A DNA stretch of 64,000 nucleotides from NCBI RefSeq assembly GCF_021728415.1, contig NZ_JAKKDV010000001.1, positions 353,977 through 417,976 of the forward strand, written 5' to 3'. The notes below the pieces were generated by a model. It saw only the letters and a program-made list of their open reading frames with translations, made no database searches and was not told where the DNA came from. Every line of letters starts with the position of its first letter. The stretch's first letter is position 1. Below, in pieces: positions 1-64,000 of the stretch. The position numbers and the translations under genes are program-made. Origin of the DNA: Flaviramulus multivorans (lineage in GTDB: Bacteria; Bacteroidota; Bacteroidia; Flavobacteriales; Flavobacteriaceae).

Positions 1-1026
1 GTACGGTAGTGACCGTAGTGGTAGTAACCGTTTGGGTATCACCCTCTGCATCCGTGTCATTAGTCAGTACATTACCATCTACTGCCAAGTCTACAAACGT
101 ATTGTTGATGTCGTTCTCGGCATCCGTCGTATTATCATTGCCTTGGTCTGCAGTTACTGTAATGTAAACCGTTGCTTGATCACAAGCTTGTGGTGTACCA
201 CTATCGCATACGCTATAAACAAAACTATCTGTTCCTGTAAAACCAGCGTTTGGTGTGTAAATAAATGTACCATCAGCGTTTAATACCAAAGTACCATTAT
301 TCACATCATTAACAGGGACCGTATTCACCGTTTGGGTATCGCCCTCTGGATCTGTATCATTATCTAATACATTACCCGCTAATGCTGTATCCTCTGGAAT
401 GCTATACGCATCATCATTGGCTACCGTAATGTTTCCGTTGTCTGGTGATACCGTGATAACAACCACCGCTGTATCACACAATTGTGGTGTGCCATTGTCG
501 CATATCGTGTACTCAAAACTATCATCTCCCGTAAATCCTGGTGGTGGTGTATAGGTATACACCCCTGTATTGGGATCAATAGTCACAACAACACCTTCCG
601 TGGTAGTGACCGTTGTGGTAGTGACCACTATCGGATCCCCATCAGGATCAAAATCATTCGATAAAACATTACCCGTTACTGGTGTGTCTACCTCGGTCTC
701 CGCTGTATCTGCATTGGCTATCGGTGCCTCGTTATCAGGTCCTGGTATGGGTAATATCTCTATATATACCGTAGCTGTATCACACGCTTGTGGCGTACCA
801 TCATCACAGACTGTGTACTCAAAACTATCTTCACCTATATAACCCGCCGGTGGTGTATAAGTATACGCCCCTGTATTGGGATCAATTGTTACAATTACAC
901 CCTGTACGGTAGTGACCGTAGTGGTAGTAACCGTTTGGGTATCACCCTCTGCATCCGTGTCATTAGTCAGTACATTACCATCTACTGCCAAGTCTACAAA
1001 CGTATTGTTGATGTCGTTCTCGGCAT
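1..1026. repeat. Exact 123-bp direct repeat within the adhesin gene (1-123 and 904-1026)
   Basis: Bases 1-123 are identical to 904-1026 with no mismatch by eye. The offset of 903 bp is exactly 301 codons, so the frame is kept. The surrounding cadherin-like modules are about 100 residues long, so the copied unit spans three modules. Identity at the DNA level points to recent duplication or gene conversion. Confidence 0.9.
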
Positions 1027-3826
1027 TAGTACAATTCTCTAATATGGTAACAGGTACTGAAACTTCACAGCCATTTGCATCAATTACATTAATAGTATAA
1101 TCACCTGCCATTAGATCGTTAAACTCTCCTGTGGATTGAAAAACTCCATTTAATCCATATGTGTAAGGTTGTGTTCCTCCAGTCGCAGTTATAGAAACTG
1201 ACCCTAAAGGGTTGTAGCACACAATATTAGTTTGCGATGTTATACTTGCTGTTAAATCAATATCTGGTTGTGACACAGTTGCTGTTCTAGACGTTGTACA
1301 TCCATTTGCATCTATAATGTTTACTGTATATGTACCAGCAGAAAGGTTATTAATATCCTCAGTGGTTTCACCATTACTCCATTGGAATGTATACGGGAAA
1401 GTCCCTCCTGTAACTGTTAAATCCAACGAGCCTGTTTCGTCTCCAAAGCAAAGGTTATTTGAAACAGCTATACCTACAGTTAATTTATTTGGTTCATTAA
1501 CATGAGCTGTCGCTTCTACCGTACATTGCGTCACAGTATCTGTAATCGTAACTACATAGGCACCTGCTGACAAACCGGTGATACTTTGAGTTGTTGCTCC
1601 TCCAGGGCTCCATAAATATGTAAATGTTCCTGAACCTCCCGTAACATTTGCTGTTGCCGTTCCGTTGCTATCACCGAAGCACGTTGTAGGCGTTGCGGTA
1701 GTGGTGACTGAAAGGTTCTTACAACTTCCTGGGTTAACGGTTGAACTAGCTTCTGCATTACATCCATTGGCATCAGTAACCGTAACCGTATAATTTCCTG
1801 CACTTAAATTAGTAATCGCTTCTGTTGTTTCTCCTCCAGGACTCCATAAATATGTATATGGTTGTGTTCCGCCTGTAACCGAAGCTGTGACAGTACCATC
1901 TCCTGTGGCTGGTCCACTCTCATCAGTTGCACTTGCCGATACACTTAATACGCTAGAAGGCTCAACAATAGTCACACTTTGCTCAACTGGTTGACAAACC
2001 GTTCCATCTATTGTTACGCTAACTGTATAAACTCCAGCAATTAAATTACTTACTGTACTACTTGTAACTCCTGAATCTACTTGAGTAGGGTTTGTATTCC
2101 ATGTAAAGGTGAAGGTTGCTGATGGGTTTGCTAGTGAACTTGCACTAACAGTTGTTGCTCCTGTTGCCTCTCCTGCACATAAAACATCCTGAACATCATC
2201 AATATCTACTATTGCATCACAGGTATTAGAACAGCCTATAACAACTCCTTGTACTAGTGTACAGTCATTTGAATCGGTTATAGTGACTGTATGCGTTCCT
2301 GAAGGTAAATTAGTAGCCGTAGCCGTAGTTTGATTACCTGCACTAGCACTCCATAAATAAGTATATGGAGATGTTCCACCTCCTACCGATACCGTAGCTT
2401 CACCATTATTACAACCTTGTGAAGTTGTAGCATTCTCTTTAGTAATAACAACACTTAAAGGTTCTGGTTCTGAAAGTGTAACACTTATTGTAGCTGTATT
2501 TCCTAACGAATCAATTACTTCTATTGTGTAAATACCCGCTAATAATCCATTAAAAACAGGACTTGATTGTGGTGTATTTCCATTTAATGAGAACTGATAA
2601 GGAGGAACTCCATTATAGGCAGAAACTTTAATTTCGCCAGTAGCCTCTCCATTACATAAAATATGTGTTTTGTCGTCTACTTTGATTTTCGGTTTTCTTC
2701 CATCAACAAAATCATTACCACAAGTTGATTTTAAATTAATCGTTCGTGTTATTAAATTATCGTTGGCGCCATCTACATCAGAAATAGAAATATAACCCTC
2801 TGAATCATTCTCTTGAATTTCGTATACAACATCGACTAAAGCTTCAGGTATAGCAGCTATAGCTTTATAATTACCAGATGCATCCGTCGTTAAATTTTGA
2901 ACACTACCATCGGAACCGGTAATATTTACTGAAACTCCTTCAAGCGGATTATTATTATTGTCTTTAACTTGTCCACAGATAACAGGATATGTTACCAAGA
3001 TAGAATTCGGATTTTTATAATCGGCACTATTCATATCCAAAGAATAATAACGATCGCTATTTCCATCCTTCTTACCAATTAAGTAATTGAAGGAAGATTT
3101 GTTTTCAAAGTAATTACTAAAAGTGTATCTAGGATCTGTTGATATATCACCCCCAGGTGCTGTACTTGTATTTATGGCTTCTCCTCTTACAACAGTTGAC
3201 GTTTGAGTAAGATTTAACAAGGTATTGTTTGAAATAAAGTAGGCATCTGGTAAACTAATTTCAGCATACTCTCTAGTTCCATTGCTACTAGAATTCTTAT
3301 CGTCGTCGTCATCTCCTCCACCATTACTTCCACCGTCACCATCAATATCATAAGGTGAGGCAAAATAAGAGATAACTACTTCATCGCCATAATTGCCTCC
3401 GCCTTCAACAAACGTGATATTAAATAAAACACTTTGATTTTTACTATTTGTACTATTAATTCGAGGTTGAAAAGCTTCTGGGATACCAGAATCTGTTACG
3501 TCCATCTCTAATAAAGATGCACCTCCATTAAATTGTACAATCCTTACTAATGCATCTATGGTCGTACCATAAGGGTTATTAGGAAATACATTGCGAAAAC
3601 GATAAACTGCGCCTTCGGATAATGAATTTCCAGATATTAATTTTGGATTGACGAAATTTGAATTATCATAAAATGGAGAGCAATCACAACTTCTAGGAAT
3701 GGGATTGGTTTTATTCAATATGGTTAGCCCTTGAGCATATCCAAAATTAAATGCGCCATTTAGTATAACTAAACACATTATAAAGATAAGTCTTCTATAA
3801 AGAGTGTTGAATGTATTTTTAAACAT
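1..3826 (-). CDS. Giant secreted repeat adhesin, SprB-repeat and cadherin-like (3' end outside window)
   Basis: The minus-strand frame opens at the ATG at 3826 and has no stop before the window edge, so at least 1275 residues are encoded and the C-terminus is missing. It starts with a signal peptide (residues 1-30 ending GYAQG). A carboxypeptidase-regulatory-like domain lies near 283-340. About seven SprB-type repeats follow between 380 and 925, with the recurring pattern C.G...G......GG..PY.Y.W...G...T....L.AG.Y.V...D..GC. From about 925, cadherin-like (Big_9) modules of about 100 residues begin, with motifs such as TGNVLSND and [13 protein letters not shown]. SprB-repeat proteins of flavobacteria are exported by the type IX system and serve as surface adhesins in gliding or attachment. 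A C-terminal sorting domain would be expected to the left of the window. An exact 123-bp duplication lies inside the gene. Confidence 0.88.
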
Positions 3827-3843
3827 AAGCCCTTTTTTTATGA

Positions 3844-3874
3844 TTTGAAGCGATCAATTTTGGCTTCAAATAAA
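3844..3874 (-). promoter_or_regulatory. Candidate -7 element and inverted repeat upstream of the adhesin
   Basis: On the minus strand TTTATTTG (plus 3867-3874) resembles the Bacteroidota -7 element TAnnTTTG. It overlaps an inverted repeat with perfect 8-bp arms (tttgaagc / gcttcaaa, 3844-3870) and an 11-nt loop. The repeat would sit at the transcript start, either as an operator or as a 5'-UTR hairpin. Confidence 0.35.
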
Positions 3875-4447
3875 TTTGTTATTAAATAAGAAAAAACAAC
3901 TGATTGCAGCGGTGGCAAATTTTAGGGCAGTAATTAAGTAAACTCCATAACTATACATTTTAGATACAATAGATTAATTAAACTTGGCTGATTACTAGTA
4001 GGGATCTTGCCAATAGTTTTTACATACTTTTCTAATTTGGGGTTAGATTTTAGGTTATTAACATTTTTGTGTAATTATTAACAATTTTAGCTTATTAAAT
4101 AACTTACTTGAAAAATATTATTTAAAACCTGTTATATTATCGATTAATGGTATTTATGGCGTTTTTTATCTGCAAAAACAACCTTTTAAACGTCGCTCAT
4201 TTTCCACTTTTTTACTTATAAATCGTTGATTTTTAGTTTATCGAAAATATATTTTCAAAATTAATTTGTTGAAATTGATTAACACAACGCTCTCTTTTTT
4301 AATGACAAAAAGCCTAAAGACATCAAATAACATAATTGACGTTTCTTACTATTTCTTGGTTGTTATAATAAAATCAAATAATGCTGTACTAAAACATTGG
4401 ATAGTTTTTTATACATTAAATCCACTTTATCAAATTAAGATATTGTT
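3875..4447. other. Intergenic region without a supported gene
   Basis: This very AT-rich spacer separates the divergent adhesin and pyrH. An open frame begins at 4266 and runs 4 bp into pyrH, but it has no recognisable protein features, low-complexity composition and no promoter of its own, so it is not called. No tRNA, terminator or clear repeat was seen. Confidence 0.6.
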
Positions 4448-4455
4448 TATATTTG
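4448..4455 (+). promoter_or_regulatory. -7 element of the pyrH-frr promoter
   Basis: TATATTTG matches the Bacteroidota -7 consensus TAnnTTTG and lies 19 bp before the pyrH ATG. The -33 region is weak. Confidence 0.5.
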
Positions 4456-4474
4456 CTAAACTTTCAATTGCAAA

Positions 4475-5182
4475 ATGAAATATAAAAGAATACTCCTCAA
4501 ATTATCAGGTGAAGCCTTAATGGGAAATCGTCAATATGGCATTGACCCTGAACGATTATCAGAATACGCAAAAGACATTAAGGAAATAACCGATAAAGGT
4601 GTTCAAGTAGCCATAGTAATTGGTGGCGGAAATATTTTTAGAGGAGTTGCTGGAGCCAGTAAAGGGATGGATAGAGTTCAAGGAGACCACATGGGAATGC
4701 TTGCCACTGTTATAAACGGATTAGCATTACAAGGGGCATTAGAAGATGCTGGTATACCAACCAGATTACAATCTGCTATTAAAATTAATGAAGTTGCTGA
4801 ACCTTTTATTAGACGAAGAGCAATGCGTCATTTGGAAAAAGGACGTGTAGTAATTTTTGGTGGCGGTACTGGAAATCCTTATTTTACAACGGATTCTGCA
4901 GCGGTTTTACGTGCTATTGAAGTAGAAGCCGATGTTATTTTAAAAGGTACCAGAGTAGATGGTATTTACAATGCAGATCCAGAAAAAGACGATAAAGCCA
5001 TTAAATTTAATTTTATATCTTTTGATGAAGTTTTGCGTAAAGGACTCAAAGTTATGGATACAACTGCCTTTACACTAAGTCAGGAAAACGAATTACCAAT
5101 TATTGTTTTTGATATGAATAAAAAAGGTAATTTACTTAAAGTAGTTTCGGGAGAAAACATAGGAACAGAAGTTAATATTTAA
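4475..5182 (+). CDS. pyrH: UMP kinase
   Basis: This is the hexameric bacterial UMP kinase, which phosphorylates UMP to UDP with ATP in the cytoplasm, the first step committed to UTP and CTP supply. It has 235 residues, the normal length. The amino-acid-kinase fold is clear: KLSGEALMG near residue 8, the glycine loop [10 protein letters not shown] near 48-57, and the nucleotide-binding [14 protein letters not shown] near 129-142. It is followed 48 bp later by frr, the usual bacterial pyrH-frr pairing. The ATG at 4475 is supported by the -7 element 19 bp upstream. Confidence 0.96.
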
Positions 5183-5230
5183 AATTGGTGCGATTTTTGA
5201 ATCTTTCACTGTCAAAAAAAGTTTAAGAAA

Positions 5231-5788
5231 ATGAACGAAGACATACAATTTATACTAGACACGGCAAATGAGGCGATGCACAATGCCATCAAACACCTTG
5301 AAAAACAATTTGTAAACATTAGAGCAGGAAAAGCAAGTCCTGCGATGCTTGGTAGTGTGATGGTAGACTACTATGGGACACAAACACCTTTAAATCAAGT
5401 TGCAAATGTTAATACACCAGATGGTAGAACCATTACTGTTCAACCATGGGAAAAAAGCATGCTTCAAGAAATTGAGCGAGGTATTGCTTATGCAAATCTT
5501 GGTTTTAACCCCATGAATAACGGTGAAACCATTATTATTAATGTACCTCCTTTAACTGAAGAACGCAGACGTGATTTAGCAAAACAGGCAAAGGCAGAAG
5601 CTGAAGACGCTAAAGTTAGTATTAGATCAGCAAGAAAAGACGCTATGACTGATGTTAAGAAAAATGATGATGTTTCGGAAGACTTAAAAAGTAATGCTGA
5701 AATAGATATACAAGCTTTAACAGACAAGTATGTAAAAAAGGTTGATGATCTTTTTGATAATAAAGAAAAAGAAATAATGACTGTATAA
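5231..5788 (+). CDS. frr: Ribosome recycling factor
   Basis: Ribosome recycling factor works with EF-G to split post-termination ribosomes. At 185 residues it has the usual length. The N-terminal NIRAGKASPAML segment and the PLTEERRRDLAKQAK helix are diagnostic of the three-helix bundle. It is most likely cotranscribed with pyrH and closed by the terminator directly after its stop. Confidence 0.96.
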   Translation: MNEDIQFILDTANEAMHNAIKHLEKQFVNIRAGKASPAMLGSVMVDYYGTQTPLNQVANVNTPDGRTITVQPWEKSMLQEIERGIAYANLGFNPMNNGETIIINVPPLTEERRRDLAKQAKAEAEDAKVSIRSARKDAMTDVKKNDDVSEDLKSNAEIDIQALTDKYVKKVDDLFDNKEKEIMTV

Positions 5789-5795
5789 AACTAGG

Positions 5796-5821
5796 AAAGC
5801 GACTAAAATGTCGCTTTTTTT
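5796..5821 (+). terminator. Rho-independent terminator after frr
   Basis: An 8-bp stem (aaagcgac / gtcgcttt) with a 6-nt loop is followed by a T run, 8 bp after the frr stop. Confidence 0.85.
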
Positions 5822-5841
5822 ATAACTCATCAATCATTTAA

Positions 5842-7104
5842 ATGTTTAAACGTTGTTCTCTCTTTTTAATTTTTCTTTGTTATTCTATAACATATGCACA
5901 AACTATTTCAGAACAACTATCAGAACCGGAACAGGATTCTATAAAAAAAACCGAATTTTTAAAACAACTTGGTAATGGGTTTTTCCCAACCAAATACTTC
6001 AATTTCGATTTACGATATTTAATAAAATACAATCAATATGAAGGCGTAAGAACAGGCATCGGTATTGAAACTAATGATGAGTTCTCAAAAAAATATCGTG
6101 TAAACAGCTATGTAGTTTATGGGTTTAGAGACCATCGCTTTAAATATAGTGTTGGTGGTGGTTTTAGATTAACAGAAAAAAGTAATACTTGGGTGAACCT
6201 ATCATACACTGATGATTTACAAGAAACAGGAAGCACCAAGTTTTTAACCGACAAACGCTTTTTTCAATTTTTTGAACCTCGCCTATTAAACATCGATTTA
6301 TTTCACAAACATATCACTAAGTCCATCTCCTTAGAGCATGAACTAACTCCCAAACTATTAACAGAGACCGAATTAGCAGTAAGTAAAATAGAACCTACAT
6401 ACGCTTATAACTTCAATATTAATGGGGATACATTCAATAATTTTGATTTAAGTACTGCAAAAATTGCATTTCAATGGAGTCCTTTCGACGTTATTTCAGA
6501 ATCAAAAAAAGAAGCAGTAGATGGATACCCAAAGTTTACACTGCAATACACTAAGAGTTTTAATGATGTATTGAATGGCGATTTTAGCTTTTCAAAATTA
6601 GACTTTCGAACAATCTTAAAAATCGGGGATGAGAAAAATGCTTTTTCTGAAATTACCTTTGTTTCAGGAGCTGCAAGTGGAGATACGCCACTTACACATT
6701 TGTATCATGCATATCCAAATAATATCACAAAAGAAACCATTCTCCAACGGTTTTCTGTAGCTGGTTTAAATAGTTTTGAGACCATGTATTTTAACGAATT
6801 TTTTTCCGATAAGTTTGCAACATTTCAATTAAAACACTTCTTAAAGCCTTTTAATGTATCACCACGTTATAAACCGCAAATGGTTTTAATTACTCGATTT
6901 GCAATTGGCGATATGAAAAACCCTGAAAGACACCAAAATATAGCCTTTGGCTCATTAAAAAAAGGATATTCTGAATCGGGTTTCGAAATTAATAAATTGC
7001 TTTTTGGTTTTGGTTTAAGCTTTTCATACCGTTATGGAGGCTACCACTTACCTAGTTTTGCTGATAATGTTGCCTTTAAGTTTACATTTAACGTCTCTTT
7101 ATAA
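5842..7104 (+). CDS. Outer-membrane beta-barrel protein, DUF5686-like C-terminal half
   Basis: A predicted secreted protein of 420 residues with a signal peptide ending near residue 19 (TYAQ). Alternating aromatic and hydrophobic strands run to a terminal strand ending in FNVSL, as in outer-membrane barrels. The C-terminus (YSESGFEINKLLFGFG, YRYGGYHLPSFADN) resembles the end of DUF5686/carboxypeptidase-regulatory barrel proteins of flavobacteria. Those are usually about 800 residues and carry an N-terminal regulatory domain that is absent here. The function is unknown. It stands alone between the frr terminator and the promoter at 7125. The family assignment rests on remembered C-terminal similarity only. 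Confidence 0.7.
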   Translation: MFKRCSLFLIFLCYSITYAQTISEQLSEPEQDSIKKTEFLKQLGNGFFPTKYFNFDLRYLIKYNQYEGVRTGIGIETNDEFSKKYRVNSYVVYGFRDHRFKYSVGGGFRLTEKSNTWVNLSYTDDLQETGSTKFLTDKRFFQFFEPRLLNIDLFHKHITKSISLEHELTPKLLTETELAVSKIEPTYAYNFNINGDTFNNFDLSTAKIAFQWSPFDVISESKKEAVDGYPKFTLQYTKSFNDVLNGDFSFSKLDFRTILKIGDEKNAFSEITFVSGAASGDTPLTHLYHAYPNNITKETILQRFSVAGLNSFETMYFNEFFSDKFATFQLKHFLKPFNVSPRYKPQMVLITRFAIGDMKNPERHQNIAFGSLKKGYSESGFEINKLLFGFGLSFSYRYGGYHLPSFADNVAFKFTFNVSL

Positions 7105-7124
7105 GGTAATATACTTGTTTTTCC

Positions 7125-7132
7125 TACCTTTG
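7125..7132 (+). promoter_or_regulatory. -7 element of the exporter gene at 7152
   Basis: TACCTTTG is a perfect TAnnTTTG element 19 bp before the ATG. No good -33 match is seen. Confidence 0.5.
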
Positions 7133-7151
7133 CGCAACTTTAAATTATAGC

Positions 7152-9557
7152 ATGTTTAAACTTTTTACAAACACCTTTTGGGATGTTATAGCAAGATTAA
7201 TTTTACGTAACAAAATTATTATTCTTGTTAGTATTATTATTGCCACTTTTCTGCTTAGTCAGAAGTGGGAAAACATGCGTTTTACCTATACCGAGGCTAA
7301 TTTATTACCTGATGACCATGAGGTAAATATCGTTTACGATAATTTTTTAAAAACCTTTGGAGAAGAGGGTAATCTTATTGTACTTGGTGTTAAAGACTCG
7401 ACTTTATTTACGGTTGAAAAGTTAAATGCTTGGAACAAACTGTCTGATGATTTTAAAAAGAATAAAGCTGTAGAAACAGTTATTTCTATTAAAGACCTTC
7501 AAAAATTAATTAAAGACACCCAAAATGAAAGGTTTAGACTTGAGCCTTTTATTAAAGATTCGATTACATCATTAGCTCAAATTGAAACCTTACAAAATGA
7601 GCTTTTTAAACAGTACCCGTTTTATGATAATTTTTTGTTCAATAAAGAAACAAAAACTATCAGAACTGCTATTTACTTAAAAAAAGACATCGTAAATACG
7701 TCCGAAAGAAAAGATTTTGTTATCAATATTTTGTTACCCAAAATCGAAAGTTTTGAGGACAGTAATAACGTGGATATTAGGGTTTCTGGAATGCCCTATA
7801 TTCGTACTCTTAACTCTCAAAATATAGTTGATGAGATAGGTAAGTTTATAATTGCAGCGTTATTAGTAACATCTCTTATTTTCTTTTTCTTCTTTAGGTC
7901 TTTTAGAGCCACTTTTATTTCCCTTATTGTAGTCTGCGTTGGCGTTATGTGGACTTTGGGCATTATTGGTTTATTGAATTATGAAATTACTGTTTTAACA
8001 GCACTTATTCCTCCACTTATTATTGTAATTGGTATCCCTAACTGTATATTTTTAATCAATAAATATCAACACGAAGTTAAATTACACGGAAATAAAGTAA
8101 AATCGCTGCAAAGGGTAATAACAAAAATTGGAAATGCTACTTTAATGACCAATGTAACGACGGCTTCGGGATTCGCAACCTTTATTTTAACCGAAAGTAC
8201 GCTTTTAAAAGAATTTGGTATTGTTGCATCGCTTAGTATTTTGGCTATTTTTATTTTATGCTTACTCATAATTCCTATTATTTACACCTTTTTACCTTAT
8301 CCTAAAGAGCGTCATTTAGAGCATTTAAACAAACGTTGGATTGGTGGATTTGTTAATTGGATGGAGTATATGGTAAAGCAAAAACGAATTGCTATTTATG
8401 TAACTTCGGTTTTACTTTTAACGCTTAGTATCATTGGAATTTATCAAATAAAAATTTCAGGCAGCTTAATAGAAGACATGCCACAGGATTCGGAGTTTGT
8501 AAACGATATCCGTTTTTTTGAGGAAGAATTTAACGGTATCATGCCATTAGAAATTATGGTTGATACGAAGCGTAAAAAGGGGGTAATGAAACTCTCAACG
8601 CTGAAACGAATGGACGAGTTGGAGGATTTAATCATTGAAACACCCGAGTTATCAAAACCTATTTCAGTGGTTGGTTTAGTTAAGTACTCCAAACAGGCCT
8701 ATTATAATGGTAATCCTAAGTTCTACCAATTACCAACGTCACAAGAAAACAGCTTTATATTATCGTATGCAAAAAACTCATCATCCAATGTAGATTTGCT
8801 TAAAAACTTTGTAGATAGTACGGGTCAGTACGCGCGTATTACAACTTTCATGAAGGATATTGGTACCGACAAAATGGAGCGCATTGAAGAAAACCTTCAA
8901 ACTAAAATCGATAAAGTTTTCCCAGAAAAGCAATATGATGTTACACTTACTGGTAAAGCTTTAGTGTTTCAAAAAGGAACCAAATATTTAGTAAAAAACT
9001 TAGCTATTTCCTTATCATTAGCCATTCTATTAATAGCGTTATTTATGGCTTATATGTTTAGGTCTGGCCGTATGATTATTGTGTCTCTCATACCAAATTT
9101 ATTGCCTCTTTTAGTTACTGCTGGTTTAATGGGTTATTTGGGTGTCCCCATTAAACCTTCAACCATTTTGGTGTTTAGTATAGCCTTTGGTATTTCGGTA
9201 GATGATACCATTCACTTCCTAGCAAAGTATAGACAAGAGTTACAGGCAAATCACTGGAAAATTAAAGTCTCGGTTTATGGCGCGTTGCGAGAAACTGGCG
9301 TAAGCATGTTTTACACGTCTATAGTGCTGTTTTTTGGTTTTTCTGTTTTTACTATTTCTAGTTTTGGTGGTACAGTAGCATTAGGTGCTTTAGTGTCGGC
9401 AACCCTATTGTTCGCCATGTTATCCAACCTACTATTATTGCCATCATTACTGTTGTCATTAGAGCGCAGTATTGCCAATAAAGAGGTGCTTAGAGAACCT
9501 TCTATCAATATTATTCCTGAAGAAGACGAAGAAGAGCCATCTATTACTGATAGTTAA
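7152..9557 (+). CDS. RND/MMPL-superfamily exporter
   Basis: An inner-membrane protein of 801 residues with the two-fold layout of the MMPL/hydrophobe exporter branch of the RND superfamily. One N-terminal helix (about 22-42) precedes a periplasmic domain and a five-helix bundle (about 230-375). A sixth helix, a second periplasmic domain and a second bundle (about 620-775) follow. The conserved segment FGISVDDTIHFLAKYR near 680 is typical of the helix carrying proton-relay acidic residues. Members move lipids, hopanoids or other hydrophobic molecules; the substrate here is unknown. The C-terminus is short and acidic. No periplasmic adaptor or TolC gene adjoins it. Confidence 0.85.
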   Translation: MFKLFTNTFWDVIARLILRNKIIILVSIIIATFLLSQKWENMRFTYTEANLLPDDHEVNIVYDNFLKTFGEEGNLIVLGVKDSTLFTVEKLNAWNKLSDDFKKNKAVETVISIKDLQKLIKDTQNERFRLEPFIKDSITSLAQIETLQNELFKQYPFYDNFLFNKETKTIRTAIYLKKDIVNTSERKDFVINILLPKIESFEDSNNVDIRVSGMPYIRTLNSQNIVDEIGKFIIAALLVTSLIFFFFFRSFRATFISLIVVCVGVMWTLGIIGLLNYEITVLTALIPPLIIVIGIPNCIFLINKYQHEVKLHGNKVKSLQRVITKIGNATLMTNVTTASGFATFILTESTLLKEFGIVASLSILAIFILCLLIIPIIYTFLPYPKERHLEHLNKRWIGGFVNWMEYMVKQKRIAIYVTSVLLLTLSIIGIYQIKISGSLIEDMPQDSEFVNDIRFFEEEFNGIMPLEIMVDTKRKKGVMKLSTLKRMDELEDLIIETPELSKPISVVGLVKYSKQAYYNGNPKFYQLPTSQENSFILSYAKNSSSNVDLLKNFVDSTGQYARITTFMKDIGTDKMERIEENLQTKIDKVFPEKQYDVTLTGKALVFQKGTKYLVKNLAISLSLAILLIALFMAYMFRSGRMIIVSLIPNLLPLLVTAGLMGYLGVPIKPSTILVFSIAFGISVDDTIHFLAKYRQELQANHWKIKVSVYGALRETGVSMFYTSIVLFFGFSVFTISSFGGTVALGALVSATLLFAMLSNLLLLPSLLLSLERSIANKEVLREPSINIIPEEDEEEPSITDS

Positions 9558-9633
9558 AAAATCAAATTCAATACTCAATAATTTTTTTTGGAATTAACTC
9601 TTGATGGCTATCGGGATTGATTATTGAAAACTT

Positions 9634-9641
9634 TATATTTA
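9634..9641 (+). promoter_or_regulatory. Candidate -7 element of asnS
   Basis: TATATTTA followed by C, 19 bp before the asnS ATG, is close to TAnnTTTG and has the same spacing as the pyrH and 7152 promoters. Confidence 0.35.
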
Positions 9642-9660
9642 CATATTAAATTTAATACAC

Positions 9661-11094
9661 ATGCAATCACGAACTGTATCAGAATTATTATCACAAGATA
9701 TTGTTATAAAAGAAGTAGAAATTAAAGGTTGGGTACGTACGTTTAGAGCCAACCGTTTTATAGCCTTAAATGATGGTTCTACTATTAACAATATTCAATG
9801 TGTAGTTGATTTTGAAAAATTTGACGAGGCGCTTTTAAAACGTATCACTACAGGAGCCGCTATTCATATAAAAGGAGAGTTAGTAGAAAGCCAAGGAAAA
9901 GGGCAAAACGTAGAAATACAAGTTAATGAACTTGTTATTTTAGGTGATTCAGATCCTGAAACATACCCTATTCAACCCAAAAAGCACTCGTTTGAATTTT
10001 TAAGAGAAAACGCCCACTTACGTACTAGAACAAATACCTTTAGTGCTGTGATGCGTTTACGTTCAGCATTATCATTTGCTATTCATAAATACTTTAATGA
10101 TAATGGGTTCTACTATATGCATGCACCAATCATCACAGGAAGTGATGCTGAAGGCGCTGGTGAAATGTTTAAAGTAACTAGCCTTGATTTTAATAAGTTA
10201 CCTTTAGATGAGTCTGGAAAGGTTGACCATAGCGAAGATTTTTTTGGAAAAGAAACCAACTTAACGGTTTCAGGTCAATTAGAGGCTGAAACCTATGCGA
10301 TGTCGCTTGGTAAAGTTTATACTTTCGGGCCAACCTTTAGGGCTGAAAACTCAAACACGTCTAGACATTTAGCCGAATTTTGGATGATTGAGCCAGAAGT
10401 TGCCTTTATGGATTTGGCTGGTAATATGGATTTGGCTGAAGATTTTATGAAATTTGTTATCAGTTACGTACTTCAAAACAATCGAGAGGATTTAGAATTT
10501 TTAGATAAGCGTTTACATGATGAGGAAAAAGGAAAACCTCAAGCGGAGCGTAGTGACATGACTTTAATTGAAAAATTAAACTTCGTAAACGATAATCACT
10601 TTAAACGTGTTAGTTATACCGAAGCTATTGATATTTTACGCAACAGTAAACCCAATAAGAAAAAGAAATTTAAATATTTAATTGATGAATGGGGAACCGA
10701 TTTACAAAGTGAGCATGAACGATTTTTAGTAGAGAAACACTTTAAATGTCCAGTGATATTATTTGATTATCCAGCAAACATTAAAGCCTTCTACATGCGT
10801 TTAAACGATGATGGAAAAACGGTTCGCGCTATGGATATACTATTCCCTGGTATTGGTGAAATTGTTGGCGGTGCACAACGTGAAGAACGCTTAGATGTTT
10901 TAAAACAAAAAATGGCTGCCATAAATATTCCCGAAGAAGAGCTTTGGTGGTATTTAGATTTACGTAAATATGGCACTGCTGTGCATTCTGGTTTTGGTTT
11001 AGGTTTTGAACGCTTGGTAATGTTTGTTACAGGTATGAGTAATATTAGAGATGTTATTCCTTACCCACGAACGCCACAAAACGCAGAATTTTAA
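9661..11094 (+). CDS. asnS: Asparaginyl-tRNA synthetase
   Basis: A class IIb aminoacyl-tRNA synthetase that charges tRNA-Asn in the cytoplasm. It has 477 residues. The N-terminal OB-fold anticodon-binding domain (about 1-110) contains [14 protein letters not shown]. Class II motif 2 ([19 protein letters not shown]) and motif 3 ([12 protein letters not shown]) are both intact. AsnS is told from AspS by its length and by the absence of the bacterial GAD insertion; a separate aspS lies at 48151. It stands directly upstream of rpoN, which has its own promoter. Confidence 0.95.
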
Positions 11095-11098
11095 TGAC

Positions 11099-11129
11099 TT
11101 GGTTAACCTAATTCCTTTTTTTATATTTG
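11099..11129 (+). promoter_or_regulatory. rpoN promoter
   Basis: TTG at 11099-11101 and TATATTTG at 11122-11129 are separated by 20 bp, close to the Bacteroidota layout of TTTG, about 19 bp, TAnnTTTG. The ATG follows 22 bp after the -7 element. Confidence 0.6.
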
Positions 11130-11151
11130 AGTAACAACCTTAAATCCAAAC

Positions 11152-12612
11152 ATGCTTAAACAACATTTACAATTTAAATTATCGCAAAAACTGTCGCCGC
11201 AGCAAATTCAATTAATGAAATTGATACAGTTGCCTACACAAGCTTTTGAACAACGTTTAAAGCAAGAATTAGAGGAAAACCCAGCTCTTGAAGGTGGTAA
11301 AGAAGAAATCGAAAGCGATTATGATTCCGATTTAGATAATTCTTCCGATGATTTTAATGATACCGAAACTATTGGAAATGATGATATAAATGTTGATGAG
11401 TATTTAAGTGATGATGAAATACCCGATTATCGAACACAAGCCAACAATTATAGTAGCGATGATGACGAAAAAACAATGCCTTATGCCGCAGGCACATCGT
11501 TTACTCAACATTTAATAAATCAATTAAATACTTACAGACTAACTGATGAAGAACGTGATATTGCTGAATTTTTAGTCGGTAGTGTTGATGAAAGTGGTTA
11601 CATTAGAAGAGATTTGAGTGATATTATGGACGATTTAGCCTTTACTCAAAATGTTTATACTAATGAAGAGAACATCAAGAAAGTTTTAAAAATTGTACAT
11701 CAATTGGATCCTGCTGGCGTTGGTGCTAGAAATTTACAGGAATGTTTAAGCATTCAATTACATAGAAAGGAAAAAACACCCGATACGGAGTTGGCCATCA
11801 ATATAATAGACGATGCTTTTGAGCAGTTTACAAAAAAACACTACAAGAAGTTACTTCAAAAATTTGATATTACTGAAATTCAGCTAAAAGGCGCTATTAG
11901 AGAAATAGAGCATTTAAACCCAAAACCAGGTGGTTCTTATGCTGGAAACAATAGAATGGTTGAGCACGTAGTTCCTGATTTTGCTATTAAAATAGTTGAT
12001 GGCGAATTAGAGTTAACACTTAATGGAAGAAACGCTCCAGAGCTTCATGTATCCAGAGAGTATAATAATATGCTTAAAGGTTATAAAGAGTCCAAAGATA
12101 AATCTAAATCGCAAAAAGATGCTGTAGTTTTTATCAAACAAAAGCTTGATGCAGCAAAATGGTTTATTGAGGCTATAAAACAGCGGCAGCAAACTCTATT
12201 TGTTACTATGAGTGCTATTATGCATTACCAAAAAGAATATTTTTTAACAGGTGATGAGCGCAATTTAAAACCAATGATTTTAAAAGATATTGCTGATGAA
12301 ATAAACATGGATGTTTCAACCGTATCGCGCGTCGCAAATAGTAAATATGTTGACACTCCTTATGGCACTAAATTGATTAAGGAATTCTTTTCTGAATCCA
12401 TGAAAAACGACCAAGGTGAAGATGTATCTACCAGAGAAATCAAGAAAATTTTAGAAACTGTTATTGAAGAAGAAAATAAAAAGAAGCCATTAACTGATGA
12501 AACTCTCGCTTCTATTTTAAAAGAAAAAGGATACCCTATTGCAAGACGTACTGTTGCAAAATACAGAGAACAATTAGATATCCCAGTAGCTCGTTTACGC
12601 AAAAAAATATAA
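11152..12612 (+). CDS. rpoN: RNA polymerase sigma-54 factor
   Basis: Sigma-54 directs RNA polymerase to -24/-12 promoters that need AAA+ activators. It has 486 residues. The glutamine/leucine-rich activator-interacting region lies at 1-48 (QKLSPQQIQLMKLIQLPTQ). An acidic linker covers about 50-110, the core-binding domain 110-310, and the C-terminal RpoN box (ARRTVAKYREQL) about 465-476, so all functional parts are present. The stop codon overlaps the start of the next gene by one base (TAATG), so the two are probably translationally coupled. Confidence 0.96.
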   Translation: MLKQHLQFKLSQKLSPQQIQLMKLIQLPTQAFEQRLKQELEENPALEGGKEEIESDYDSDLDNSSDDFNDTETIGNDDINVDEYLSDDEIPDYRTQANNYSSDDDEKTMPYAAGTSFTQHLINQLNTYRLTDEERDIAEFLVGSVDESGYIRRDLSDIMDDLAFTQNVYTNEENIKKVLKIVHQLDPAGVGARNLQECLSIQLHRKEKTPDTELAINIIDDAFEQFTKKHYKKLLQKFDITEIQLKGAIREIEHLNPKPGGSYAGNNRMVEHVVPDFAIKIVDGELELTLNGRNAPELHVSREYNNMLKGYKESKDKSKSQKDAVVFIKQKLDAAKWFIEAIKQRQQTLFVTMSAIMHYQKEYFLTGDERNLKPMILKDIADEINMDVSTVSRVANSKYVDTPYGTKLIKEFFSESMKNDQGEDVSTREIKKILETVIEEENKKKPLTDETLASILKEKGYPIARRTVAKYREQLDIPVARLRKKI

Positions 12613-13217
12613 TGGATAAGCTATTAAAAAGTATCTCGTATATTTTTCATCCTTTAATAATGCCTATACTTGGTGTTATATTTTATTTTGCAAAATCTCC
12701 TCGCTTTATTCCAGAAGAGGTTATACACGCCAAATTAATATCGCTATTCATACTAACTATTATTTTACCCCTATTACTTTTTTTTCTTTTAAAAACACTA
12801 GGAAAGGTAAAAACAATAAAGCTCGAAACTACTAAAGAGCGTATTTATCCTTTATTTTTAAATTGTATAATTATTGTATTGGTGTTAAAACGGATTGTCA
12901 CACCATCACAGGTTTTAGAACTTTATTATTTCTTTTTAGGGATTTTAATTTCTAACTTAACATGTTTACTACTTGTCATTCTAAAGATAAAAGCTAGTAT
13001 TCATTTGATGGCTTTATCAGGTATATTAATGTTCTTTATAGCCTTAAGTATTCATTTCAGTATTAATATTAATGGAACGCTTGCTCTAATGAGTATTATA
13101 ATTGGTGCTGTTGCAACTTCAAGATTACATTTAAAAGCCCATAATTATATGGAACTTATTATTGGGTTTTTTATTGGGTTAGTTCCTCAGTTGATTTTAG
13201 TTAACTATTGGTTATAG
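12612..13217 (+). CDS. Multi-pass membrane protein, possibly distant PAP2-like
   Basis: A 201-residue inner-membrane protein with about six hydrophobic segments. The last part (TSRLHLKAHNYMELIIGFFIG) vaguely resembles the SR...H...D..G segment of PAP2 phosphatases, but the catalytic motifs KX6RP and PSGH are not visible, so no enzymatic role is assigned. It overlaps the rpoN stop by one base and is probably cotranscribed with it. It converges with the barrel gene on the other strand, overlapping it by 6 bp. Confidence 0.75.
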   Translation: MDKLLKSISYIFHPLIMPILGVIFYFAKSPRFIPEEVIHAKLISLFILTIILPLLLFFLLKTLGKVKTIKLETTKERIYPLFLNCIIIVLVLKRIVTPSQVLELYYFFLGILISNLTCLLLVILKIKASIHLMALSGILMFFIALSIHFSININGTLALMSIIIGAVATSRLHLKAHNYMELIIGFFIGLVPQLILVNYWL

Positions 13218-13901
13218 AATGTAAAACATAAGACCTATTTTAACAGCATTTACATCTATATTATTACCGTTTAATTTTGCGTTGTTTGATAGAATTGGAT
13301 TTAAAGCGTAATACACGTAAAGATTCCAAGTATTATAACCAATACTTAATGTTAAACCATATTGAAATTCATTAAAATCTTGGTTGTTGCTATATTTAAT
13401 CGAACCCAATTCTCCCCTGTATTTAGATGTATTAGCAAAAGCATATCCAAATTTAAATCCAGTATAAATGCGCCAAAAATTATAATTGGTTGGAGTTGAT
13501 GTACGCCATCTAAACTCGAATGGGATTTCAATTAAATGATTAGAAAATTTATTTTTAGTAAAACTACTATTATCTAAAATCTCATAAGTATAATTACCAT
13601 TACTATCCTTATTAATCAACAAATTTTGATTAAAAGAGTTGGCTGAATATCCAAGCCCTATACCAATAGCAACATTCCTTTGTTCATTTATTGGCATATC
13701 TTTTATAAATCCTAAATGAAACCCTAATGAAAACCCACTTTGGGATAAATCATTAGATTGCTTCCCAAGCAAATTATAAGTAACTCCTGCATAAAACTGA
13801 TCTTCTTTATAAAGCGAATCCACCTCTTTAACAACACTATCTTGTGCATAACACCAAAATATGTTCAATAAAAAAAGCAATAAAAAAGTTAATCGATTCA
13901 T
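13212..13901 (-). CDS. PorT-type outer-membrane beta-barrel protein
   Basis: A 229-residue protein with a signal peptide (about 1-19, ending CYAQ) and a predicted eight-strand barrel of the porin/PorT-like family. Strands such as FYAGVTYNLLG, SGFSLGFHLGFI and FRWRTSTPTNYNFWRIYTGF are followed by a C-terminal strand ending FYIL. Some family members (PorT/SprT) are needed for type IX secretion, but this one lacks the usual ubiE neighbour, so equivalence is not claimed. The gene is monocistronic. Confidence 0.75.
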   Translation of the reverse strand: MNRLTFLLLFLLNIFWCYAQDSVVKEVDSLYKEDQFYAGVTYNLLGKQSNDLSQSGFSLGFHLGFIKDMPINEQRNVAIGIGLGYSANSFNQNLLINKDSNGNYTYEILDNSSFTKNKFSNHLIEIPFEFRWRTSTPTNYNFWRIYTGFKFGYAFANTSKYRGELGSIKYSNNQDFNEFQYGLTLSIGYNTWNLYVYYALNPILSNNAKLNGNNIDVNAVKIGLMFYIL

Positions 13902-13976
13902 TTAAAATAGCTCTTACAATTGTAATTATTATATAACCTTACAATTATAATTAAAATTGTAGTGTTTTAAAAAATT

Positions 13977-14008
13977 AAAAGGCGTTTTGATAATTCAAAA
14001 CGCCTTTT
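13977..14008 (-). terminator. Terminator of the exbB-exbD operon
   Basis: A 14-bp perfect stem (aaaaggcgttttga / tcaaaacgcctttt) with a 4-nt loop lies 23 bp past the stop of the last exbD. On the minus strand it is followed by a T-rich run. Confidence 0.8.
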
Positions 14009-14031
14009 GTATAAAATTAAGAATGTTAAAA

Positions 14032-14508
14032 TTAATTTCTTCCAAACACACTACCTTTTTTAGTAGTGTAATTTATTTTTAGTGCATTAACTTTACGCAG
14101 TTCTTGTTTAATATCTCCTATTAATCCCATATTAGCTTCGCTATCTACTTTTAAAGCTGTGGTTAAAAATGGTATTAATTCCTCTCGTTTCGAAGCACGC
14201 TCAGATGCGATAAAAGCTGCAATATCATTAACATCTGCAAATTTATCGTTTAACTGAATTCTAGCTTCATTTCCATATTGCTTATAATTGGCACTTGGTT
14301 TACCTGCATATATATACATTACCAAATCCTTCTTATCCAGTTTTTCAACTTGGTCTGCGAAAGGTAAATTATTCTCTATCATTAATGTATTTTGCCTCAT
14401 TACTGTGGCAACCATAAAAAAGAATAATAACATAAAAACAATATCTGGCAAAGAAGCTGTATTTACAGCTGGCATATCTCCTGATTTTTTCTTTTTAAAT
14501 TTAGACAT
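14032..14508 (-). CDS. ExbD/TolR-family biopolymer transport protein (second copy)
   Basis: A 158-residue protein with one transmembrane helix (about 22-42, LPDIVFMLLFFFMVATVM) whose Asp22 matches the proton-path aspartate of ExbD/TolR. A periplasmic domain follows (DLVMYIYAGKPS onward). ExbD works with ExbB to energise TonB-dependent transport or related envelope processes. It is the last gene of the four-gene operon, 23 bp after the other exbD. Flavobacterial operons of this kind often carry two exbD genes with different periplasmic parts. Confidence 0.88.
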   Translation of the reverse strand: MSKFKKKKSGDMPAVNTASLPDIVFMLLFFFMVATVMRQNTLMIENNLPFADQVEKLDKKDLVMYIYAGKPSANYKQYGNEARIQLNDKFADVNDIAAFIASERASKREELIPFLTTALKVDSEANMGLIGDIKQELRKVNALKINYTTKKGSVFGRN

Positions 14509-14531
14509 ATTTGTAAATGTTAAATTTTAAA

Positions 14532-15119
14532 TTATTGTACTTCTGAAAGTTTTTGAGGATATTCAATTTTTATTTGTTCTATCTGCTCTTTCAACTTTTC
14601 TTTATTTCCTGGCCAGTTAACATCTTTATAGTTCGCTTCCATTTCAGCGAAAGACTTCCCGTATAATGCTTGCGCTCTATTTTCTCTTAACTGATTATAT
14701 GCTGCCACCAATTCGTTTTGTACAGCTATATAAGTCTTATAAGTAGTTTCACGTTCGTTCTTTAACGAAATAATGGCTTTATCTGGATTATCCGATGATG
14801 AAGGATCTTTTTTCCCTTTGCAATAATCACATGTTCCGTCTCCGCCATTATCTAAAAACTCAACGGCTGCTTTTCTTAAATTTTTAAGCTCCATTAACTC
14901 ATCTTCAACAAGCAGTTGGTCTCTACCATTTAACAAAACGGTAAAAATATTCTTTTGCTTGATGATAACATCTTCTTCTGATTCTTCCATAGGAGGAAGT
15001 TTTCTATTAATACCAGAATCAGTTTCTATAGTTGTGGTTACTAAGAAAAAAATTAATAGTAAGAAAGCAATGTCGGCCATGGAGCCTGCATTTACTTCTG
15101 GTGCTGCTCTTTTTGCCAT
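14532..15119 (-). CDS. exbD: ExbD-family protein with a periplasmic CxxC insert
   Basis: A 195-residue ExbD homologue. The N-terminal helix GSMADIAFLLLIFFLVTTT (12-30) carries the conserved Asp16. The periplasmic part is longer than in E. coli ExbD (141 residues) and holds a Cys97-x-x-Cys100 pair in a Gly/Lys/Ser/Asp-rich insert at about 90-115, then a C-terminal coiled stretch ending EYPQKLSEVQ. The cysteine pair could form a disulfide or bind metal, which is inference. It lies 3 bp downstream of the 148-residue membrane protein. Confidence 0.88.
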   Translation of the reverse strand: MAKRAAPEVNAGSMADIAFLLLIFFLVTTTIETDSGINRKLPPMEESEEDVIIKQKNIFTVLLNGRDQLLVEDELMELKNLRKAAVEFLDNGGDGTCDYCKGKKDPSSSDNPDKAIISLKNERETTYKTYIAVQNELVAAYNQLRENRAQALYGKSFAEMEANYKDVNWPGNKEKLKEQIEQIKIEYPQKLSEVQ

Positions 15120-15122
15120 AAT

Positions 15123-15569
15123 TTATTTATTAAATATTTTTTTTGCGCCACCATACAGCATAGACCCAATGGCTAAAATACCAAGGATATAAAATGCGTA
15201 TAATCCTGCTCCAACATTTTTAGATATACCTTCAGTAATTCCTAATCCTTTATCATTAAAAGGTTTTAAATCTAAATCTGATCCAGAAGACATAACATAA
15301 GATATAACAACAATGGCTAAAAAGGCACCAACGGTCATCAAAGTTTTCTTTATGTTTCCAGAAAACAATCCTTTTAAAACAAATAATAAAACAACTGCTA
15401 AGGTTACAAATAAAACCGCGTATGCTATAAACATAAACGTGTTTACAGCACCACTAGCCTCTCCAGCTTCAATAGCTTCGTCTCCAGTGCTTATTATCAT
15501 AAATAAGAATATTGCAGATATTACACCTACTATTCCTAATATGATAGTTAATATTTTTTGTGAATTCAT
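15123..15569 (-). CDS. Membrane protein of the exbBD operon, unknown function
   Basis: A 148-residue protein with four predicted membrane helices (about 5-25, 43-66, 76-96, 122-140) and no motif I recognise. It sits between exbB and the first exbD, 23 bp after the former and 3 bp before the latter, so it is almost certainly cotranscribed. I recall similar small membrane proteins in the same place in other flavobacterial exb operons, which suggests an accessory subunit of the motor complex. That role is inference. Confidence 0.75.
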   Translation of the reverse strand: MNSQKILTIILGIVGVISAIFLFMIISTGDEAIEAGEASGAVNTFMFIAYAVLFVTLAVVLLFVLKGLFSGNIKKTLMTVGAFLAIVVISYVMSSGSDLDLKPFNDKGLGITEGISKNVGAGLYAFYILGILAIGSMLYGGAKKIFNK

Positions 15570-15592
15570 AATTCCTTTATTTAATTATTTTA

Positions 15593-16363
15593 TTACTTTT
15601 TGTTTCTAATTAATAGATCCATTAACGTGATAGAAGCATCTTCCATATCGTTAACAATACTATCAATTTTAGCAATAATATAATTGTAGAAAATTTGAAG
15701 TATGATAGCAACTACAAGACCAAATACAGTTGTTAAAAGTGCTACTTTAATACCTCCAGCAACAAGCGATGGTTGCATATCTCCAGCAGCTTCAATTTTA
15801 TCGAAAGCTTGAATCATACCTATTACCGTACCCATGAAACCAAGCATTGGTGCCAGAGCGATAAATAATGATACCCAAGATACGTTTTTCTCTAATTGCC
15901 CCATTTGAACACCTCCGTAAGCTACTACTGCTTTTTCTGCCGCTTCTAGCCCCTCATCTGTTCTATCTAAGCCTTGGTAATAAATAGATGCGATAGGACC
16001 TTTTGTATTTCTACAAACTTCTTTCGCAGCTTCAACTCCTCCAGATGCTAAGGCATCTTCAACATCTTGAGTTAATTTCTTTGTGTTTGTAGTTGAAAGG
16101 TTTAAAAAGATAATTCTTTCTATTGCAATTGCTAATCCTAAAATTAAACATAACAAAACAATACCCATAAAACCTGGGCCCCCTTCAATAAAACGCTTTT
16201 TTAATTCTTGATGAAATCCAAGTTCTTCAGCAGGTGCTGCATCATCTTGTGTAATACTTGCTACTGTTGTTACAGCTGTACTAGTGTTTGCAATGGTTGT
16301 TGCATTAGCAGTTCCGAATGCCATCATTCCTGTTATGGCAAGGATAGAAAATAATCTTTTCAT
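15593..16363 (-). CDS. exbB: MotA/TolQ/ExbB proton-channel family protein
   Basis: A 256-residue inner-membrane proton-channel subunit that pairs with ExbD to use proton motive force. An N-terminal signal-like segment (1-21) and a short Asp/Glu/Ala-rich linker precede the first core helix (about 64-84). The conserved cytoplasmic loop and the two long C-terminal helices follow (SLFIALAPMLGFMGTVIGMI and VALLTTVFGLVVAIILQIFY). The N-terminal extension is common in Bacteroidota ExbB. It is the first gene of the operon. Confidence 0.93.
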   Translation of the reverse strand: MKRLFSILAITGMMAFGTANATTIANTSTAVTTVASITQDDAAPAEELGFHQELKKRFIEGGPGFMGIVLLCLILGLAIAIERIIFLNLSTTNTKKLTQDVEDALASGGVEAAKEVCRNTKGPIASIYYQGLDRTDEGLEAAEKAVVAYGGVQMGQLEKNVSWVSLFIALAPMLGFMGTVIGMIQAFDKIEAAGDMQPSLVAGGIKVALLTTVFGLVVAIILQIFYNYIIAKIDSIVNDMEDASITLMDLLIRNKK

Positions 16364-16394
16364 GTTCTAGTTCTTAATTTTATTAGTTAAAGTG

Positions 16395-16403
16395 TTAAAG
16401 ATA
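16395..16403 (-). promoter_or_regulatory. Candidate -7 element of the exbB operon
   Basis: On the minus strand TATCTTTAA lies 31 bp upstream of the exbB ATG, and its first eight bases fit TAnnTTTG at all but the last. No clear -33 element was found. Confidence 0.35.
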
Positions 16404-16436
16404 TAAAAAAAAAGCAATTAAAAATAAAAATATCAG

Positions 16437-16524
16437 CAGAGAGGAAGGGATTCGAACCCTCGATACCCTTTTGAGGTATACACACTTTCCAGGCGTGCGC
16501 CTTCGACCACTCGGCCACCTCTCT
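16437..16524 (-). tRNA. tRNA-Ser (anticodon GGA)
   Basis: An 88-nt class II tRNA. The 7-bp acceptor stem is AGAGAGG / CCTCTCT with discriminator G. The anticodon stem-loop is cacgc-ctGGAaa-gtgtg, there is a long variable arm, and the T-loop reads GGTTCGAATCC. Anticodon GGA reads UCC and UCU serine codons. CCA is not encoded. Confidence 0.96.
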
Positions 16525-16600
16525 GTATTTTTAGTTACTTTTAAAATAGTTTGTCAAATAACAAAAAAAACTTCGAACCCTAAAATTTTAACCGTTAATT

Positions 16601-17632
16601 TTAAGAGATTTCTCCTCTCAATGGGTTTTCAAAATTGGTTTTGAAGGCTTTAGGAGATATATTCTTCCCTAATAAATACATAAGTTTACCCACAGCAGCC
16701 TCGGTAGTAATATCTTTACCCGATATAACGCCTATTTTTTTTAACTCACTGCTTGTTTCGTAGTGTCCCATCATAACACTGCCACCAGAACACTGAGTTA
16801 TATTTATAATATGTAATCCTTTAGATATTTTTTCCTTCAACATATTAATAAACCATTTCTCAGTAGTGCAATTACCCGCTCCATAAGTCTCCAAAATAAC
16901 AGCTTTTAAATTAGGGACGTTAAAAACAGCATCAAAAACAGCTTTTGTAATTCCAGGAAATAATTTAATAAGAGCTATATTTTCATCTAGTGCTTTATGC
17001 ACTACTAAACTCTTTTTAAGATTTGGCTTAAATAAATGTTCATCGTTAATTTTTAAATGCACACCAGATTCTGCTAAATCTGGATAATTTAATGAAGCAA
17101 ATGCCTGAAAATGTTCTGCATTAATTTTAGTCGTTCTGTTTCCTCTATATAATTTGTATTCAAAATACAAACATACTTCTTTGATAACCGGCTTACCTTT
17201 TACTTGTAAAGAAGCCACTTGAATAGATGTAATTAAATTTTCTTTAGCATCGGTTCTTAAATCTCCAATGGGCAACTGAGAGCCTGTAAATACTACTGGC
17301 TTCGCTAAATTTTCTAACATAAAACTTAAAGCAGAAGCTGTATAGCTCATAGTATCGCTACCGTGTAACACCACAAACCCATCAAATTTATTATAGTTTG
17401 TTTCAATTATTTCAGCTATTTGAATCCAGTATTTCGGATTCATATTACTAGAATCTATGGGTCTTTTAAAAGAAACAGTATCGATATTACAATCAAGAAG
17501 TTGTAGTTCAGGTATTTTATCTAAAAGTGTTTTAAAATCGAAAGCCTTTAAAACCCCTGTTTTAAAATCTTTTATCATACCAATGGTTCCACCAGTATAT
17601 ATAAGTAATATGTTTGGTTTAGATTTGTTCAT
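16601..17632 (-). CDS. ansA: Type I L-asparaginase
   Basis: A cytoplasmic asparaginase that hydrolyses asparagine to aspartate and ammonia. It has 343 residues and no signal peptide, which fits type I. The first catalytic threonine is in YTGGTIGM near residues 12-19. The second signature, VLHGSDTMSYTASALSFM, is near 88-105, and the catalytic lysine is in RTDAKEN. The gene begins 3 bp after the tatD stop on the same strand, so the two form one transcript. Confidence 0.93.
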   Translation of the reverse strand: MNKSKPNILLIYTGGTIGMIKDFKTGVLKAFDFKTLLDKIPELQLLDCNIDTVSFKRPIDSSNMNPKYWIQIAEIIETNYNKFDGFVVLHGSDTMSYTASALSFMLENLAKPVVFTGSQLPIGDLRTDAKENLITSIQVASLQVKGKPVIKEVCLYFEYKLYRGNRTTKINAEHFQAFASLNYPDLAESGVHLKINDEHLFKPNLKKSLVVHKALDENIALIKLFPGITKAVFDAVFNVPNLKAVILETYGAGNCTTEKWFINMLKEKISKGLHIINITQCSGGSVMMGHYETSSELKKIGVISGKDITTEAAVGKLMYLLGKNISPKAFKTNFENPLRGEIS

Positions 17633-17635
17633 GAT

Positions 17636-18403
17636 TTATATTTTAAAAACCGCTTTAGAATTTTCAGTTGTTATTTCTGCAATAGTTTCCATTGGAAGAT
17701 TATAAATTCCCGATAATTTTTCGAGGACTTCTAATATGTATACACTTTCGTTTCGTTTGCCCCTGTAAGGCACAGGTGCTAAGTAAGGTGAATCGGTTTC
17801 TAAAACTATGTGTTTTAAATCTATTTGGTTTAAAAACTGATCAATTTTTCCATTCTTAAAGGTAACAACACCACCAATACCCAATTTCATATTATACGAA
17901 ATCGCTCTATGAGCTTGTTCAAAATCACCAGTAAAACAATGAAAAATACCAAATAAACCATCGCCCTTTTCTTCTTCTAAAACTTCAAATATTTCATCAA
18001 AAGCGTCTCTACAATGAATCACAATTGGCAACTTATATTTTTTGGCTAATTGAATTTGATGTTTAAAAGCAATTTTTTGAATACCTAACGTGGTTTTATC
18101 CCAATACAAATCAATTCCTGTTTCACCTATAGCATAAAACTTTCTAGACGTCAGCAAATCCTCTACATGCTTTAACTCCTCTTTATAATTATCTTTTACA
18201 TGTGTTGGGTGCAACCCTGTCATTAAAAAAATATTCTTTGGGTAGTCTTTTTCTAATTGTAGCATTGCTTCAGTATAGGTAGAATCAATTGCTGGAATAA
18301 AAAATCTTGAAACGCCATTATCTATAGCCCTGTCAATCATGCTGTTTCTATCTTCATCAAAAGCTTCGCTATATAAATGTGTGTGGGTGTCAGTAATAAT
18401 CAT
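17636..18403 (-). CDS. tatD: TatD-family metal-dependent hydrolase
   Basis: A 255-residue TIM-barrel nuclease/hydrolase of the TatD family. The metal-ligand motifs are all present: DTHTHLYSEAFDEDR at the start, AIGETGIDLYWDK, VIHCRDAFDE, FHCFTGD and LETDSPYLAPVPYRGKRN. Family members act as 3'-5' exonucleases or DNA-repair/quality-control enzymes; no Tat role is implied. It is the upstream gene of the tatD-ansA pair. Confidence 0.94.
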   Translation of the reverse strand: MIITDTHTHLYSEAFDEDRNSMIDRAIDNGVSRFFIPAIDSTYTEAMLQLEKDYPKNIFLMTGLHPTHVKDNYKEELKHVEDLLTSRKFYAIGETGIDLYWDKTTLGIQKIAFKHQIQLAKKYKLPIVIHCRDAFDEIFEVLEEEKGDGLFGIFHCFTGDFEQAHRAISYNMKLGIGGVVTFKNGKIDQFLNQIDLKHIVLETDSPYLAPVPYRGKRNESVYILEVLEKLSGIYNLPMETIAEITTENSKAVFKI

Positions 18404-18431
18404 TTTGTAAAAATAATTGTTTTTACATGAT

Positions 18432-18439
18432 TATATTTG
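18432..18439 (+). promoter_or_regulatory. -7 element of the aspartic-protease-like gene
   Basis: TATATTTG is a perfect -7 element 15 bp before the ATG at 18455. A possible upstream TTG start at 18437 would lie inside it, which favours the ATG. Confidence 0.5.
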
Positions 18440-18454
18440 TTTAAAATTAATTTG

Positions 18455-18895
18455 ATGGAGTCGTTACAACAATTTCTTCTTGAAAAAGGATACTCAAAAG
18501 TAAAATTACACCTTACTAAAACAAATCATTTTGAAATTAAGGCTTCAATAAATGGGAAAAAAGGATTGTTTATTTTAGATACTGGTGCTTCAAGCTCTTG
18601 TGTTGGTTTTGAGGCTATTGAAACTTTTAAACTAAACGCTGAAGACTCATTAATTAAAGCTGCGGGTGCGGGTGCTATTGATATGGACACTAAAATGTCT
18701 AAAAAAAATAAAATAAAAATTGGCAAATGGTCTAACAATAAAGTTGTGCTTGTTTTGTTTAACCTAACCCATGTAAATACTGCACTTATAAATCACAACT
18801 CACAACCTGTTGATGGTATTATTGGTGCTGATATTTTAAAAAAAGGCAAAGCAGTAATAGATTATGAAAAGAAATATCTATATTTAAAACTGTAA
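18455..18895 (+). CDS. Clan AA (retropepsin-like) aspartic protease domain protein
   Basis: A 146-residue protein that is essentially one retropepsin-like fold. The catalytic-type motif LDTGASSSCVG lies near 41-51, and the C-terminal pattern DGIIGADILKKG near 121-132 matches the hydrophobic-hydrophobic-Gly motif of single-domain aspartic proteases. Such proteins must dimerise to build an active site. There is no signal peptide or transmembrane segment, so it is predicted cytoplasmic. Its substrate is unknown. The ATG start was chosen because the alternative upstream TTG overlaps the promoter. Confidence 0.8.
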   Translation: MESLQQFLLEKGYSKVKLHLTKTNHFEIKASINGKKGLFILDTGASSSCVGFEAIETFKLNAEDSLIKAAGAGAIDMDTKMSKKNKIKIGKWSNNKVVLVLFNLTHVNTALINHNSQPVDGIIGADILKKGKAVIDYEKKYLYLKL

Positions 18896-18948
18896 AAATT
18901 TAGCAATTTTACTTTAGAATTAATCACATTTTAGCTCCCTAAAAATTA

Positions 18949-19581
18949 ATGAACACATCTATAGTCATTGCAGATGACCATCCGTTAATGTTACGCGGTC
19001 TTACCGATTTTTTAACCTCAAAAGGGTTTAATATTGTTGGGAGTGCGACAGATGGAAATAGTGCCTATAACCTCATTGTAAAACTAAAACCTCAAATCGC
19101 TATTTTAGATATAAGAATGCCTCATAAAACGGGGTTAGAAATTGCTGAAGCATGCAAGAAAAACGACTTACCTACAAAAATTATTCTTATCACTTTTGAT
19201 AAAGAAGAGGAAGTTTTCGATCAAGCAAAGGCTTTTAACGTTTATGGTTATATATTAAAAGAATTTGCTATTGAAGAAATTGAAACCTGTATTGAAAGCG
19301 TTGTAAATGGGGTTCCTTATTTTAGTGAAGAAATTGCCTCATATTTGGAAGCCAGTGATGAAGAGAATAAACCTGATGAATTAAATTTATTGACTAAGTC
19401 TGAATTAAAAATAGTAAAGCTTATATCAGAAAATAAAACCAGTCAAGATGTCGCCGATGAGCTGTCTATTTCGGTTAGAACTGTTGATAAACATCGAAGC
19501 AATATTGTTTCCAAATTAGGTTTAGATAATAAACCTACTTCTCTTTCTATTTGGGCAAGTTTAAATAAAAGACATTTGTAA
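18949..19581 (+). CDS. NarL/FixJ-family response regulator
   Basis: A 210-residue two-domain regulator. The receiver domain covers about 1-120, with the acidic pair at Asp9-Asp10, the phospho-acceptor Asp54 in AILDIRMPH and the conserved lysine in YILKEF. A LuxR-type helix-turn-helix follows at about 145-205 (LTKSELKIVKLISENKTSQ, VRTVDKHRSNIVSKLGL). No sensor kinase is adjacent, so it is an orphan in this window. Its stop codon overlaps the first copy of a 30-bp palindrome that occurs again 146 bp downstream, so it is a natural candidate to bind those sites. Confidence 0.93.
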   Translation: MNTSIVIADDHPLMLRGLTDFLTSKGFNIVGSATDGNSAYNLIVKLKPQIAILDIRMPHKTGLEIAEACKKNDLPTKIILITFDKEEEVFDQAKAFNVYGYILKEFAIEEIETCIESVVNGVPYFSEEIASYLEASDEENKPDELNLLTKSELKIVKLISENKTSQDVADELSISVRTVDKHRSNIVSKLGLDNKPTSLSIWASLNKRHL

Positions 19582-19623
19582 AAATACGTAGAAGTGCGTA
19601 TTTTTTATATCACTCTTATACAC

Positions 19624-19632
19624 TACATTTAC
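19624..19632 (+). promoter_or_regulatory. Predicted -7 element of small transcript 1
   Basis: TACATTTAC is a TAnnTTTG-like -7 element 15 bp after the first palindrome, at the same relative position as the element at 19770. Confidence 0.5.
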
Positions 19633-19635
19633 AGT

Positions 19636-19706
19636 GCTATTAATTAGTTCTTAGGGAGAATTATAGAAAGCTCCAAATTGTAATGATTTGGGGCTTTCGC
19701 CTTTTT
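19636..19706 (+). ncRNA. Candidate small RNA 1 of a twin locus
   Basis: A predicted transcript of about 70 nt from gctattaat to a T run at 19702-19706. It contains an unpaired GGGAGAAUUAUAG segment and then a 13-bp hairpin (19666-19678 with 19686-19698, one G-U pair) with loop UGUAAUG. No ATG-started frame is present. It aligns with the second cassette at the 5' end, the purine-rich segment and the loop. It may instead be an attenuator-like leader. Confidence 0.45.
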
Positions 19707-19769
19707 ATAAATACCCTATTTTAATAAAAATACGTAGAAGTGCGTATTTTTTATTTCTTCATTTGGTTG

Positions 19770-19778
19770 TATCTTTAC
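19770..19778 (+). promoter_or_regulatory. Predicted -7 element of small transcript 2
   Basis: TATCTTTAC lies 15 bp after the second palindrome, exactly 146 bp from the corresponding element of transcript 1. Confidence 0.5.
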
Positions 19779-19781
19779 TAA

Positions 19782-19846
19782 GCTATTAATCAACTTTTAT
19801 TGAGAGGAATTTAATGGAACTCTGTGTGTAATAGCACAGAGTTTTT
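19782..19846 (+). ncRNA. Candidate small RNA 2 of a twin locus
   Basis: A predicted transcript of about 65 nt beginning gctattaat, with GAGAGGAAUUUAAUGG and then a 9-bp hairpin (19818-19826 with 19835-19843, loop UGUAAUAG) and a T run. A five-codon frame MELCV starts at the AUG at 19814 after the GAGAGGAA purine run, and its UAA falls in the loop. The leader-peptide/attenuator reading is therefore possible. An outer pairing (ugagag 19801-19806 with cucuca 19850-19855) could extend the structure. Confidence 0.45.
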
Positions 19847-19880
19847 AATCTCTCATATTTAACGCCATAATTTTAAAACT

Positions 19881-19982
19881 ATGGAAAAAAATTATCAGAC
19901 ACTTACCAAATTCTGTTTTATAGGGTTAGCAATTTTAGTTGTTTCAATCATCTTAATAAATATTTTATTATTATTTAGTTAG
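19881..19982 (+). CDS. Possible 33-residue single-helix membrane peptide
   Basis: An ATG-started frame of 33 codons begins MEKNYQTLTKF and continues as one hydrophobic stretch of about 21 residues (FIGLAILVVSIILINILLL) before the stop. It could be a small membrane peptide, cotranscribed with the second small-RNA cassette by read-through. No Shine-Dalgarno or own -7 element is obvious. Its short length means chance cannot be excluded. Confidence 0.4.
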   Translation: MEKNYQTLTKFCFIGLAILVVSIILINILLLFS

Positions 19983-19999
19983 TTTTTAATTTTTCCAAC

Positions 20000-20039
20000 G
20001 AAAAAAGGTGTTGCAAAAAAAATGCAACACCTTTTTTTA
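20000..20039. terminator. Bidirectional terminator between the small-RNA region and sucB
   Basis: A 13-bp stem (aaaaaggtgttgc / gcaacaccttttt) flanked by A and T runs lies 20 bp past the sucB stop. It can serve both strands. Confidence 0.8.
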
Positions 20040-20058
20040 TGAATACAAGTGTATTAAA

Positions 20059-21270
20059 TTATAGCTCTAAAGCTTTTTTAACATCATTGTTCATTAACAA
20101 TTCTACAGGGTTTTCTAGTGCTTCTTTTACTGCAACTAAAAAGCCAACACTTTCTTTTCCATCGATAATTCTATGGTCATACGATAAGGCAACATACATT
20201 ATTGGTCTTATTTCAACTTTACCATCAACAGCAACAGGTCGTTCTACAATATTATGCATTCCTAAAATACCACTTTGCGGTGGATTGATTATTGGAGTAG
20301 ACAACATACTACCGAACACACCACCGTTTGAAATAGTAAATGTCCCACCTGTCATTTCATCAACAGTTATTTGGCCATCTCGTGCACGAATAGCTAATCG
20401 TTTTACTTCGGCTTCAACACCTCTAAAACTCAAATTTTCAGCATTTCGCATTACAGGAACCATGAGCCCTTTTGGACCAGAAACCGCAATACTAATATCA
20501 CAAAAATCATAAGAAACCATTTCTTGTCCATCAATCATAGAGTTAACTGCTGGATACATTTTTAACGCCCTTACAACTGCCAATGTAAAGAAACTCATAA
20601 ACCCTAAACCAACTCCATGCTTTGTTTTAAACGTCTCTTTATATTCGTTTCTCAACGCAAAAATAGGAGACATATCCACTTCATTAAAAGTGGTTAACAT
20701 TGCCGTTGTATTTTTAGCTTCAACTAAGCGCTCTGCTACTTTACGACGAAGCATTGACATTCTACTTCGCGAAGTTCCTCGATTTCCACCAGTTGGCGTT
20801 CCCATAGATGGTACTGCATTTACAGCATCTTCTTTGGTAACTCTACCGTCCTTACCCGATCCTGAAACAGTAGCAGCATCCATACCCTTTTCTGCCAAAA
20901 TTTTCTTAGCAGCAGGACTTGCTGTTCCTGTTGCATAGGTTTTTGTCTCAGAAGTTGTTGGTTTTGGTGTCTCAACTTTAGGAGCTTCTTCTTTTTTCTC
21001 ACTTTTAGGAGCGCTACTCCCTTCTGGTTTTTCTGCACTTGTATCGATTAAGCAAACAACTGCTCCAACAGCTACGGCGTCGCCTTCTTCAGCTTTCAGG
21101 GTAATTGTTCCACTTGCTTCTGCAGGTAATTCAAGTGTTGCTTTATCACTATCTACTTCTGCAATAGCTTGATCTTTTTCAACATAATCCCCATCTTCAA
21201 CTAACCACGTAGCAATTTCAACCTCTGTTATAGACTCACCTGGTGAAGGCACTTTCATTTCTAAAATCAT
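20059..21270 (-). CDS. sucB: 2-oxoglutarate dehydrogenase E2, dihydrolipoyl succinyltransferase
   Basis: The E2 core of the 2-oxoglutarate dehydrogenase complex, which transfers the succinyl group from E1 to CoA. In its 403 residues are one lipoyl domain (1-75, with the lipoylated lysine in [11 protein letters not shown]), an Ala/Pro/Glu/Lys-rich linker, an E1/E3-binding domain (about 115-150, [13 protein letters not shown]) and the catalytic acyltransferase domain ending with [11 protein letters not shown]. It follows sucA by 36 bp on the same strand. Confidence 0.96.
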
Positions 21271-21306
21271 TCTTTATAATTTTAATGGTATCTTATTTTT
21301 TTAAAT

Positions 21307-24048
21307 CTACTCTTTATCAAAAACTGCGTTTATTACACGCTGTTGTCTTCTCTTATCTCTTGTGCTAGACCCCGGTGCTGGTACCGAACTATATGGTCTT
21401 GAGCAAACTTCCAGTTTAACTAAATCCATACGTTGAGCCATAAAACTCCACGCTCCCATATTTTTAGGTTCTTCTTGCGCCCAAATATAGTTTTCAACAT
21501 TCGGATATAAGTTGATGGCTTCTTGAATTTTTTCCAAATGAAGTGGAAACAACTGCTCAATTCTAATTAAAGCAACATCTTGCCTGTTTAATTCCTCTCT
21601 TGCTTCTAATAAATCATAATAAAACTTACCCGTACAAAAAACTAATTTCTTAACAGCGTTTGGACTTATTGTATCATTAATTACTTCTTGAAAATGCCCT
21701 GATGCTAATTCATTAATAGATGACACCGCCTTTGGATGACGAAGCAAGCTTTTCGGAGTAAATACAATCAGTGGTTTTCTATAGTCACGTTTCATTTGAC
21801 GGCGTAACAGGTGAAAGAAATTTGCTGGTGTTGTACAATCAGCTACAATCATATTATCTTCTCCACACAGTTGTAAATAACGCTCGATTCTCGCCGATGA
21901 ATGTTCTGAACCTTGACCCTCGTAACCATGAGGCAATAACACTACAATACCATTTTGAGATTTCCACTTATCTTCTGCAGCCGATAAATACTGGTCGAAA
22001 ATAATTTGGGCTCCATTGCTAAAATCACCAAATTGCGCTTCCCAAATAGTTAAGGTATTAGGGTTAGCCATAGCATAACCATAATCAAACCCAAGTACGC
22101 CATATTCAGACAAAAAGGAATTATAAATATCCATTTTACCTTTGTTCTCTGGGTTCGTGTTTAATAAGTTTATACGTTCTTCTGAGACCTCATCTCGTAA
22201 AATAGCATGACGATGGCTAAATGTTCCACGCTCCACATCCTGACCTGAAATACGTATATTATACCCTTCTTCCATTAAACTACCATAAGCCAAAGTTTCA
22301 GCCATACCCCAATCTAATGTATCAGATTCGAAAACCATTTTTGAACGGCCTTCTAAAATACGTTCGGCTTTACGCAAAAATTTTACGCCATCAGGAACCG
22401 TAGAAACTATTTTTGAGATATTTTCTAACTTATTTTTAGGATACTTGGTATCTTCAGATACGAGCATAGCATCAATACCTTTACGTTCAAATCCTTGCCA
22501 ACGCTCTTGCATAAACTCTCGTACTTTTGAGGAGACTGCTTCCTTAGCTTTATTATATTCAGCTTCTAGCGTATCTTTAAAATTTGAAACAATATTATCT
22601 ACGTACCCTTTGTCAACTGTATTTTCCGCAATTAACTTGTCTGAATATATCTTAAAAGGGTTTGGATGTTTTGCAATATTCTTATAAAGCTTAGGTTGCG
22701 TAAAACGCGGTTCGTCACCTTCATTATGTCCATACTTCCTGTAGCCTAATAAATCAATATAAACATCCTTTTTATATCGCATTCTATATTCTAATGCAAG
22801 TTCTACGGCATGTACAACGGCTTCAGCATCATCGGCATTTACATGTAATACAGGCGATAAAGTTACCTTGGCTACATCAGTACAATAGGTACTTGAACGG
22901 GCATCTAAATAATTGGTTGTAAACCCTATTTGGTTATTTACAACAATATGAATAGTTCCTCCTGTTTTGTAACCGTTTAACTGACTCATTTGAGCTACTT
23001 CGTAAACTACGCCTTGTCCTGCAATTGCTGCATCACCATGCACTATAATAGGAATGATTTTAGAATTATCCCCATCATAATCACTATCAATTTTAGCACG
23101 TGTTATACCTTCCGCAACAGGGGCAACAGTTTCTAGATGTGATGGATTTGGCACCAAATTCATCTTAATGTTTTTACCGTTTTGATATGTTTTATCTAGG
23201 GTTAAACCTAAATGGTATTTTACATCTCCATCAATATTTTCGTCTTCAAAATCTTTACCTTCAAACTCGCTAAAAAGTTCGTGCAGGGGTTTTCTAAAAA
23301 TATTTACCAGTGTACTTAAACGCCCCCTATGAGCCATTCCTAATACACATTCTTTTACGCCGTATTTTTCAACCGCATAAAACAATACATTACTAACAGC
23401 AGGAATAAGCGACTCTCCTCCTTCTAACGAAAAACGTTTTTGTCCAACATATTTAGTTTGTAAAAAGTTTTCGAATGTTACAGCTTGGTTTAATTTTGAA
23501 AGAATGTATTTTTTTGTTTCAACCGAAAAATTAGGTTGATTATCATTTCTGTTTAGCTGATCTTGCCACCATTTAATAACCTCAGGATTACGCAAATACA
23601 TATACTCTACCCCGATGGAGCTACAATATATTCTTTCAAGATGTGCAACAATTTCTCGCAATGTTTGCGCTCCTATCCCTAAAATTTCACCAGCGTTAAA
23701 AACGGTATCTAAATCATTATCAGAAAGGTCGAAATTACTTAAATCTAATGTCGGCGAGTAGGTTCTTCTATCTCTTACTGGGTTTGTTTTTGTGAATAAA
23801 TGCCCTCGCATTCGGTAACCGTCAATAAGCCTTACAACATGAAATTCTTTTTGAACATGTTCTGGTATTTGGGTTGAAACACCTTCAATAATTTCGCCAT
23901 TTAACCCAAAATTCTCACTACCAAAATCGTAGCCTTGGAAAAAGGCTCTCCAACTTGGTTCTACAGAATCTGGATTTTGTAAATATTGATCGTATAAATC
24001 AGCAAAATAAGCTGTGTGAGCTGCATTTAAAAATGAAAATTTATCCAT
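21307..24048 (-). CDS. sucA: 2-oxoglutarate dehydrogenase E1
   Basis: The thiamine-diphosphate-dependent E1 component decarboxylates 2-oxoglutarate in the TCA cycle. It has 913 residues, close to the usual 930. The N-terminal AAYFADLYDQYLQNP segment, the active-site strand GMAHRGRLSTLVN and the ThDP/Mg region HGDAAIAGQGVVYEVAQMS are present, along with the C-terminal transketolase-like half (VVLLPHGYEGQGSEHSSAR). It is the first gene of sucA-sucB. E3 is not in this window. Confidence 0.97.
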   Translation of the reverse strand: MDKFSFLNAAHTAYFADLYDQYLQNPDSVEPSWRAFFQGYDFGSENFGLNGEIIEGVSTQIPEHVQKEFHVVRLIDGYRMRGHLFTKTNPVRDRRTYSPTLDLSNFDLSDNDLDTVFNAGEILGIGAQTLREIVAHLERIYCSSIGVEYMYLRNPEVIKWWQDQLNRNDNQPNFSVETKKYILSKLNQAVTFENFLQTKYVGQKRFSLEGGESLIPAVSNVLFYAVEKYGVKECVLGMAHRGRLSTLVNIFRKPLHELFSEFEGKDFEDENIDGDVKYHLGLTLDKTYQNGKNIKMNLVPNPSHLETVAPVAEGITRAKIDSDYDGDNSKIIPIIVHGDAAIAGQGVVYEVAQMSQLNGYKTGGTIHIVVNNQIGFTTNYLDARSSTYCTDVAKVTLSPVLHVNADDAEAVVHAVELALEYRMRYKKDVYIDLLGYRKYGHNEGDEPRFTQPKLYKNIAKHPNPFKIYSDKLIAENTVDKGYVDNIVSNFKDTLEAEYNKAKEAVSSKVREFMQERWQGFERKGIDAMLVSEDTKYPKNKLENISKIVSTVPDGVKFLRKAERILEGRSKMVFESDTLDWGMAETLAYGSLMEEGYNIRISGQDVERGTFSHRHAILRDEVSEERINLLNTNPENKGKMDIYNSFLSEYGVLGFDYGYAMANPNTLTIWEAQFGDFSNGAQIIFDQYLSAAEDKWKSQNGIVVLLPHGYEGQGSEHSSARIERYLQLCGEDNMIVADCTTPANFFHLLRRQMKRDYRKPLIVFTPKSLLRHPKAVSSINELASGHFQEVINDTISPNAVKKLVFCTGKFYYDLLEAREELNRQDVALIRIEQLFPLHLEKIQEAINLYPNVENYIWAQEEPKNMGAWSFMAQRMDLVKLEVCSRPYSSVPAPGSSTRDKRRQQRVINAVFDKE

Positions 24049-24203
24049 TGTTTTTATTAATCCCGTTTGGGTTGGTCAAAATATTTATCAAAAATACAAC
24101 TTTTACCAAAATAAGATGTTTCTTTAAGTATATTTATAATCAGTTAAAGTTCGTTTAATAAAAAAATTAATTATTCCTTAAATTTTTATGAATATCTTAA
24201 AGT

Positions 24204-24734
24204 ATGAAGTTGTTTATTTCGATTTACGAAAAGGTTATAGTTGTTTTAATTCTAACATTATTTTGTGCTCAATTAACTTTTTCACAAGAAGTTAAAAGTG
24301 ATTTTTGGAGCCACGTAAGATTTGGCGGCGGTATTGGATTAAGCTTTGGTGATGGTTTTTTTAGTGCTACTATTGCTCCAAGTGCTATATACGAATTCAA
24401 CCAGTTCTTTGCATTTGGTTTTGGACTTAACGCCACTATAGCCAACCAAAAGCAGGTTTATAAATCCACTATTTTGGGCGGTAGTTTAATTGGTTTGTTC
24501 AATGCGATTCCAGAATTACAACTTTCGACGGAGTTTGAAGAGCAAAATGTTAGCAGAAAATATGATGCTAATTTAAATATTCCTGATGACAACTATTGGT
24601 CACCCGCATTATTTTTGGGTGCTGGTTACAGAAACGGTAATGTTACTTTAGGTATACGATATGATGTATTATACGACCGAGAAAGGAGCATTTATTCAGA
24701 CCCTTGGGCACCTTTTGTTAGGTTTTATTTTTAA
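24204..24734 (+). CDS. Small outer-membrane barrel protein next to sucA
   Basis: A 176-residue protein with a signal peptide (about 1-28, ending TFSQ). Short glycine-rich strands (VRFGGGIGLSFGDGFFSATI, FFAFGFGLNATIA, SPALFLGAGYRNGN) end in FVRFYF, as in an eight-strand barrel. I recall homologues next to sucA in flavobacteria being labelled alpha-ketoglutarate decarboxylase. Nothing in this protein supports that activity, and the name probably spread from the neighbour. It converges with the Rrf2 gene, overlapping by 4 bp. Confidence 0.75.
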   Translation: MKLFISIYEKVIVVLILTLFCAQLTFSQEVKSDFWSHVRFGGGIGLSFGDGFFSATIAPSAIYEFNQFFAFGFGLNATIANQKQVYKSTILGGSLIGLFNAIPELQLSTEFEEQNVSRKYDANLNIPDDNYWSPALFLGAGYRNGNVTLGIRYDVLYDRERSIYSDPWAPFVRFYF

Positions 24735-25165
24735 AGTGGAAGAAAAGAGTTGCCTAAAGTAACTTCATATGCTAAATCTTTAATACGTTTATTTTTTAAG
24801 TTTTTTAAAATCTTGTTTCTAGATTCACTTAATATATTATGCAAAGGACAGGGCTTTTCTTCATTACATTTTTTTAAACTTAACATACAGGCATTTAACT
24901 TTTTTTCTCCATCAATAACCCTTACTACATCCAGTACCGTTCTATTCAAGTTTTCTTCATTTAAATAAAACCCCCCTTTTGGTCCTCTTACTGAAGAAAT
25001 CATATTTTTCTTAGCTAGTTCTTGAAGCAATTTAGCTATATAAGCCTTTGGAACATTTATAGGTATTGAAATATCCTTAACCATAATTTTTTTGTTTTCG
25101 GTTGAATTTATTGCTAAAAACAAAACAGATTTTATGGCATATTTTGAAGAGTTTGAAAACATCAT
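24731..25165 (-). CDS. Rrf2-family regulator with three-cysteine cluster
   Basis: A 144-residue Rrf2-family winged-helix regulator. The HTH region (about 1-70) contains SSKYAIKSVLFLAI, VPKAYIAKLLQELAK and the wing VRGPKGGFYL. Three cysteines follow in CMLSLKKCNEEKPCPLHNIL, matching the Fe-S cluster ligands of IscR/NsrR relatives, so it probably senses NO, redox or Fe-S status. A frame extends upstream to 25318 but would run through its own promoter and overlap the divergent cytochrome gene, so the start at 25165 (or the next ATG, 25162) is chosen. Divergent from the nos genes, it is a likely regulator of them and of itself. Confidence 0.85.
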   Translation of the reverse strand: MMFSNSSKYAIKSVLFLAINSTENKKIMVKDISIPINVPKAYIAKLLQELAKKNMISSVRGPKGGFYLNEENLNRTVLDVVRVIDGEKKLNACMLSLKKCNEEKPCPLHNILSESRNKILKNLKNKRIKDLAYEVTLGNSFLPL

Positions 25166-25183
25166 GCTGTATAAAAATGAACA

Positions 25184-25191
25184 CAAATATA
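25184..25191 (-). promoter_or_regulatory. -7 element of the Rrf2 gene
   Basis: On the minus strand TATATTTG lies 18 bp before the ATG at 25165, which supports the short start. The inverted repeat at 25195-25210 directly abuts it upstream. Confidence 0.55.
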
Positions 25192-25194
25192 AAA

Positions 25195-25230
25195 AAGATA
25201 TTTTTATCTTAAATATGATTTTTATCATAT
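25195..25230. promoter_or_regulatory. Two inverted-repeat operators between the Rrf2 gene and the nos operon
   Basis: Site 1 is AAGATA-N4-TATCTT (25195-25210). Site 2 is ATATGAT-N4-ATCATAT (25213-25230). Both are perfect, with a 4-bp centre, and their centres are 19 bp apart. Site 2 has the TGAT-N4-ATCA core of FNR-type sites and is centred about 41 bp before the start predicted from the -7 element at 25251. Site 1 abuts the Rrf2 promoter. Confidence 0.6.
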
Positions 25231-25250
25231 TACTTCTCCATCCTACATCA

Positions 25251-25258
25251 TAGTTTTG
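25251..25258 (+). promoter_or_regulatory. -7 element of the nos operon
   Basis: TAGTTTTG matches TAnnTTTG, 19 bp before the cytochrome c ATG. There is no -33 TTG, as expected for an activator-dependent promoter. Confidence 0.5.
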
Positions 25259-25277
25259 TCTTATAAAATAAATAGAC

Positions 25278-25775
25278 ATGAAGACAACGCTAAAATTAAT
25301 CACCATTTTATTTGCCACGTTATTAATGAGTTGTGGTGGTAAAGAAGAAAAAAAGAAAGAAGGTTTTTCCTATGAAAAAAAGACAACTACAGAACAACCT
25401 GTAAAAAAAGTTGAAATTATTCCTGCTTCAAAAAAAGTAGACCTAACCAATAAAGGTGTTGGTCCTATAACTTCAATATCACTATCCACCGACATTAATC
25501 AAGAAATAGCTACTCACGGAGCTGATGTATTTAAAAAAATGTGTACTGCTTGCCACAGACCCGATAAAAAATTTATTGGCCCTGCTCCTACTGGAATTTT
25601 AGAACGCAGAACTCCTGAATGGGTTATGAACATGATTCTCGATCCTGAGGGAATGGTGAAAAATGATCCTTTAGCAAAAGAACTTTTAATTGAATTTAAC
25701 GGTTCACCTATGGCAAATCAAAATTTAACAGAAGAAGAAGCCAGAGCAGTATTAGAATATTTTAGAACCTTATAA
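25278..25775 (+). CDS. Monohaem cytochrome c lipoprotein
   Basis: A 165-residue lipoprotein (lipobox ending LLMSC, Cys19) with a Lys/Glu-rich linker and one class I cytochrome c domain. The haem site CTACH is near residue 90 and a candidate Met ligand is in GSPMANQNLTEEEARAVL near the C-terminus. As first gene of the nos operon it is the probable electron donor to nitrous oxide reductase, analogous to the cytochromes of clade II nos clusters. The next gene starts 9 bp after its stop. Confidence 0.87.
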   Translation: MKTTLKLITILFATLLMSCGGKEEKKKEGFSYEKKTTTEQPVKKVEIIPASKKVDLTNKGVGPITSISLSTDINQEIATHGADVFKKMCTACHRPDKKFIGPAPTGILERRTPEWVMNMILDPEGMVKNDPLAKELLIEFNGSPMANQNLTEEEARAVLEYFRTL

Positions 25776-25784
25776 AAATGTAAT

Positions 25785-26363
25785 ATGAAACCAATTAAAC
25801 ATCTATTTTTAGTTTTTGCACTCATAGCTTTTGTTTGCTCTTGTAAAAACGGAAACAATGAAGCCTCAACGATCTCTACAGCTGATCAAGCTGATGGAAC
25901 TACAACAGAACGATCTGGTCAAGCCTTTATTGAAGATGATGAAGGGTTGCCAACGGTTTTGAGCATAGCAATAGGATCTCCAGACCATACTACTTTGGTC
26001 GCAGCTGTTCAAGCGGCACAATTGGAGAATGCCTTAGTAAACGCTGGACCTTTAATGGTTTTTGCACCTACAAACGAAGCTTTTGCAGCCTTACCAGAAG
26101 GAACAGTAGAAAACCTATTAAAGCCAGAAAATAAGGAGGCATTAGCTAATATCTTAAAATACCATGTAACACCTGGCAACTATTCAAAAGACTTTTTAAA
26201 GAAATTTAAAAAGCTTGGGCAAGCCAATAATGGTTATGTACAGGTTGAGGTTGTAGATGGTGAGCCACTTATTGATGGCGCCAAAATCCTAGCAAGTGTA
26301 TCTGCTGGTAATGGTATCGTACATGTTATTGACAAGGTATTATTACCACCAACTGAAGAATAA
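25785..26363 (+). CDS. Fasciclin-domain lipoprotein
   Basis: A 192-residue protein with a lipoprotein signal (lipobox ending FVCSC, Cys20) and one fasciclin (FAS1) domain at about 60-190. The characteristic segments PLMVFAPTNEAFAALPEG and NGIVHVIDKVLLPP are present. FAS1 domains mediate adhesion or protein contacts. Its place between cytochrome c and nosZ suggests a part in assembly or electron-donor docking at the cell envelope. I recall fasciclin genes in nos clusters of other Bacteroidota. Confidence 0.85.
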   Translation: MKPIKHLFLVFALIAFVCSCKNGNNEASTISTADQADGTTTERSGQAFIEDDEGLPTVLSIAIGSPDHTTLVAAVQAAQLENALVNAGPLMVFAPTNEAFAALPEGTVENLLKPENKEALANILKYHVTPGNYSKDFLKKFKKLGQANNGYVQVEVVDGEPLIDGAKILASVSAGNGIVHVIDKVLLPPTEE

Positions 26364-26390
26364 AAAACACTAATCTAATATAATTTAACA

Positions 26391-28361
26391 ATGAAGAATT
26401 TATTAAAATCAACACTTGCAATTGTAGCTGTTCTTGTAGCATTTACAAGTTGTAATAATGGAGCAAAATCAGGAAAAAATTCTGGTGCTCTGGCAAATAA
26501 TGTTGCCGAAAAAGTATACGTAGCTCCAGGAGAGCATGACGAGTTTTATGCTTTTATATCTGGTGGATTTAGTGGACAATTATCTGTTTACGGATTACCA
26601 TCAGGACGTTTGTTTAAAGTGATTCCAGTATTCTCTCAGGATGCTGAAAAAGCTTATGGCTACAATGAAGAAACAAAACCAATGTTAAATACTTCTCATG
26701 GTTTTGTGCCTTGGGACGACGCTCACCATCCAGATATTTCGCAAACAAAGGGAGTAATCGATGGTCGTTGGGTATTTATAAATGGTAACAATACACCTCG
26801 TATTGCAAAAATTGATTTATCAACTTTTGAAACTACAGAAATCATTGAGATTCCTAATAGTGCTGGTAACCACAGTTCATCTTTTGTGACTGAAAATACA
26901 GAGTATGTAGTTGCTGGAACACGTTTTTCAGTTCCAATACCACAAAAAGATATGCCAATCAATGAGTATAAAGGAAACTTTAAAGGGTCTTTAACATTCA
27001 TTTCAGTTGACTCAGAGCATGGAAACATGGATATTAAATTCCAATTAATCATGCCAGGATTTGATTATGATTTATCACATCCAGGTCGTGGAAAATCTCA
27101 TGGATGGTTCTTCTTCTCAACGTATAACACTGAAGAAGCAAGTACACTTATGGAAGTCAATGCGTCTCAAAATGACAAAGACTTTATTGCGGCTGTAAAC
27201 TGGAAGAAAATTGAAGAGTATGTGAATAATGGTGGAGGAACAATGATGACTACTAATTATGCACATAATGTGTATGATGAGTCAACTCACATGGCAACGT
27301 CTACAATGAAAAAAGAAGTACTTACTGTGAATCCGCTGGATGTTCCTGGAGCTGTTTATTTAATGCCAACTCCAAAATCACCACATGGTTGTGATGTTGA
27401 TCCAACAGGTGAATATATTGTAGGTAGTGGTAAGCTTTCTGCTAACTTAACAGTTCACTCATTTACAAAAATGTTAGCTGCTATTGAGAATGAAAGTTTT
27501 GCAGGTGATGCTTATGGTATTCCAATTATTGAATTTGAAGCTTCATTAGCTGGAGTTGTAGAACAACCAGGTTTAGGACCTTTACATACTGAGTTCGATG
27601 ACAAAGGAAATGCATATACCACATTCTTTATTTCATCTGAAGTGGTTAAATGGAAAGTCGGAACTTGGGAAGTTTTAGACAGACAACCTTGTTATTATTC
27701 AGTTGGTCACTTAATGATTCCTGGAGGTAACTCACAAAAACCATTTGGTAAATACGTGGTAGCAATGAATAAGATCACAAAAGATCGTTATTTACCAACA
27801 GGTCCAGAGGTTACACAATCTGCACAGTTATATGATATTTCTGGTGATAAAATGGAATTACTGTTGGATTTTCCAACCATTGGTGAGCCACATTATGCTG
27901 CTGGATGTCCTGCAGATTTAATCAAACCTCGTTCTAAAAAGATATTTAACTTAGAAGACAACAAGCATCCTTACGCTGCAAAAAGTGAGGCAGATACAAA
28001 AGTTGTACGTGATGGTAAAACAGTTCATATTTACATGACAACCATTCGTAGTCACTTTGCTCCAGATAACATTGAAGGTATAAAAGTAGGAGATAAAGTG
28101 TACTTCCATGTCACTAACCTCGAGCAGGATTATGATGTCCCTCATGGTATTAGTATGATTGGTGCAAACACCTCTGAGCTACTTATCATGCCAGGGCAAA
28201 CGGAGACCTTCCTTTGGGAACCAAAACAAGAAGGTGTTTGGCCATTCTATTGTACAGATTTCTGTTCTGCTTTGCACCAAGAAATGCAAGGATATGTTAG
28301 AGTATCTGCAGCGAACGCTAACACACCATTAAAGTGGTCACTAGGAGAAGATATAGAATAA
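26391..28361 (+). CDS. nosZ: Nitrous oxide reductase, clade II (atypical) type
   Basis: This enzyme reduces N2O to N2 in the periplasm with the copper centres CuA and CuZ. It has 656 residues. The N-terminal beta-propeller carries CuZ histidines, including DDAHHPD at 109-115. The C-terminal cupredoxin domain has the full CuA motif CTDFCSALHQEM (Cys621, Cys625, His629, Met632). There is no twin-arginine signal. Instead a lipoprotein-type signal ends at Cys21 (VAFTSC), which fits the Sec-exported clade II enzymes. The gene lies 27 bp after the fasciclin gene. Confidence 0.96.
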   Translation: MKNLLKSTLAIVAVLVAFTSCNNGAKSGKNSGALANNVAEKVYVAPGEHDEFYAFISGGFSGQLSVYGLPSGRLFKVIPVFSQDAEKAYGYNEETKPMLNTSHGFVPWDDAHHPDISQTKGVIDGRWVFINGNNTPRIAKIDLSTFETTEIIEIPNSAGNHSSSFVTENTEYVVAGTRFSVPIPQKDMPINEYKGNFKGSLTFISVDSEHGNMDIKFQLIMPGFDYDLSHPGRGKSHGWFFFSTYNTEEASTLMEVNASQNDKDFIAAVNWKKIEEYVNNGGGTMMTTNYAHNVYDESTHMATSTMKKEVLTVNPLDVPGAVYLMPTPKSPHGCDVDPTGEYIVGSGKLSANLTVHSFTKMLAAIENESFAGDAYGIPIIEFEASLAGVVEQPGLGPLHTEFDDKGNAYTTFFISSEVVKWKVGTWEVLDRQPCYYSVGHLMIPGGNSQKPFGKYVVAMNKITKDRYLPTGPEVTQSAQLYDISGDKMELLLDFPTIGEPHYAAGCPADLIKPRSKKIFNLEDNKHPYAAKSEADTKVVRDGKTVHIYMTTIRSHFAPDNIEGIKVGDKVYFHVTNLEQDYDVPHGISMIGANTSELLIMPGQTETFLWEPKQEGVWPFYCTDFCSALHQEMQGYVRVSAANANTPLKWSLGEDIE

Positions 28362-28404
28362 AACAAACTTAGGAGAATTTTGTTTTAGTGTTTATTTTCC
28401 TAAC

Positions 28405-28443
28405 AAAGGCGAGAGTAGTCTTTTCGCTCTCGCCTTTCTTTTT
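28405..28443 (+). terminator. Hairpin terminator after nosZ
   Basis: An 11-bp perfect stem (aaaggcgagag / ctctcgccttt) with an 11-nt loop and trailing T-rich sequence. It lies between nosZ and the accessory genes and could lower their expression relative to nosZ. Confidence 0.75.
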
Positions 28444-28476
28444 AAAACGCTAAAAAAATCACTAAAAGCCTTAACG

Positions 28477-29076
28477 ATGAAAAAGTCAAATATCATCATG
28501 CTGCTTGCAGCTATTTTACCACTAGGATTGTTTCTTTTTCCACTTTGGAAAATTACACTGGAAGCTCCACAATATCCAACGCCATTGGGTATGTACATAT
28601 ACATTAATGATTTTGCTGATGTCAATCCACATGATATTAAAAACATCAACTTGATGAATCACTATGTTGGTATGAAGTATATTCCAGATGCTATCCCAGA
28701 ATTTAAAATATTTCCTGCAGGAATAATCATTACCACCATTATAGGCTTAATAATTGCCTTTAAAGGCAATTACAAATGGTTCTTTTATTGGTTTATCTTA
28801 ATGGTTGTTTTAAGTAGTGCTGGACTATATGACTTTTACCTTTGGGAGCATGATTATGGTCACAATTTAGATCCAAAGGCTATAATGAAATTTACCAATC
28901 CTGATGGCACAGTTATGGGCTTTCAGCCGCCATTATTTGGTAGTAAAGACATTTTAAATTTCAAGGCTCATTCTTATCCGAGACTGGGAGCTTACTTTCT
29001 AGGATTAGGAATTGCAATGGGATTAGTAGCCTATTTAGTTGGAAAGAAAAACGATAAAAAAACACTTACAATGTAA
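28477..29076 (+). CDS. Membrane protein of the nos locus, unknown function
   Basis: A 199-residue protein with about four membrane helices (about 5-22, 78-98, 105-122, 168-188) and a periplasmic-side loop containing LWEHDYGHNLDP. The first part is extracytoplasmic (LEAPQYPTPLGMYIYINDF). No motif identifies an activity. It lies between nosZ and nosL and may serve copper-centre assembly or electron transfer; the several His, Tyr and Asp residues in the loop could bind metal. That is inference. I recall similar genes beside nosZ in other Bacteroidota. Confidence 0.75.
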   Translation: MKKSNIIMLLAAILPLGLFLFPLWKITLEAPQYPTPLGMYIYINDFADVNPHDIKNINLMNHYVGMKYIPDAIPEFKIFPAGIIITTIIGLIIAFKGNYKWFFYWFILMVVLSSAGLYDFYLWEHDYGHNLDPKAIMKFTNPDGTVMGFQPPLFGSKDILNFKAHSYPRLGAYFLGLGIAMGLVAYLVGKKNDKKTLTM

Positions 29077-29107
29077 AAAAAAGACAAAACACTAAAAACA
29101 CTAAAAA

Positions 29108-29548
29108 ATGCAAACACTAAAACACTATTCAATTATTGCATTACTACTTATTTTATATGGTTGTAATGTATCACCACAAGCTATTGATTATGGCAATGAT
29201 GGATGTCATTTTTGTGAAATGACCATTGTTGACAAGGTTCATGGAGCAGAAATTGTGACCAACAAAGGAAAGGTCTATAAGTTTGATGCTTCAGAATGTA
29301 TGATTAATTTTATGGATGAGTTTGAAGACTCATCTGAAATTAAACTTTTTCTTACTAATCATTTTACCGAACCTGAAGTCCTAATCGATGCTACTAAAGC
29401 TACTTTTTTAATTAGTGAAAATGTTCCGAGTCCAATGGGAGCTTTCCTATCTGCCTTTAAAAATAAGGTTGATGCTGAAAAAATTCAATCAGAAAAAGGA
29501 GGTGAACTGTATTCTTGGGAAAAACTACTAGCACATTTAAAGAACTAG
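29108..29548 (+). CDS. nosL: NosL copper chaperone lipoprotein
   Basis: A 146-residue NosL, an outer-envelope lipoprotein that delivers Cu(I) for NosZ assembly. The lipobox ends LYGC (Cys19). The core GCHFCEMTIVDKVHGAEI holds the conserved C-x-x-C-x-M region, followed by KFDASECMINF. It lies 31 bp after the membrane-protein gene and 4 bp before nosD. Confidence 0.9.
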   Translation: MQTLKHYSIIALLLILYGCNVSPQAIDYGNDGCHFCEMTIVDKVHGAEIVTNKGKVYKFDASECMINFMDEFEDSSEIKLFLTNHFTEPEVLIDATKATFLISENVPSPMGAFLSAFKNKVDAEKIQSEKGGELYSWEKLLAHLKN

Positions 29549-29552
29549 TTTC

Positions 29553-30788
29553 ATGAACAAATTGATCACATTTTTAACAGTCATTTTTATGGCTAAATTA
29601 ATGTATGCTCAAAACATTGAGGTATGTAGTACATGCTCTGTTTCAACATTAACAGAAGCTATTGCTCAAGCCAAAGATTTTGATACTATTATTGTTAAAA
29701 AAGGAACTTATAAAGAGCATAACATCACAATAAACAAACCATTAATAATTATTGGTGAAAATTATCCAGTAATTGATGGAGAGCTAAAAGGTGAAATTAT
29801 TACCATAATTTCAGATGATGTAACCATTGATGGCTTGTTTGTTATTAATGTGGGAACCAGTTATACCGAAGACTATGCTGCTATACGAGTTAGAAAGAGC
29901 AAAAACTTTGTCATTCAAAATGTGGTTCTAGAAAACCTATTTTTTGGCATTTATATTGAAAAATCTAACTATGGAAAAATCTATCATAACAAAATAATTG
30001 GTGATGCTGTTGAAGAATACAACTCTGGAAATGGTATTCAATTATGGTACAGCAATTACATAGAAATTGAACACAACTTTGTTGAACATGTTCGTGATGG
30101 CATCTATTTGGAGTTTTCAGACCACTGTATTATAAAAAACAACGTCAGTGAGCAAAACTTGCGATATGGCCTACATTTTATGTTTTCTAATGATGATCTT
30201 TACCAAGACAACACCTTTGAAAACAATGGAGCAGGAGTTGCGGTGATGTTTTCCAAAAAAATAAAGATGATAAATAACACCTTTAAAGAAAATTGGGGAA
30301 CGGCATCTTATGGCATGCTATTAAAAGAGATTAATGATGCCGAAATTATCGGAAATACTTTTCAGGAAAACACCATAGGAATAAATATTGAAGGCTCTAA
30401 CAGAATTGTGTACAAGAACAACAATTTTATTAATAATGGCTGGGCAGTTAAAGTGCGTGGCGCTTGTTATGCCAATAGTTTTTTAGAGAATAATTTTTTG
30501 TACAATTCTTTTGATATATCCTACAATAGCAAAGTAAATGATAATGTATTTGATAGAAATTATTGGAGTAACTACACAGGATACGACCTTGATAAAGATG
30601 GAGTAGGTGATGTACCTTACAGACCAGTTAAACTTTTCTCATATATAGTAAACAGAACTCCAGAAACGATTATCCTTTTGCGTAGTTTATTTATTGATAT
30701 CATTGATTTTTCTGAAAAAGTATCACCAGTTTTCACACCTGATAATTTATTGGACAATAACCCTTTAATTAAAAAAGCAACATGGTAA
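29553..30788 (+). CDS. nosD: NosD, periplasmic right-handed beta-helix protein
   Basis: A 411-residue periplasmic protein with a signal peptide (about 1-19, LMYAQ) and a long array of beta-helix turns. N/D-rich repeats such as GIYIEKSNYGKIYHNKI and GIYLEFSDHCIIKNN run to about residue 340, and a conserved region YWSNYTGYDLDKDGVGDVPY follows. NosD acts with the NosFY ABC transporter in maturation of the CuZ centre. It overlaps nosF by 7 bp. Confidence 0.93.
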   Translation: MNKLITFLTVIFMAKLMYAQNIEVCSTCSVSTLTEAIAQAKDFDTIIVKKGTYKEHNITINKPLIIIGENYPVIDGELKGEIITIISDDVTIDGLFVINVGTSYTEDYAAIRVRKSKNFVIQNVVLENLFFGIYIEKSNYGKIYHNKIIGDAVEEYNSGNGIQLWYSNYIEIEHNFVEHVRDGIYLEFSDHCIIKNNVSEQNLRYGLHFMFSNDDLYQDNTFENNGAGVAVMFSKKIKMINNTFKENWGTASYGMLLKEINDAEIIGNTFQENTIGINIEGSNRIVYKNNNFINNGWAVKVRGACYANSFLENNFLYNSFDISYNSKVNDNVFDRNYWSNYTGYDLDKDGVGDVPYRPVKLFSYIVNRTPETIILLRSLFIDIIDFSEKVSPVFTPDNLLDNNPLIKKATW

Positions 30789-31489
30789 GTATTGAAAATT
30801 TACATAAAAAATTTGGTAAAAATCAAGTCTTAAAAGGTGTAGACCTCAGTATTAATGAAGGCGGAATTTTTGCAGTCCTTGGACCCAATGGGTCTGGTAA
30901 AACCACCTTAATAAAGTCCGTTTTAGGCATGGTAATTCCAGATAAAGGAACTATAGAAGTGCAAGGCAATAACATAAATAAAAGCTCAGAATACAGACAT
31001 AAAATTGATTATTTACCGCAAATAGCCAATTTCCCGAGTAACTTAAAAGTAAAGGAGCTTATAAAAATGATAAAGGATTTACGCAAACCTACAAATGAAG
31101 AAATACATTTGATAGAGTTGTTTAAGCTAGAACCTTTTTTAGATAAGAAACTTGGCAACCTTTCCGGAGGTACAAAACAGAAAGTGAATATTGTTTTAAC
31201 CTTTATGTTTGACAGTCCGCTCATCATTTTAGACGAGCCTACTTCAGGCTTAGATCCGATTTCACTTATAAGATTGAAGGACTTAATCCAAGCGGAAAAA
31301 GCAAAGGGAAAGACTATATTAATTACCTCTCATATTATGAGTTTTGTTGAAGAAGTATCAGATGAAATTGTATTCCTATTAGAGGGTAAAATTTACTTTA
31401 AAGGCACCATTCAAGATTTAAAAACCAAGACCAAGCAGCCAGACTTTGACCATGCTATTGCGTCTATATTAACGAACAATCATGCTTAA
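30782..31489 (+). CDS. nosF: NosF, ABC transporter ATP-binding subunit
   Basis: A 235-residue ABC ATPase. Walker A is GPNGSGKTT near 34-42, the signature is LSGGTKQK near 122-129, and Walker B with catalytic Glu is LIILDEPTSG near 144-153. A switch His is in LITSHIMS. It powers NosY for maturation of nitrous oxide reductase together with NosD. It overlaps nosD by 7 bp and nosY by 8 bp, indicating translational coupling. Confidence 0.94.
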   Translation: MVSIENLHKKFGKNQVLKGVDLSINEGGIFAVLGPNGSGKTTLIKSVLGMVIPDKGTIEVQGNNINKSSEYRHKIDYLPQIANFPSNLKVKELIKMIKDLRKPTNEEIHLIELFKLEPFLDKKLGNLSGGTKQKVNIVLTFMFDSPLIILDEPTSGLDPISLIRLKDLIQAEKAKGKTILITSHIMSFVEEVSDEIVFLLEGKIYFKGTIQDLKTKTKQPDFDHAIASILTNNHA

Positions 31490-32264
31490 AATATTAAAAT
31501 ACAGTTTTTACGATTTAATGCGCAGTCGCTGGAGTTATGTATACTTTGCATTTTATTTATTACTTGGTGTTGTGCTCTTATTTTTAAATAACGATTTATC
31601 CAAAGCGGTCATTACTTTAATGAATGTTATTATAGTACTTGTACCTTTAATAGGAACCATTTTTGGGGTGATGTACTATTATAATTCTAAAGAATTTACG
31701 GAGTTATTATTGGCGCAGCCCTTAAAACGCCCATCTATATTTTTAGGACAATATTTAGGAGTAGCATTATCACTTTCAATGAGTCTTATTTTAGGATTAG
31801 GTATCCCGTTTGTGTTTTATGGATTGTTTAAAAGTGGCGCTATTTGGGATTTTTCATTATTACTAATTACAGGTGTTTTTCTAACACTCATTTTTACTGC
31901 ATTAGCTTTTAATATTGCATTATCTAATGAAAATAAAATCAAAGGTTTTGGTTATGCCATTCTTTTATGGTTGCTATTGGCAATAATTTATGATGGCGTC
32001 TTTTTAATGACTCTCATCTTGTTTGAAGATTATCCATTAGATAAATTATCGCTCGTTGGCACGATGCTAAATCCAATAGATTTATCAAGAACACTTATTC
32101 TATTAAAGCTCGATATCTCTGCATTATTAGGTTATACAGGAGCTGTATTTAAGCAATTCTTCGGAACTAATTTTGGTCTTATTGTTTCTTTTTCAGTATT
32201 AGTGGTTTGGGTCATGCTCCCAGTTTGGAGAATTGTTTTTAAATCCAAGAAAAAAGATTTTTAA
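31482..32264 (+). CDS. nosY: NosY, ABC transporter permease
   Basis: A 260-residue inner-membrane permease with six predicted helices (about 17-35, 37-58, 87-108, 120-141, 155-178, 231-250). It has the ABC-2 type layout of NosY. It overlaps nosF by 8 bp and is the last gene of the locus. It meets the next gene tail to tail with a 4-bp overlap. Confidence 0.92.
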   Translation: MLKILKYSFYDLMRSRWSYVYFAFYLLLGVVLLFLNNDLSKAVITLMNVIIVLVPLIGTIFGVMYYYNSKEFTELLLAQPLKRPSIFLGQYLGVALSLSMSLILGLGIPFVFYGLFKSGAIWDFSLLLITGVFLTLIFTALAFNIALSNENKIKGFGYAILLWLLLAIIYDGVFLMTLILFEDYPLDKLSLVGTMLNPIDLSRTLILLKLDISALLGYTGAVFKQFFGTNFGLIVSFSVLVVWVMLPVWRIVFKSKKKDF

Positions 32265-32611
32265 GAATACTTATTTCTAAACCACACTTTTTGCCATTCG
32301 CGTTTCAAAATTAAAAATGAAACGTCTTCAGATAACTTAAGAATATCTTCACCATCCAAAGCTTTAACTTGCTTTTCTGGCACATCAATAATATATAGCA
32401 AATTTAAATATTCGGTAAATTTTTCTTGAATGAGCTTATAAACCGTTTCGTGAAGCATAAGTTTTAAACTTGAAGGCAAAATATCTTCATGAAAATCTAA
32501 ATCAATATTTGCTAGTTGTAAATCTTTATTTAATTGAAGAATTAATCTTTTATATAAATCTAATCGGTTAGCTTCTTCAATTAAATCATCAAATGTCGTT
32601 GGTAATTGCAT
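32261..32611 (-). CDS. Conserved hypothetical protein downstream of the polyprenyl synthase gene
   Basis: A 116-residue, highly charged and probably all-helical cytoplasmic protein with no signal peptide or membrane segment. I do not recognise a functional motif. Its start overlaps the polyprenyl synthetase stop by one base, so the two are translationally coupled. I recall homologues in the same position in other flavobacteria, but no function follows from that. Confidence 0.7.
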   Translation of the reverse strand: MQLPTTFDDLIEEANRLDLYKRLILQLNKDLQLANIDLDFHEDILPSSLKLMLHETVYKLIQEKFTEYLNLLYIIDVPEKQVKALDGEDILKLSEDVSFLILKREWQKVWFRNKYS

Positions 32612-33585
32612 TATACGGTCCTATTCATTAAACTCTTCCCAAAGTTTATTAATAGCTCTTTTTTATCTTCTGAAATATTTAAAGATTCTAAAACTGAAAA
32701 AGCTTTATTTGTATAGTCTTCAATGGCTTTTTTAGTTGCTTCCGAAGACCCTGATGCCTCAAAAAATTGTTTTGCGGTAATAATTTTATTGGAAACGTCT
32801 TCAGGATTTGTTGAAAATAATTGTTGTAATTCAACTTTGTCTGTTGCATTTGAAAACTCTAGCGCTTTCAAGTACAAAAAAGTCTTTTTGTTCTCAATAA
32901 TATCGCCCCCAACTTGTTTTCCAAATGTTTGAGGGTCGCCAAAAGCGTCCAAATAATCATCCTGTAGTTGAAATGCAATACCTAAATTCTTACCAAATTC
33001 GTAAATGTTGTTTTGATCTTCAGCAGAAGCTTTTGCCACAATAGATCCCATTTTCATAGCAGCTCCAACTAAAACAGCGGTTTTATATTCAATCATTTTT
33101 AAATATTCAGGGATTGTAACATCATTTCTCGTTTCAAAATCCACATCATACTGCTGTCCTTCACAAACTTCTAACGCTGTTTTACTAAATAGTTTTGCTA
33201 ATGCTTGAAAAGTATTGGCATCATAATTTTCGAAAAGTTGATATGCCATAATTAACATCGCATCTCCAGACAATATTCCAGTATTAATGTTCCATCGCTC
33301 ATGAACAGTTTCATTACCACGTCGTAAAGGAGCACCATCCATTATATCATCATGTACCAACGAAAAATTATGAAATACTTCAACACTTAAAGCAGCACTT
33401 AAAGCATCCTTATAACTTCCTTCAAAAATATCTGTTGTCATCAAGGTTAATACAGGTCGCAAACGCTTGCCTCCCAATCTCAGTATATATTCAATGGGTT
33501 CGTAAAGATTTTTGGGTTCCTTACTTGAAGCATATTTATTTAAATATGTAATAAAGTGTTGTTGATATTCTTCTATTGATAGCAT
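32611..33585 (-). CDS. Polyprenyl (geranylgeranyl/farnesyl-type) diphosphate synthase
   Basis: A 324-residue trans-isoprenyl diphosphate synthase that condenses isopentenyl diphosphate onto an allylic primer. The first aspartate-rich motif is in LVHDDIMDGAPLRRG near 83-97. The second is in FQLQDDYLDAFGD, followed by GKQVGGDIIENKKT. The substrate diphosphate-binding region GGKRLRPVL is near 34-42. Chain length is not certain from the sequence; short- or medium-chain products are likely. dxs at 52484 supplies the same pathway from a distant locus. Confidence 0.9.
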   Translation of the reverse strand: MLSIEEYQQHFITYLNKYASSKEPKNLYEPIEYILRLGGKRLRPVLTLMTTDIFEGSYKDALSAALSVEVFHNFSLVHDDIMDGAPLRRGNETVHERWNINTGILSGDAMLIMAYQLFENYDANTFQALAKLFSKTALEVCEGQQYDVDFETRNDVTIPEYLKMIEYKTAVLVGAAMKMGSIVAKASAEDQNNIYEFGKNLGIAFQLQDDYLDAFGDPQTFGKQVGGDIIENKKTFLYLKALEFSNATDKVELQQLFSTNPEDVSNKIITAKQFFEASGSSEATKKAIEDYTNKAFSVLESLNISEDKKELLINFGKSLMNRTV

Positions 33586-33658
33586 AGGGCAAAAATAAAT
33601 TAAAAACCTATATCAAAATGTCTTCATGTTAAATAATTGCAAAACTTTGGAAACTATT

Positions 33659-33689
33659 TTTGTTTATTAAGTTTCCTGTTATATATTTG
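33659..33689 (+). promoter_or_regulatory. Promoter of the TetR-efflux operon
   Basis: TTTG at 33659-33662 and TATATTTG at 33682-33689 are separated by exactly 19 bp, a textbook Bacteroidota vegetative promoter. The ATG at 33699 is 10 bp after the -7 element, so the leader is only a few bases long. Confidence 0.8.
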
Positions 33690-33698
33690 CAGCCAATT

Positions 33699-34304
33699 AT
33701 GAGAGAAAATATTATACATAAATCTGCTGAATTATTTTTAACACTAGGGTTTAAAAGTGTTACTATGGATGATATTGCCAATGAAATGGGGATTTCCAAA
33801 AAAACTATTTATGTTCATTTTGAAAATAAAACCAAATTGGTTGAAGCAGTTACTTTTTCGCTTTTTGAGAATATTTGCGACGGTATTGACTGCATTTGTG
33901 AGGCTTCACATAACCCCATTGAGGAGTTATACGACATCAAAATGTACGTGATGAATTATTTAAAAAATGAAAAAACATCACCACAGTATCAACTCAAAAA
34001 ATATTATCCTCAAATCTACGATTTGTTAAAAGTTAAGCAGTTTGAAAAAATGTACGATTCTGTAAAAGAAAGTCTCCAAAATGGTGTAAATACTGGTCTT
34101 TTCAGACCTAATATTGATGTCGATTTTATTTCTAGAATGTATTTTAATGGCATGTCTGGAATTAAAGATGAATCCATTTTCCCTCAAAGTAAATTTACTA
34201 TGGACTATCTAATGGAAAGCTATTTAGAGTATCATTTAAGAGCTATTGTAACCGATAAAGGTTTTCAAATATTAAACAAATTTATAACATCAAATCAATC
34301 ATAA
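33699..34304 (+). CDS. TetR/AcrR-family regulator
   Basis: A 201-residue regulator with an N-terminal TetR helix-turn-helix (about 5-50, FKSVTMDDIANEMGISKKTI followed by YVHFENK) and a variable ligand-binding C-terminal domain. A frame extends upstream to 33660 but would include the promoter, so the ATG at 33699 is used. It is the first gene of the efflux operon, 5 bp before the TolC gene, and probably represses it. The ligand is unknown. Confidence 0.92.
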   Translation: MRENIIHKSAELFLTLGFKSVTMDDIANEMGISKKTIYVHFENKTKLVEAVTFSLFENICDGIDCICEASHNPIEELYDIKMYVMNYLKNEKTSPQYQLKKYYPQIYDLLKVKQFEKMYDSVKESLQNGVNTGLFRPNIDVDFISRMYFNGMSGIKDESIFPQSKFTMDYLMESYLEYHLRAIVTDKGFQILNKFITSNQS

Positions 34305-34309
34305 ATCGA

Positions 34310-35653
34310 ATGAAACACATTCAAACTTTTTTATTTTTTCTAACAACTTCCGTAATATTTTCACAAGAAAATATTCAAAGTTTTACATTACAGCAAGCTA
34401 TAGACTTTGCATTAGAAAATAACAGAACTTCAAAAAACGCCTCTTATGATATTGAGGCAGCAAAAAAGCAAAAATGGGAAACTACAGCTACTGGTTTGCC
34501 ACAAATTAGTGCAACAGTTGATTACCAACATTTTTTAAAACAGCAAGTATCATTAATTCCTGCTGAGTTTTTTGGTGGCAACCCTGGCGAGTTTGCCGAA
34601 GTTACTTTTGGTACAAAACAAAGCGTTACTGCAACTGCTACTTTAACGCAAAAACTTTTTGACGGGTCATACTTGGTGGGCTTACAATCTGCAAAAGTAT
34701 TTTTAGAAATCTCAAAAAATGCTAAAGAAAAAACCGATTTAGAAGTTAGAAAAGCTGTAATTAATGCCTACGGAAATGTTTTAATGGCTGAAGAAAGTGC
34801 AAATATTTTACAGCGAAATCTTGAAACTTTGCAAAAAAATCTTTTTGAGATTAAAAAAATATATGAAAATGGATTAGAGGAAGAGGAAAGCGTTCAACAG
34901 TTGCAAATTACATTATCGGGTGTTGAAAGTAATTTAAATAATGTAAACAGATTAAAAGCATTGGCATACCAAATGCTTAATATAACACTTGGTTTAGATA
35001 TCAACAATCAAACTATTTTAACGGATACATTAGAAAATTTAACAAGTAAAAATATATCATTATTATTACTTGAAGCTGATGAATCTATTGAGAGTACAAT
35101 TGACTATAGAATTGCCGAAAATGATAAAACCTCTAAAGAATTATTATTAAAACTTGAAAAAAGTAAGGCATTACCAACTTTAAGCACCTTTATAAATGGT
35201 GGTTATTCGGCGTTTAGTGATGAATTTACTTTTGCTAATAAAGAGCAAAAATGGTTTGGATCATCTTTACTCGGTGTTAGTTTAAACATTCCTATTTTCA
35301 GCTCCTTAGGTAGAAGTGCTGCAACACAACGCGCTAAAATTAATTTGGAGAAAGCTGAAAACGATTTAATTGAAACTGAACAAAAAATAAAACTTCAAAT
35401 AGCCTCGGCTAAAAGTGATTACCAATTCGCCATTGAAGATTACCAAAACAAAAAACAAAACTTAAACCTTGCCGAACGTATTGAAACAAAAAACCAAACA
35501 AAGTTTTTTGAAGGTATTGGTTCTAGTTTCGATTTACGTCAGGCACAAACCCAATTATACACCGCTCAACAAGAGTTTTTACAAGCTATGTTGGACGTAA
35601 TAAACAAAAAAACAGAACTAGAAACTGTACTTAATGAAATACCAAAAAATTAA
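34310..35653 (+). CDS. TolC-family outer-membrane efflux protein
   Basis: A 447-residue outer-membrane channel of tripartite efflux pumps. The signal peptide ends near residue 19 (IFSQ). The two-fold pattern of long helical coiled coils and short strands (SFTLQQAIDFALENNRT at the start, NLAERIETKNQTKFFEGIGS in the second half) is typical of the OEP family. It forms an operon with the upstream TetR gene and the adaptor and RND genes that follow. Confidence 0.92.
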   Translation: MKHIQTFLFFLTTSVIFSQENIQSFTLQQAIDFALENNRTSKNASYDIEAAKKQKWETTATGLPQISATVDYQHFLKQQVSLIPAEFFGGNPGEFAEVTFGTKQSVTATATLTQKLFDGSYLVGLQSAKVFLEISKNAKEKTDLEVRKAVINAYGNVLMAEESANILQRNLETLQKNLFEIKKIYENGLEEEESVQQLQITLSGVESNLNNVNRLKALAYQMLNITLGLDINNQTILTDTLENLTSKNISLLLLEADESIESTIDYRIAENDKTSKELLLKLEKSKALPTLSTFINGGYSAFSDEFTFANKEQKWFGSSLLGVSLNIPIFSSLGRSAATQRAKINLEKAENDLIETEQKIKLQIASAKSDYQFAIEDYQNKKQNLNLAERIETKNQTKFFEGIGSSFDLRQAQTQLYTAQQEFLQAMLDVINKKTELETVLNEIPKN

Positions 35654-35675
35654 TCAATCAAGAAAACACTAAAAA

Positions 35676-36851
35676 ATGAAACATATATTAACTTTATTCA
35701 TCGCTACATTACTTTTTACTTCTTGCAGAAGTGATAAAAACTCAAAATCTGTTGATGCTGTTATTGAGGAAGGGAACCTTACTAATATGAAGCTGAAGCG
35801 AGACGAGGTATTAAAATCTTACGATAGTATTGGAAAAATATTAGGTAAACTTGAAGTAGCTATTTCTGAAAAAGACACCCTAAAGCGCTTGCCTTTAGTA
35901 ACTACATTTAAAGTAAAAGATACCGTTTTTAAACACTTTTTAGATATTCAAGGCGATGTTGACACGAAAGAAAACTTAATCATATATCCAGAATTTTCTG
36001 GTACTCTTACAAACGTTTATGTTAAGGAAGGGCAAAACGTTTCAAAAGGGCAGATTCTAGCAAAGATTGACGATGGAGGTTTATCCAGTCAGTTAGCTCA
36101 ATTGCAAACACAATATGAACTGGCTAAAACAACTTTTGAAAGACAGAAACGCCTTTGGGATCAAAAAATAGGTAGCGAAATTCAATACTTACAAGCCAAA
36201 GCTAACATGGAAGGTCTAGAAAGCTCAGTAAAGCAAATGCAAGCACAAGTTGGCAAAACAACTGTAAGAGCACCTTTTAATGGTACTATTGATGAAATTA
36301 TAACAGATCAAGGTCAGGTGGTATCACCTGGAGGAAGCCAGTTAATGCGTATTGTTAGTCTTAAAAACATGTATGTAAAAGCTTCTGTACCTGAAAGCTA
36401 TTTAAGTTCTATAAAGGCAGGAACTTTAGTAAACGTTACATTCCCATCACTTGGAAAAACAACCGAAGGTAAAGTACGTCAGGTTGGTAATTTTATTAAC
36501 CCAAACAATAGAACTTTTGAGGTAGAAATTGCGGTACAAAATAAAGAGCAACAAATAAAGCCAAACTTAGTAGCCAATTTAGAAATCAATGACTACTCAA
36601 ATGCAAATGCTATAGTAATTCCCGATAATGTCCTTCAAGAAAATGCCAAAGGTGAAAAATTTGTTTATGTAATAGATTCTGTAGACAACTCAGAAGGAAA
36701 GGTAATTAAAACCCAAGTAAATACGGGATTATCTTACAAAGGTTTTATTGAAGTTTTAAACGGATTAGAAGCGGGTAAAACCATTGTTAAAGACGGAGCC
36801 ATTACTATGAGAGACGGCCTTACGGTAAAAATTCAATCACTACACAATTAA
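35676..36851 (+). CDS. RND efflux periplasmic adaptor (membrane fusion protein)
   Basis: A 391-residue lipoprotein (lipobox ending LFTSC, Cys17) of the HlyD/AcrA family. An N-terminal coiled coil (about 30-70) comes first, followed by a split lipoyl domain around a helical hairpin (YVKEGQNVSKGQILAKIDDG and VRAPFNGTIDEIITDQGQVV), a beta-barrel domain and the membrane-proximal domain. It bridges the RND pump at 36856 and the TolC channel. Confidence 0.93.
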   Translation: MKHILTLFIATLLFTSCRSDKNSKSVDAVIEEGNLTNMKLKRDEVLKSYDSIGKILGKLEVAISEKDTLKRLPLVTTFKVKDTVFKHFLDIQGDVDTKENLIIYPEFSGTLTNVYVKEGQNVSKGQILAKIDDGGLSSQLAQLQTQYELAKTTFERQKRLWDQKIGSEIQYLQAKANMEGLESSVKQMQAQVGKTTVRAPFNGTIDEIITDQGQVVSPGGSQLMRIVSLKNMYVKASVPESYLSSIKAGTLVNVTFPSLGKTTEGKVRQVGNFINPNNRTFEVEIAVQNKEQQIKPNLVANLEINDYSNANAIVIPDNVLQENAKGEKFVYVIDSVDNSEGKVIKTQVNTGLSYKGFIEVLNGLEAGKTIVKDGAITMRDGLTVKIQSLHN

Positions 36852-36855
36852 TACA

Positions 36856-39800
36856 ATGGAAAATAAAAAAGTAAAATATTTCGGACTGTCCTCTTGGTCA
36901 ATTGACAACAGGAAAACGGTTTTTGTAATTATTGCCATAATATTAATTGGTGGTTTATTAAGTTATTCTAGTCTTCCAAGGGAATCATTCCCAGAGATTA
37001 TAGAATCTAAAATTTACGTTAGTTCTGTTTATCCTGGTAACGCAGCTGAAGATGTAGAAAAGCTTATTACAAAACCCCTTGAAGAAGCGTTTGATGATAT
37101 AACTGGGGTAACCAAGATAACCTCAACGTCTGTCCAAGACTATTCCTCCATCCAGGTTGAATTTCAAGAAGATATAACACCTGATGAAGCTAAGGTTAAA
37201 ATTAAAGACAAAATTGACAATGTAAAAGCTCAACAAGATTGGCCAACCATTGATGGAGGTGTAAAGGTAGAACCAAATGCTTTTGATTTGAATATGTCTG
37301 AAATGATGCCGATAGCAAACATCAATTTAACAGGCGATTTCACTTCAGAACAATTAAAAGAATTTGCTGAATTGCTGCAAGATGAAATTGAAGAGCTCCA
37401 CGAAATAAAAGAAGCACAAATTCTTGGTGCCGAAGACAAAGAAGTTGAAGTTGCCGTTGATATTTTCAAAATGAATGCTTCAAATCTAAGCTTTGGAGAT
37501 ATTATTGGAGCTATACAAAGCGAGAATGTTACTATCTCCGGCGGTAATGTTGTTCAAAATGGCATGCAACGTAATATTAGAGTTCTAGGAGAAATAGATA
37601 ATCCGCAGGAGTTACAAAATATTGTAGTAAAAAACGATGGTGGGCGCATTTTACTGAGAGATATTGCTAAAGTAAACTTTAGAGAAAAGGACAGAACCAC
37701 TTTTGCTCGTGAATATGGACAACCTGTAGTCATGCTAAGCATCATGAAGAAAAGTGGCGAAAATATGATTGCAGCTATTGATAAAATTAAGGTTATACTT
37801 GACGAAGCTGTAGGAACCTATGTTCCCGACAATTTAAATATCTCAATAACAAACGATCAATCCACAAGAACAGAAGCACAGGTTTCAGAACTTGAGAACA
37901 GTATTATTTTTGGGGTCCTTTTAGTAGTTGGTGTTTTAATGTTCTTTTTAGGATTTAGAAACGCCATATTTGTTGGTATAGCCATCCCATTATCTATTAT
38001 GATGTCCTTTTTGGTATTGCCCATTTTCGGAGGTTTTATGGGAATGAATATTACACTAAATACTATGGTGCTTTTCGCAACTGTTATGGGGCTTGGTATG
38101 TTGGTAGACAATGGTATTGTGGTTGTTGAAAACGTATATCGACTAATGGACGAAGGTGTTCCACGTTTGGAAGCTGCAAAACAAGGAGTAGGTGAAATTG
38201 CATGGCCAATTATTGCTTCAACTGCAACTACATTAGCTGCATTTTTACCCTTAGGCTTCTGGCCTGGAATTATGGGTAAATTCATGATTTATTTCCCATT
38301 AACATTAGCAACCGTTTTAGGATCGTCATTGTTTGTTGCTCTTATTATTAACTCCATGTTAACTTCGGTCTTCATGAAAACAGAAGAAGCCAAAATGGAA
38401 CGAAAATCATTAGTAAAAATTAGTCTTGCGCTATTAGTTTTTGGGGTGCTATTAGTTATTTCCGGTGTTTTTGAAACACATATTATATTTCAAATTCTTG
38501 GACCAATTGGAGTATTGGTAGGTCTAGCTATGAGTTTTTGGGGTTGGCTACATCGTGATAAAACAGCATTTTTAAAAAATGGATTAGCAATTTTTAGCGC
38601 AGGGGTTTTATTTTCAGTACTAGGGTTTGTTGGAGGACCTAAAGCATTATTTGGTTTTGGTAATTTATTTATTCTGCTCGCTGGCCTGTTATGGCTTCAT
38701 AAATATTTTTTGTTGCCTTTATCGGATAAATTTCAATATAAGTGGTTACCTAAATTAGAAAATCGATATAAAAGTTTTCTAGATTTCGCATTAAAAGGAA
38801 GTAATGCCTATAAATTTTTCTTCGGAACATTTTCTTTACTTATTTTATCCTTTATTGTATTTGCCGTAAAACAGCCGAATGTCCTTTTCTTTCCAGAAAA
38901 CGAGGCTAATCAAGCCATTGTATATATAGAATATCCAGAAGGAACAGACATTGCAAAAACTAATGAAATAACTCAAGACATTGAAGCCAGGGTTATTGAA
39001 ACCTTAGAACAATTTACTTATCAAAAAGAAGGAAAGCCTTATAATTATATGGCTGAATCCATTATTTCACAAGTGGGTGAAGGTGCTGGTAATCCACAAA
39101 CAGATGGTGGTTCATCTGCCGAAATGCCTCACAAAGGTAAAGTTACTGTTTTATTTAGGGAATTTAAATATCGTGTTGATGAAAACGGAGATGCTATAAG
39201 TAGTAACAATGTACTTACCGCTATGCGAAAAGCGGTACAAGGTTATCCAGGAGTTTCGGTTATCGTTGATAAAAATCAGGACGGTCCTCCGGCAGGTTAT
39301 GCCATTAACCTAGAGGTTAAAGGTGACAATTACAATGAATTATTGGCAGAAGCTGAAAACATTCAACGTTATATTAATGAAAATAATATTCCTGGGATTG
39401 AAGAATTAAAGCTTGATGTTAACCAAAACAAACCAGAAATGGAGGTTTTTGTTGATAGAAAAAAAGCAGGTGAACTTGGTGTTAGTACCGCCATGATTGG
39501 TCAAACATTAAGACAAGCCATTTATGGTTTTGATGCCTCAACCTATAAAGAAGGTGAAGATGATTATGATATTTATGTTCGCTTTAATAATGAAAATAGA
39601 TACAATGAAAGCGCCTTATTTAATCAATCGGTAACGTTTAGAGATAACAATGGAGCATTAAAAAAAGTTCCTATCTCGTCAGTTGTTGAAAAAAGAAACA
39701 TAGCAACTTTCAGCTCTATTAAGCGTAAAGATTTAAAGCGTGTAATTACTGTTTATTCAAACGTACTTGAAGGTTATAATGCCACCGAAATTGTTGGAAA

Positions 39801-40494
39801 AATAGAAGCCTTAATGAGTGGTTATAAATTACCAAAAGGTGTTTCATATGAATTTACAGGTGAGCAAGAAGAACAAGCTAAAAACATGGCTTTTCTTAGT
39901 AAAGCTTTAGTCATCGCCTTAGCATTAATTCTTTTAGTTATTGTTGCTCAATTTAATTCCGTTAGTAAACCTGTCATTATTTTTGGCGCTATTATTTTAA
40001 GCTTTATTGGAGTATTATTCGGAATGGTAATATTCGGGAATGATTTTGTTATTATTATGACCATGATGGGAATCATAGCTCTTGCGGGAATTGTTGTAAA
40101 CAATGCCATCGTACTTATTGATTACACCCAATTATTGATTGATAGAAAGAAGTTGGAATTAGGTTTAGATGAAGATAGTTTATTAACTAGAGATCAATAT
40201 AGAGATGCTATTGTTGAAGGTGGACGAGCACGTTTACGCCCTGTTTTGCTTACAGCCATTACAACAGTTCTTGGTTTATTTCCACTAGCTTTTGGTTTAA
40301 ATATTGACTTCTTTTCCTTATTTACTGAATTTGATCCAAAAATATATATAGGTGGCGATAATACCATATTCTGGAAACCTATGTCGTTAACCATTATTTA
40401 TGGATTAACGTTTGCAACTTTTTTAACATTGGTTATTGTACCAGTTATGTTTTATCTATTAAATAGGGCAAAGATTAGGTTTGCAAATAGTTAA
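36856..40494 (+). CDS. RND-family efflux transporter permease, enlarged
   Basis: A 1212-residue inner-membrane pump of the AcrB/HAE family. It has the usual two repeats of six helices with two large periplasmic domains (LPRESFPEIIESKIYVSSVY near the start, proton-relay helix near 405-425 with MGLGMLVDNGIVVVENVY). Typical members are about 1050 residues. The extra length lies between helices 6 and 7 (about 510-640), where four additional hydrophobic segments are inserted. The start lies 4 bp after the adaptor stop. The substrate is unknown. Confidence 0.93.
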   Translation: MENKKVKYFGLSSWSIDNRKTVFVIIAIILIGGLLSYSSLPRESFPEIIESKIYVSSVYPGNAAEDVEKLITKPLEEAFDDITGVTKITSTSVQDYSSIQVEFQEDITPDEAKVKIKDKIDNVKAQQDWPTIDGGVKVEPNAFDLNMSEMMPIANINLTGDFTSEQLKEFAELLQDEIEELHEIKEAQILGAEDKEVEVAVDIFKMNASNLSFGDIIGAIQSENVTISGGNVVQNGMQRNIRVLGEIDNPQELQNIVVKNDGGRILLRDIAKVNFREKDRTTFAREYGQPVVMLSIMKKSGENMIAAIDKIKVILDEAVGTYVPDNLNISITNDQSTRTEAQVSELENSIIFGVLLVVGVLMFFLGFRNAIFVGIAIPLSIMMSFLVLPIFGGFMGMNITLNTMVLFATVMGLGMLVDNGIVVVENVYRLMDEGVPRLEAAKQGVGEIAWPIIASTATTLAAFLPLGFWPGIMGKFMIYFPLTLATVLGSSLFVALIINSMLTSVFMKTEEAKMERKSLVKISLALLVFGVLLVISGVFETHIIFQILGPIGVLVGLAMSFWGWLHRDKTAFLKNGLAIFSAGVLFSVLGFVGGPKALFGFGNLFILLAGLLWLHKYFLLPLSDKFQYKWLPKLENRYKSFLDFALKGSNAYKFFFGTFSLLILSFIVFAVKQPNVLFFPENEANQAIVYIEYPEGTDIAKTNEITQDIEARVIETLEQFTYQKEGKPYNYMAESIISQVGEGAGNPQTDGGSSAEMPHKGKVTVLFREFKYRVDENGDAISSNNVLTAMRKAVQGYPGVSVIVDKNQDGPPAGYAINLEVKGDNYNELLAEAENIQRYINENNIPGIEELKLDVNQNKPEMEVFVDRKKAGELGVSTAMIGQTLRQAIYGFDASTYKEGEDDYDIYVRFNNENRYNESALFNQSVTFRDNNGALKKVPISSVVEKRNIATFSSIKRKDLKRVITVYSNVLEGYNATEIVGKIEALMSGYKLPKGVSYEFTGEQEEQAKNMAFLSKALVIALALILLVIVAQFNSVSKPVIIFGAIILSFIGVLFGMVIFGNDFVIIMTMMGIIALAGIVVNNAIVLIDYTQLLIDRKKLELGLDEDSLLTRDQYRDAIVEGGRARLRPVLLTAITTVLGLFPLAFGLNIDFFSLFTEFDPKIYIGGDNTIFWKPMSLTIIYGLTFATFLTLVIVPVMFYLLNRAKIRFANS

Positions 40495-40502
40495 CCGTTA
40501 TT

Positions 40503-40532
40503 AAAAAGCCTCAACAAACGTTGAGGCTTTTT
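40503..40532. terminator. Terminator between the RND gene and the TonB receptor gene
   Basis: A 13-bp perfect stem (aaaaagcctcaac / gttgaggcttttt) with a 4-nt loop. Convergent genes on both sides can use it. Its stem nearly matches the terminator at 43545. Confidence 0.85.
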
Positions 40533-40552
40533 TAATTTAATTATGTGTGATA

Positions 40553-43423
40553 CTATTTCAATTTAAAGCTTAATCTTGCAAAAAGGAATCTACCACCAAT
40601 TCCAAATTGTTGAGATCGTCTTGACCAATCAAAACGCCCACCGCTTCTATTAGCTTCAATAGCTCTATCTGGATATACATCTAATAAGTTATTTGCTCCA
40701 ATTGTAAGTGTTAAGTTTTCAGAAGCTTGATACCCAAAAGATAAATCGGTTACTAATTTTGAACCAAATTCTTGTTGGTTAGCAACATTTGTTGTTGCCT
40801 CAGATACTTCACCAAACCAAACATTTCTTAAAAACACATTCCATTTACCCGTGGTTAAATTGTTTGTTAAATTAACTTTGGTTCGTGGTACAGCGGCTTC
40901 AAGATAAATTCTACTATCCTCTGGGAAATAGGTGCCAACTAACCCCGCATCTTCTAATACTTTAGAAGCTTTTATATCACCAACTTTTTTAGTTTTCGAT
41001 AATGTTCCAGATAAATCAGATTTCAATCTTGAATTTGTGCCAATATCCGTTTTATGTGTTAAAACAATATCCAGCCCTTTTGATTCTGTATCAATAGCGT
41101 TGGCAAAAAATGATGCAGCAGATGCATTCGCTTGTGAAAGCAAATTATCTAATTCTGTTCCAGTTCCAGGACCAGCAAATTGCCCTGTATAAACCACTCT
41201 ATCATCAATAGCTACAAAATAGCCATCTACGGTTAACGTTAAATTAGCCTCTGGCATTTTTGCCGTAAACCCTAAACTTATACTTTTAGAAGTTTCTTCT
41301 TTTAATTGAGGTATTCCTAATAATTTGGCTGCTCTACTATCATTTGAAAACGTTCCAACTTCAACAGGTATTCCATCTTGGAATATAGTTGACGTTGAAT
41401 TAAAATTTAACTGATGTAAAGAAGGCGCTCTAAATCCAGTGTTTAAAGCAGCTCTTATGTTAACGTTTTCACTAGCTTTTAATCGTGTCGCTAATTTAAA
41501 ATTAATAGTCGATCCAAAATCTGAATAGTTTTCAAAACGGGTTGCAAAACTTGCCAGAAAGGTTTCTGAGAAATCAGCTTCTAAATCAAAATAACCAGCA
41601 ATACTACTTCTATCTCGTGACAATTCATTTGCTGGACTAAATCCAGGGAATACTTGAGAACCTCCTGGTCTTCCATTTCCAAAGAAATCTACTGCAGGAC
41701 TTTGAGTTGGTAAAGTAATTAACTCTCCTTCTTGTGTATATTGTCCATAAGATGCTTCTTCTCCAGCAATAATTTCATAGTTTTCTAAACGATACTCCGC
41801 TCCAAAAGCGATATTTAACCCATTCATGATATCATCATAAAACTGATTTATATCAAGATTTACTGTATTTTGCATAAAATTAAAACCTCCTGCGTCAAAC
41901 GTTGTTGGCGATGCATTCTGGCGTGATGCATTAAACGTATTACCAATGGTGTAAAGAAATGCATTTTTACCCCAAGTATTGCTTAAATCGATATTCCAGC
42001 CATTAACAACCCCTTTTATTCCTACAGCTAATGATTTATCAGAAATAGTTGAATTAATTTCTGGTAAAAATCCATTTATGTAAGCTGGTGTATAGGTTCT
42101 ACTCTGGTTTGGCAATCTATAAAATCCTGCTGAGTTTCCTTTTCTAGAGCTCATTCCAGCAAATGAATACAATTCTGTTCCCTCTTCATCAAGTGGTAAC
42201 GACATATTTGCAAAGAAGCGTCCACCTCTAACTTCTGATTGACCAACACGCATATTAAAGTCACTTCGGGTTAACCCTCTTGCTGCTAATTCAGCGTCTG
42301 TGTTATCTGCACTCAAAATACCTTGTAGTTCAGCTTTAGTAGCTGTGGGACTTAAGCCCAAACCAGCCTCGTTTCCATATTGTATAACATCATCAACGTC
42401 ATCATCTAATAAATTCGCTAAGCTATATCCATCGTTATTTGCAAACCTCTCAACAGTGTTATAAAGGTTAAAAACTGAGCCTTCCCATTCTTTCATTCTA
42501 CTATAATCTTCTCTAAAATCAAAATCACCTGTAAAATTAATAAAGCCTCCTTTTTCTCCTAAAGCAAGTCCGTAATTAGCACTAATATTTACCGTTTCAC
42601 CATCAACACCTCCTGTTTGGTCATTGGCATTCTTAGCGAAGTGAGCCCCTGTAGTTACATTAAGTGTAAGTTCGTTCACAGAGTTATCTAATACAATGTT
42701 AATTACTCCAGCAATGGCATCTGAACCATACTGAGCAGCGGCACCATCTCTTAACACTTCAAGTCGTTGTATCGCCCCCGATGGAATAGCGTTTAAATCG
42801 GTACCAACACTACCTCTACCAAACGTTCCATTTACATTCACTAAAGATGAGTTGTGTCGTCTTTTTCCATTTATTAAAACAAGTACTTGATCGGGTCCTA
42901 AACCTCTTAATGACGCTGGGTCGATATGATCTGTTCCATCTGAAATGGTTTGCGTATTAGATGTAAAAGAGGGTGCTACGAAATTTAAAATTTGATTTAA
43001 ATTTACTTGAGGTCCTGCAGAAGTTAGCTCCGAAATATCAATAACATCAACAGGCACTGGTGTGTCTACTGCCGTTCTGCTTGGGTTTCTAGATCCAATA
43101 AGTACAACTTCATCTAAAGCAACCCCTTCTTGAAGTACGATAGAAATATTTCCTGATGAAGCAACACTTACCTCCTTGGTATTATACCCAACTGAAGATA
43201 CTACCAAAGTAACAGGAAAAGCATCAACGTTTAAAGTAAATTTACCATCAAAATCCGAAATGGCGCCGGATGTTGTTCCTTTCACTACGATGTTAGCTCC
43301 AGGCAATGGAGTATTACTACTCCCATCGGTGATTGTTCCTGTAATTGTTCCTTGTCCTAACAAGGTTAAAGGGAAAATCATAAGAACTAATAGGTTCTTT
43401 TTTAAGTGTAAAAAAATTTTCAT
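40553..43423 (-). CDS. TonB-dependent receptor with carboxypeptidase-regulatory domain
   Basis: A 956-residue outer-membrane receptor. It has a signal peptide (about 1-23), an N-terminal carboxypeptidase-regulatory-like domain (about 24-105), a plug domain (about 115-240; LRGLGPDQVLVLINGKRRH) and a 22-strand barrel ending in FARLSFKLK. It imports a ligand with energy from TonB-ExbBD. No SusD partner follows, and its layout is that of a classic siderophore/vitamin-type receptor. The ligand is unknown. It is separated from the SusCD pair by a terminator, so it is transcribed alone. Confidence 0.93.
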   Translation of the reverse strand: MKIFLHLKKNLLVLMIFPLTLLGQGTITGTITDGSSNTPLPGANIVVKGTTSGAISDFDGKFTLNVDAFPVTLVVSSVGYNTKEVSVASSGNISIVLQEGVALDEVVLIGSRNPSRTAVDTPVPVDVIDISELTSAGPQVNLNQILNFVAPSFTSNTQTISDGTDHIDPASLRGLGPDQVLVLINGKRRHNSSLVNVNGTFGRGSVGTDLNAIPSGAIQRLEVLRDGAAAQYGSDAIAGVINIVLDNSVNELTLNVTTGAHFAKNANDQTGGVDGETVNISANYGLALGEKGGFINFTGDFDFREDYSRMKEWEGSVFNLYNTVERFANNDGYSLANLLDDDVDDVIQYGNEAGLGLSPTATKAELQGILSADNTDAELAARGLTRSDFNMRVGQSEVRGGRFFANMSLPLDEEGTELYSFAGMSSRKGNSAGFYRLPNQSRTYTPAYINGFLPEINSTISDKSLAVGIKGVVNGWNIDLSNTWGKNAFLYTIGNTFNASRQNASPTTFDAGGFNFMQNTVNLDINQFYDDIMNGLNIAFGAEYRLENYEIIAGEEASYGQYTQEGELITLPTQSPAVDFFGNGRPGGSQVFPGFSPANELSRDRSSIAGYFDLEADFSETFLASFATRFENYSDFGSTINFKLATRLKASENVNIRAALNTGFRAPSLHQLNFNSTSTIFQDGIPVEVGTFSNDSRAAKLLGIPQLKEETSKSISLGFTAKMPEANLTLTVDGYFVAIDDRVVYTGQFAGPGTGTELDNLLSQANASAASFFANAIDTESKGLDIVLTHKTDIGTNSRLKSDLSGTLSKTKKVGDIKASKVLEDAGLVGTYFPEDSRIYLEAAVPRTKVNLTNNLTTGKWNVFLRNVWFGEVSEATTNVANQQEFGSKLVTDLSFGYQASENLTLTIGANNLLDVYPDRAIEANRSGGRFDWSRRSQQFGIGGRFLFARLSFKLK

Positions 43424-43544
43424 ATATGTTTTAGTTAGTTAATAATGTTTTAAAGTACGAAAAATTTTATTGGTTCAATGAAAATCGAATTTTATATCAA
43501 CCTATTGAAACTGTTAATTCATTAGTTTTACTCTATAAATTACA

Positions 43545-43578
43545 AAAAAGCCTCAACAAATGTCGAGGCTTTTTAAAT
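43545..43578 (-). terminator. Terminator of the susC-susD operon
   Basis: A 10-bp outer stem (aaaaagcctc / gaggcttttt), one A-C mismatch and two further pairs, 24 bp past the SusD stop on the minus strand. Confidence 0.75.
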
Positions 43579-43601
43579 ACAAATAATTATCTATTTGACT
43601 T

Positions 43602-44915
43602 TTAATTAATGTTTTCAGAAAAAGGTGTTGGGAAAGCATTAATTACATTGTCCCCTGCTCTATCAAGCGGAATATATGTTGAATTTAATCTATTTAATCT
43701 TCTTAAATCAATCCAACGATGTCCTTCACCTAATAGAGAATAACGTCTTTGATTCAAAACTTCTTCAATCAAATCGCTATCAGTTGTTCCTCCAGCATAC
43801 GGTGAAAGACCAGCTAAATTTCTAACAACATCGATAGCATTAATTGCCTCGGTATTATTAGAACCAATATTAGCTTCAGCATATATTAATATAAGTTCTT
43901 CATTTCTAATTAAGTAAACAGGCGCTGTGTTACTATCGTATATCGCAATTTGATAATTGGCCGAAAGTCCATCAAATGATGTTCCTCCTGTTAACTGAAA
44001 TGATTTTTGAGGAACTCTAGTATCACCAGCCTCTGCGTCATTAATCCAAGAATCGTGAATCATAAACTCTTGACCAGATTGTCCTGGTACATGATACTGC
44101 GCATTAGATATATCGTTTCCTGTAAGACCAAAAACATGAGCTACACCATCATAAAGTCCTCCATTAATATCAAAAAATGAATTACTTAATAATGATAAAG
44201 CCATACTATTATTCCCTTGGTATAAAGCTACTCTTGCAGCTATAGCTCTATTAAATTCACTAAAAGTTGAAGGTGTATCAAAACCAGAAAAACCTGAACT
44301 TAAATTAAAATCAAACGTAGCCGATGAACTTGATAAATCCCCATTTGCCTCATTCAACATGTCCATTATACCAGCTAAGGCTGTAGTGTAATCTACATTA
44401 GGCCCAAGATTGTCAGGGTCCGCTACATCTAATCTGATGCCATTTGAAAATTGTCTATTTGCAACCATTAATAAAGCATATGCTTTTAGTGTTTTTGCAT
44501 ATCCATAATAGCTATTTTTAACATCATCCGTAAATCCAGCTGCTGAATTTTCGACCGCTTCAATTAAAATATTAGCAGACTTCACAACTTTATACCAGGC
44601 CGCATAAGCTCTAGTTGTTAAAAACCCATTGTTATCTAGAGGTCCCTTTAATAATTCTCCAGTATAACGCGGGTCTACACCTGTAAGGTCGTAATACTCG
44701 CGTCCTAAAATGCTAACTGTATCATAATGGAACGCTAAATCGTTTCGCATTATCGCTTCTAGTCCTGTTGCCAATAACTGTATATCTGCTTGACTTGCTC
44801 CATCTGCAAAACTACTAACCGTAGGTGCATTTGGATTCTCTATTTCATCTAAATTACAACCAGAAACTATCGTGATTGCAATAAAAATTATAAGTTTTAA
44901 ATATATATTTTTCAT
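43602..44915 (-). CDS. SusD/RagB-family nutrient-binding lipoprotein
   Basis: A 437-residue surface lipoprotein (MKNIYLKL..., lipobox ending VSGC near residue 20) that caps the partner SusC channel and binds its ligand. TPR-like helices and the C-terminal pattern VYLIRNEELILIYAEANI with LNQRRYSLLGEGHRWIDLRR are hallmark RagB/SusD signatures. An upstream in-frame ATG at 44939 overlaps the SusC stop; the ATG at 44915 gives a proper lipoprotein signal and is preferred. It starts 10 bp after the SusC stop. No glycoside hydrolase is nearby, so the nutrient is not evident. Confidence 0.93.
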   Translation of the reverse strand: MKNIYLKLIIFIAITIVSGCNLDEIENPNAPTVSSFADGASQADIQLLATGLEAIMRNDLAFHYDTVSILGREYYDLTGVDPRYTGELLKGPLDNNGFLTTRAYAAWYKVVKSANILIEAVENSAAGFTDDVKNSYYGYAKTLKAYALLMVANRQFSNGIRLDVADPDNLGPNVDYTTALAGIMDMLNEANGDLSSSSATFDFNLSSGFSGFDTPSTFSEFNRAIAARVALYQGNNSMALSLLSNSFFDINGGLYDGVAHVFGLTGNDISNAQYHVPGQSGQEFMIHDSWINDAEAGDTRVPQKSFQLTGGTSFDGLSANYQIAIYDSNTAPVYLIRNEELILIYAEANIGSNNTEAINAIDVVRNLAGLSPYAGGTTDSDLIEEVLNQRRYSLLGEGHRWIDLRRLNRLNSTYIPLDRAGDNVINAFPTPFSENIN

Positions 44916-44925
44916 AATAATTTTT

Positions 44926-47886
44926 TTAGAAGTTAACATTTAAGTGAAAATTAATAAACTTTGAAGTTGGATAAGGTGTTACTTCAACATTATTTGCTAG
45001 CACATTATTTCCAAAGTTTGACACTTCAGGGTCGTAACTATTATAATCAAAAATATTAATTAAGTTTCTTCCAGAGATCCCTACTTTAATCATATCAGCA
45101 TATTTAATTAAGCCATCTGGTAAGGTGTAAAAAAGACCTATTTCTCTTAACTTTAAATAACCTGCGTCTTCAATTACTGGGTCTGGGTTTACAAAAGCTT
45201 GACTTGCTCTATAAGCACCATTTGACAAAGTACCCGATGGATCTAAGCCCATATCATTATAGTCCCAAGTTGTTCCAGCCAAATCATATAATAAAGTAGT
45301 TAAATTAATATTGTCCCCTCCTTTTTTCCAATGCCATAAAAATGTAAAATCAAAGTTTTTATAGCTTATTTGATTAAACCATGACATTTGAAAATCTGGT
45401 TCTGCATTACCATATACAAAGAAACCATCTCCTTCAGGATCTCTTTCAGCGATTTCCTGAGCAGTATATGCAGTTGAGTCATACGTTCCAACAATTTGTG
45501 TTGCGCTCTTGCCTTCTTGAATTAAAAACGTTCCTAGGGAAGCTGCAAAACCACCTGTAGTAAACGATGGAACATCTAATCTAGTTACTTCTGATTTGTT
45601 TTTCCACCATTTTAAACTTGCAGTCCATGAAAAATCTTCCTTCTCCATGACATTTGCATTTAATCCTAACTCAACACCCTTATTTTCCAATTCTCCTCCA
45701 TTAACTACTAAAGTGGTAAATCCTGAAGATGTTGGAAATTGAGATTGAATTAATAAATCATCTATTTTTTTGTTATAAAATGATACCTCAAAATTTAATC
45801 GTCTATCAAAAAGACCAAAGTCAAGACCATATTCTAATTCTTGTTGACGTTCTGGTTCTATATTTGGATTTCCTCTTAAGTTTGCTGGACTTAATCCAGA
45901 TGAATTTCCAATAAATTGTGCATTCATTAAAGAAAAGCGATCATTGAAATTCGGGAATCTTCCTGCTTCACCATAAGCAATTCTAGGTTTTATATAGCTA
46001 ATTGCATCTACGTTCCAAAAATCAAATTCATGTAAATTAACAGCTATATTGGCTTTCGGATAATAATACATTTTATTTGCATCACCGTTGTTTGTGGATT
46101 TATCTCCTCTTATACCAAACGTACCAATGATTTTGTCTTCATAATTTATTTCTTCTTGGAAAAAGAAACCTGTATCCTTTTGTGGTTGAATAACCTGCTG
46201 TGTAGAAACATTGGTTGATTGCCCTAAATTAGTTTGCGATCCATTTAATCCTGTTGCTATTGTAATAACTGTATTACGGTCGAAGTTTTGGAAAAAACTA
46301 CCTACTTGCGATGTAAAACTCAAACCATTGTCTAAATCTAGGTTATGCACTAAAAAGGCAGATAAATTATAATTTGAATTTACAGTTGTACCAGAAATAG
46401 AAACACCACCTAAAGAGCTTGGGTCTCTAAAGTATGATAGTGCTTTTGGGAAAATACTAGTAGTTCTTAACGTATATTGGTCAAAACCACCTTCTAAAAC
46501 TAATTTTAATCTATTATTATCAGTTGTTAAAAGCTTAACATTAGTTTTCGCACTTCCTATAAATCTATTTACTTCTTCTCTGTTTGTAGTAATTGCTATG
46601 GTCTCTAAAACGTTTGACCCAGCACCACCTTGAGGGTAAACACCATCATCAATTGGTGATAAATCTTCCCAAGGATATGTAAACGCCATGGCATAACCAA
46701 CTGTTCTGTTAGCATTACCGTTGTTGAAAAATCCACGATCCGATTCAGAATTAATGTAATTAGATGTTACGTATAAATCCAACCAATCATTAAATTTTTG
46801 TCCGATATTTAATCTAACAGAACTTTTAGTGTATCCTGTATTATCTACCAAACCTGGTTCATCTCTGTGCGTTATACCAAAGAAATAATCAGATTTCTCA
46901 TTAGCACCAGAAGAAGAAAAACGTGTAGTTGACGATACCCGAGTATGATCAAAAATCTCAGCTTCATAATCACGTAAAGTTGGATTGCTTGGACCTCCTA
47001 ATGCCGTAATTTGTGCCTGAGTATAATCTCTTAAACCAAGCAGTTGTGTTGGACTTCTTAACCCAAGAACTTGCGAAAAAGAAACTTTAGCCTTTCCTTG
47101 TTTTCCTCTTTTAGTTGTGATAAGTACAACACCTCCAGCAGCTCTAGAACCATAAATGGCCGCTGCTGATGCTCCTTTTAATATCTCAACACTTTCAATA
47201 TCTTCAGGATCAATATCTGCAATTCTGTTTGAAGCATCATCTTGATTTGTTGAAGGGTTACCTCCACCTGCAGCTTCACTCACAATATTATTACCCAGAC
47301 CAATAGTTGAATTGTCTACATAAACACCATCAACAATAAATAAAGGTTGTTGGTCTCCAAAAATAGAAGTAACACCTCTCAATCTCATGGATATTCCACC
47401 ACCTGGTGCTCCTGAATTTGCTTTAATTTCAGCACCATTAAATTTTCCATAAAGCGCTGCATCAAGACCAGACTGAACAGTAATTCCAGTAAGATCTTCT
47501 GCAGAAACAGAAGCCACAGCATTCGCTGCGTTCGATCTTTTTGTGCTAGATGCCAAACCTGTTATAACAATTTCATTAAGAGCCGTTGCTGACTCTTCTA
47601 GAGTAACATTAACCACCCCAGATTGAGTTACCCGTTCCTCAAGAGTATTAAACCCTAATGAAGAAAACACCAAAGTTACAGGGAAGTTATTTACCGTTAT
47701 GCTAAAGTTACCGTCAAAGTCTGTAGTAGTCCCTGTTGAGGTTCCTTTAATAATAACATTGGCCCCTGCTAAAGGTAAGCCATTTGTTCCATCTGTTACT
47801 GTTCCGGTAATTTGCTGTGAAAAGGCAATTATTGGAACAAAAAATAACAAAAACAAAAATGATTTAAATTTTGAAAATTTGTACAT
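44926..47886 (-). CDS. SusC/RagA-family TonB-linked outer-membrane transporter
   Basis: A 986-residue SusC-type receptor. It has a signal peptide (1-23), a carboxypeptidase-regulatory domain (about 24-105), a plug with the SusC signature (LRGVTSIFGDQQPLFIVDGV, then SAAAIYGSRAAGGVVLITTK) and a C-terminal barrel. It pairs with the SusD protein directly downstream to import a glycan, peptide or similar oligomer. The gene is the first of the pair. The substrate cannot be read from the sequence. Confidence 0.95.
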   Translation of the reverse strand: MYKFSKFKSFLFLLFFVPIIAFSQQITGTVTDGTNGLPLAGANVIIKGTSTGTTTDFDGNFSITVNNFPVTLVFSSLGFNTLEERVTQSGVVNVTLEESATALNEIVITGLASSTKRSNAANAVASVSAEDLTGITVQSGLDAALYGKFNGAEIKANSGAPGGGISMRLRGVTSIFGDQQPLFIVDGVYVDNSTIGLGNNIVSEAAGGGNPSTNQDDASNRIADIDPEDIESVEILKGASAAAIYGSRAAGGVVLITTKRGKQGKAKVSFSQVLGLRSPTQLLGLRDYTQAQITALGGPSNPTLRDYEAEIFDHTRVSSTTRFSSSGANEKSDYFFGITHRDEPGLVDNTGYTKSSVRLNIGQKFNDWLDLYVTSNYINSESDRGFFNNGNANRTVGYAMAFTYPWEDLSPIDDGVYPQGGAGSNVLETIAITTNREEVNRFIGSAKTNVKLLTTDNNRLKLVLEGGFDQYTLRTTSIFPKALSYFRDPSSLGGVSISGTTVNSNYNLSAFLVHNLDLDNGLSFTSQVGSFFQNFDRNTVITIATGLNGSQTNLGQSTNVSTQQVIQPQKDTGFFFQEEINYEDKIIGTFGIRGDKSTNNGDANKMYYYPKANIAVNLHEFDFWNVDAISYIKPRIAYGEAGRFPNFNDRFSLMNAQFIGNSSGLSPANLRGNPNIEPERQQELEYGLDFGLFDRRLNFEVSFYNKKIDDLLIQSQFPTSSGFTTLVVNGGELENKGVELGLNANVMEKEDFSWTASLKWWKNKSEVTRLDVPSFTTGGFAASLGTFLIQEGKSATQIVGTYDSTAYTAQEIAERDPEGDGFFVYGNAEPDFQMSWFNQISYKNFDFTFLWHWKKGGDNINLTTLLYDLAGTTWDYNDMGLDPSGTLSNGAYRASQAFVNPDPVIEDAGYLKLREIGLFYTLPDGLIKYADMIKVGISGRNLINIFDYNSYDPEVSNFGNNVLANNVEVTPYPTSKFINFHLNVNF

Positions 47887-48103
47887 AGTTATGTTTATTT
47901 GAATTAGTTGAGATAAATATCACAAAAATTAATTAAAAACCAATAATTTTTACTTAAAAATTTTAATATGAGAATAAAAACAGTCATTTATTAAGAATTA
48001 TTGAAAATAGATTGTTAAAAAGGTTTCGGTTACTTAAAAGAACTTTCCGTAATTAGCTTAAAAAAAGAAAACTATTTAAATTATAAAAAAACAAAAATAT
48101 CAA

Positions 48104-48133
48104 TTCGTACTCTATGGTATTTGATTAAATTTG
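48104..48133 (+). promoter_or_regulatory. aspS promoter
   Basis: TTCG at 48104-48107 and TAAATTTG at 48126-48133 lie 18 bp apart. The ATG at 48151 is 18 bp after the -7 element. An upstream TTG frame start at 48121 would overlap the promoter and is rejected. Confidence 0.55.
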
Positions 48134-48150
48134 CACATCAAAATTTTACT

Positions 48151-49905
48151 ATGTACAGAAGCCATAATTGTGGTGAATTAAGAGCATCACATATAAATAC
48201 AAAAGTAACCTTAGCTGGTTGGGTTCAAAAATCACGCGATAAAGGGTTTATTGTTTGGGTAGATTTGCGTGACCGTTATGGTATTACACAATTAGTATTT
48301 GACGAAGAGCGTACTTCAAAAGAGTTGATTGCACAAGCTCAAGATTTAGGTCGTGAATTTGTTATTCAAGTTAAAGGAACCGTTATTGAGCGTGCCTCGA
48401 AAAACCCAAATATCCCAACGGGTGAAATTGAGATATTGGTTTCAGAATTAAACATTTTAAATAACGCATTACTTCCTCCGTTTACAATAGAAGATAAAAC
48501 CGATGGTGGTGAAGATATACGTATGAAATATCGCTATTTAGATATTCGTCGTAACCCTGTAAAAAACAGTTTGATTTTTAGACATAAAGTAACTCAAGAG
48601 GTTAGAAACTATTTATCAAAAGAAGGCTTTATTGAAGTTGAAACCCCTTATTTAATAAAATCAACTCCCGAAGGAGCGCGTGATTTTGTGGTACCTTCAC
48701 GCATGAATGCTGGTCAGTTTTACGCACTTCCACAATCGCCACAAACATTTAAGCAATTGCTTATGGTAGGTGGCATGGATAAGTATTTCCAAATAGTAAA
48801 ATGTTTTAGAGACGAAGATTTACGTGCCGATAGGCAGCCGGAATTTACTCAAATAGACTGTGAAATGGCATTTATTGAGCAAGAAGACATTTTAAATGCT
48901 TTTGAAGGCTTAACACGTCATTTATTAAAAGAAGTGAATGGTGTGGAGGTTGAAAAATTCCCGAGAATGCTTTACGATGATGCCATGCGTAAGTACGGAA
49001 ACGACAAACCTGACATTCGTTTTGGAATGGAATTTGGCGAACTTAATGAAGTAGCTCAACACAAAGAATTTGGCGTTTTTAATAATGCTGAATTAGTTGT
49101 AGGTATATCAGTTCCAGGAGGCAATAAATATACGCGTAAGGAAATTGACCAACTAATTGATTGGGTAAAGCGCCCACAAATTGGCGCGCTAGGTATGGTA
49201 TATTGTAGATGCAATGAAGATGGAACCTTTAAATCATCCGTTGATAAATTCTATGATGAATCTGATTTAGCAAAATGGGCAGAAGTTACAGGTGCTAAAC
49301 CTGGTGATTTAATCTGTGTCCTTTCAGGCAACACAAATAAAGTACGTGCGCAATTAAGTGCATTGCGTATGGAATTAGCTGAACGTTTAGGGTTAAGAAA
49401 CCCTAAAGAATTTGCACCGCTTTGGGTTATGGACTTCCCGTTATTAGAATGGGACGAAGAAACTGAACGCTATCACGCGATGCACCATCCGTTTACTTCG
49501 CCAAAACCAGGGCAATTAGAGCTGTTAAAAACCAATCCAGGAGCTGTAAAAGCAAATGCTTACGATTTGGTTTTAAACGGAAATGAAATTGGTGGTGGTT
49601 CTATTCGTATTCATGATAAAGCAACACAATCTTTAATGTTCGATTATTTAGGCTTTACGCCTGAAGAGGCCAAAGCACAATTTGGATTTTTAATGGATGC
49701 CTTTCAATATGGAGCACCACCACATGGTGGATTAGCTTTTGGTTTAGATAGATTAGTAGCCATTTTAGGCGGACAAGAAACCATTCGCGATTTTATCGCG
49801 TTCCCAAAAAACAATGCTGGACGCGACGTTATGATTGATGCTCCCGCGCCAATTGATGATGATCAATTAACAGAGTTGAGTTTAAAGCTTAATTTGAAAT
49901 CATAA
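48151..49905 (+). CDS. aspS: Aspartyl-tRNA synthetase
   Basis: A class IIb synthetase charging tRNA-Asp. It has 584 residues, the bacterial length. The OB-fold anticodon domain comes first (1-105, [19 protein letters not shown]). Motif 2 is [18 protein letters not shown], the bacterial GAD insertion domain lies at about 290-410, and motif 3 is [13 protein letters not shown] separate asnS at 9661 suggests that tRNA-Asn is charged directly, so this AspRS may be discriminating. Confidence 0.96.
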
Positions 49906-49910
49906 AAATT

Positions 49911-49936
49911 AAATCCCGCTATGGCGGGATTTTTTA
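49911..49936 (+). terminator. Terminator after aspS
   Basis: A 9-bp stem (aaatcccgc / gcgggattt) with a short loop and a T run, directly after the aspS stop. Confidence 0.85.
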
Positions 49937-49949
49937 GTAATTTTATAGT

Positions 49950-51737
49950 ATGCCAACTACCTTCAAAAGCCTACTTCGTAAATTTTTAATCTGGAAATAC
50001 AAGCATATTTCAGAGCGACAGTTTGTTTATATATTAAGTATCCTAGTTGGTTTTTTAGCAGGTATGGGAACCGTATTGCTAAAAAACTTTACCCATTACA
50101 TTCGATTACTTTTTGAGCTAGATTTTTTTAATAACTATCAAAACACACTTTACTTTATCTTCCCTATAATTGGACTTATTTTAGTTTATATTATTAAGCA
50201 AACCTGGTTAAAAAAACATATAGGGCACGGTATTTCATCAACCTTATATGCTATTTCAAAACTTAACGGTATCATTCCTAGGTATAATATTTATGCCTCA
50301 TTAATTACTGCACCGTTAACCGCAGGTTTTGGTGGTTCGGTGGGTTTACAAGGACCTGCCGTAAGTGTTGGGGCTGCTTTGGGCTCCAATGCTGCACGAT
50401 TATTTCACATGAACTCTAAAACAAGAATGCTTTTAATTGGCTGTGCTGCGGCAGGCGCTATGGCTTCAATGTTTAAAGCACCTATTGCGGCTATTATTTT
50501 TGCGATTGAAATATTTAGCTTAGATATTGCTTTCGTTTCTTTAGTTCCACTTTTACTTGCTTCGGTTTCAGCAGTAGTAACGTCATACATGTTTTTAGGA
50601 ACCGACGTATTGTTAAGATTTGAGTTGACTGATAAATTTGAGATTAACGACATCCTATTTTATGTTCTGTTAGCTATTGTAACAGGTTTAGCATCAGTCT
50701 ATTTTTCAAAAGTTTTCTTTGCCATTACCAATTTTTTCAAACAATTTGAAAGTAGAGCCAAACGACTTTTAATTGGTGGGTTAGCAATAGGGACAATTCT
50801 ATATTTTATCCCACCGCTTTATGGTGAAGGATATGGTATAATGAATAACTTATTAAAAGGCGATCATCTTGCCGCTATTGGTACCACACCATTTGATTTA
50901 GACTTATCGAACATCTGGATTGTTATTGGCTTATTACTTGGTATCTCGGTTTTTAAAGCCATAGCTATGACCACCACATTTGGTGCTGGCGGTGTTGGTG
51001 GTGTTTTTATTCCAACACTGGTTATGGGAAGTGCTTTGGGTAATGCTTTTGCTAAAATCATAAATAACTTAGGATTTGATTTTCACGTATCAGAATCTAA
51101 TTTCACGCTTATAGGAATGACTGGACTAATGGCTGGTGTTCTTCATGCTCCGCTAACTGCCATTTTCTTAATTGCGGAAATTACTGGTGGTTACGAGCTT
51201 TTTGTCCCTCTTATGATAGTGTCTGCCATTTCATTTGCTATTACAAAATATTACATATCACATTCTATTTACACGCTTGAACTTGCTGAACGCGGTGAAT
51301 TGATGACCCACGATAAAGACCAAAATGTGCTAATGGTTTTAGACATTAATAAAGTGATTGAAACCAATTTTATTATACTAAAACCTGATATGAAATTAGG
51401 CGATATTCTTAAAAATGCCGTCGCTAAATCTTCCAGAAATCATTTCCCTGTGGTTAATGATGATCACGAATTTTTAGGGGTTATTCATCTCGACGACATT
51501 AGGCATATGATGTTTGATGCCGATTTATATGAAAAAGTAGATGCTTCTAGTGTTATGCATGCCGATGCGGGGATTATAAATTATGATACCGATTCGATGA
51601 CGGTTATTATGGAAAAATTTAAGTCTACCGGCGCATGGAATTTACCTGTTATCAAAAACGGAAAATACTACGGTTATATTTCAAAATCAAAACTCTTAAC
51701 AGCATATCGAAGACAATTAATTAACTTTACACAATAA
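49950..51737 (+). CDS. CLC-family chloride channel/transporter with CBS pair
   Basis: A 595-residue CLC protein with about ten to twelve membrane helices (1-430) and two C-terminal CBS domains (about 460-590). The selectivity signatures are recognisable: GSVGLQGPAVSVG near 129-141 and GAGGVGGVFIPTLVMG near 347-362. In H+-coupled CLCs the first reads GREGP, with a gating glutamate. Here the equivalent residue is Gln134, so proton-coupled exchange is doubtful and passive anion conduction or gating by other means is possible. It probably forms an operon with the small gene that follows. Confidence 0.92.
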   Translation: MPTTFKSLLRKFLIWKYKHISERQFVYILSILVGFLAGMGTVLLKNFTHYIRLLFELDFFNNYQNTLYFIFPIIGLILVYIIKQTWLKKHIGHGISSTLYAISKLNGIIPRYNIYASLITAPLTAGFGGSVGLQGPAVSVGAALGSNAARLFHMNSKTRMLLIGCAAAGAMASMFKAPIAAIIFAIEIFSLDIAFVSLVPLLLASVSAVVTSYMFLGTDVLLRFELTDKFEINDILFYVLLAIVTGLASVYFSKVFFAITNFFKQFESRAKRLLIGGLAIGTILYFIPPLYGEGYGIMNNLLKGDHLAAIGTTPFDLDLSNIWIVIGLLLGISVFKAIAMTTTFGAGGVGGVFIPTLVMGSALGNAFAKIINNLGFDFHVSESNFTLIGMTGLMAGVLHAPLTAIFLIAEITGGYELFVPLMIVSAISFAITKYYISHSIYTLELAERGELMTHDKDQNVLMVLDINKVIETNFIILKPDMKLGDILKNAVAKSSRNHFPVVNDDHEFLGVIHLDDIRHMMFDADLYEKVDASSVMHADAGIINYDTDSMTVIMEKFKSTGAWNLPVIKNGKYYGYISKSKLLTAYRRQLINFTQ

Positions 51738-51748
51738 ACGTAACGTCA

Positions 51749-51985
51749 ATGAAATACATAGTTTTCATACTATTTTTAGCCTCCATAGGGAGCATTATTT
51801 ATGGCTATATGGTAGAATCTGATATTTCACAAAAATTAATAGGCTTCGGTGTAGCAGGTCTTTTTCTAGTGGTGTTTCCATTATTTTCTTATTATCGCTG
51901 GAAAGATAAAAACCTTAAAGATTATATGCTTACCAAAGAAAATCTGGATAAGATGCGCGAAAACCAAAAGCGTAATAAAATTTAA
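51749..51985 (+). CDS. Small membrane protein, unknown function
   Basis: A 78-residue protein with two membrane helices (about 3-21 and 32-50) and a charged C-terminal tail ending MRENQKRNKI. No family is recognised. It starts 11 bp after the CLC stop and is probably cotranscribed with it. It converges with tadA. Confidence 0.7.
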   Translation: MKYIVFILFLASIGSIIYGYMVESDISQKLIGFGVAGLFLVVFPLFSYYRWKDKNLKDYMLTKENLDKMRENQKRNKI

Positions 51986-51994
51986 AATACCATT

Positions 51995-52444
51995 CTAATT
52001 TAAATTGCGCTTTTCAATAAAAAACCGCTTTAAAAGCATCGAAGTTTCCTCTTCTAAAATACCACCGGTAATCGTAGTTTTTGGATGTAGTTTAGTTTTT
52101 AAATTAATACAACCTCGCTCCATATCTCTAGCGCCATAAACAATTTTAGCAATTTGGCTCCAGTATAAAGCACCTGCGCACATTTGGCAAGGTTCTAAGG
52201 TTACATAAAGAGTACATTGTTTTAAATATTTACCACCTAAAAAATTAGCTGCAGCAGTAATGGCTTGCATTTCGGCGTGCGCTGTTACATCATTTAAAGT
52301 TTCGGCTAAATTATGTCCGCGCGCAATAATTTTATTGTCAATAACAATTACAGCACCCACAGGAATTTCGCCTTTATCAAAAGCTACTTCGGCTTCCTGA
52401 AGTGCTTTTTTCATAAAGTAAGTGTCATCAAAAGGTTCTATCAT
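51995..52444 (-). CDS. tadA: tRNA-specific adenosine deaminase (TadA-like nucleoside deaminase)
   Basis: A 149-residue zinc deaminase. The catalytic HAEMQAI (His and proton-shuttle Glu) lies near residues 61-67 and the two zinc cysteines are in PCQMCAGAL near 91-99. TadA converts A34 to inosine in tRNA-Arg(ACG) and is normally essential in bacteria. Guanine deaminases are related, but the short length favours TadA. Its -7 element is only 5 bp from the ATG. It is divergent from dxs. Confidence 0.9.
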   Translation of the reverse strand: MIEPFDDTYFMKKALQEAEVAFDKGEIPVGAVIVIDNKIIARGHNLAETLNDVTAHAEMQAITAAANFLGGKYLKQCTLYVTLEPCQMCAGALYWSQIAKIVYGARDMERGCINLKTKLHPKTTITGGILEEETSMLLKRFFIEKRNLN

Positions 52445-52449
52445 AATAG

Positions 52450-52479
52450 CAAAAATACAAATTCATTCTCGTACTTTTG
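52450..52479. promoter_or_regulatory. Back-to-back promoters of tadA and dxs with very short leaders
   Basis: On the minus strand TATTTTTG (plus 52450-52457) ends 5 bp before the tadA ATG. On the plus strand TACTTTTG (52472-52479) ends 4 bp before the dxs GTG. Only 39 bp separate the two starts. Neither has a clear -33 element. Both mRNAs should be leaderless or nearly so. Confidence 0.5.
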
Positions 52480-52483
52480 CTAG

Positions 52484-54238
52484 GTGCAAAAAAGTCTATT
52501 ACAGAATATAAACTCACCCAAAGAACTCCGTCTTTTACAACAAAAAGACTTACCTCAACTTGCACAAGAGTTACGTGAATATATCATAAATATTGTAGCC
52601 ACTAAAGAAGGCCATTTAGGAGCCAGCTTGGGTGTTGTGGAACTTACCATAGCTCTACATTATGTGTTTAATACCCCTGAAGATTTATTGATTTGGGATG
52701 TTGGGCATCAAGCTTACGGACATAAAATACTTACTGGCAGAAAAGACATTTTTCATACCAATAGGCAACTTGGAGGCATTAGCGGTTTCCCAAAACGTGA
52801 TGAAAGCAATTATGATACCTTTGGTGTTGGTCATGCATCTACATCTATTTCTGCGGCGTTAGGTATGGCCATTGCTTCGCAATTACATGGAAGTAATAAA
52901 CACCATATTGCGGTTATTGGCGATGCGAGTATTGCCAGTGGAATGGCCTTTGAAGGTTTAAACCATGCTGGTGTTACCGATGCCAATTTATTGGTAATAT
53001 TAAACGATAATGCTATTGGAATAGATCCAAGTGTTGGCGCATTAAAACAGTATTTAACCAACGTTAAAAGAGGCACTCAAAAACAAGATAATATTTTTGA
53101 AGCTTTAAATTTTGATTATTCCGGACCTATTGATGGGCACGACTTAAATGCTATTATTTCGGAACTTAATAGACTAAAAACTATTAAAGGTCCAAAATTT
53201 TTGCATGTAATAACTACCAAAGGCAAAGGTTTAAAACAAGCCGAAGAAAACCAAGTAAAATATCATGCTCCTGGGAAGTTTGATGCCAAAACAGGCGATT
53301 TAATTGCTAAAACCGCTTCGCTTGAGCCACCAAAATACCAAGATGTTTTTGGTTATACGATTGTAGAACTCGCTAAAAACAACAAAAAAATTGTGGGTAT
53401 TACACCTGCAATGCCAACAGGAAGTTCGTTAAAATACATGATGGACGAAATGCCCGAACGCGCTTTTGACGTAGGTATTGCCGAACAACATGCAGTAACC
53501 TTAGCCGCAGGTATGGCTACACAAGGACTTATCCCTTTTTGTAATATTTACTCCACGTTTTTACAACGGGCTTATGACCAAGTAATACATGATGTGGCCT
53601 TACAAAAACTACCTGTTATTTTTTGTTTGGATAGGGCTGGTTTGGTAGGCGAAGATGGTGCCACACACCATGGCGTATTTGATTTAAGCTATTTACGTTG
53701 CATACCAAACCTGATTATTTTTGCACCACGAAACGAAGTAGAATTACGCAATATGATGTACACCGCACAATTGGGTTTAAGTTTACCCATTGCCATACGC
53801 TACCCACGAGGAAGAGGCATTACCATAGACTGGGAACAACCTTTTACTAAAATAAGTATTGGTACTGGTGTAACTCTTAAAAAGGGCAACAAACTAGCTA
53901 TTTTAAGCATAGGTAACATTGCTAAAAACGTAACCGAGGCTATTAGTAATTTAAATGTTTCGCATTACGATATGCGTTTTGTAAAACCGTTGGATGAAAC
54001 TTTGTTGCATACTATTTTTAAAACTTATAAAACTGTGGTTACCGTTGAAGACAACAGTATAAAAGGTGGTTTTGGAAGTGCTATTTTAGAATTTGCTACT
54101 GTACATAACCACGAAAACACCATTAAAATTTTGGGTGTACCTGATGCGTTTATTGAGCATGGTAGTGTTGATGAACTACAGAATAATATTGGTTTGGATG
54201 CCGAGAACTTAAAAACCATTTTTAATACACTTTTATAA
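52484..54238 (+). CDS. dxs: 1-deoxy-D-xylulose-5-phosphate synthase
   Basis: A thiamine-diphosphate enzyme joining pyruvate and glyceraldehyde-3-phosphate, the entry step of the MEP isoprenoid pathway. It has 584 residues, shorter than the usual 620-640. The N-terminal GHLGASLGVVELTIALHYV, the ThDP/Mg motif GDASIASGMAFEGLNHAG with NDN, and EDGATHHGVFDLSYLR in the transketolase domain are all intact. The start codon is GTG at 52484. No ATG lies upstream in frame, and the next in-frame ATG falls well inside conserved sequence. Confidence 0.95.
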   Translation: MQKSLLQNINSPKELRLLQQKDLPQLAQELREYIINIVATKEGHLGASLGVVELTIALHYVFNTPEDLLIWDVGHQAYGHKILTGRKDIFHTNRQLGGISGFPKRDESNYDTFGVGHASTSISAALGMAIASQLHGSNKHHIAVIGDASIASGMAFEGLNHAGVTDANLLVILNDNAIGIDPSVGALKQYLTNVKRGTQKQDNIFEALNFDYSGPIDGHDLNAIISELNRLKTIKGPKFLHVITTKGKGLKQAEENQVKYHAPGKFDAKTGDLIAKTASLEPPKYQDVFGYTIVELAKNNKKIVGITPAMPTGSSLKYMMDEMPERAFDVGIAEQHAVTLAAGMATQGLIPFCNIYSTFLQRAYDQVIHDVALQKLPVIFCLDRAGLVGEDGATHHGVFDLSYLRCIPNLIIFAPRNEVELRNMMYTAQLGLSLPIAIRYPRGRGITIDWEQPFTKISIGTGVTLKKGNKLAILSIGNIAKNVTEAISNLNVSHYDMRFVKPLDETLLHTIFKTYKTVVTVEDNSIKGGFGSAILEFATVHNHENTIKILGVPDAFIEHGSVDELQNNIGLDAENLKTIFNTLL

Positions 54239-54306
54239 TTCTTAAATAGCTACCCACATTATAACTTGATTTTGTGGGAAAAAAAAGATAACTTCGTTTA
54301 CATGTG

Positions 54307-55352
54307 CTGAACTTGTTTCAGTAACTTCTGATATAAAACATTGAAACGATTCCATATAATCTAGTTACCACCAATTTGAAAAAATGAACAAACTGACAAA
54401 AACTTTACTTCTGATACTAACTGTATCAATTTTTACGAGCTGTGATTTCATTAATAATGCCTTCACTTATAAAGACACAACTGAAGGATTCGTCGAAGCT
54501 CTAATAAATGAAGACTATGAAAAAAGTCTGACCTTTATGGCGATAGAAAATGAAGCTTTCAAAAACACGAATTTAGATACATTAAAAATAGGTTTAGGGA
54601 ATTTTCAAAAGGTAATTGTAAACAACTTCGGGAAAGAGCTAAACTACAAGTTTATGACTGCCGAAAAAACCTTTTCAACATTAGAAGGAGAAAGTACTGC
54701 GCCTAATACAACTTTAGCACAAATTGAATTTTCAAACGATACAGAATTCGGGGTCTTCGAGATTACTTTTGATGATAATTCAAATAAAATACTAAACATT
54801 AAAACACTTGATTTAAAAGAGAAAATTCCGAATATGATTTGGTTTTGGCTATTTGGAATTATTGCTATTTGTGTTCCTATTTTTAATATTTGGATAATTA
54901 GAAAAATTAAGAAGAGTAATCTGAAGAAAAAATGGCTGAAATATATAGCCGTAATATTTTTGAATGTTCCAGCGATAACTTACAGCGCAGTTTACGGACT
55001 TTCCTTTAGTTTATTAAGTTTTCAAATACTGTTCGGAATTAGTTTTTCATATATGGGATATTTAAGTTCGGCTTGGACTTTTGGAATACCTCTTGGCGGA
55101 CTTTATTGGTTATGGAAGTTGAGTAAAAAAACGGAGGGCGGAACAACCGAAAATGAAATAATAGCGGAATAAAAAACTGGTGGTAAGACCTAATATAATT
55201 TATTGCCAGTTCTAGCCTACTTACGAAACTAAAAATTTAATCGTACCTAAAAATAACGCGTTAGGGATTGAGGTCTTTGTTGGAGCTCTCTCGATTTTTA
55301 ATCGGGAAGCGACTACCGAAAGCCCGACCTGTTTATCCTGAACTTGTTTCAG
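54307..55352. repeat. 15-bp dispersed repeat flanking the accessory gene (54307-54321, 55338-55352)
   Basis: The sequence ctgaacttgtttcag occurs at both positions, on either side of the gene at 54384. It is an imperfect palindrome. Similar CTGAAACAAGTTCAG elements are common between genes in flavobacteria, as far as I recall. Confidence 0.6.
54384..55172 (+). CDS. Lipoprotein with C-terminal membrane helices, unknown function
   Basis: A 262-residue protein with a lipoprotein signal (lipobox ending FTSC, Cys20), an extracytoplasmic domain of about 120 residues (a DUF4878/NTF2-like fold is possible from KDTTEGFVEALINEDYEKSL) and three to four helices from about 148 to 245. No close family is recognised. 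The combination of a lipid-anchored N-terminus and several membrane spans is unusual. Short inverted repeats lie on both sides, so the gene looks like an accessory insertion between dxs and dgt. Confidence 0.65.
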   Translation: MNKLTKTLLLILTVSIFTSCDFINNAFTYKDTTEGFVEALINEDYEKSLTFMAIENEAFKNTNLDTLKIGLGNFQKVIVNNFGKELNYKFMTAEKTFSTLEGESTAPNTTLAQIEFSNDTEFGVFEITFDDNSNKILNIKTLDLKEKIPNMIWFWLFGIIAICVPIFNIWIIRKIKKSNLKKKWLKYIAVIFLNVPAITYSAVYGLSFSLLSFQILFGISFSYMGYLSSAWTFGIPLGGLYWLWKLSKKTEGGTTENEIIAE

Positions 55353-55421
55353 AAACAGGTAACGCCCAACTTCTGGATATAATTCCTTAAAAAAAATCGG
55401 AATCACTCAATATGGCATTTT
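55173..55421. other. Intergenic region with inverted repeat
   Basis: No gene is supported. An inverted repeat with AACTGG / CCAGTT arms spans 55175-55211 directly after the accessory gene, then comes the dispersed 15-bp repeat at 55338. A minus-strand frame (55221-55406) looks spurious. Confidence 0.5.
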
Positions 55422-56762
55422 CTAAAAACTTATGCCTTTAATTTTTTTGTACTCTAAAATGGCTTTACTATCGGACAACAGAGACACATGATAACACACA
55501 CTTGACAAGCGGTTGTACAAACTATCATCCTGCGTTTTGATGGTTTTTGGTAAGCCTTTTAAAATGAGTTTATCGTAGTTTGATGCCGTATTGTTATAAC
55601 CATTATTTATGGCATTGGTGTACGTGTTTAATAGGGTATTTAACACCCCGTAGCCAGCAATTTCTTTATCGATAACCTCGGTAGATTGGTAAATGTTTTC
55701 GATGCTTATTTTTATGATATCGTTTATTTGGGCTTCGTATTTACTTTTATCTAACAAAGCACAATTAAATTCGCCGTTTAAAATGGTTTCTTCGTGTTTC
55801 ATGAAAATATCGACTGCTTCATCAATTAAAGTACCAATAGCCAACGCACGTAAATAACTTACGCGGTCTTGTTTGTTTGTAAGTGCGTAATAGTTTTTGG
55901 TTTTAATTTTATCGCGAACAATATTTATAAGGTACTCGAGTGCGAACTCTTCTTGAATGAGACCCAGATTTATTCCATCTTCAAAATCGATAATAGTGTA
56001 GCAAATATCATCGGCAGCCTCTACTAAATATGCCAGTGGATGACGTGAAAAGCTTACATCTTTTTTACTTCGTTTTACTAATCCTAATTCAGAAGCAACA
56101 TCTAAAAAAGCATCTTTTTCACTTTGAAAAAAACCATATTTTTTATCGGCAATATGATTGGTTGGCTTTTTAGGAAGCGACTCTTTTGGGTATTTCATAA
56201 AAGCGCCCAACGTCGCATAACTTAATCGTAAACCACCTTGTCGTCCTGCTCTACTTTCAGTTAAAATTTTAAAACCATTAGCATTACCTTCAAAATCGCA
56301 TAAATCTTGATATTCTTTAGCGGACAATTGGTCTTTGTATTTTAAACCCAAGCCTGTTTTAAAAAATTCGCCTATGGCTTTTTCGCCAGAATGCCCAAAC
56401 GGTGGGTTCCCTATATCGTGTGCCAATGCTGCTGCAGCTACAATAGCACCAAAATCGTTGGCTTGATAACCATGAATGTTTTGTAAATGCGGGTATTTTT
56501 CTAATATTTTCTTCCCAGCCAATCGCCCTAATGAGCGCCCTACAACACTTACTTCTAAACTATGTGTTAAACGCGTGTGTACAAAATCGGTTTCCGATAA
56601 AGGAATTACTTGGGTTTTGTCTTGTAGGCTTCTAAATTCTGATGAAAAAATGACACGATCGTAATCTACTTCAAAACCTAAGCGGGTTTCGTCTTGTTCT
56701 TTTCGTATACGTTTATTAGTGTCGCCAAAGCGTTTTAAGGATAGTAATTGCTCCCAGTTCAT
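55422..56762 (-). CDS. dgt: Deoxyguanosinetriphosphate triphosphohydrolase
   Basis: An HD-domain dNTPase that removes triphosphate from dGTP. It has 446 residues. The HD metal ligands are in TRLTHSLEVSVVGRSLG near 60-76 and AALAHDIGNPPFGHSGE near 110-126. A third ligand Asp lies near 250 (LVEAADDICYTIIDFEDG). The N-terminal RIRKEQDETRLGFEVDYDRV is typical of bacterial dGTPases. It is monocistronic and divergent from the phosphate island. Confidence 0.94.
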   Translation of the reverse strand: MNWEQLLSLKRFGDTNKRIRKEQDETRLGFEVDYDRVIFSSEFRSLQDKTQVIPLSETDFVHTRLTHSLEVSVVGRSLGRLAGKKILEKYPHLQNIHGYQANDFGAIVAAAALAHDIGNPPFGHSGEKAIGEFFKTGLGLKYKDQLSAKEYQDLCDFEGNANGFKILTESRAGRQGGLRLSYATLGAFMKYPKESLPKKPTNHIADKKYGFFQSEKDAFLDVASELGLVKRSKKDVSFSRHPLAYLVEAADDICYTIIDFEDGINLGLIQEEFALEYLINIVRDKIKTKNYYALTNKQDRVSYLRALAIGTLIDEAVDIFMKHEETILNGEFNCALLDKSKYEAQINDIIKISIENIYQSTEVIDKEIAGYGVLNTLLNTYTNAINNGYNNTASNYDKLILKGLPKTIKTQDDSLYNRLSSVCYHVSLLSDSKAILEYKKIKGISF

Positions 56763-56822
56763 GGTAAAAATTTATGTGTTGGCAAGATATTAAATTCAAT
56801 AGAAATAAAACTCAAAAATCAG

Positions 56823-56900
56823 TTAACATTAAAGTAACATATTAATGATAGTTGCTTAATGTTTTGATAACATTCAAGACATAGAATTATCCTTTCTTTG
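56823..56900 (+). promoter_or_regulatory. Pho-box-like array and promoter upstream of 56924
   Basis: Six hexamers stand at 11-bp intervals: TTAACA 56823, GTAACA 56834, ATGATA 56845, TTAATG 56856, ATAACA 56867 and GACATA 56878. The third and sixth are weak. The last ends 9 bp before TTTCTTTG (56893-56900), a -7-like element. Confidence 0.65.
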
Positions 56901-56923
56901 TTCAGAATTTAATGTTTAAATTA

Positions 56924-57292
56924 ATGAAACATATTTTTATAATCGTAACACTTTTTATTTCAAGCTTTTCAGTAGCTCAAAATACAGGGTCTATAAACGG
57001 AAATGTTTTAGATCTAGAGTCTGAAAACATGCCACTAGCTTTTGTAAAAGTTTTAGTAAAAGAAACTGGTGCTGAAACCATGTCGGACGAATACGGTGTT
57101 TTTAAATTTGAAAACTTAAAAGAAGACACTTATACATTGGTTTTTAGTTTTGTAGGTTATGAAACAAAAACTATTAAGGCTAACGTGATTAACAATAAAA
57201 CAACTGCAATAAAGGAATATATTGGAGCAAGCACCTTATCTCTTGACGATTTAACATTAGTGTTTGCAAGTGCTGAAACTTCAAGCAATTAG
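56924..57292 (+). CDS. Stand-alone carboxypeptidase-regulatory-like domain protein
   Basis: A 122-residue secreted protein with a signal peptide (about 1-19, SVAQ) and one regulatory-like beta-sandwich, ending shortly after the position where TonB receptors carry their TonB-box region (STLSLDDLTLVF). It closely resembles the first 110 residues of the receptor at 57534 (compare QNTGSINGNVLD with QNTGSVVGKLTD, and VFSFVGYET with QFSFVGYET). It looks like a duplicated N-terminal domain without plug or barrel. Its own Pho-box-like promoter suggests it is expressed. The start at 56924 is chosen over 56912 because it directly begins the signal peptide. Confidence 0.75.
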   Translation: MKHIFIIVTLFISSFSVAQNTGSINGNVLDLESENMPLAFVKVLVKETGAETMSDEYGVFKFENLKEDTYTLVFSFVGYETKTIKANVINNKTTAIKEYIGASTLSLDDLTLVFASAETSSN

Positions 57293-57314
57293 AATTTACA
57301 CCTTAATAAATATT

Positions 57315-57352
57315 AAAAAGCAACTTTCACTCAAAACGGAAGTTGCTTTTTT
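57315..57352 (+). terminator. Terminator after the 56924 gene
   Basis: A 12-bp stem (aaaaagcaactt / aagttgcttttt) with a 13-nt loop and a T run, 22 bp after the stop. Confidence 0.8.
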
Positions 57353-57432
57353 GCTTTTTATAAGTCTTCATACAATTCAAAAAATTTAATGTTAACTCAA
57401 TGTAATCATAAGCACAAAATAACTGCTGAAAA

Positions 57433-57510
57433 TTAACAATAACCTAACGCTTTTATTACTGTTCTTTAATATTAAGGTAACACTCTATTCACAATGTGGT
57501 GGTTTCTTTG
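57433..57510 (+). promoter_or_regulatory. Pho-box-like array and promoter of the TonB receptor gene
   Basis: Six hexamers stand at 11-bp intervals: TTAACA 57433, CTAACG 57444, ATTACT 57455, TTAATA 57466, GTAACA 57477 and TTCACA 57488. The last ends 9 bp before TTTCTTTG (57503-57510). The geometry is identical to the array at 56823. Confidence 0.7.
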
Positions 57511-57533
57511 CACCAAGAAATTTTAAAATACTA

Positions 57534-60377
57534 ATGAAGAAAAATATCTTATTATTTATACTGTTTGTAACCTCATTATCATTCGCACAAAACACAGGTT
57601 CAGTAGTTGGAAAACTAACAGATAAAGAATATAATAACGAACCATTAGCCTTTGCTAATGTTTTAATAAAAGGAACTACAACAGGAACTACTTCCGATTT
57701 TGATGGTCTTTACAGTTTTGAAAATCTAACCCCAGGAACATATATTTTACAATTTAGTTTTGTTGGTTATGAAACTCAGGAAGTTAGCATTGAAATCGTT
57801 GCAGATAAAGTAACAGAACTTAACATAGTAATGGCTGCAAGTGCTGCAACTTTAGACGAAGTTGTAATTACTACCACTACCAAAAGGGAAAGTGAAACTG
57901 CTTTATTATTAGAACAAAAAAAAGCTGTAGAAATAAAACAAAGTATTGGTGCTGAAGAGTTATCAAGAAAAGGAGTAAGTGATGCTGCTGGAGCTGTTGC
58001 AAAAATATCAGGGGTTTCAAAACAAGAAGGTTCAAGTAACGTATATGTACGTGGTTTAGGTGATAGATACTTAAACACCACCATGAACGGATTGTCGTTA
58101 CCATCAAACGATGTTAGCAAGAAAAATATCGATTTAGACTTGTTTGCTTCTGATGTGATTGAAAACGTATCAATTAGTAAAGCATATTCTTCAAAATTTT
58201 ATGGTGATTTTTCAGCAGGTAATGTGGATATTTCATCAAAAGATTATAAAGGAGCAGGATTCTTTGATTTTGGAATTGGTTCATCTTTTAATACAAATGC
58301 TATTGGAAAAGATTTTATAAGAAGTGAAGGTACGGGTCATTTTGGATTTTATAATAGATATGCTCATAATCCATTTGCGGTAATATTATCTCATGGTTTT
58401 GACCCTGTAAGCGCTGGAACACCTATTAACACAAGTTTTGGTGGTGCATTTGGGAAATCTTTCAATTTTAAAAATGGTGCTAAGCTTAGTTTTTATGGTA
58501 CTGGATCGTTTGAAAATGATTATCAATACCGAAAAGGTTCTTCAATTGATTATACCAACGTTGAAAAAAAAGCCTTTGATGTTGCCGAAGAGTTTGAATA
58601 CGGCACCACTACAACAGCAATGGCATCTATCGTTTATAAAATAGATAACAATAACACACTTAAATACAATTCTTTATTTGTAAATAGTTCTTCCGATAAG
58701 GTGGGCTATTTTGGAATTGATGGCACAGGTAGAAACAGAGATGCTATTGCTAATACTGACGAAGGTTTTTATCAACAAAATATTCAGTTTAATGAAAACC
58801 TTATTTATGTAAATCAACTTTTAGGAACTCATAGATTTGATAAGATAGATATTGATTGGGGTTTTGGGCACAACTTTGTAAATGCGCATGAACCAGATAG
58901 AAAGCGATTGAGTTTTGAAAACTATCAATTTGCCTTAGATAACGACCCTAATACAAATCCTATTTTTTATAGCAACGTTGATTTCGACAACCAACGTTAC
59001 TTCCAAAATATAAAAGATGAAGAATTAAACGGACGTTTAAATGTAGCTCTTCAAGCATCTGAAAAAGTTAAAATAAATGTGGGTTATAATGCCCGTAGCA
59101 AAGAACGTCTTTTCGATAATATTAGATATGGATATGATATCATTGACAATAGTGGTATTGCTGATGTTAATAATTTAAACGACTTTTTTACTCTTGAAAA
59201 TTTAAACTTAAACGACAACCAAGGAACTTACGAAATTAAGGTTATTAAGCCTTACCCAAACCTAGGTAACACCAACAGACCAGGGCTACCTGAAAACACA
59301 TATAAAGGCAAATTAGATATCTACTCAGGATATTTAAATGCTGAAATAAATTTAGGTGAAAAATGGCTTTTTGTACCAGGATTGAGGGTTGAATCTTTTA
59401 ATCAATATATTGAATATGATGTTATTAATTTGGGCGTTAATGGTAACGATAACGTTAGTGCTTCGGATGTCTTGTTTTTACCTAGCCTTAGTGTTAAATA
59501 TGCATTAAACGAAGACCAAAATCTGCGCTTTTCTGCAAGCCAAACCATGTCATTACCCGAGTTTAAAGAAGTTGCGCCTTTTGTTTACGAAAGTGTATCG
59601 CAGCGAATTGGTGGTAACCCCGATTTATTAGGTCAAAAACCTGGAGAAACGTATACCAATGTAAAAGATGTTTCTTACTCTAAGATTTTTAACGTCGATT
59701 TAAAATATGAATGGTTTGTGTCAAAATCTGAACTCATTTCACTTGGAACTTTTTACAAGCAAATTCAAGACCCCGTGAACCAAGTAGTTGCTTTTGATGC
59801 CACAGGTACACAACGCTTTTTTAGAACAGGTGAAAAAGCGCAAATCATTGGTGTTGAAGCTGAAATTAGAAAAAACATTATTATCAATAGTGAAGATGAA
59901 ACGCAACTTTCTTTTGGGTTGAATGCTACTTACATGCATACAGAACAAGACTTATACAGTGATATCGTTGGAAGTAATTTTAACGTAAGTTTTACAAGCG
60001 ATAAAGAAGAATTACAAGGGGCATCACCTTTTATTGTGAATGCAGATATTAACTATTCTCCTACTAATTTCGAAAAATATAAACCAATAGCAACCTTGAC
60101 ATTCGCTTATTTTTCGGATAGAATTGATGCTTTAGGCTCTGGTCAATTAGGAAATGTAATTGAAAAAGGCATTCCTACCTTAGATTTTATTCTTAAAAAT
60201 AAAATAGGTGAAAACTTCGAAATTAATTTCGCTGCAAAAAACCTTTTAAATCCTAATATAAAATATATAAGAACAACCAATCAAGGTGATATTGTTGTAA
60301 CCTCTCCTAACGGAAAAGATGTTTCAGATTATAAAAAAGGTTTGAATATAGGGTTACAATTAAAATACAACTTCTAA
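57534..60377 (+). CDS. TonB-dependent receptor of the phosphate island
   Basis: A 947-residue outer-membrane receptor with a signal peptide (about 1-19), a carboxypeptidase-regulatory domain (20-105), the TonB-box-like segment ATLDEVVITTTTKRE near 108-121, and a plug domain (about 130-245; NVYVRGLGDRYLNTTMNGLS). The barrel ends in LQLKYNF. Its Pho-box-like promoter and its neighbours suggest it imports a phosphorus source such as an organophosphate, or a metal ligand needed under phosphate stress. It is followed 41 bp later by the beta-helix lipoprotein, probably in one transcript. Confidence 0.93.
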   Translation: MKKNILLFILFVTSLSFAQNTGSVVGKLTDKEYNNEPLAFANVLIKGTTTGTTSDFDGLYSFENLTPGTYILQFSFVGYETQEVSIEIVADKVTELNIVMAASAATLDEVVITTTTKRESETALLLEQKKAVEIKQSIGAEELSRKGVSDAAGAVAKISGVSKQEGSSNVYVRGLGDRYLNTTMNGLSLPSNDVSKKNIDLDLFASDVIENVSISKAYSSKFYGDFSAGNVDISSKDYKGAGFFDFGIGSSFNTNAIGKDFIRSEGTGHFGFYNRYAHNPFAVILSHGFDPVSAGTPINTSFGGAFGKSFNFKNGAKLSFYGTGSFENDYQYRKGSSIDYTNVEKKAFDVAEEFEYGTTTTAMASIVYKIDNNNTLKYNSLFVNSSSDKVGYFGIDGTGRNRDAIANTDEGFYQQNIQFNENLIYVNQLLGTHRFDKIDIDWGFGHNFVNAHEPDRKRLSFENYQFALDNDPNTNPIFYSNVDFDNQRYFQNIKDEELNGRLNVALQASEKVKINVGYNARSKERLFDNIRYGYDIIDNSGIADVNNLNDFFTLENLNLNDNQGTYEIKVIKPYPNLGNTNRPGLPENTYKGKLDIYSGYLNAEINLGEKWLFVPGLRVESFNQYIEYDVINLGVNGNDNVSASDVLFLPSLSVKYALNEDQNLRFSASQTMSLPEFKEVAPFVYESVSQRIGGNPDLLGQKPGETYTNVKDVSYSKIFNVDLKYEWFVSKSELISLGTFYKQIQDPVNQVVAFDATGTQRFFRTGEKAQIIGVEAEIRKNIIINSEDETQLSFGLNATYMHTEQDLYSDIVGSNFNVSFTSDKEELQGASPFIVNADINYSPTNFEKYKPIATLTFAYFSDRIDALGSGQLGNVIEKGIPTLDFILKNKIGENFEINFAAKNLLNPNIKYIRTTNQGDIVVTSPNGKDVSDYKKGLNIGLQLKYNF

Positions 60378-60418
60378 AAATTAATTAAAAAACGAACAAA
60401 AATAAAATTTTAAAAACC

Positions 60419-61627
60419 ATGAAAAATAATTTATTATTCGGATTAGCAATTACAGCATTGCTTTTTAACTCGTGTGCTACAGATGATACTGCAGACATTT
60501 ACATTACCGATAACAGTGTTATAAACAACAACGGTGGTGGTAATACTGGTGGCTCAGGTGAAGAGATTGCAATTAGTGCAGCACAATACTCTTCTGATTT
60601 GGTATTAGAGGCCAACAAAACGTATACCATTAGTGGACCAGTTATTATGGCAGAAAGTGCTAATTTAATAATAGGAGAAGGCGTTACCATAAAAGCGATA
60701 GCAACTGGTGCTGATGTTTATATTGCCATTTCTCAAGGCGCAAGAATAATAGCAAACGGTACTGCTACCAATCCAATTGTAATGACCTCAGGATCTGCTA
60801 ACCCAGCAGCAGGACAATGGGGTGGGCTAATTATATTAGGAAAAGCTCCTATTAACTCAGTAACAGGAAATGCAACTGCTACATCTGAAATTGGAAGCTT
60901 ACCATATGGAGGCACCGAAGCATCAGATAGTTCTGGTATTATTCGTTATGTTCGTGTAGAATATTCAGGTGGAGCTGCTGATGGTTCTTCTGAAAACAAT
61001 GGATTCTCATTTTATGGTGTTGGATCTGGAACAACCGTTGATTATATCCAAGCTTACGAAGGAGCTGATGATGGAGTCGAATTTTTTGGCGGAACTGTTC
61101 AAGTTAATCACGTAGCTGTAATCAATTGTCAAGATGATTCCATTGACTGGACAGAAGGCTTCGGGGGTTCTATTACAAATGCCTATGTAAAACATGGTGC
61201 AGACCACGATAAAGCTTTTGAGTGTGATGGCTATAATACTGATATAGGTAACCTATCAAACCCTAAATTTTGGTCTAAGCCAACCGTTAAAGATGTAACA
61301 TTAGTAGGTTTAGGAAATACTGCTGGTACAGAAGCTGTAAGGTTAAGAGCAGGTACTCAAGGACTTTTTGATAATATCTTAATTCAAGGATTTGAAGAAG
61401 GCTTTGATTTAGATGGTGATGCCGGAACTACTAGTGATAACCCAACAGGTACGGGCGTTATTAATGGAGATTTACAGGTAACCAATGTAACCTTTACAGA
61501 TGTAACCACAAAAATGAAAAATGATACCGGCGATACTTTTACAGAAGCTGATTTTATTTCAGGTGATGGATTAGGAACAGGAACAGATTATGCTACATGG
61601 GGAGCAGGTTGGACTGTTGGAAACTAA
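60419..61627 (+). CDS. Beta-helix surface lipoprotein paired with the TonB receptor
   Basis: A 402-residue lipoprotein (lipobox ending LFNSC, Cys19) with an Asn/Gly-rich linker (about 30-48) and a right-handed parallel beta-helix-like domain rich in G, D and T turns. Segments AGQWGGLIILGKAPIN, IIRYVRVEYSGGA and GADDGVEFFGGTVQVNHVAV recur in flavobacterial proteins encoded after TonB receptors. It probably sits on the cell surface as partner of the receptor at 57534, in a role comparable to SusD. That role is inference from gene order. Confidence 0.8.
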   Translation: MKNNLLFGLAITALLFNSCATDDTADIYITDNSVINNNGGGNTGGSGEEIAISAAQYSSDLVLEANKTYTISGPVIMAESANLIIGEGVTIKAIATGADVYIAISQGARIIANGTATNPIVMTSGSANPAAGQWGGLIILGKAPINSVTGNATATSEIGSLPYGGTEASDSSGIIRYVRVEYSGGAADGSSENNGFSFYGVGSGTTVDYIQAYEGADDGVEFFGGTVQVNHVAVINCQDDSIDWTEGFGGSITNAYVKHGADHDKAFECDGYNTDIGNLSNPKFWSKPTVKDVTLVGLGNTAGTEAVRLRAGTQGLFDNILIQGFEEGFDLDGDAGTTSDNPTGTGVINGDLQVTNVTFTDVTTKMKNDTGDTFTEADFISGDGLGTGTDYATWGAGWTVGN

Positions 61628-61649
61628 CAAAAGCAAACTATTATAACGT

Positions 61650-61679
61650 AAAAAGCATCCTAAATAAGGATGCTTTTTT
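61650..61679. terminator. Bidirectional terminator
   Basis: A 12-bp stem (aaaaagcatcct / aggatgcttttt) with a 5-nt loop, between the convergent lipoprotein and the 61704 gene. Confidence 0.85.
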
Positions 61680-61703
61680 GGTTCTTAGCATCTCTGTAAA
61701 TTA

Positions 61704-62024
61704 TTACATAGAAGCAACGTTATCAGTATAATTGACTTCTTTTTTAACTCCGTCAATCCAATAAATCCATTTGCCGACTTTTTTACCATTATCATAATTT
61801 GCCGAAACTGTTTTTTTGCCTTCTTCGTTAAAACTTAACCACTCACCATGTAATTTACCATCTACCGTATAAGTTCCTGTTTGACTTACAACGCCATTGT
61901 CATGATAATAAACAACTTCAATTAAATTGGTGTCTTCGTTAAGCTTTAAATCTCTCTTTTGCTTTTCTTGAGCAAAAGAAACCACTGTAATTAAAAAGGC
62001 AAAAACTAAAATTAATTTCTTCAT
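61704..62024 (-). CDS. Secreted MORN/YwqK-like repeat protein
   Basis: A 106-residue protein with a signal peptide (about 1-18, SFAQ) and three short MORN-type repeats (VVSQTGTYTVDGKLHGEW, GKKTVSANYDNGKKVGKW). Such proteins are often labelled toxin-antitoxin YwqK antitoxins, but a secreted small copy alone gives no reason to assume that. Its function is unknown. A possible -7 element, TAAATTTAC on the minus strand, is at 62049-62057. Confidence 0.75.
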   Translation of the reverse strand: MKKLILVFAFLITVVSFAQEKQKRDLKLNEDTNLIEVVYYHDNGVVSQTGTYTVDGKLHGEWLSFNEEGKKTVSANYDNGKKVGKWIYWIDGVKKEVNYTDNVASM

Positions 62025-62076
62025 AATTATGGGTGTTTACATTATGGTGTAAATTTACGAATTAGATAACTTTAAA

Positions 62077-62104
62077 ACAACATTAAATTAACGTTATGGT
62101 AACA
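62077..62104. promoter_or_regulatory. Three-box Pho-like array without an obvious own promoter
   Basis: ACAACA 62077, TTAACG 62088 and GTAACA 62099 are spaced exactly 11 bp. No -7 element at the 9-bp distance is seen on the plus strand. The array is 67 bp (about six turns) from the next one at 62166 and could reinforce it, or act on the minus-strand gene that starts at 62024. Confidence 0.5.
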
Positions 62105-62165
62105 TTAACTGTTTATTTGTTTGATTGTCAACTATTTAAACATATAAGATTTAACATTGGAAATG

Positions 62166-62221
62166 TTAATGATTAATTAATATTGAGGTTACGTTTAGAT
62201 TAACTTAAAACTCCATATTTG
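62166..62221 (+). promoter_or_regulatory. Pho-box-like array and promoter with no protein gene behind it
   Basis: TTAATG 62166, TTAATA 62177, GTTACG 62188 and TTAACT 62200 are spaced 11, 11 and 12 bp. The last ends 8 bp before CATATTTG (62214-62221), a -7-like element. The only downstream feature before the next terminator is the candidate small RNA. Confidence 0.55.
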
Positions 62222-62224
62222 CTT

Positions 62225-62328
62225 TGTCTTAAGACAAAATATTAGTATTTCATATAATTTATTAGTTTTTGTCGACTACATTATCATGATTTCTAATGAG
62301 ACTGCCTTTGGCCAAGGCAGTCTTTTTT
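62225..62328 (+). ncRNA. Candidate phosphate-regulated small RNA
   Basis: A predicted transcript of about 100 nt runs from just after the -7 element at 62214 to a strong terminator: 10-bp stem 62299-62308 with 62314-62323, 5-nt loop, then a T run. No credible ORF is present; the only ATG frame (62287) runs into the terminator. A 16-bp palindrome, tttgtcttaagacaaa (62223-62238), overlaps the predicted start. Confidence 0.5.
62299..62328 (+). terminator. Terminator of the candidate small RNA
   Basis: agactgcctt / aaggcagtct form a perfect 10-bp stem with a 5-nt loop, followed by six T. There is no upstream plus-strand protein gene for it to serve, because 61650-61679 already terminates the previous operon. 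Confidence 0.85.
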
Positions 62329-62338
62329 ATGCATAAAT

Positions 62339-62383
62339 TTAATAGTTAGGAAACATTGTGTTAACATTAGAGTTGTTTATTTG
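62339..62383 (+). promoter_or_regulatory. Pho-box-like array and promoter of the phosphate-selective porin
   Basis: TTAATA 62339, GAAACA 62350 and TTAACA 62361 are spaced 11 bp. The last ends 9 bp before TTTATTTG (62376-62383). An in-frame TTG at 62381 lies inside the -7 element and is not the start. Confidence 0.65.
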
Positions 62384-62410
62384 CAGCGACAAAAATTAAT
62401 AACAATACTA

Positions 62411-63613
62411 ATGAAATTTAAAATTACTCTAATAGCACTTTTTTTGTGTGCTATTAACCTTACTGCACAAGAAATCAGTGATACTTCTTTTGGAAATGGA
62501 CTAATTAATTTTACAGCTAAAGACAGCTCTTTTAGCATAAAATTCGCACCTCGTTTTCAGGTTCGTTCTGAATCTTCATGGGACCATAATGGCACCCAAT
62601 ATGGGAGTCCAGATCACACTTTTATTGTGCGTCGCGCCCGATTAAAATTTGATGGTTATGCCTATAGCCCAAAATTGAAATATAAAATTGAGTTGGGATT
62701 GTCAAATAGAGATATCTCTGGAGCTGATGAATTTAACCGTGATACTCCTAGAATAATTCTTGATGCTGTTTTAATGTGGAGTTTTGCTGAAAATTGGGAG
62801 CTTTGGGCAGGACAAACTAAATTACCAGGCAACGTTGAGCGTGTGGTATCTTCTGCAAATCTTCAACTTATAGATCGTTCATTATTAAATAGTCGTTTTA
62901 ATATTGACCGTGATTTGGGTATTCAGTTACGTCATAACTCCAACTTAGGTGGGAACTTTTTAATGCGTGAAAAACTAGCAATTTCTCAAGGTGAAGGCCG
63001 AAATGTTTCCGAAGGAAATCAAGGTGGTTTGCAATATACAGCTCGTTTAGAATTATTACCTTTCGGTGCTTTTAAGTCTAAAGGAGATTATAGCCAATCG
63101 GATTTAAAACGTGAAGCGAAACCAAAATTAATGCTTGGTTTTACATATAACTATAATCAAGGTGCTGTTAGAGAAAGAGGATTTGCAGGTGATTATATGA
63201 TTAGAACAGATGGCTCTATTTATGAAACTGACCAAACTACTATTTTTGCTGATGCTATGTTTAAATATGATGGATTTTCATTTATGGGTGAATATGCAAA
63301 ACGTACAGCAGATGACGAAATTGCAACGGAAGCTGATGGTGTAACACCTACTGGTGATATTGTATTAACGGGTAACGCCTTAAACTTACAGGCTGGTTAT
63401 TTATTTAAAAGCAACTATGAAATCGCTGCGCGTTTTACTACAGTAGAATACGAAGCTATTACGAATGCATTACCTACAAAACAATACACTTTAGGGGTTA
63501 ATAAATTTATCGTTGGTCATAAATTAAAAGTTCAAAGTGATTTAAGCTATACTACTCTGAATGGTAATGAAGATAACATTACATTTAGACTAGGGTTTGA
63601 TATTCATTTCTAA
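62411..63613 (+). CDS. Phosphate-selective porin O/P family protein
   Basis: A 400-residue outer-membrane porin with a signal peptide (about 1-20, NLTAQ). The barrel has family-typical segments: SIKFAPRFQVRSESSW, FIVRRARLKFDGYAYS, WELWAGQTKLPGNVERV and a terminal strand ending GFDIHF. OprO/OprP-type porins admit phosphate or polyphosphate. The Pho-like promoter and the PiT gene downstream agree with that role. The ATG at 62411 is preferred because it begins the signal peptide. Confidence 0.9.
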   Translation: MKFKITLIALFLCAINLTAQEISDTSFGNGLINFTAKDSSFSIKFAPRFQVRSESSWDHNGTQYGSPDHTFIVRRARLKFDGYAYSPKLKYKIELGLSNRDISGADEFNRDTPRIILDAVLMWSFAENWELWAGQTKLPGNVERVVSSANLQLIDRSLLNSRFNIDRDLGIQLRHNSNLGGNFLMREKLAISQGEGRNVSEGNQGGLQYTARLELLPFGAFKSKGDYSQSDLKREAKPKLMLGFTYNYNQGAVRERGFAGDYMIRTDGSIYETDQTTIFADAMFKYDGFSFMGEYAKRTADDEIATEADGVTPTGDIVLTGNALNLQAGYLFKSNYEIAARFTTVEYEAITNALPTKQYTLGVNKFIVGHKLKVQSDLSYTTLNGNEDNITFRLGFDIHF

Positions 63614-63616
63614 AAA

Positions 63617-63661
63617 ATAACAATAACGTAACAATTATAACATTTAAAGTTATGATATTTG
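63617..63661 (+). promoter_or_regulatory. Pho-box-like pair and promoter of the PiT gene
   Basis: ATAACA 63617 and GTAACA 63628 are spaced 11 bp. The next position (63639) is degenerate. GATATTTG (63654-63661) lies 20 bp after the second box, which is 9 bp plus one 11-bp period, in phase with the other arrays. Confidence 0.5.
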
Positions 63662-63684
63662 CAAACTTATTACAAATAAATACT

Positions 63685-64000
63685 ATGGATAATATTTACT
63701 TATTAATGTTGATAGCCATTACAATTTTAGCAGTTGTTGATATTGTAGTTGGAGTTAGTAACGATGCCATAAATTTTTTAAACTCAGCCATTGGTTCTAA
63801 AGTACTTTCCTTACGAACTATAATGATTGTTGCTAGTTTAGGTATTTTTATTGGAGCCGTTTTTTCTAGTGGTATGATGGAAGTGGCGCGTAAAGGTATT
63901 TTTGTACCTGCCATGTTTAGCTTTGAAGAGATTATGTACATCTTTATGGCAGTAATGATTACTGACATTTTACTCCTCGACTTTTTTAATACTTTAGGGT
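63685..64000 (+). CDS. PiT-family inorganic phosphate transporter (3' end outside window)
   Basis: The first 105 residues of an inner-membrane inorganic phosphate transporter of the PiT type. The N-terminal helix leads to VVGVSNDAINFLNSAIGSKV, with the family's conserved GxxNDxxN core. Two more helices follow (MIVASLGIFIGAVFSSGMME and the segment around MAVMITDILLLDFFNT). The frame is open to the window end. Its Pho-like promoter and the adjacent phosphate-selective porin support a phosphate-uptake role across both membranes. Confidence 0.9.
   Translation, partial: MDNIYLLMLIAITILAVVDIVVGVSNDAINFLNSAIGSKVLSLRTIMIVASLGIFIGAVFSSGMMEVARKGIFVPAMFSFEEIMYIFMAVMITDILLLDFFNTLG

Follow-up and report, generated by a model that had tools for sequence, protein, structure and literature searches.

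A response regulator, a tandem array of predicted small RNAs and a membrane micropeptide form a conserved module in Flavobacteriaceae

The sequence analysed, referred to as the window, is a 64 000 nt stretch of the genome of Flaviramulus multivorans. The locus of interest lies between a gene for an aspartic protease and a convergent sucB-like gene, and comprises a gene for an orphan response regulator, two units that each combine an operator, a promoter box and a predicted small RNA, and a gene for a short membrane peptide (Table 1). The coding end of the clan AA aspartic-protease gene is visible just 5′ of the regulator in many relatives as well. Direct reading of the window confirmed the layout given in the original prediction, in that the first copy of a palindrome overlaps the stop codon (19579–19581) of the GerE-type regulator gene and, in both units, TAnnTTTAC lies 15 bp past the palindrome and is followed after 3 bp by gctattaat (at 19636 and 19782), all coordinates and spacings being correct. 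The 30 bp palindrome, TAAAAATACGTAGAAGTGCGTATTTTTTAT, is indeed present in two copies (19579–19608 and 19725–19754, 146 bp from start to start), but it is an imperfect inverted repeat, and the 26 nt operator sequence within it is 77 % self-complementary (a figure reported between the two copies).

Table 1. Genes and predicted features at the regulator locus, in window positions
Feature	Position	Strand	Support
Clan AA retropepsin-like aspartic protease gene, directly 5′ of regulator	18437–18895		Pfam
Stretch of regulator mRNA leader complementary to sRNA 1, CUCCCUAA plus AAUUAAU, reaching into AUG; putative feedback target	18935–18950	+	
Orphan NarL/FixJ-type response regulator (receiver plus GerE HTH), 210 aa	18949–19581	+	Pfam PF00072, 2.7e-23; PF00196, 1.7e-11
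Operator 1, predicted; core TACGTAG-AA-GTGCGTA at 19585–19600, 7-2-7 inverted repeat	19580–19605	.	
Bacteroidota-type −7 box of unit 1, TACATTTAC; 23 bp past operator core	19624–19632	+	
sRNA 1 (type A), predicted; 5′ end GCUAUUAAU	19636–19706	+	
sRNA 1, 5′ hairpin with AGG loop	19645–19663	+	Fold
sRNA 1, terminator hairpin, then U tract	19666–19698	+	Fold
Operator 2, predicted, identical to operator 1; core at 19731–19746	19726–19751	.	
−7 box of unit 2, TATCTTTAC	19770–19778	+	
sRNA 2 (type B), predicted, or leader of peptide mRNA; 5′ end GCUAUUAAU, weaker 5′ hairpin	19782–19852	+	
sRNA 2, terminator hairpin	about 19817–19844	+	
Single-helix membrane peptide, 33 aa, MEKNYQTLTKFCFIGLAILVVSIILINILLLFS	19881–19982	+	
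Perfect 15 bp inverted repeat with T runs, likely terminator between peptide gene and convergent sucB-like gene	20001–20037	.	

Each unit in the window reads as operator, 23 bp, TAnnTTTAC box, 3 bp and GCTATTAAT. The operators are inverted heptamers, TACGTAG-AA-GTGCGTA, that are separated by 2 bp and lie 5′ of the promoter in the 7-2-7 layout of NarL-type sites. The consensus heptamer for NarL is TACYYMT, while the heptamer found here is TACGYAS and the promoter is of a different type. The NarL 7-2-7 sites upstream of Escherichia coli napF and yeaR are located at −40 to −49 and −38 to −47, respectively (PMC4549865), and, as far as the available part of that source describes them, they share with the operators found here the inverted heptamers 2 bp apart and a position immediately 5′ of the start. 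In the 3.28 Mb genome (11 contigs), the core pattern TACGYASNNSTRCGTA was found three times, twice at this locus, and the palindrome is thus not a generic genome-wide repeat. At the third place (L011; G000:C5:340665), a near-box, TAACTTCG, is found 23 bp on and a small ORF, possibly a further target, is cut by the contig end. As the box of this third operator is imperfect, looser operator sites exist.

When 60 genomes (the F. multivorans genome and others from the same family and order) were searched for the strict operator-box pattern, 19 places were found in 11 genomes, and a reversed control pattern gave no matches in the same 60 genomes. Judged by position, 15 of the 19 lie downstream of a gene for a regulator of this family and within 0.6 kb of it, and these include all 12 of the places found in G000 (F. 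multivorans), G017, G019, G034 and G036 as well as those in G013, G028 and G029, the last two of which adjoin regulator paralogues of 43–44 % identity. The remaining four (two in G024 and one each in G008 and G005) are not in such a position. Hence, in genomes like that of F. multivorans, the exact operator-box pattern marks only the array.

Conservation was assessed by scanning named genome contigs with the regulator, which identified 306 relatives, and the best 80 of these 306 (66–89 % identity; among them Flaviramulus, Flavivirga, Algibacter, Lacinutrix, Oceanihabitans and Hanstruepera) were kept. A unit was recorded where an operator with no more than three mismatches was followed, at the fixed distance, by the TAnnTTTR box and GYTATTW. 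The regulator is followed by at least one unit in 81/81 loci, namely the window and the 80 relatives that are best by regulator similarity, with one unit in seven loci, two in 57, three in 11, four in three, five in one and six in two, and 74 of the 81 contain at least two units with the same operator. Because the loci were chosen by regulator similarity and share descent, these counts describe conservation and are not independent trials. Compared to TACGYANNNNTRCGTA, 148 of the 183 operators in the 81 loci have no mismatches, 34 have one and one has two. In all 153 strict operators (74 loci), the box is exactly 23 bp past the core, and GCTATT or a close form begins 4 bp after the 8-base box in 133, 5 bp in ten, 6 bp in five and 8 bp in one; a GCTATT-like start was not found past the box at the other four. 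The rigid spacing (153/153) and the linkage (81/81) support the original proposal of two paralogous RNAs under a dimeric and plausibly adjacent regulator. Seven loci with relaxed operators (L074, L080, L081, L083, L097, L114 and L117) are outside the strict-site, duplex-energy and leader-complement counts, and still hold units, that in L114 being weak by the RNA model (E 0.03). Arrays of the Lacinutrix/Oceanihabitans type with five or six operators were seen in L102, L107 and L109, and some of their units are nearly identical, which suggests recent tandem duplication.

The consensus of 77 aligned RNAs (alignment A1, picked by eye for diversity from 137 distinct RNAs) is GCUAUUAAUUAGUUCUUAGGGAGAAUUA followed by a variable terminator, and the first seven bases are invariant in this alignment. 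With units that had no terminator or one weaker than −8 kcal/mol left out, along with identical RNAs, the 137 distinct RNAs were sorted into 97 of type A and 40 of type B, which are without AGGGA near the 5′ end. The last unit of an array is often of type B. The fold of RNA 1 from the window has a free 5′ end, an 8 bp hairpin with the loop AGG and a 14 bp terminator hairpin (−23.3 kcal/mol); both RNA 1 and RNA 2 fold better than shuffled sequences (z −3.78 and −3.88, respectively), and two hairpin loops are seen in 6/6 RNAs folded. When the structure was placed on A1, 93.6 % of cells were paired compared to 42–57 % for slid structures, and none of 500 shuffles reached this value. The structure covaries, with two-sided changes in 19 of 22 pairs (five of eight in hairpin 1 and 14 of 14 in the terminator). 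Since RNAalifold run unaided on A1 gave the terminator helix only and did not predict hairpin 1, the support for this hairpin comes from the pair counts and from folds of single sequences.

Two features stressed in the original prediction need to be redrawn. The purine-rich segment, GGGAGAAUU, which was described as single-stranded, mostly forms the 3′ arm of an additional hairpin near the 5′ end, in which the loop alone is open. The UGUAAU loop that was described as kept is present in 30 of 144 terminator hairpins, and conservation is seen instead in the 5′ hairpin and in the 5′ end, GCUAUUAAU. A terminator hairpin was found in 144 of 149 units and all 153 strict sites have their own box, so that, by sequence, the units have the promoter and the terminator hairpin with U tract expected of an intrinsically terminated small RNA gene. 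Short frames ending at the UAA in the loop, which were seen by eye in the window only, were considered as leader-peptide ORFs and rejected because no start codon is kept in the relatives (by eye) and the loops vary.

In the F. multivorans genome, RNA model R1 matched the two window copies at E<1e-3 (5.5e-11 for RNA 1 and 4.7e-4 for RNA 2), values that are self-matches as R1 contains both RNAs, and the next match (E 0.025) is unlike them by eye. The RNA had not been assigned to a family originally, and Rfam also supplied none; above the gathering threshold, Rfam 15 found tRNA only in the window and only tRNAs, in seven of 12, in the relative loci, and the best sub-threshold match in 18850–20060 was rimP, at 23.7 bits against a threshold of 47.

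The 5′ end of the RNA, GCTATTAATTA, has an exact complement of 8 nt or longer in the 60 nt leader of the regulator gene in 33 of 74 loci compared to none of 180 control leaders, which were taken from other mechanically predicted ORFs (about 150 codons or longer, both strands) in the same loci. With at least 7 nt, the counts are 52/74 and 15/180. For the 5′ hairpin, complements of at least 10 nt are present in 10/74 leaders and 0/180 controls, and enrichment is only moderate at 8 nt or more (25/74 and 23/180). In the window, RNA 1 is predicted to form a 15 bp duplex (−17.5 kcal/mol) with CUCCCUAA plus AAUUAAU that extends as far as the U of the start codon, and RNA 2 hardly pairs with this leader (−5.8). 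The 5′-end complement in the window is 7 nt, a length reached by 15/180 controls, and it is the complement to the loop (8 nt) that fits. The duplex energy of the leader was in the best 5 % of background windows for 22 of the 74 loci and in the best 1 % for six (median 0.116), and in the best 5 % of shuffled leaders for 36; the values for the window are 0.059 and 0.07, respectively. The row for L101, in which the background mean is spoilt by unfoldable windows, was kept in these counts. The energies represent a moderate shift and are not proof.

An exact match to CUCCCUAA in all leaders was considered and discarded, as it is found in only three of the 80 relatives and the complementarity is longer, shifted and species-specific. 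As a genome-wide target pattern, TCTCCCTAA...ATG shows no enrichment in F. multivorans (2+1 matches compared to 5+3 for the control). In many loci, the two complementary stretches are ordered such that one RNA cannot fill both as a simple duplex, which implies single or alternative pairing. Overall, the match between the leader of the regulator's message and the RNAs suggests a built-in feedback loop. The multiple copies, the strongly conserved purine-rich hairpin 1 and the nearly invariant core across genera could also be features of protein-titrating RNAs of the CsrB/RsmY type, in which the AGG(G)-loop hairpins would sequester an RNA-binding protein or the ribosomal anti-SD with no pairing to mRNA. 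However, the unpaired 5′ end is as conserved as the hairpin and is the part matched by the regulator leader (33/74 compared to 0/180), and type B units (40/137 distinct RNAs) are without the AGGGA core. CsrA is also scarce in Bacteroidota, and we consider titration unlikely and pairing with mRNA the preferred reading.

Among sRNAs from the same bacterial family, the nearest known is Rfp18 of Flavobacterium psychrophilum, which was also the sole near candidate in the flavobacterial sRNA literature searched, as judged from the part of its description that was available. Rfp18 is, like the RNA found here, a conserved structured sRNA, and is required for correct levels of protease mRNA (PMC9723704). 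Identity or homology with Rfp18 would remove the novelty of the RNA family and leave the mechanism in place, but it appears quite unlikely, as pairing is predicted for a third stem-loop of Rfp18, which therefore has at least three, compared to two hairpin loops in 6/6 of the RNAs folded here (a comparison by description), and an array, an operator and a regulator are absent from the available part of the Rfp18 description.

Outside the family, the closest parallels are in organization. LhrC1–5 of Listeria monocytogenes are multicopy paralogous sRNAs with redundant pairing sites that are all LisRK-dependent (PMC4132741), and the array resembles them, as far as they are described in the part of that source available, in having several paralogous copies with the same operator, though control by one regulator is predicted in our case. 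LhrC pairs through CU-rich sites, whereas the loops here are purine-rich, and the array differs further in that it abuts the regulator gene, matches the regulator leader, ends in a micropeptide and belongs to a different phylum. A relationship to LhrC by sequence was covered only via Rfam, where no family was matched. In the Vibrio Qrr circuit, qrr1 adjoins luxO and Qrr represses luxO, the promoters are Sigma54/LuxO promoters and Hfq is involved, and we know of no tandem array behind the regulator; the locus studied here has a NarL-type regulator and a Bacteroidota −7 box. Qrr1–5 are several paralogous sRNAs with feedback onto the circuit regulator (PMC2680268), and within the available part of that account the array is similar in the paralogous copies and, if the putative feedback holds, would be so in the second respect too. 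Literal strings from the array do not occur in the literature searched, which covered few subscription journals. No RNA family open to comparison includes the RNA, which, by analogy, would work like the LhrC and Qrr circuits.

A short ORF with a strong hydrophobic stretch follows the array in 77 of 81 loci, compared to 5–10 of 81 with the same criterion in three control regions. It is 31–39 aa long in 72 of the 77, the others being 42–73 aa with upstream Met codons. A profile built from 16 of the peptides matches 75 of the 81 loci and none in each of three control regions; L112 and L117 have the hydrophobic ORF with no profile match, and L049, L084, L118 and L121 have neither. An Asn inside the helix is invariant in the 16 aligned peptides, and pN/pS is 0.19 over 74 pairs, which are not independent. 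The peptide in the window has no match in Pfam or NCBIfam.

The peptide ORF has its first ATG 60–271 nt past the last box (median 116 nt; 77 loci), and the peptide follows directly on the last promoter in L106, L111, L113 and L116. Because the last unit directly precedes the gene for a small membrane protein, the leader/attenuator unit that was originally offered as an alternative to a small RNA may fit this unit. Its extension to the whole array, with terminators that only tune the downstream membrane peptide and upstream copies that are decayed, functionless duplicates, is very unlikely, given that the invariant core and a separate promoter are retained in each of the upstream type A units though another unit precedes any peptide ORF, and that unlinked copies of the RNA are present elsewhere in relatives, at places outside the peptide search.

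Of 299 genomes sampled from the bacterial family, 86 have a match to R1 at E≤1e-3, representing 70 of 236 genera. In a class-wide sample, for which the filters were stricter and weak matches were lost, the F. multivorans genome was the only positive among 198, and the RNA therefore looks to be confined to the Flavobacteriaceae. With paralogues counted, 77 of 149 family genomes have a match to the regulator at E≤1e-40, and such matches are present in 44 of the 47 genomes that are positive for the RNA and in 33 of the 102 that are negative (Fisher 2.5e-13; two tables joined by hand on the assumption that both cover genomes G000–G148, with not all negatives listed). In L175 and L187, which are from genomes without a regulator match at E≤1e-40, the RNA is still located between the aspartic-protease gene and the sucB-like gene, and no regulator ORF of at least 60 aa is found at the locus. 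The first RNA copy in L187 has lost the operator and box.

A further 22 copies of the RNA are held by 20 stretches away from the regulator. For 15 of the 22, a different palindrome, TACTCAA-N-TTGAGTA, is in a like position (L155–L158, L161–L163, L165, L166, L168–L170 and L172–L174) and one copy has a variant of it; three have a site like TTACGG...CCGTAA (L160 and L167 twice), and at three there is no clear operator (L159, L164 and L171). More distant loci that are linked to the regulator carry TACGTAGTTCTACGTA or TACGTAACGTTACGTA. As the same RNA is found under several different operators, it is the control site that varies and the RNA core that stays constant. A gene resembling that for the PAS-GerE protein of L155 lies 5′ of the RNA and on the same strand in 12 of the 20 stretches (by motif search, with Pfam for L155 only). 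The 12 leaders of these PAS-LuxR genes have no clear complementarity to the RNA, with single longest matches of 8 nt for the 5′ end and 7 nt for the hairpin, and the same leader feedback was therefore not seen at these loci. In L155, L158 and L166, the RNA adjoins a murF-like gene (named by eye). The two copies in L167 are in one contig (1488–1562 and 8446–8520, minus strand) under the third operator type, and each is downstream of a duplicated response-regulator-like gene and a gene for a TPR protein with a weak kinase match; Pfam was run on one of the two gene sets, with receiver and HATPase below the cut-offs. Though the occurrence of the RNA under other operators and its persistence in some genomes with no regulator beside it would also be expected if another LuxR-type regulator controlled the array, with the adjacent one linked by chance or merely a target of the sRNA, this is very unlikely in view of the strong co-occurrence (44/47 compared to 33/102), the constant adjacency in 81 loci, albeit loci found via the regulator, and an operator with the 7-2-7 layout that NarL-type proteins recognize.

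From the operator-box-RNA geometry, the covarying structure, the conservation, the coding constraint on the peptide and the leader complementarity, we infer transcription of the units, binding by the regulator, the sign of the regulation, the feedback, the pairing and the role of the peptide as follows, with the adjacent regulator as activator. The orphan NarL-type regulator, once phosphorylated, would bind each 7-2-7 operator as a dimer and, with the centre of the operator approximately 43 bp upstream of GCUAUU, would activate the adjacent promoter. Unit 1 would then produce an sRNA of approximately 70 nt in which an exposed 5′ end, GCUAUUAAU, precedes a 5′ hairpin that has AGG(G) as its loop and then the terminator, and the last unit would produce a second sRNA and, by read-through or as the main product, the mRNA for the 33 aa membrane peptide. 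The sRNAs would base-pair via the 5′ end and the 5′ hairpin, and one conserved target would be the mRNA of the regulator itself, at its leader and start codon, leading to negative feedback. Copy number (one to six) would set the dose and let the paralogues diverge, and the peptide may act on a membrane sensor.

Judged from sequence comparisons, this is a real, conserved and, as far as our searches reach, undescribed module in which a regulator is combined with an array of sRNAs and a micropeptide. Beyond what was originally predicted, the analysis adds the micropeptide, the 5′ hairpin, the arrays of one to six copies, the leader complementarity and the copies under other operators. The response regulator probably acts mainly via the multicopy sRNA array and the micropeptide, with the sRNA feeding back on the regulator. 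More tentatively, and at somewhat less than even chances, the direct output of the regulator may be almost entirely non-coding, consisting of a self-limiting tandem sRNA array and a membrane micropeptide, and the sRNA core may have been placed, by exchange of operators, behind several unrelated LuxR-type regulators of the Flavobacteriaceae, such that different signals converge on one post-transcriptional effector.

To our knowledge, the regulatory RNAs of Bacteroidota have been little mapped outside Bacteroides and Flavobacterium. The module provides a testable family of sRNAs whose promoter site is defined, together with a candidate for the activator, another for the target in the neighbouring gene, and a micropeptide that had not been described. 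If the proposed mechanism is true, circuits built on multicopy sRNAs, as in Vibrio and Listeria, would have arisen here independently, and the module would be a natural case of one sRNA core that is common to several regulators.
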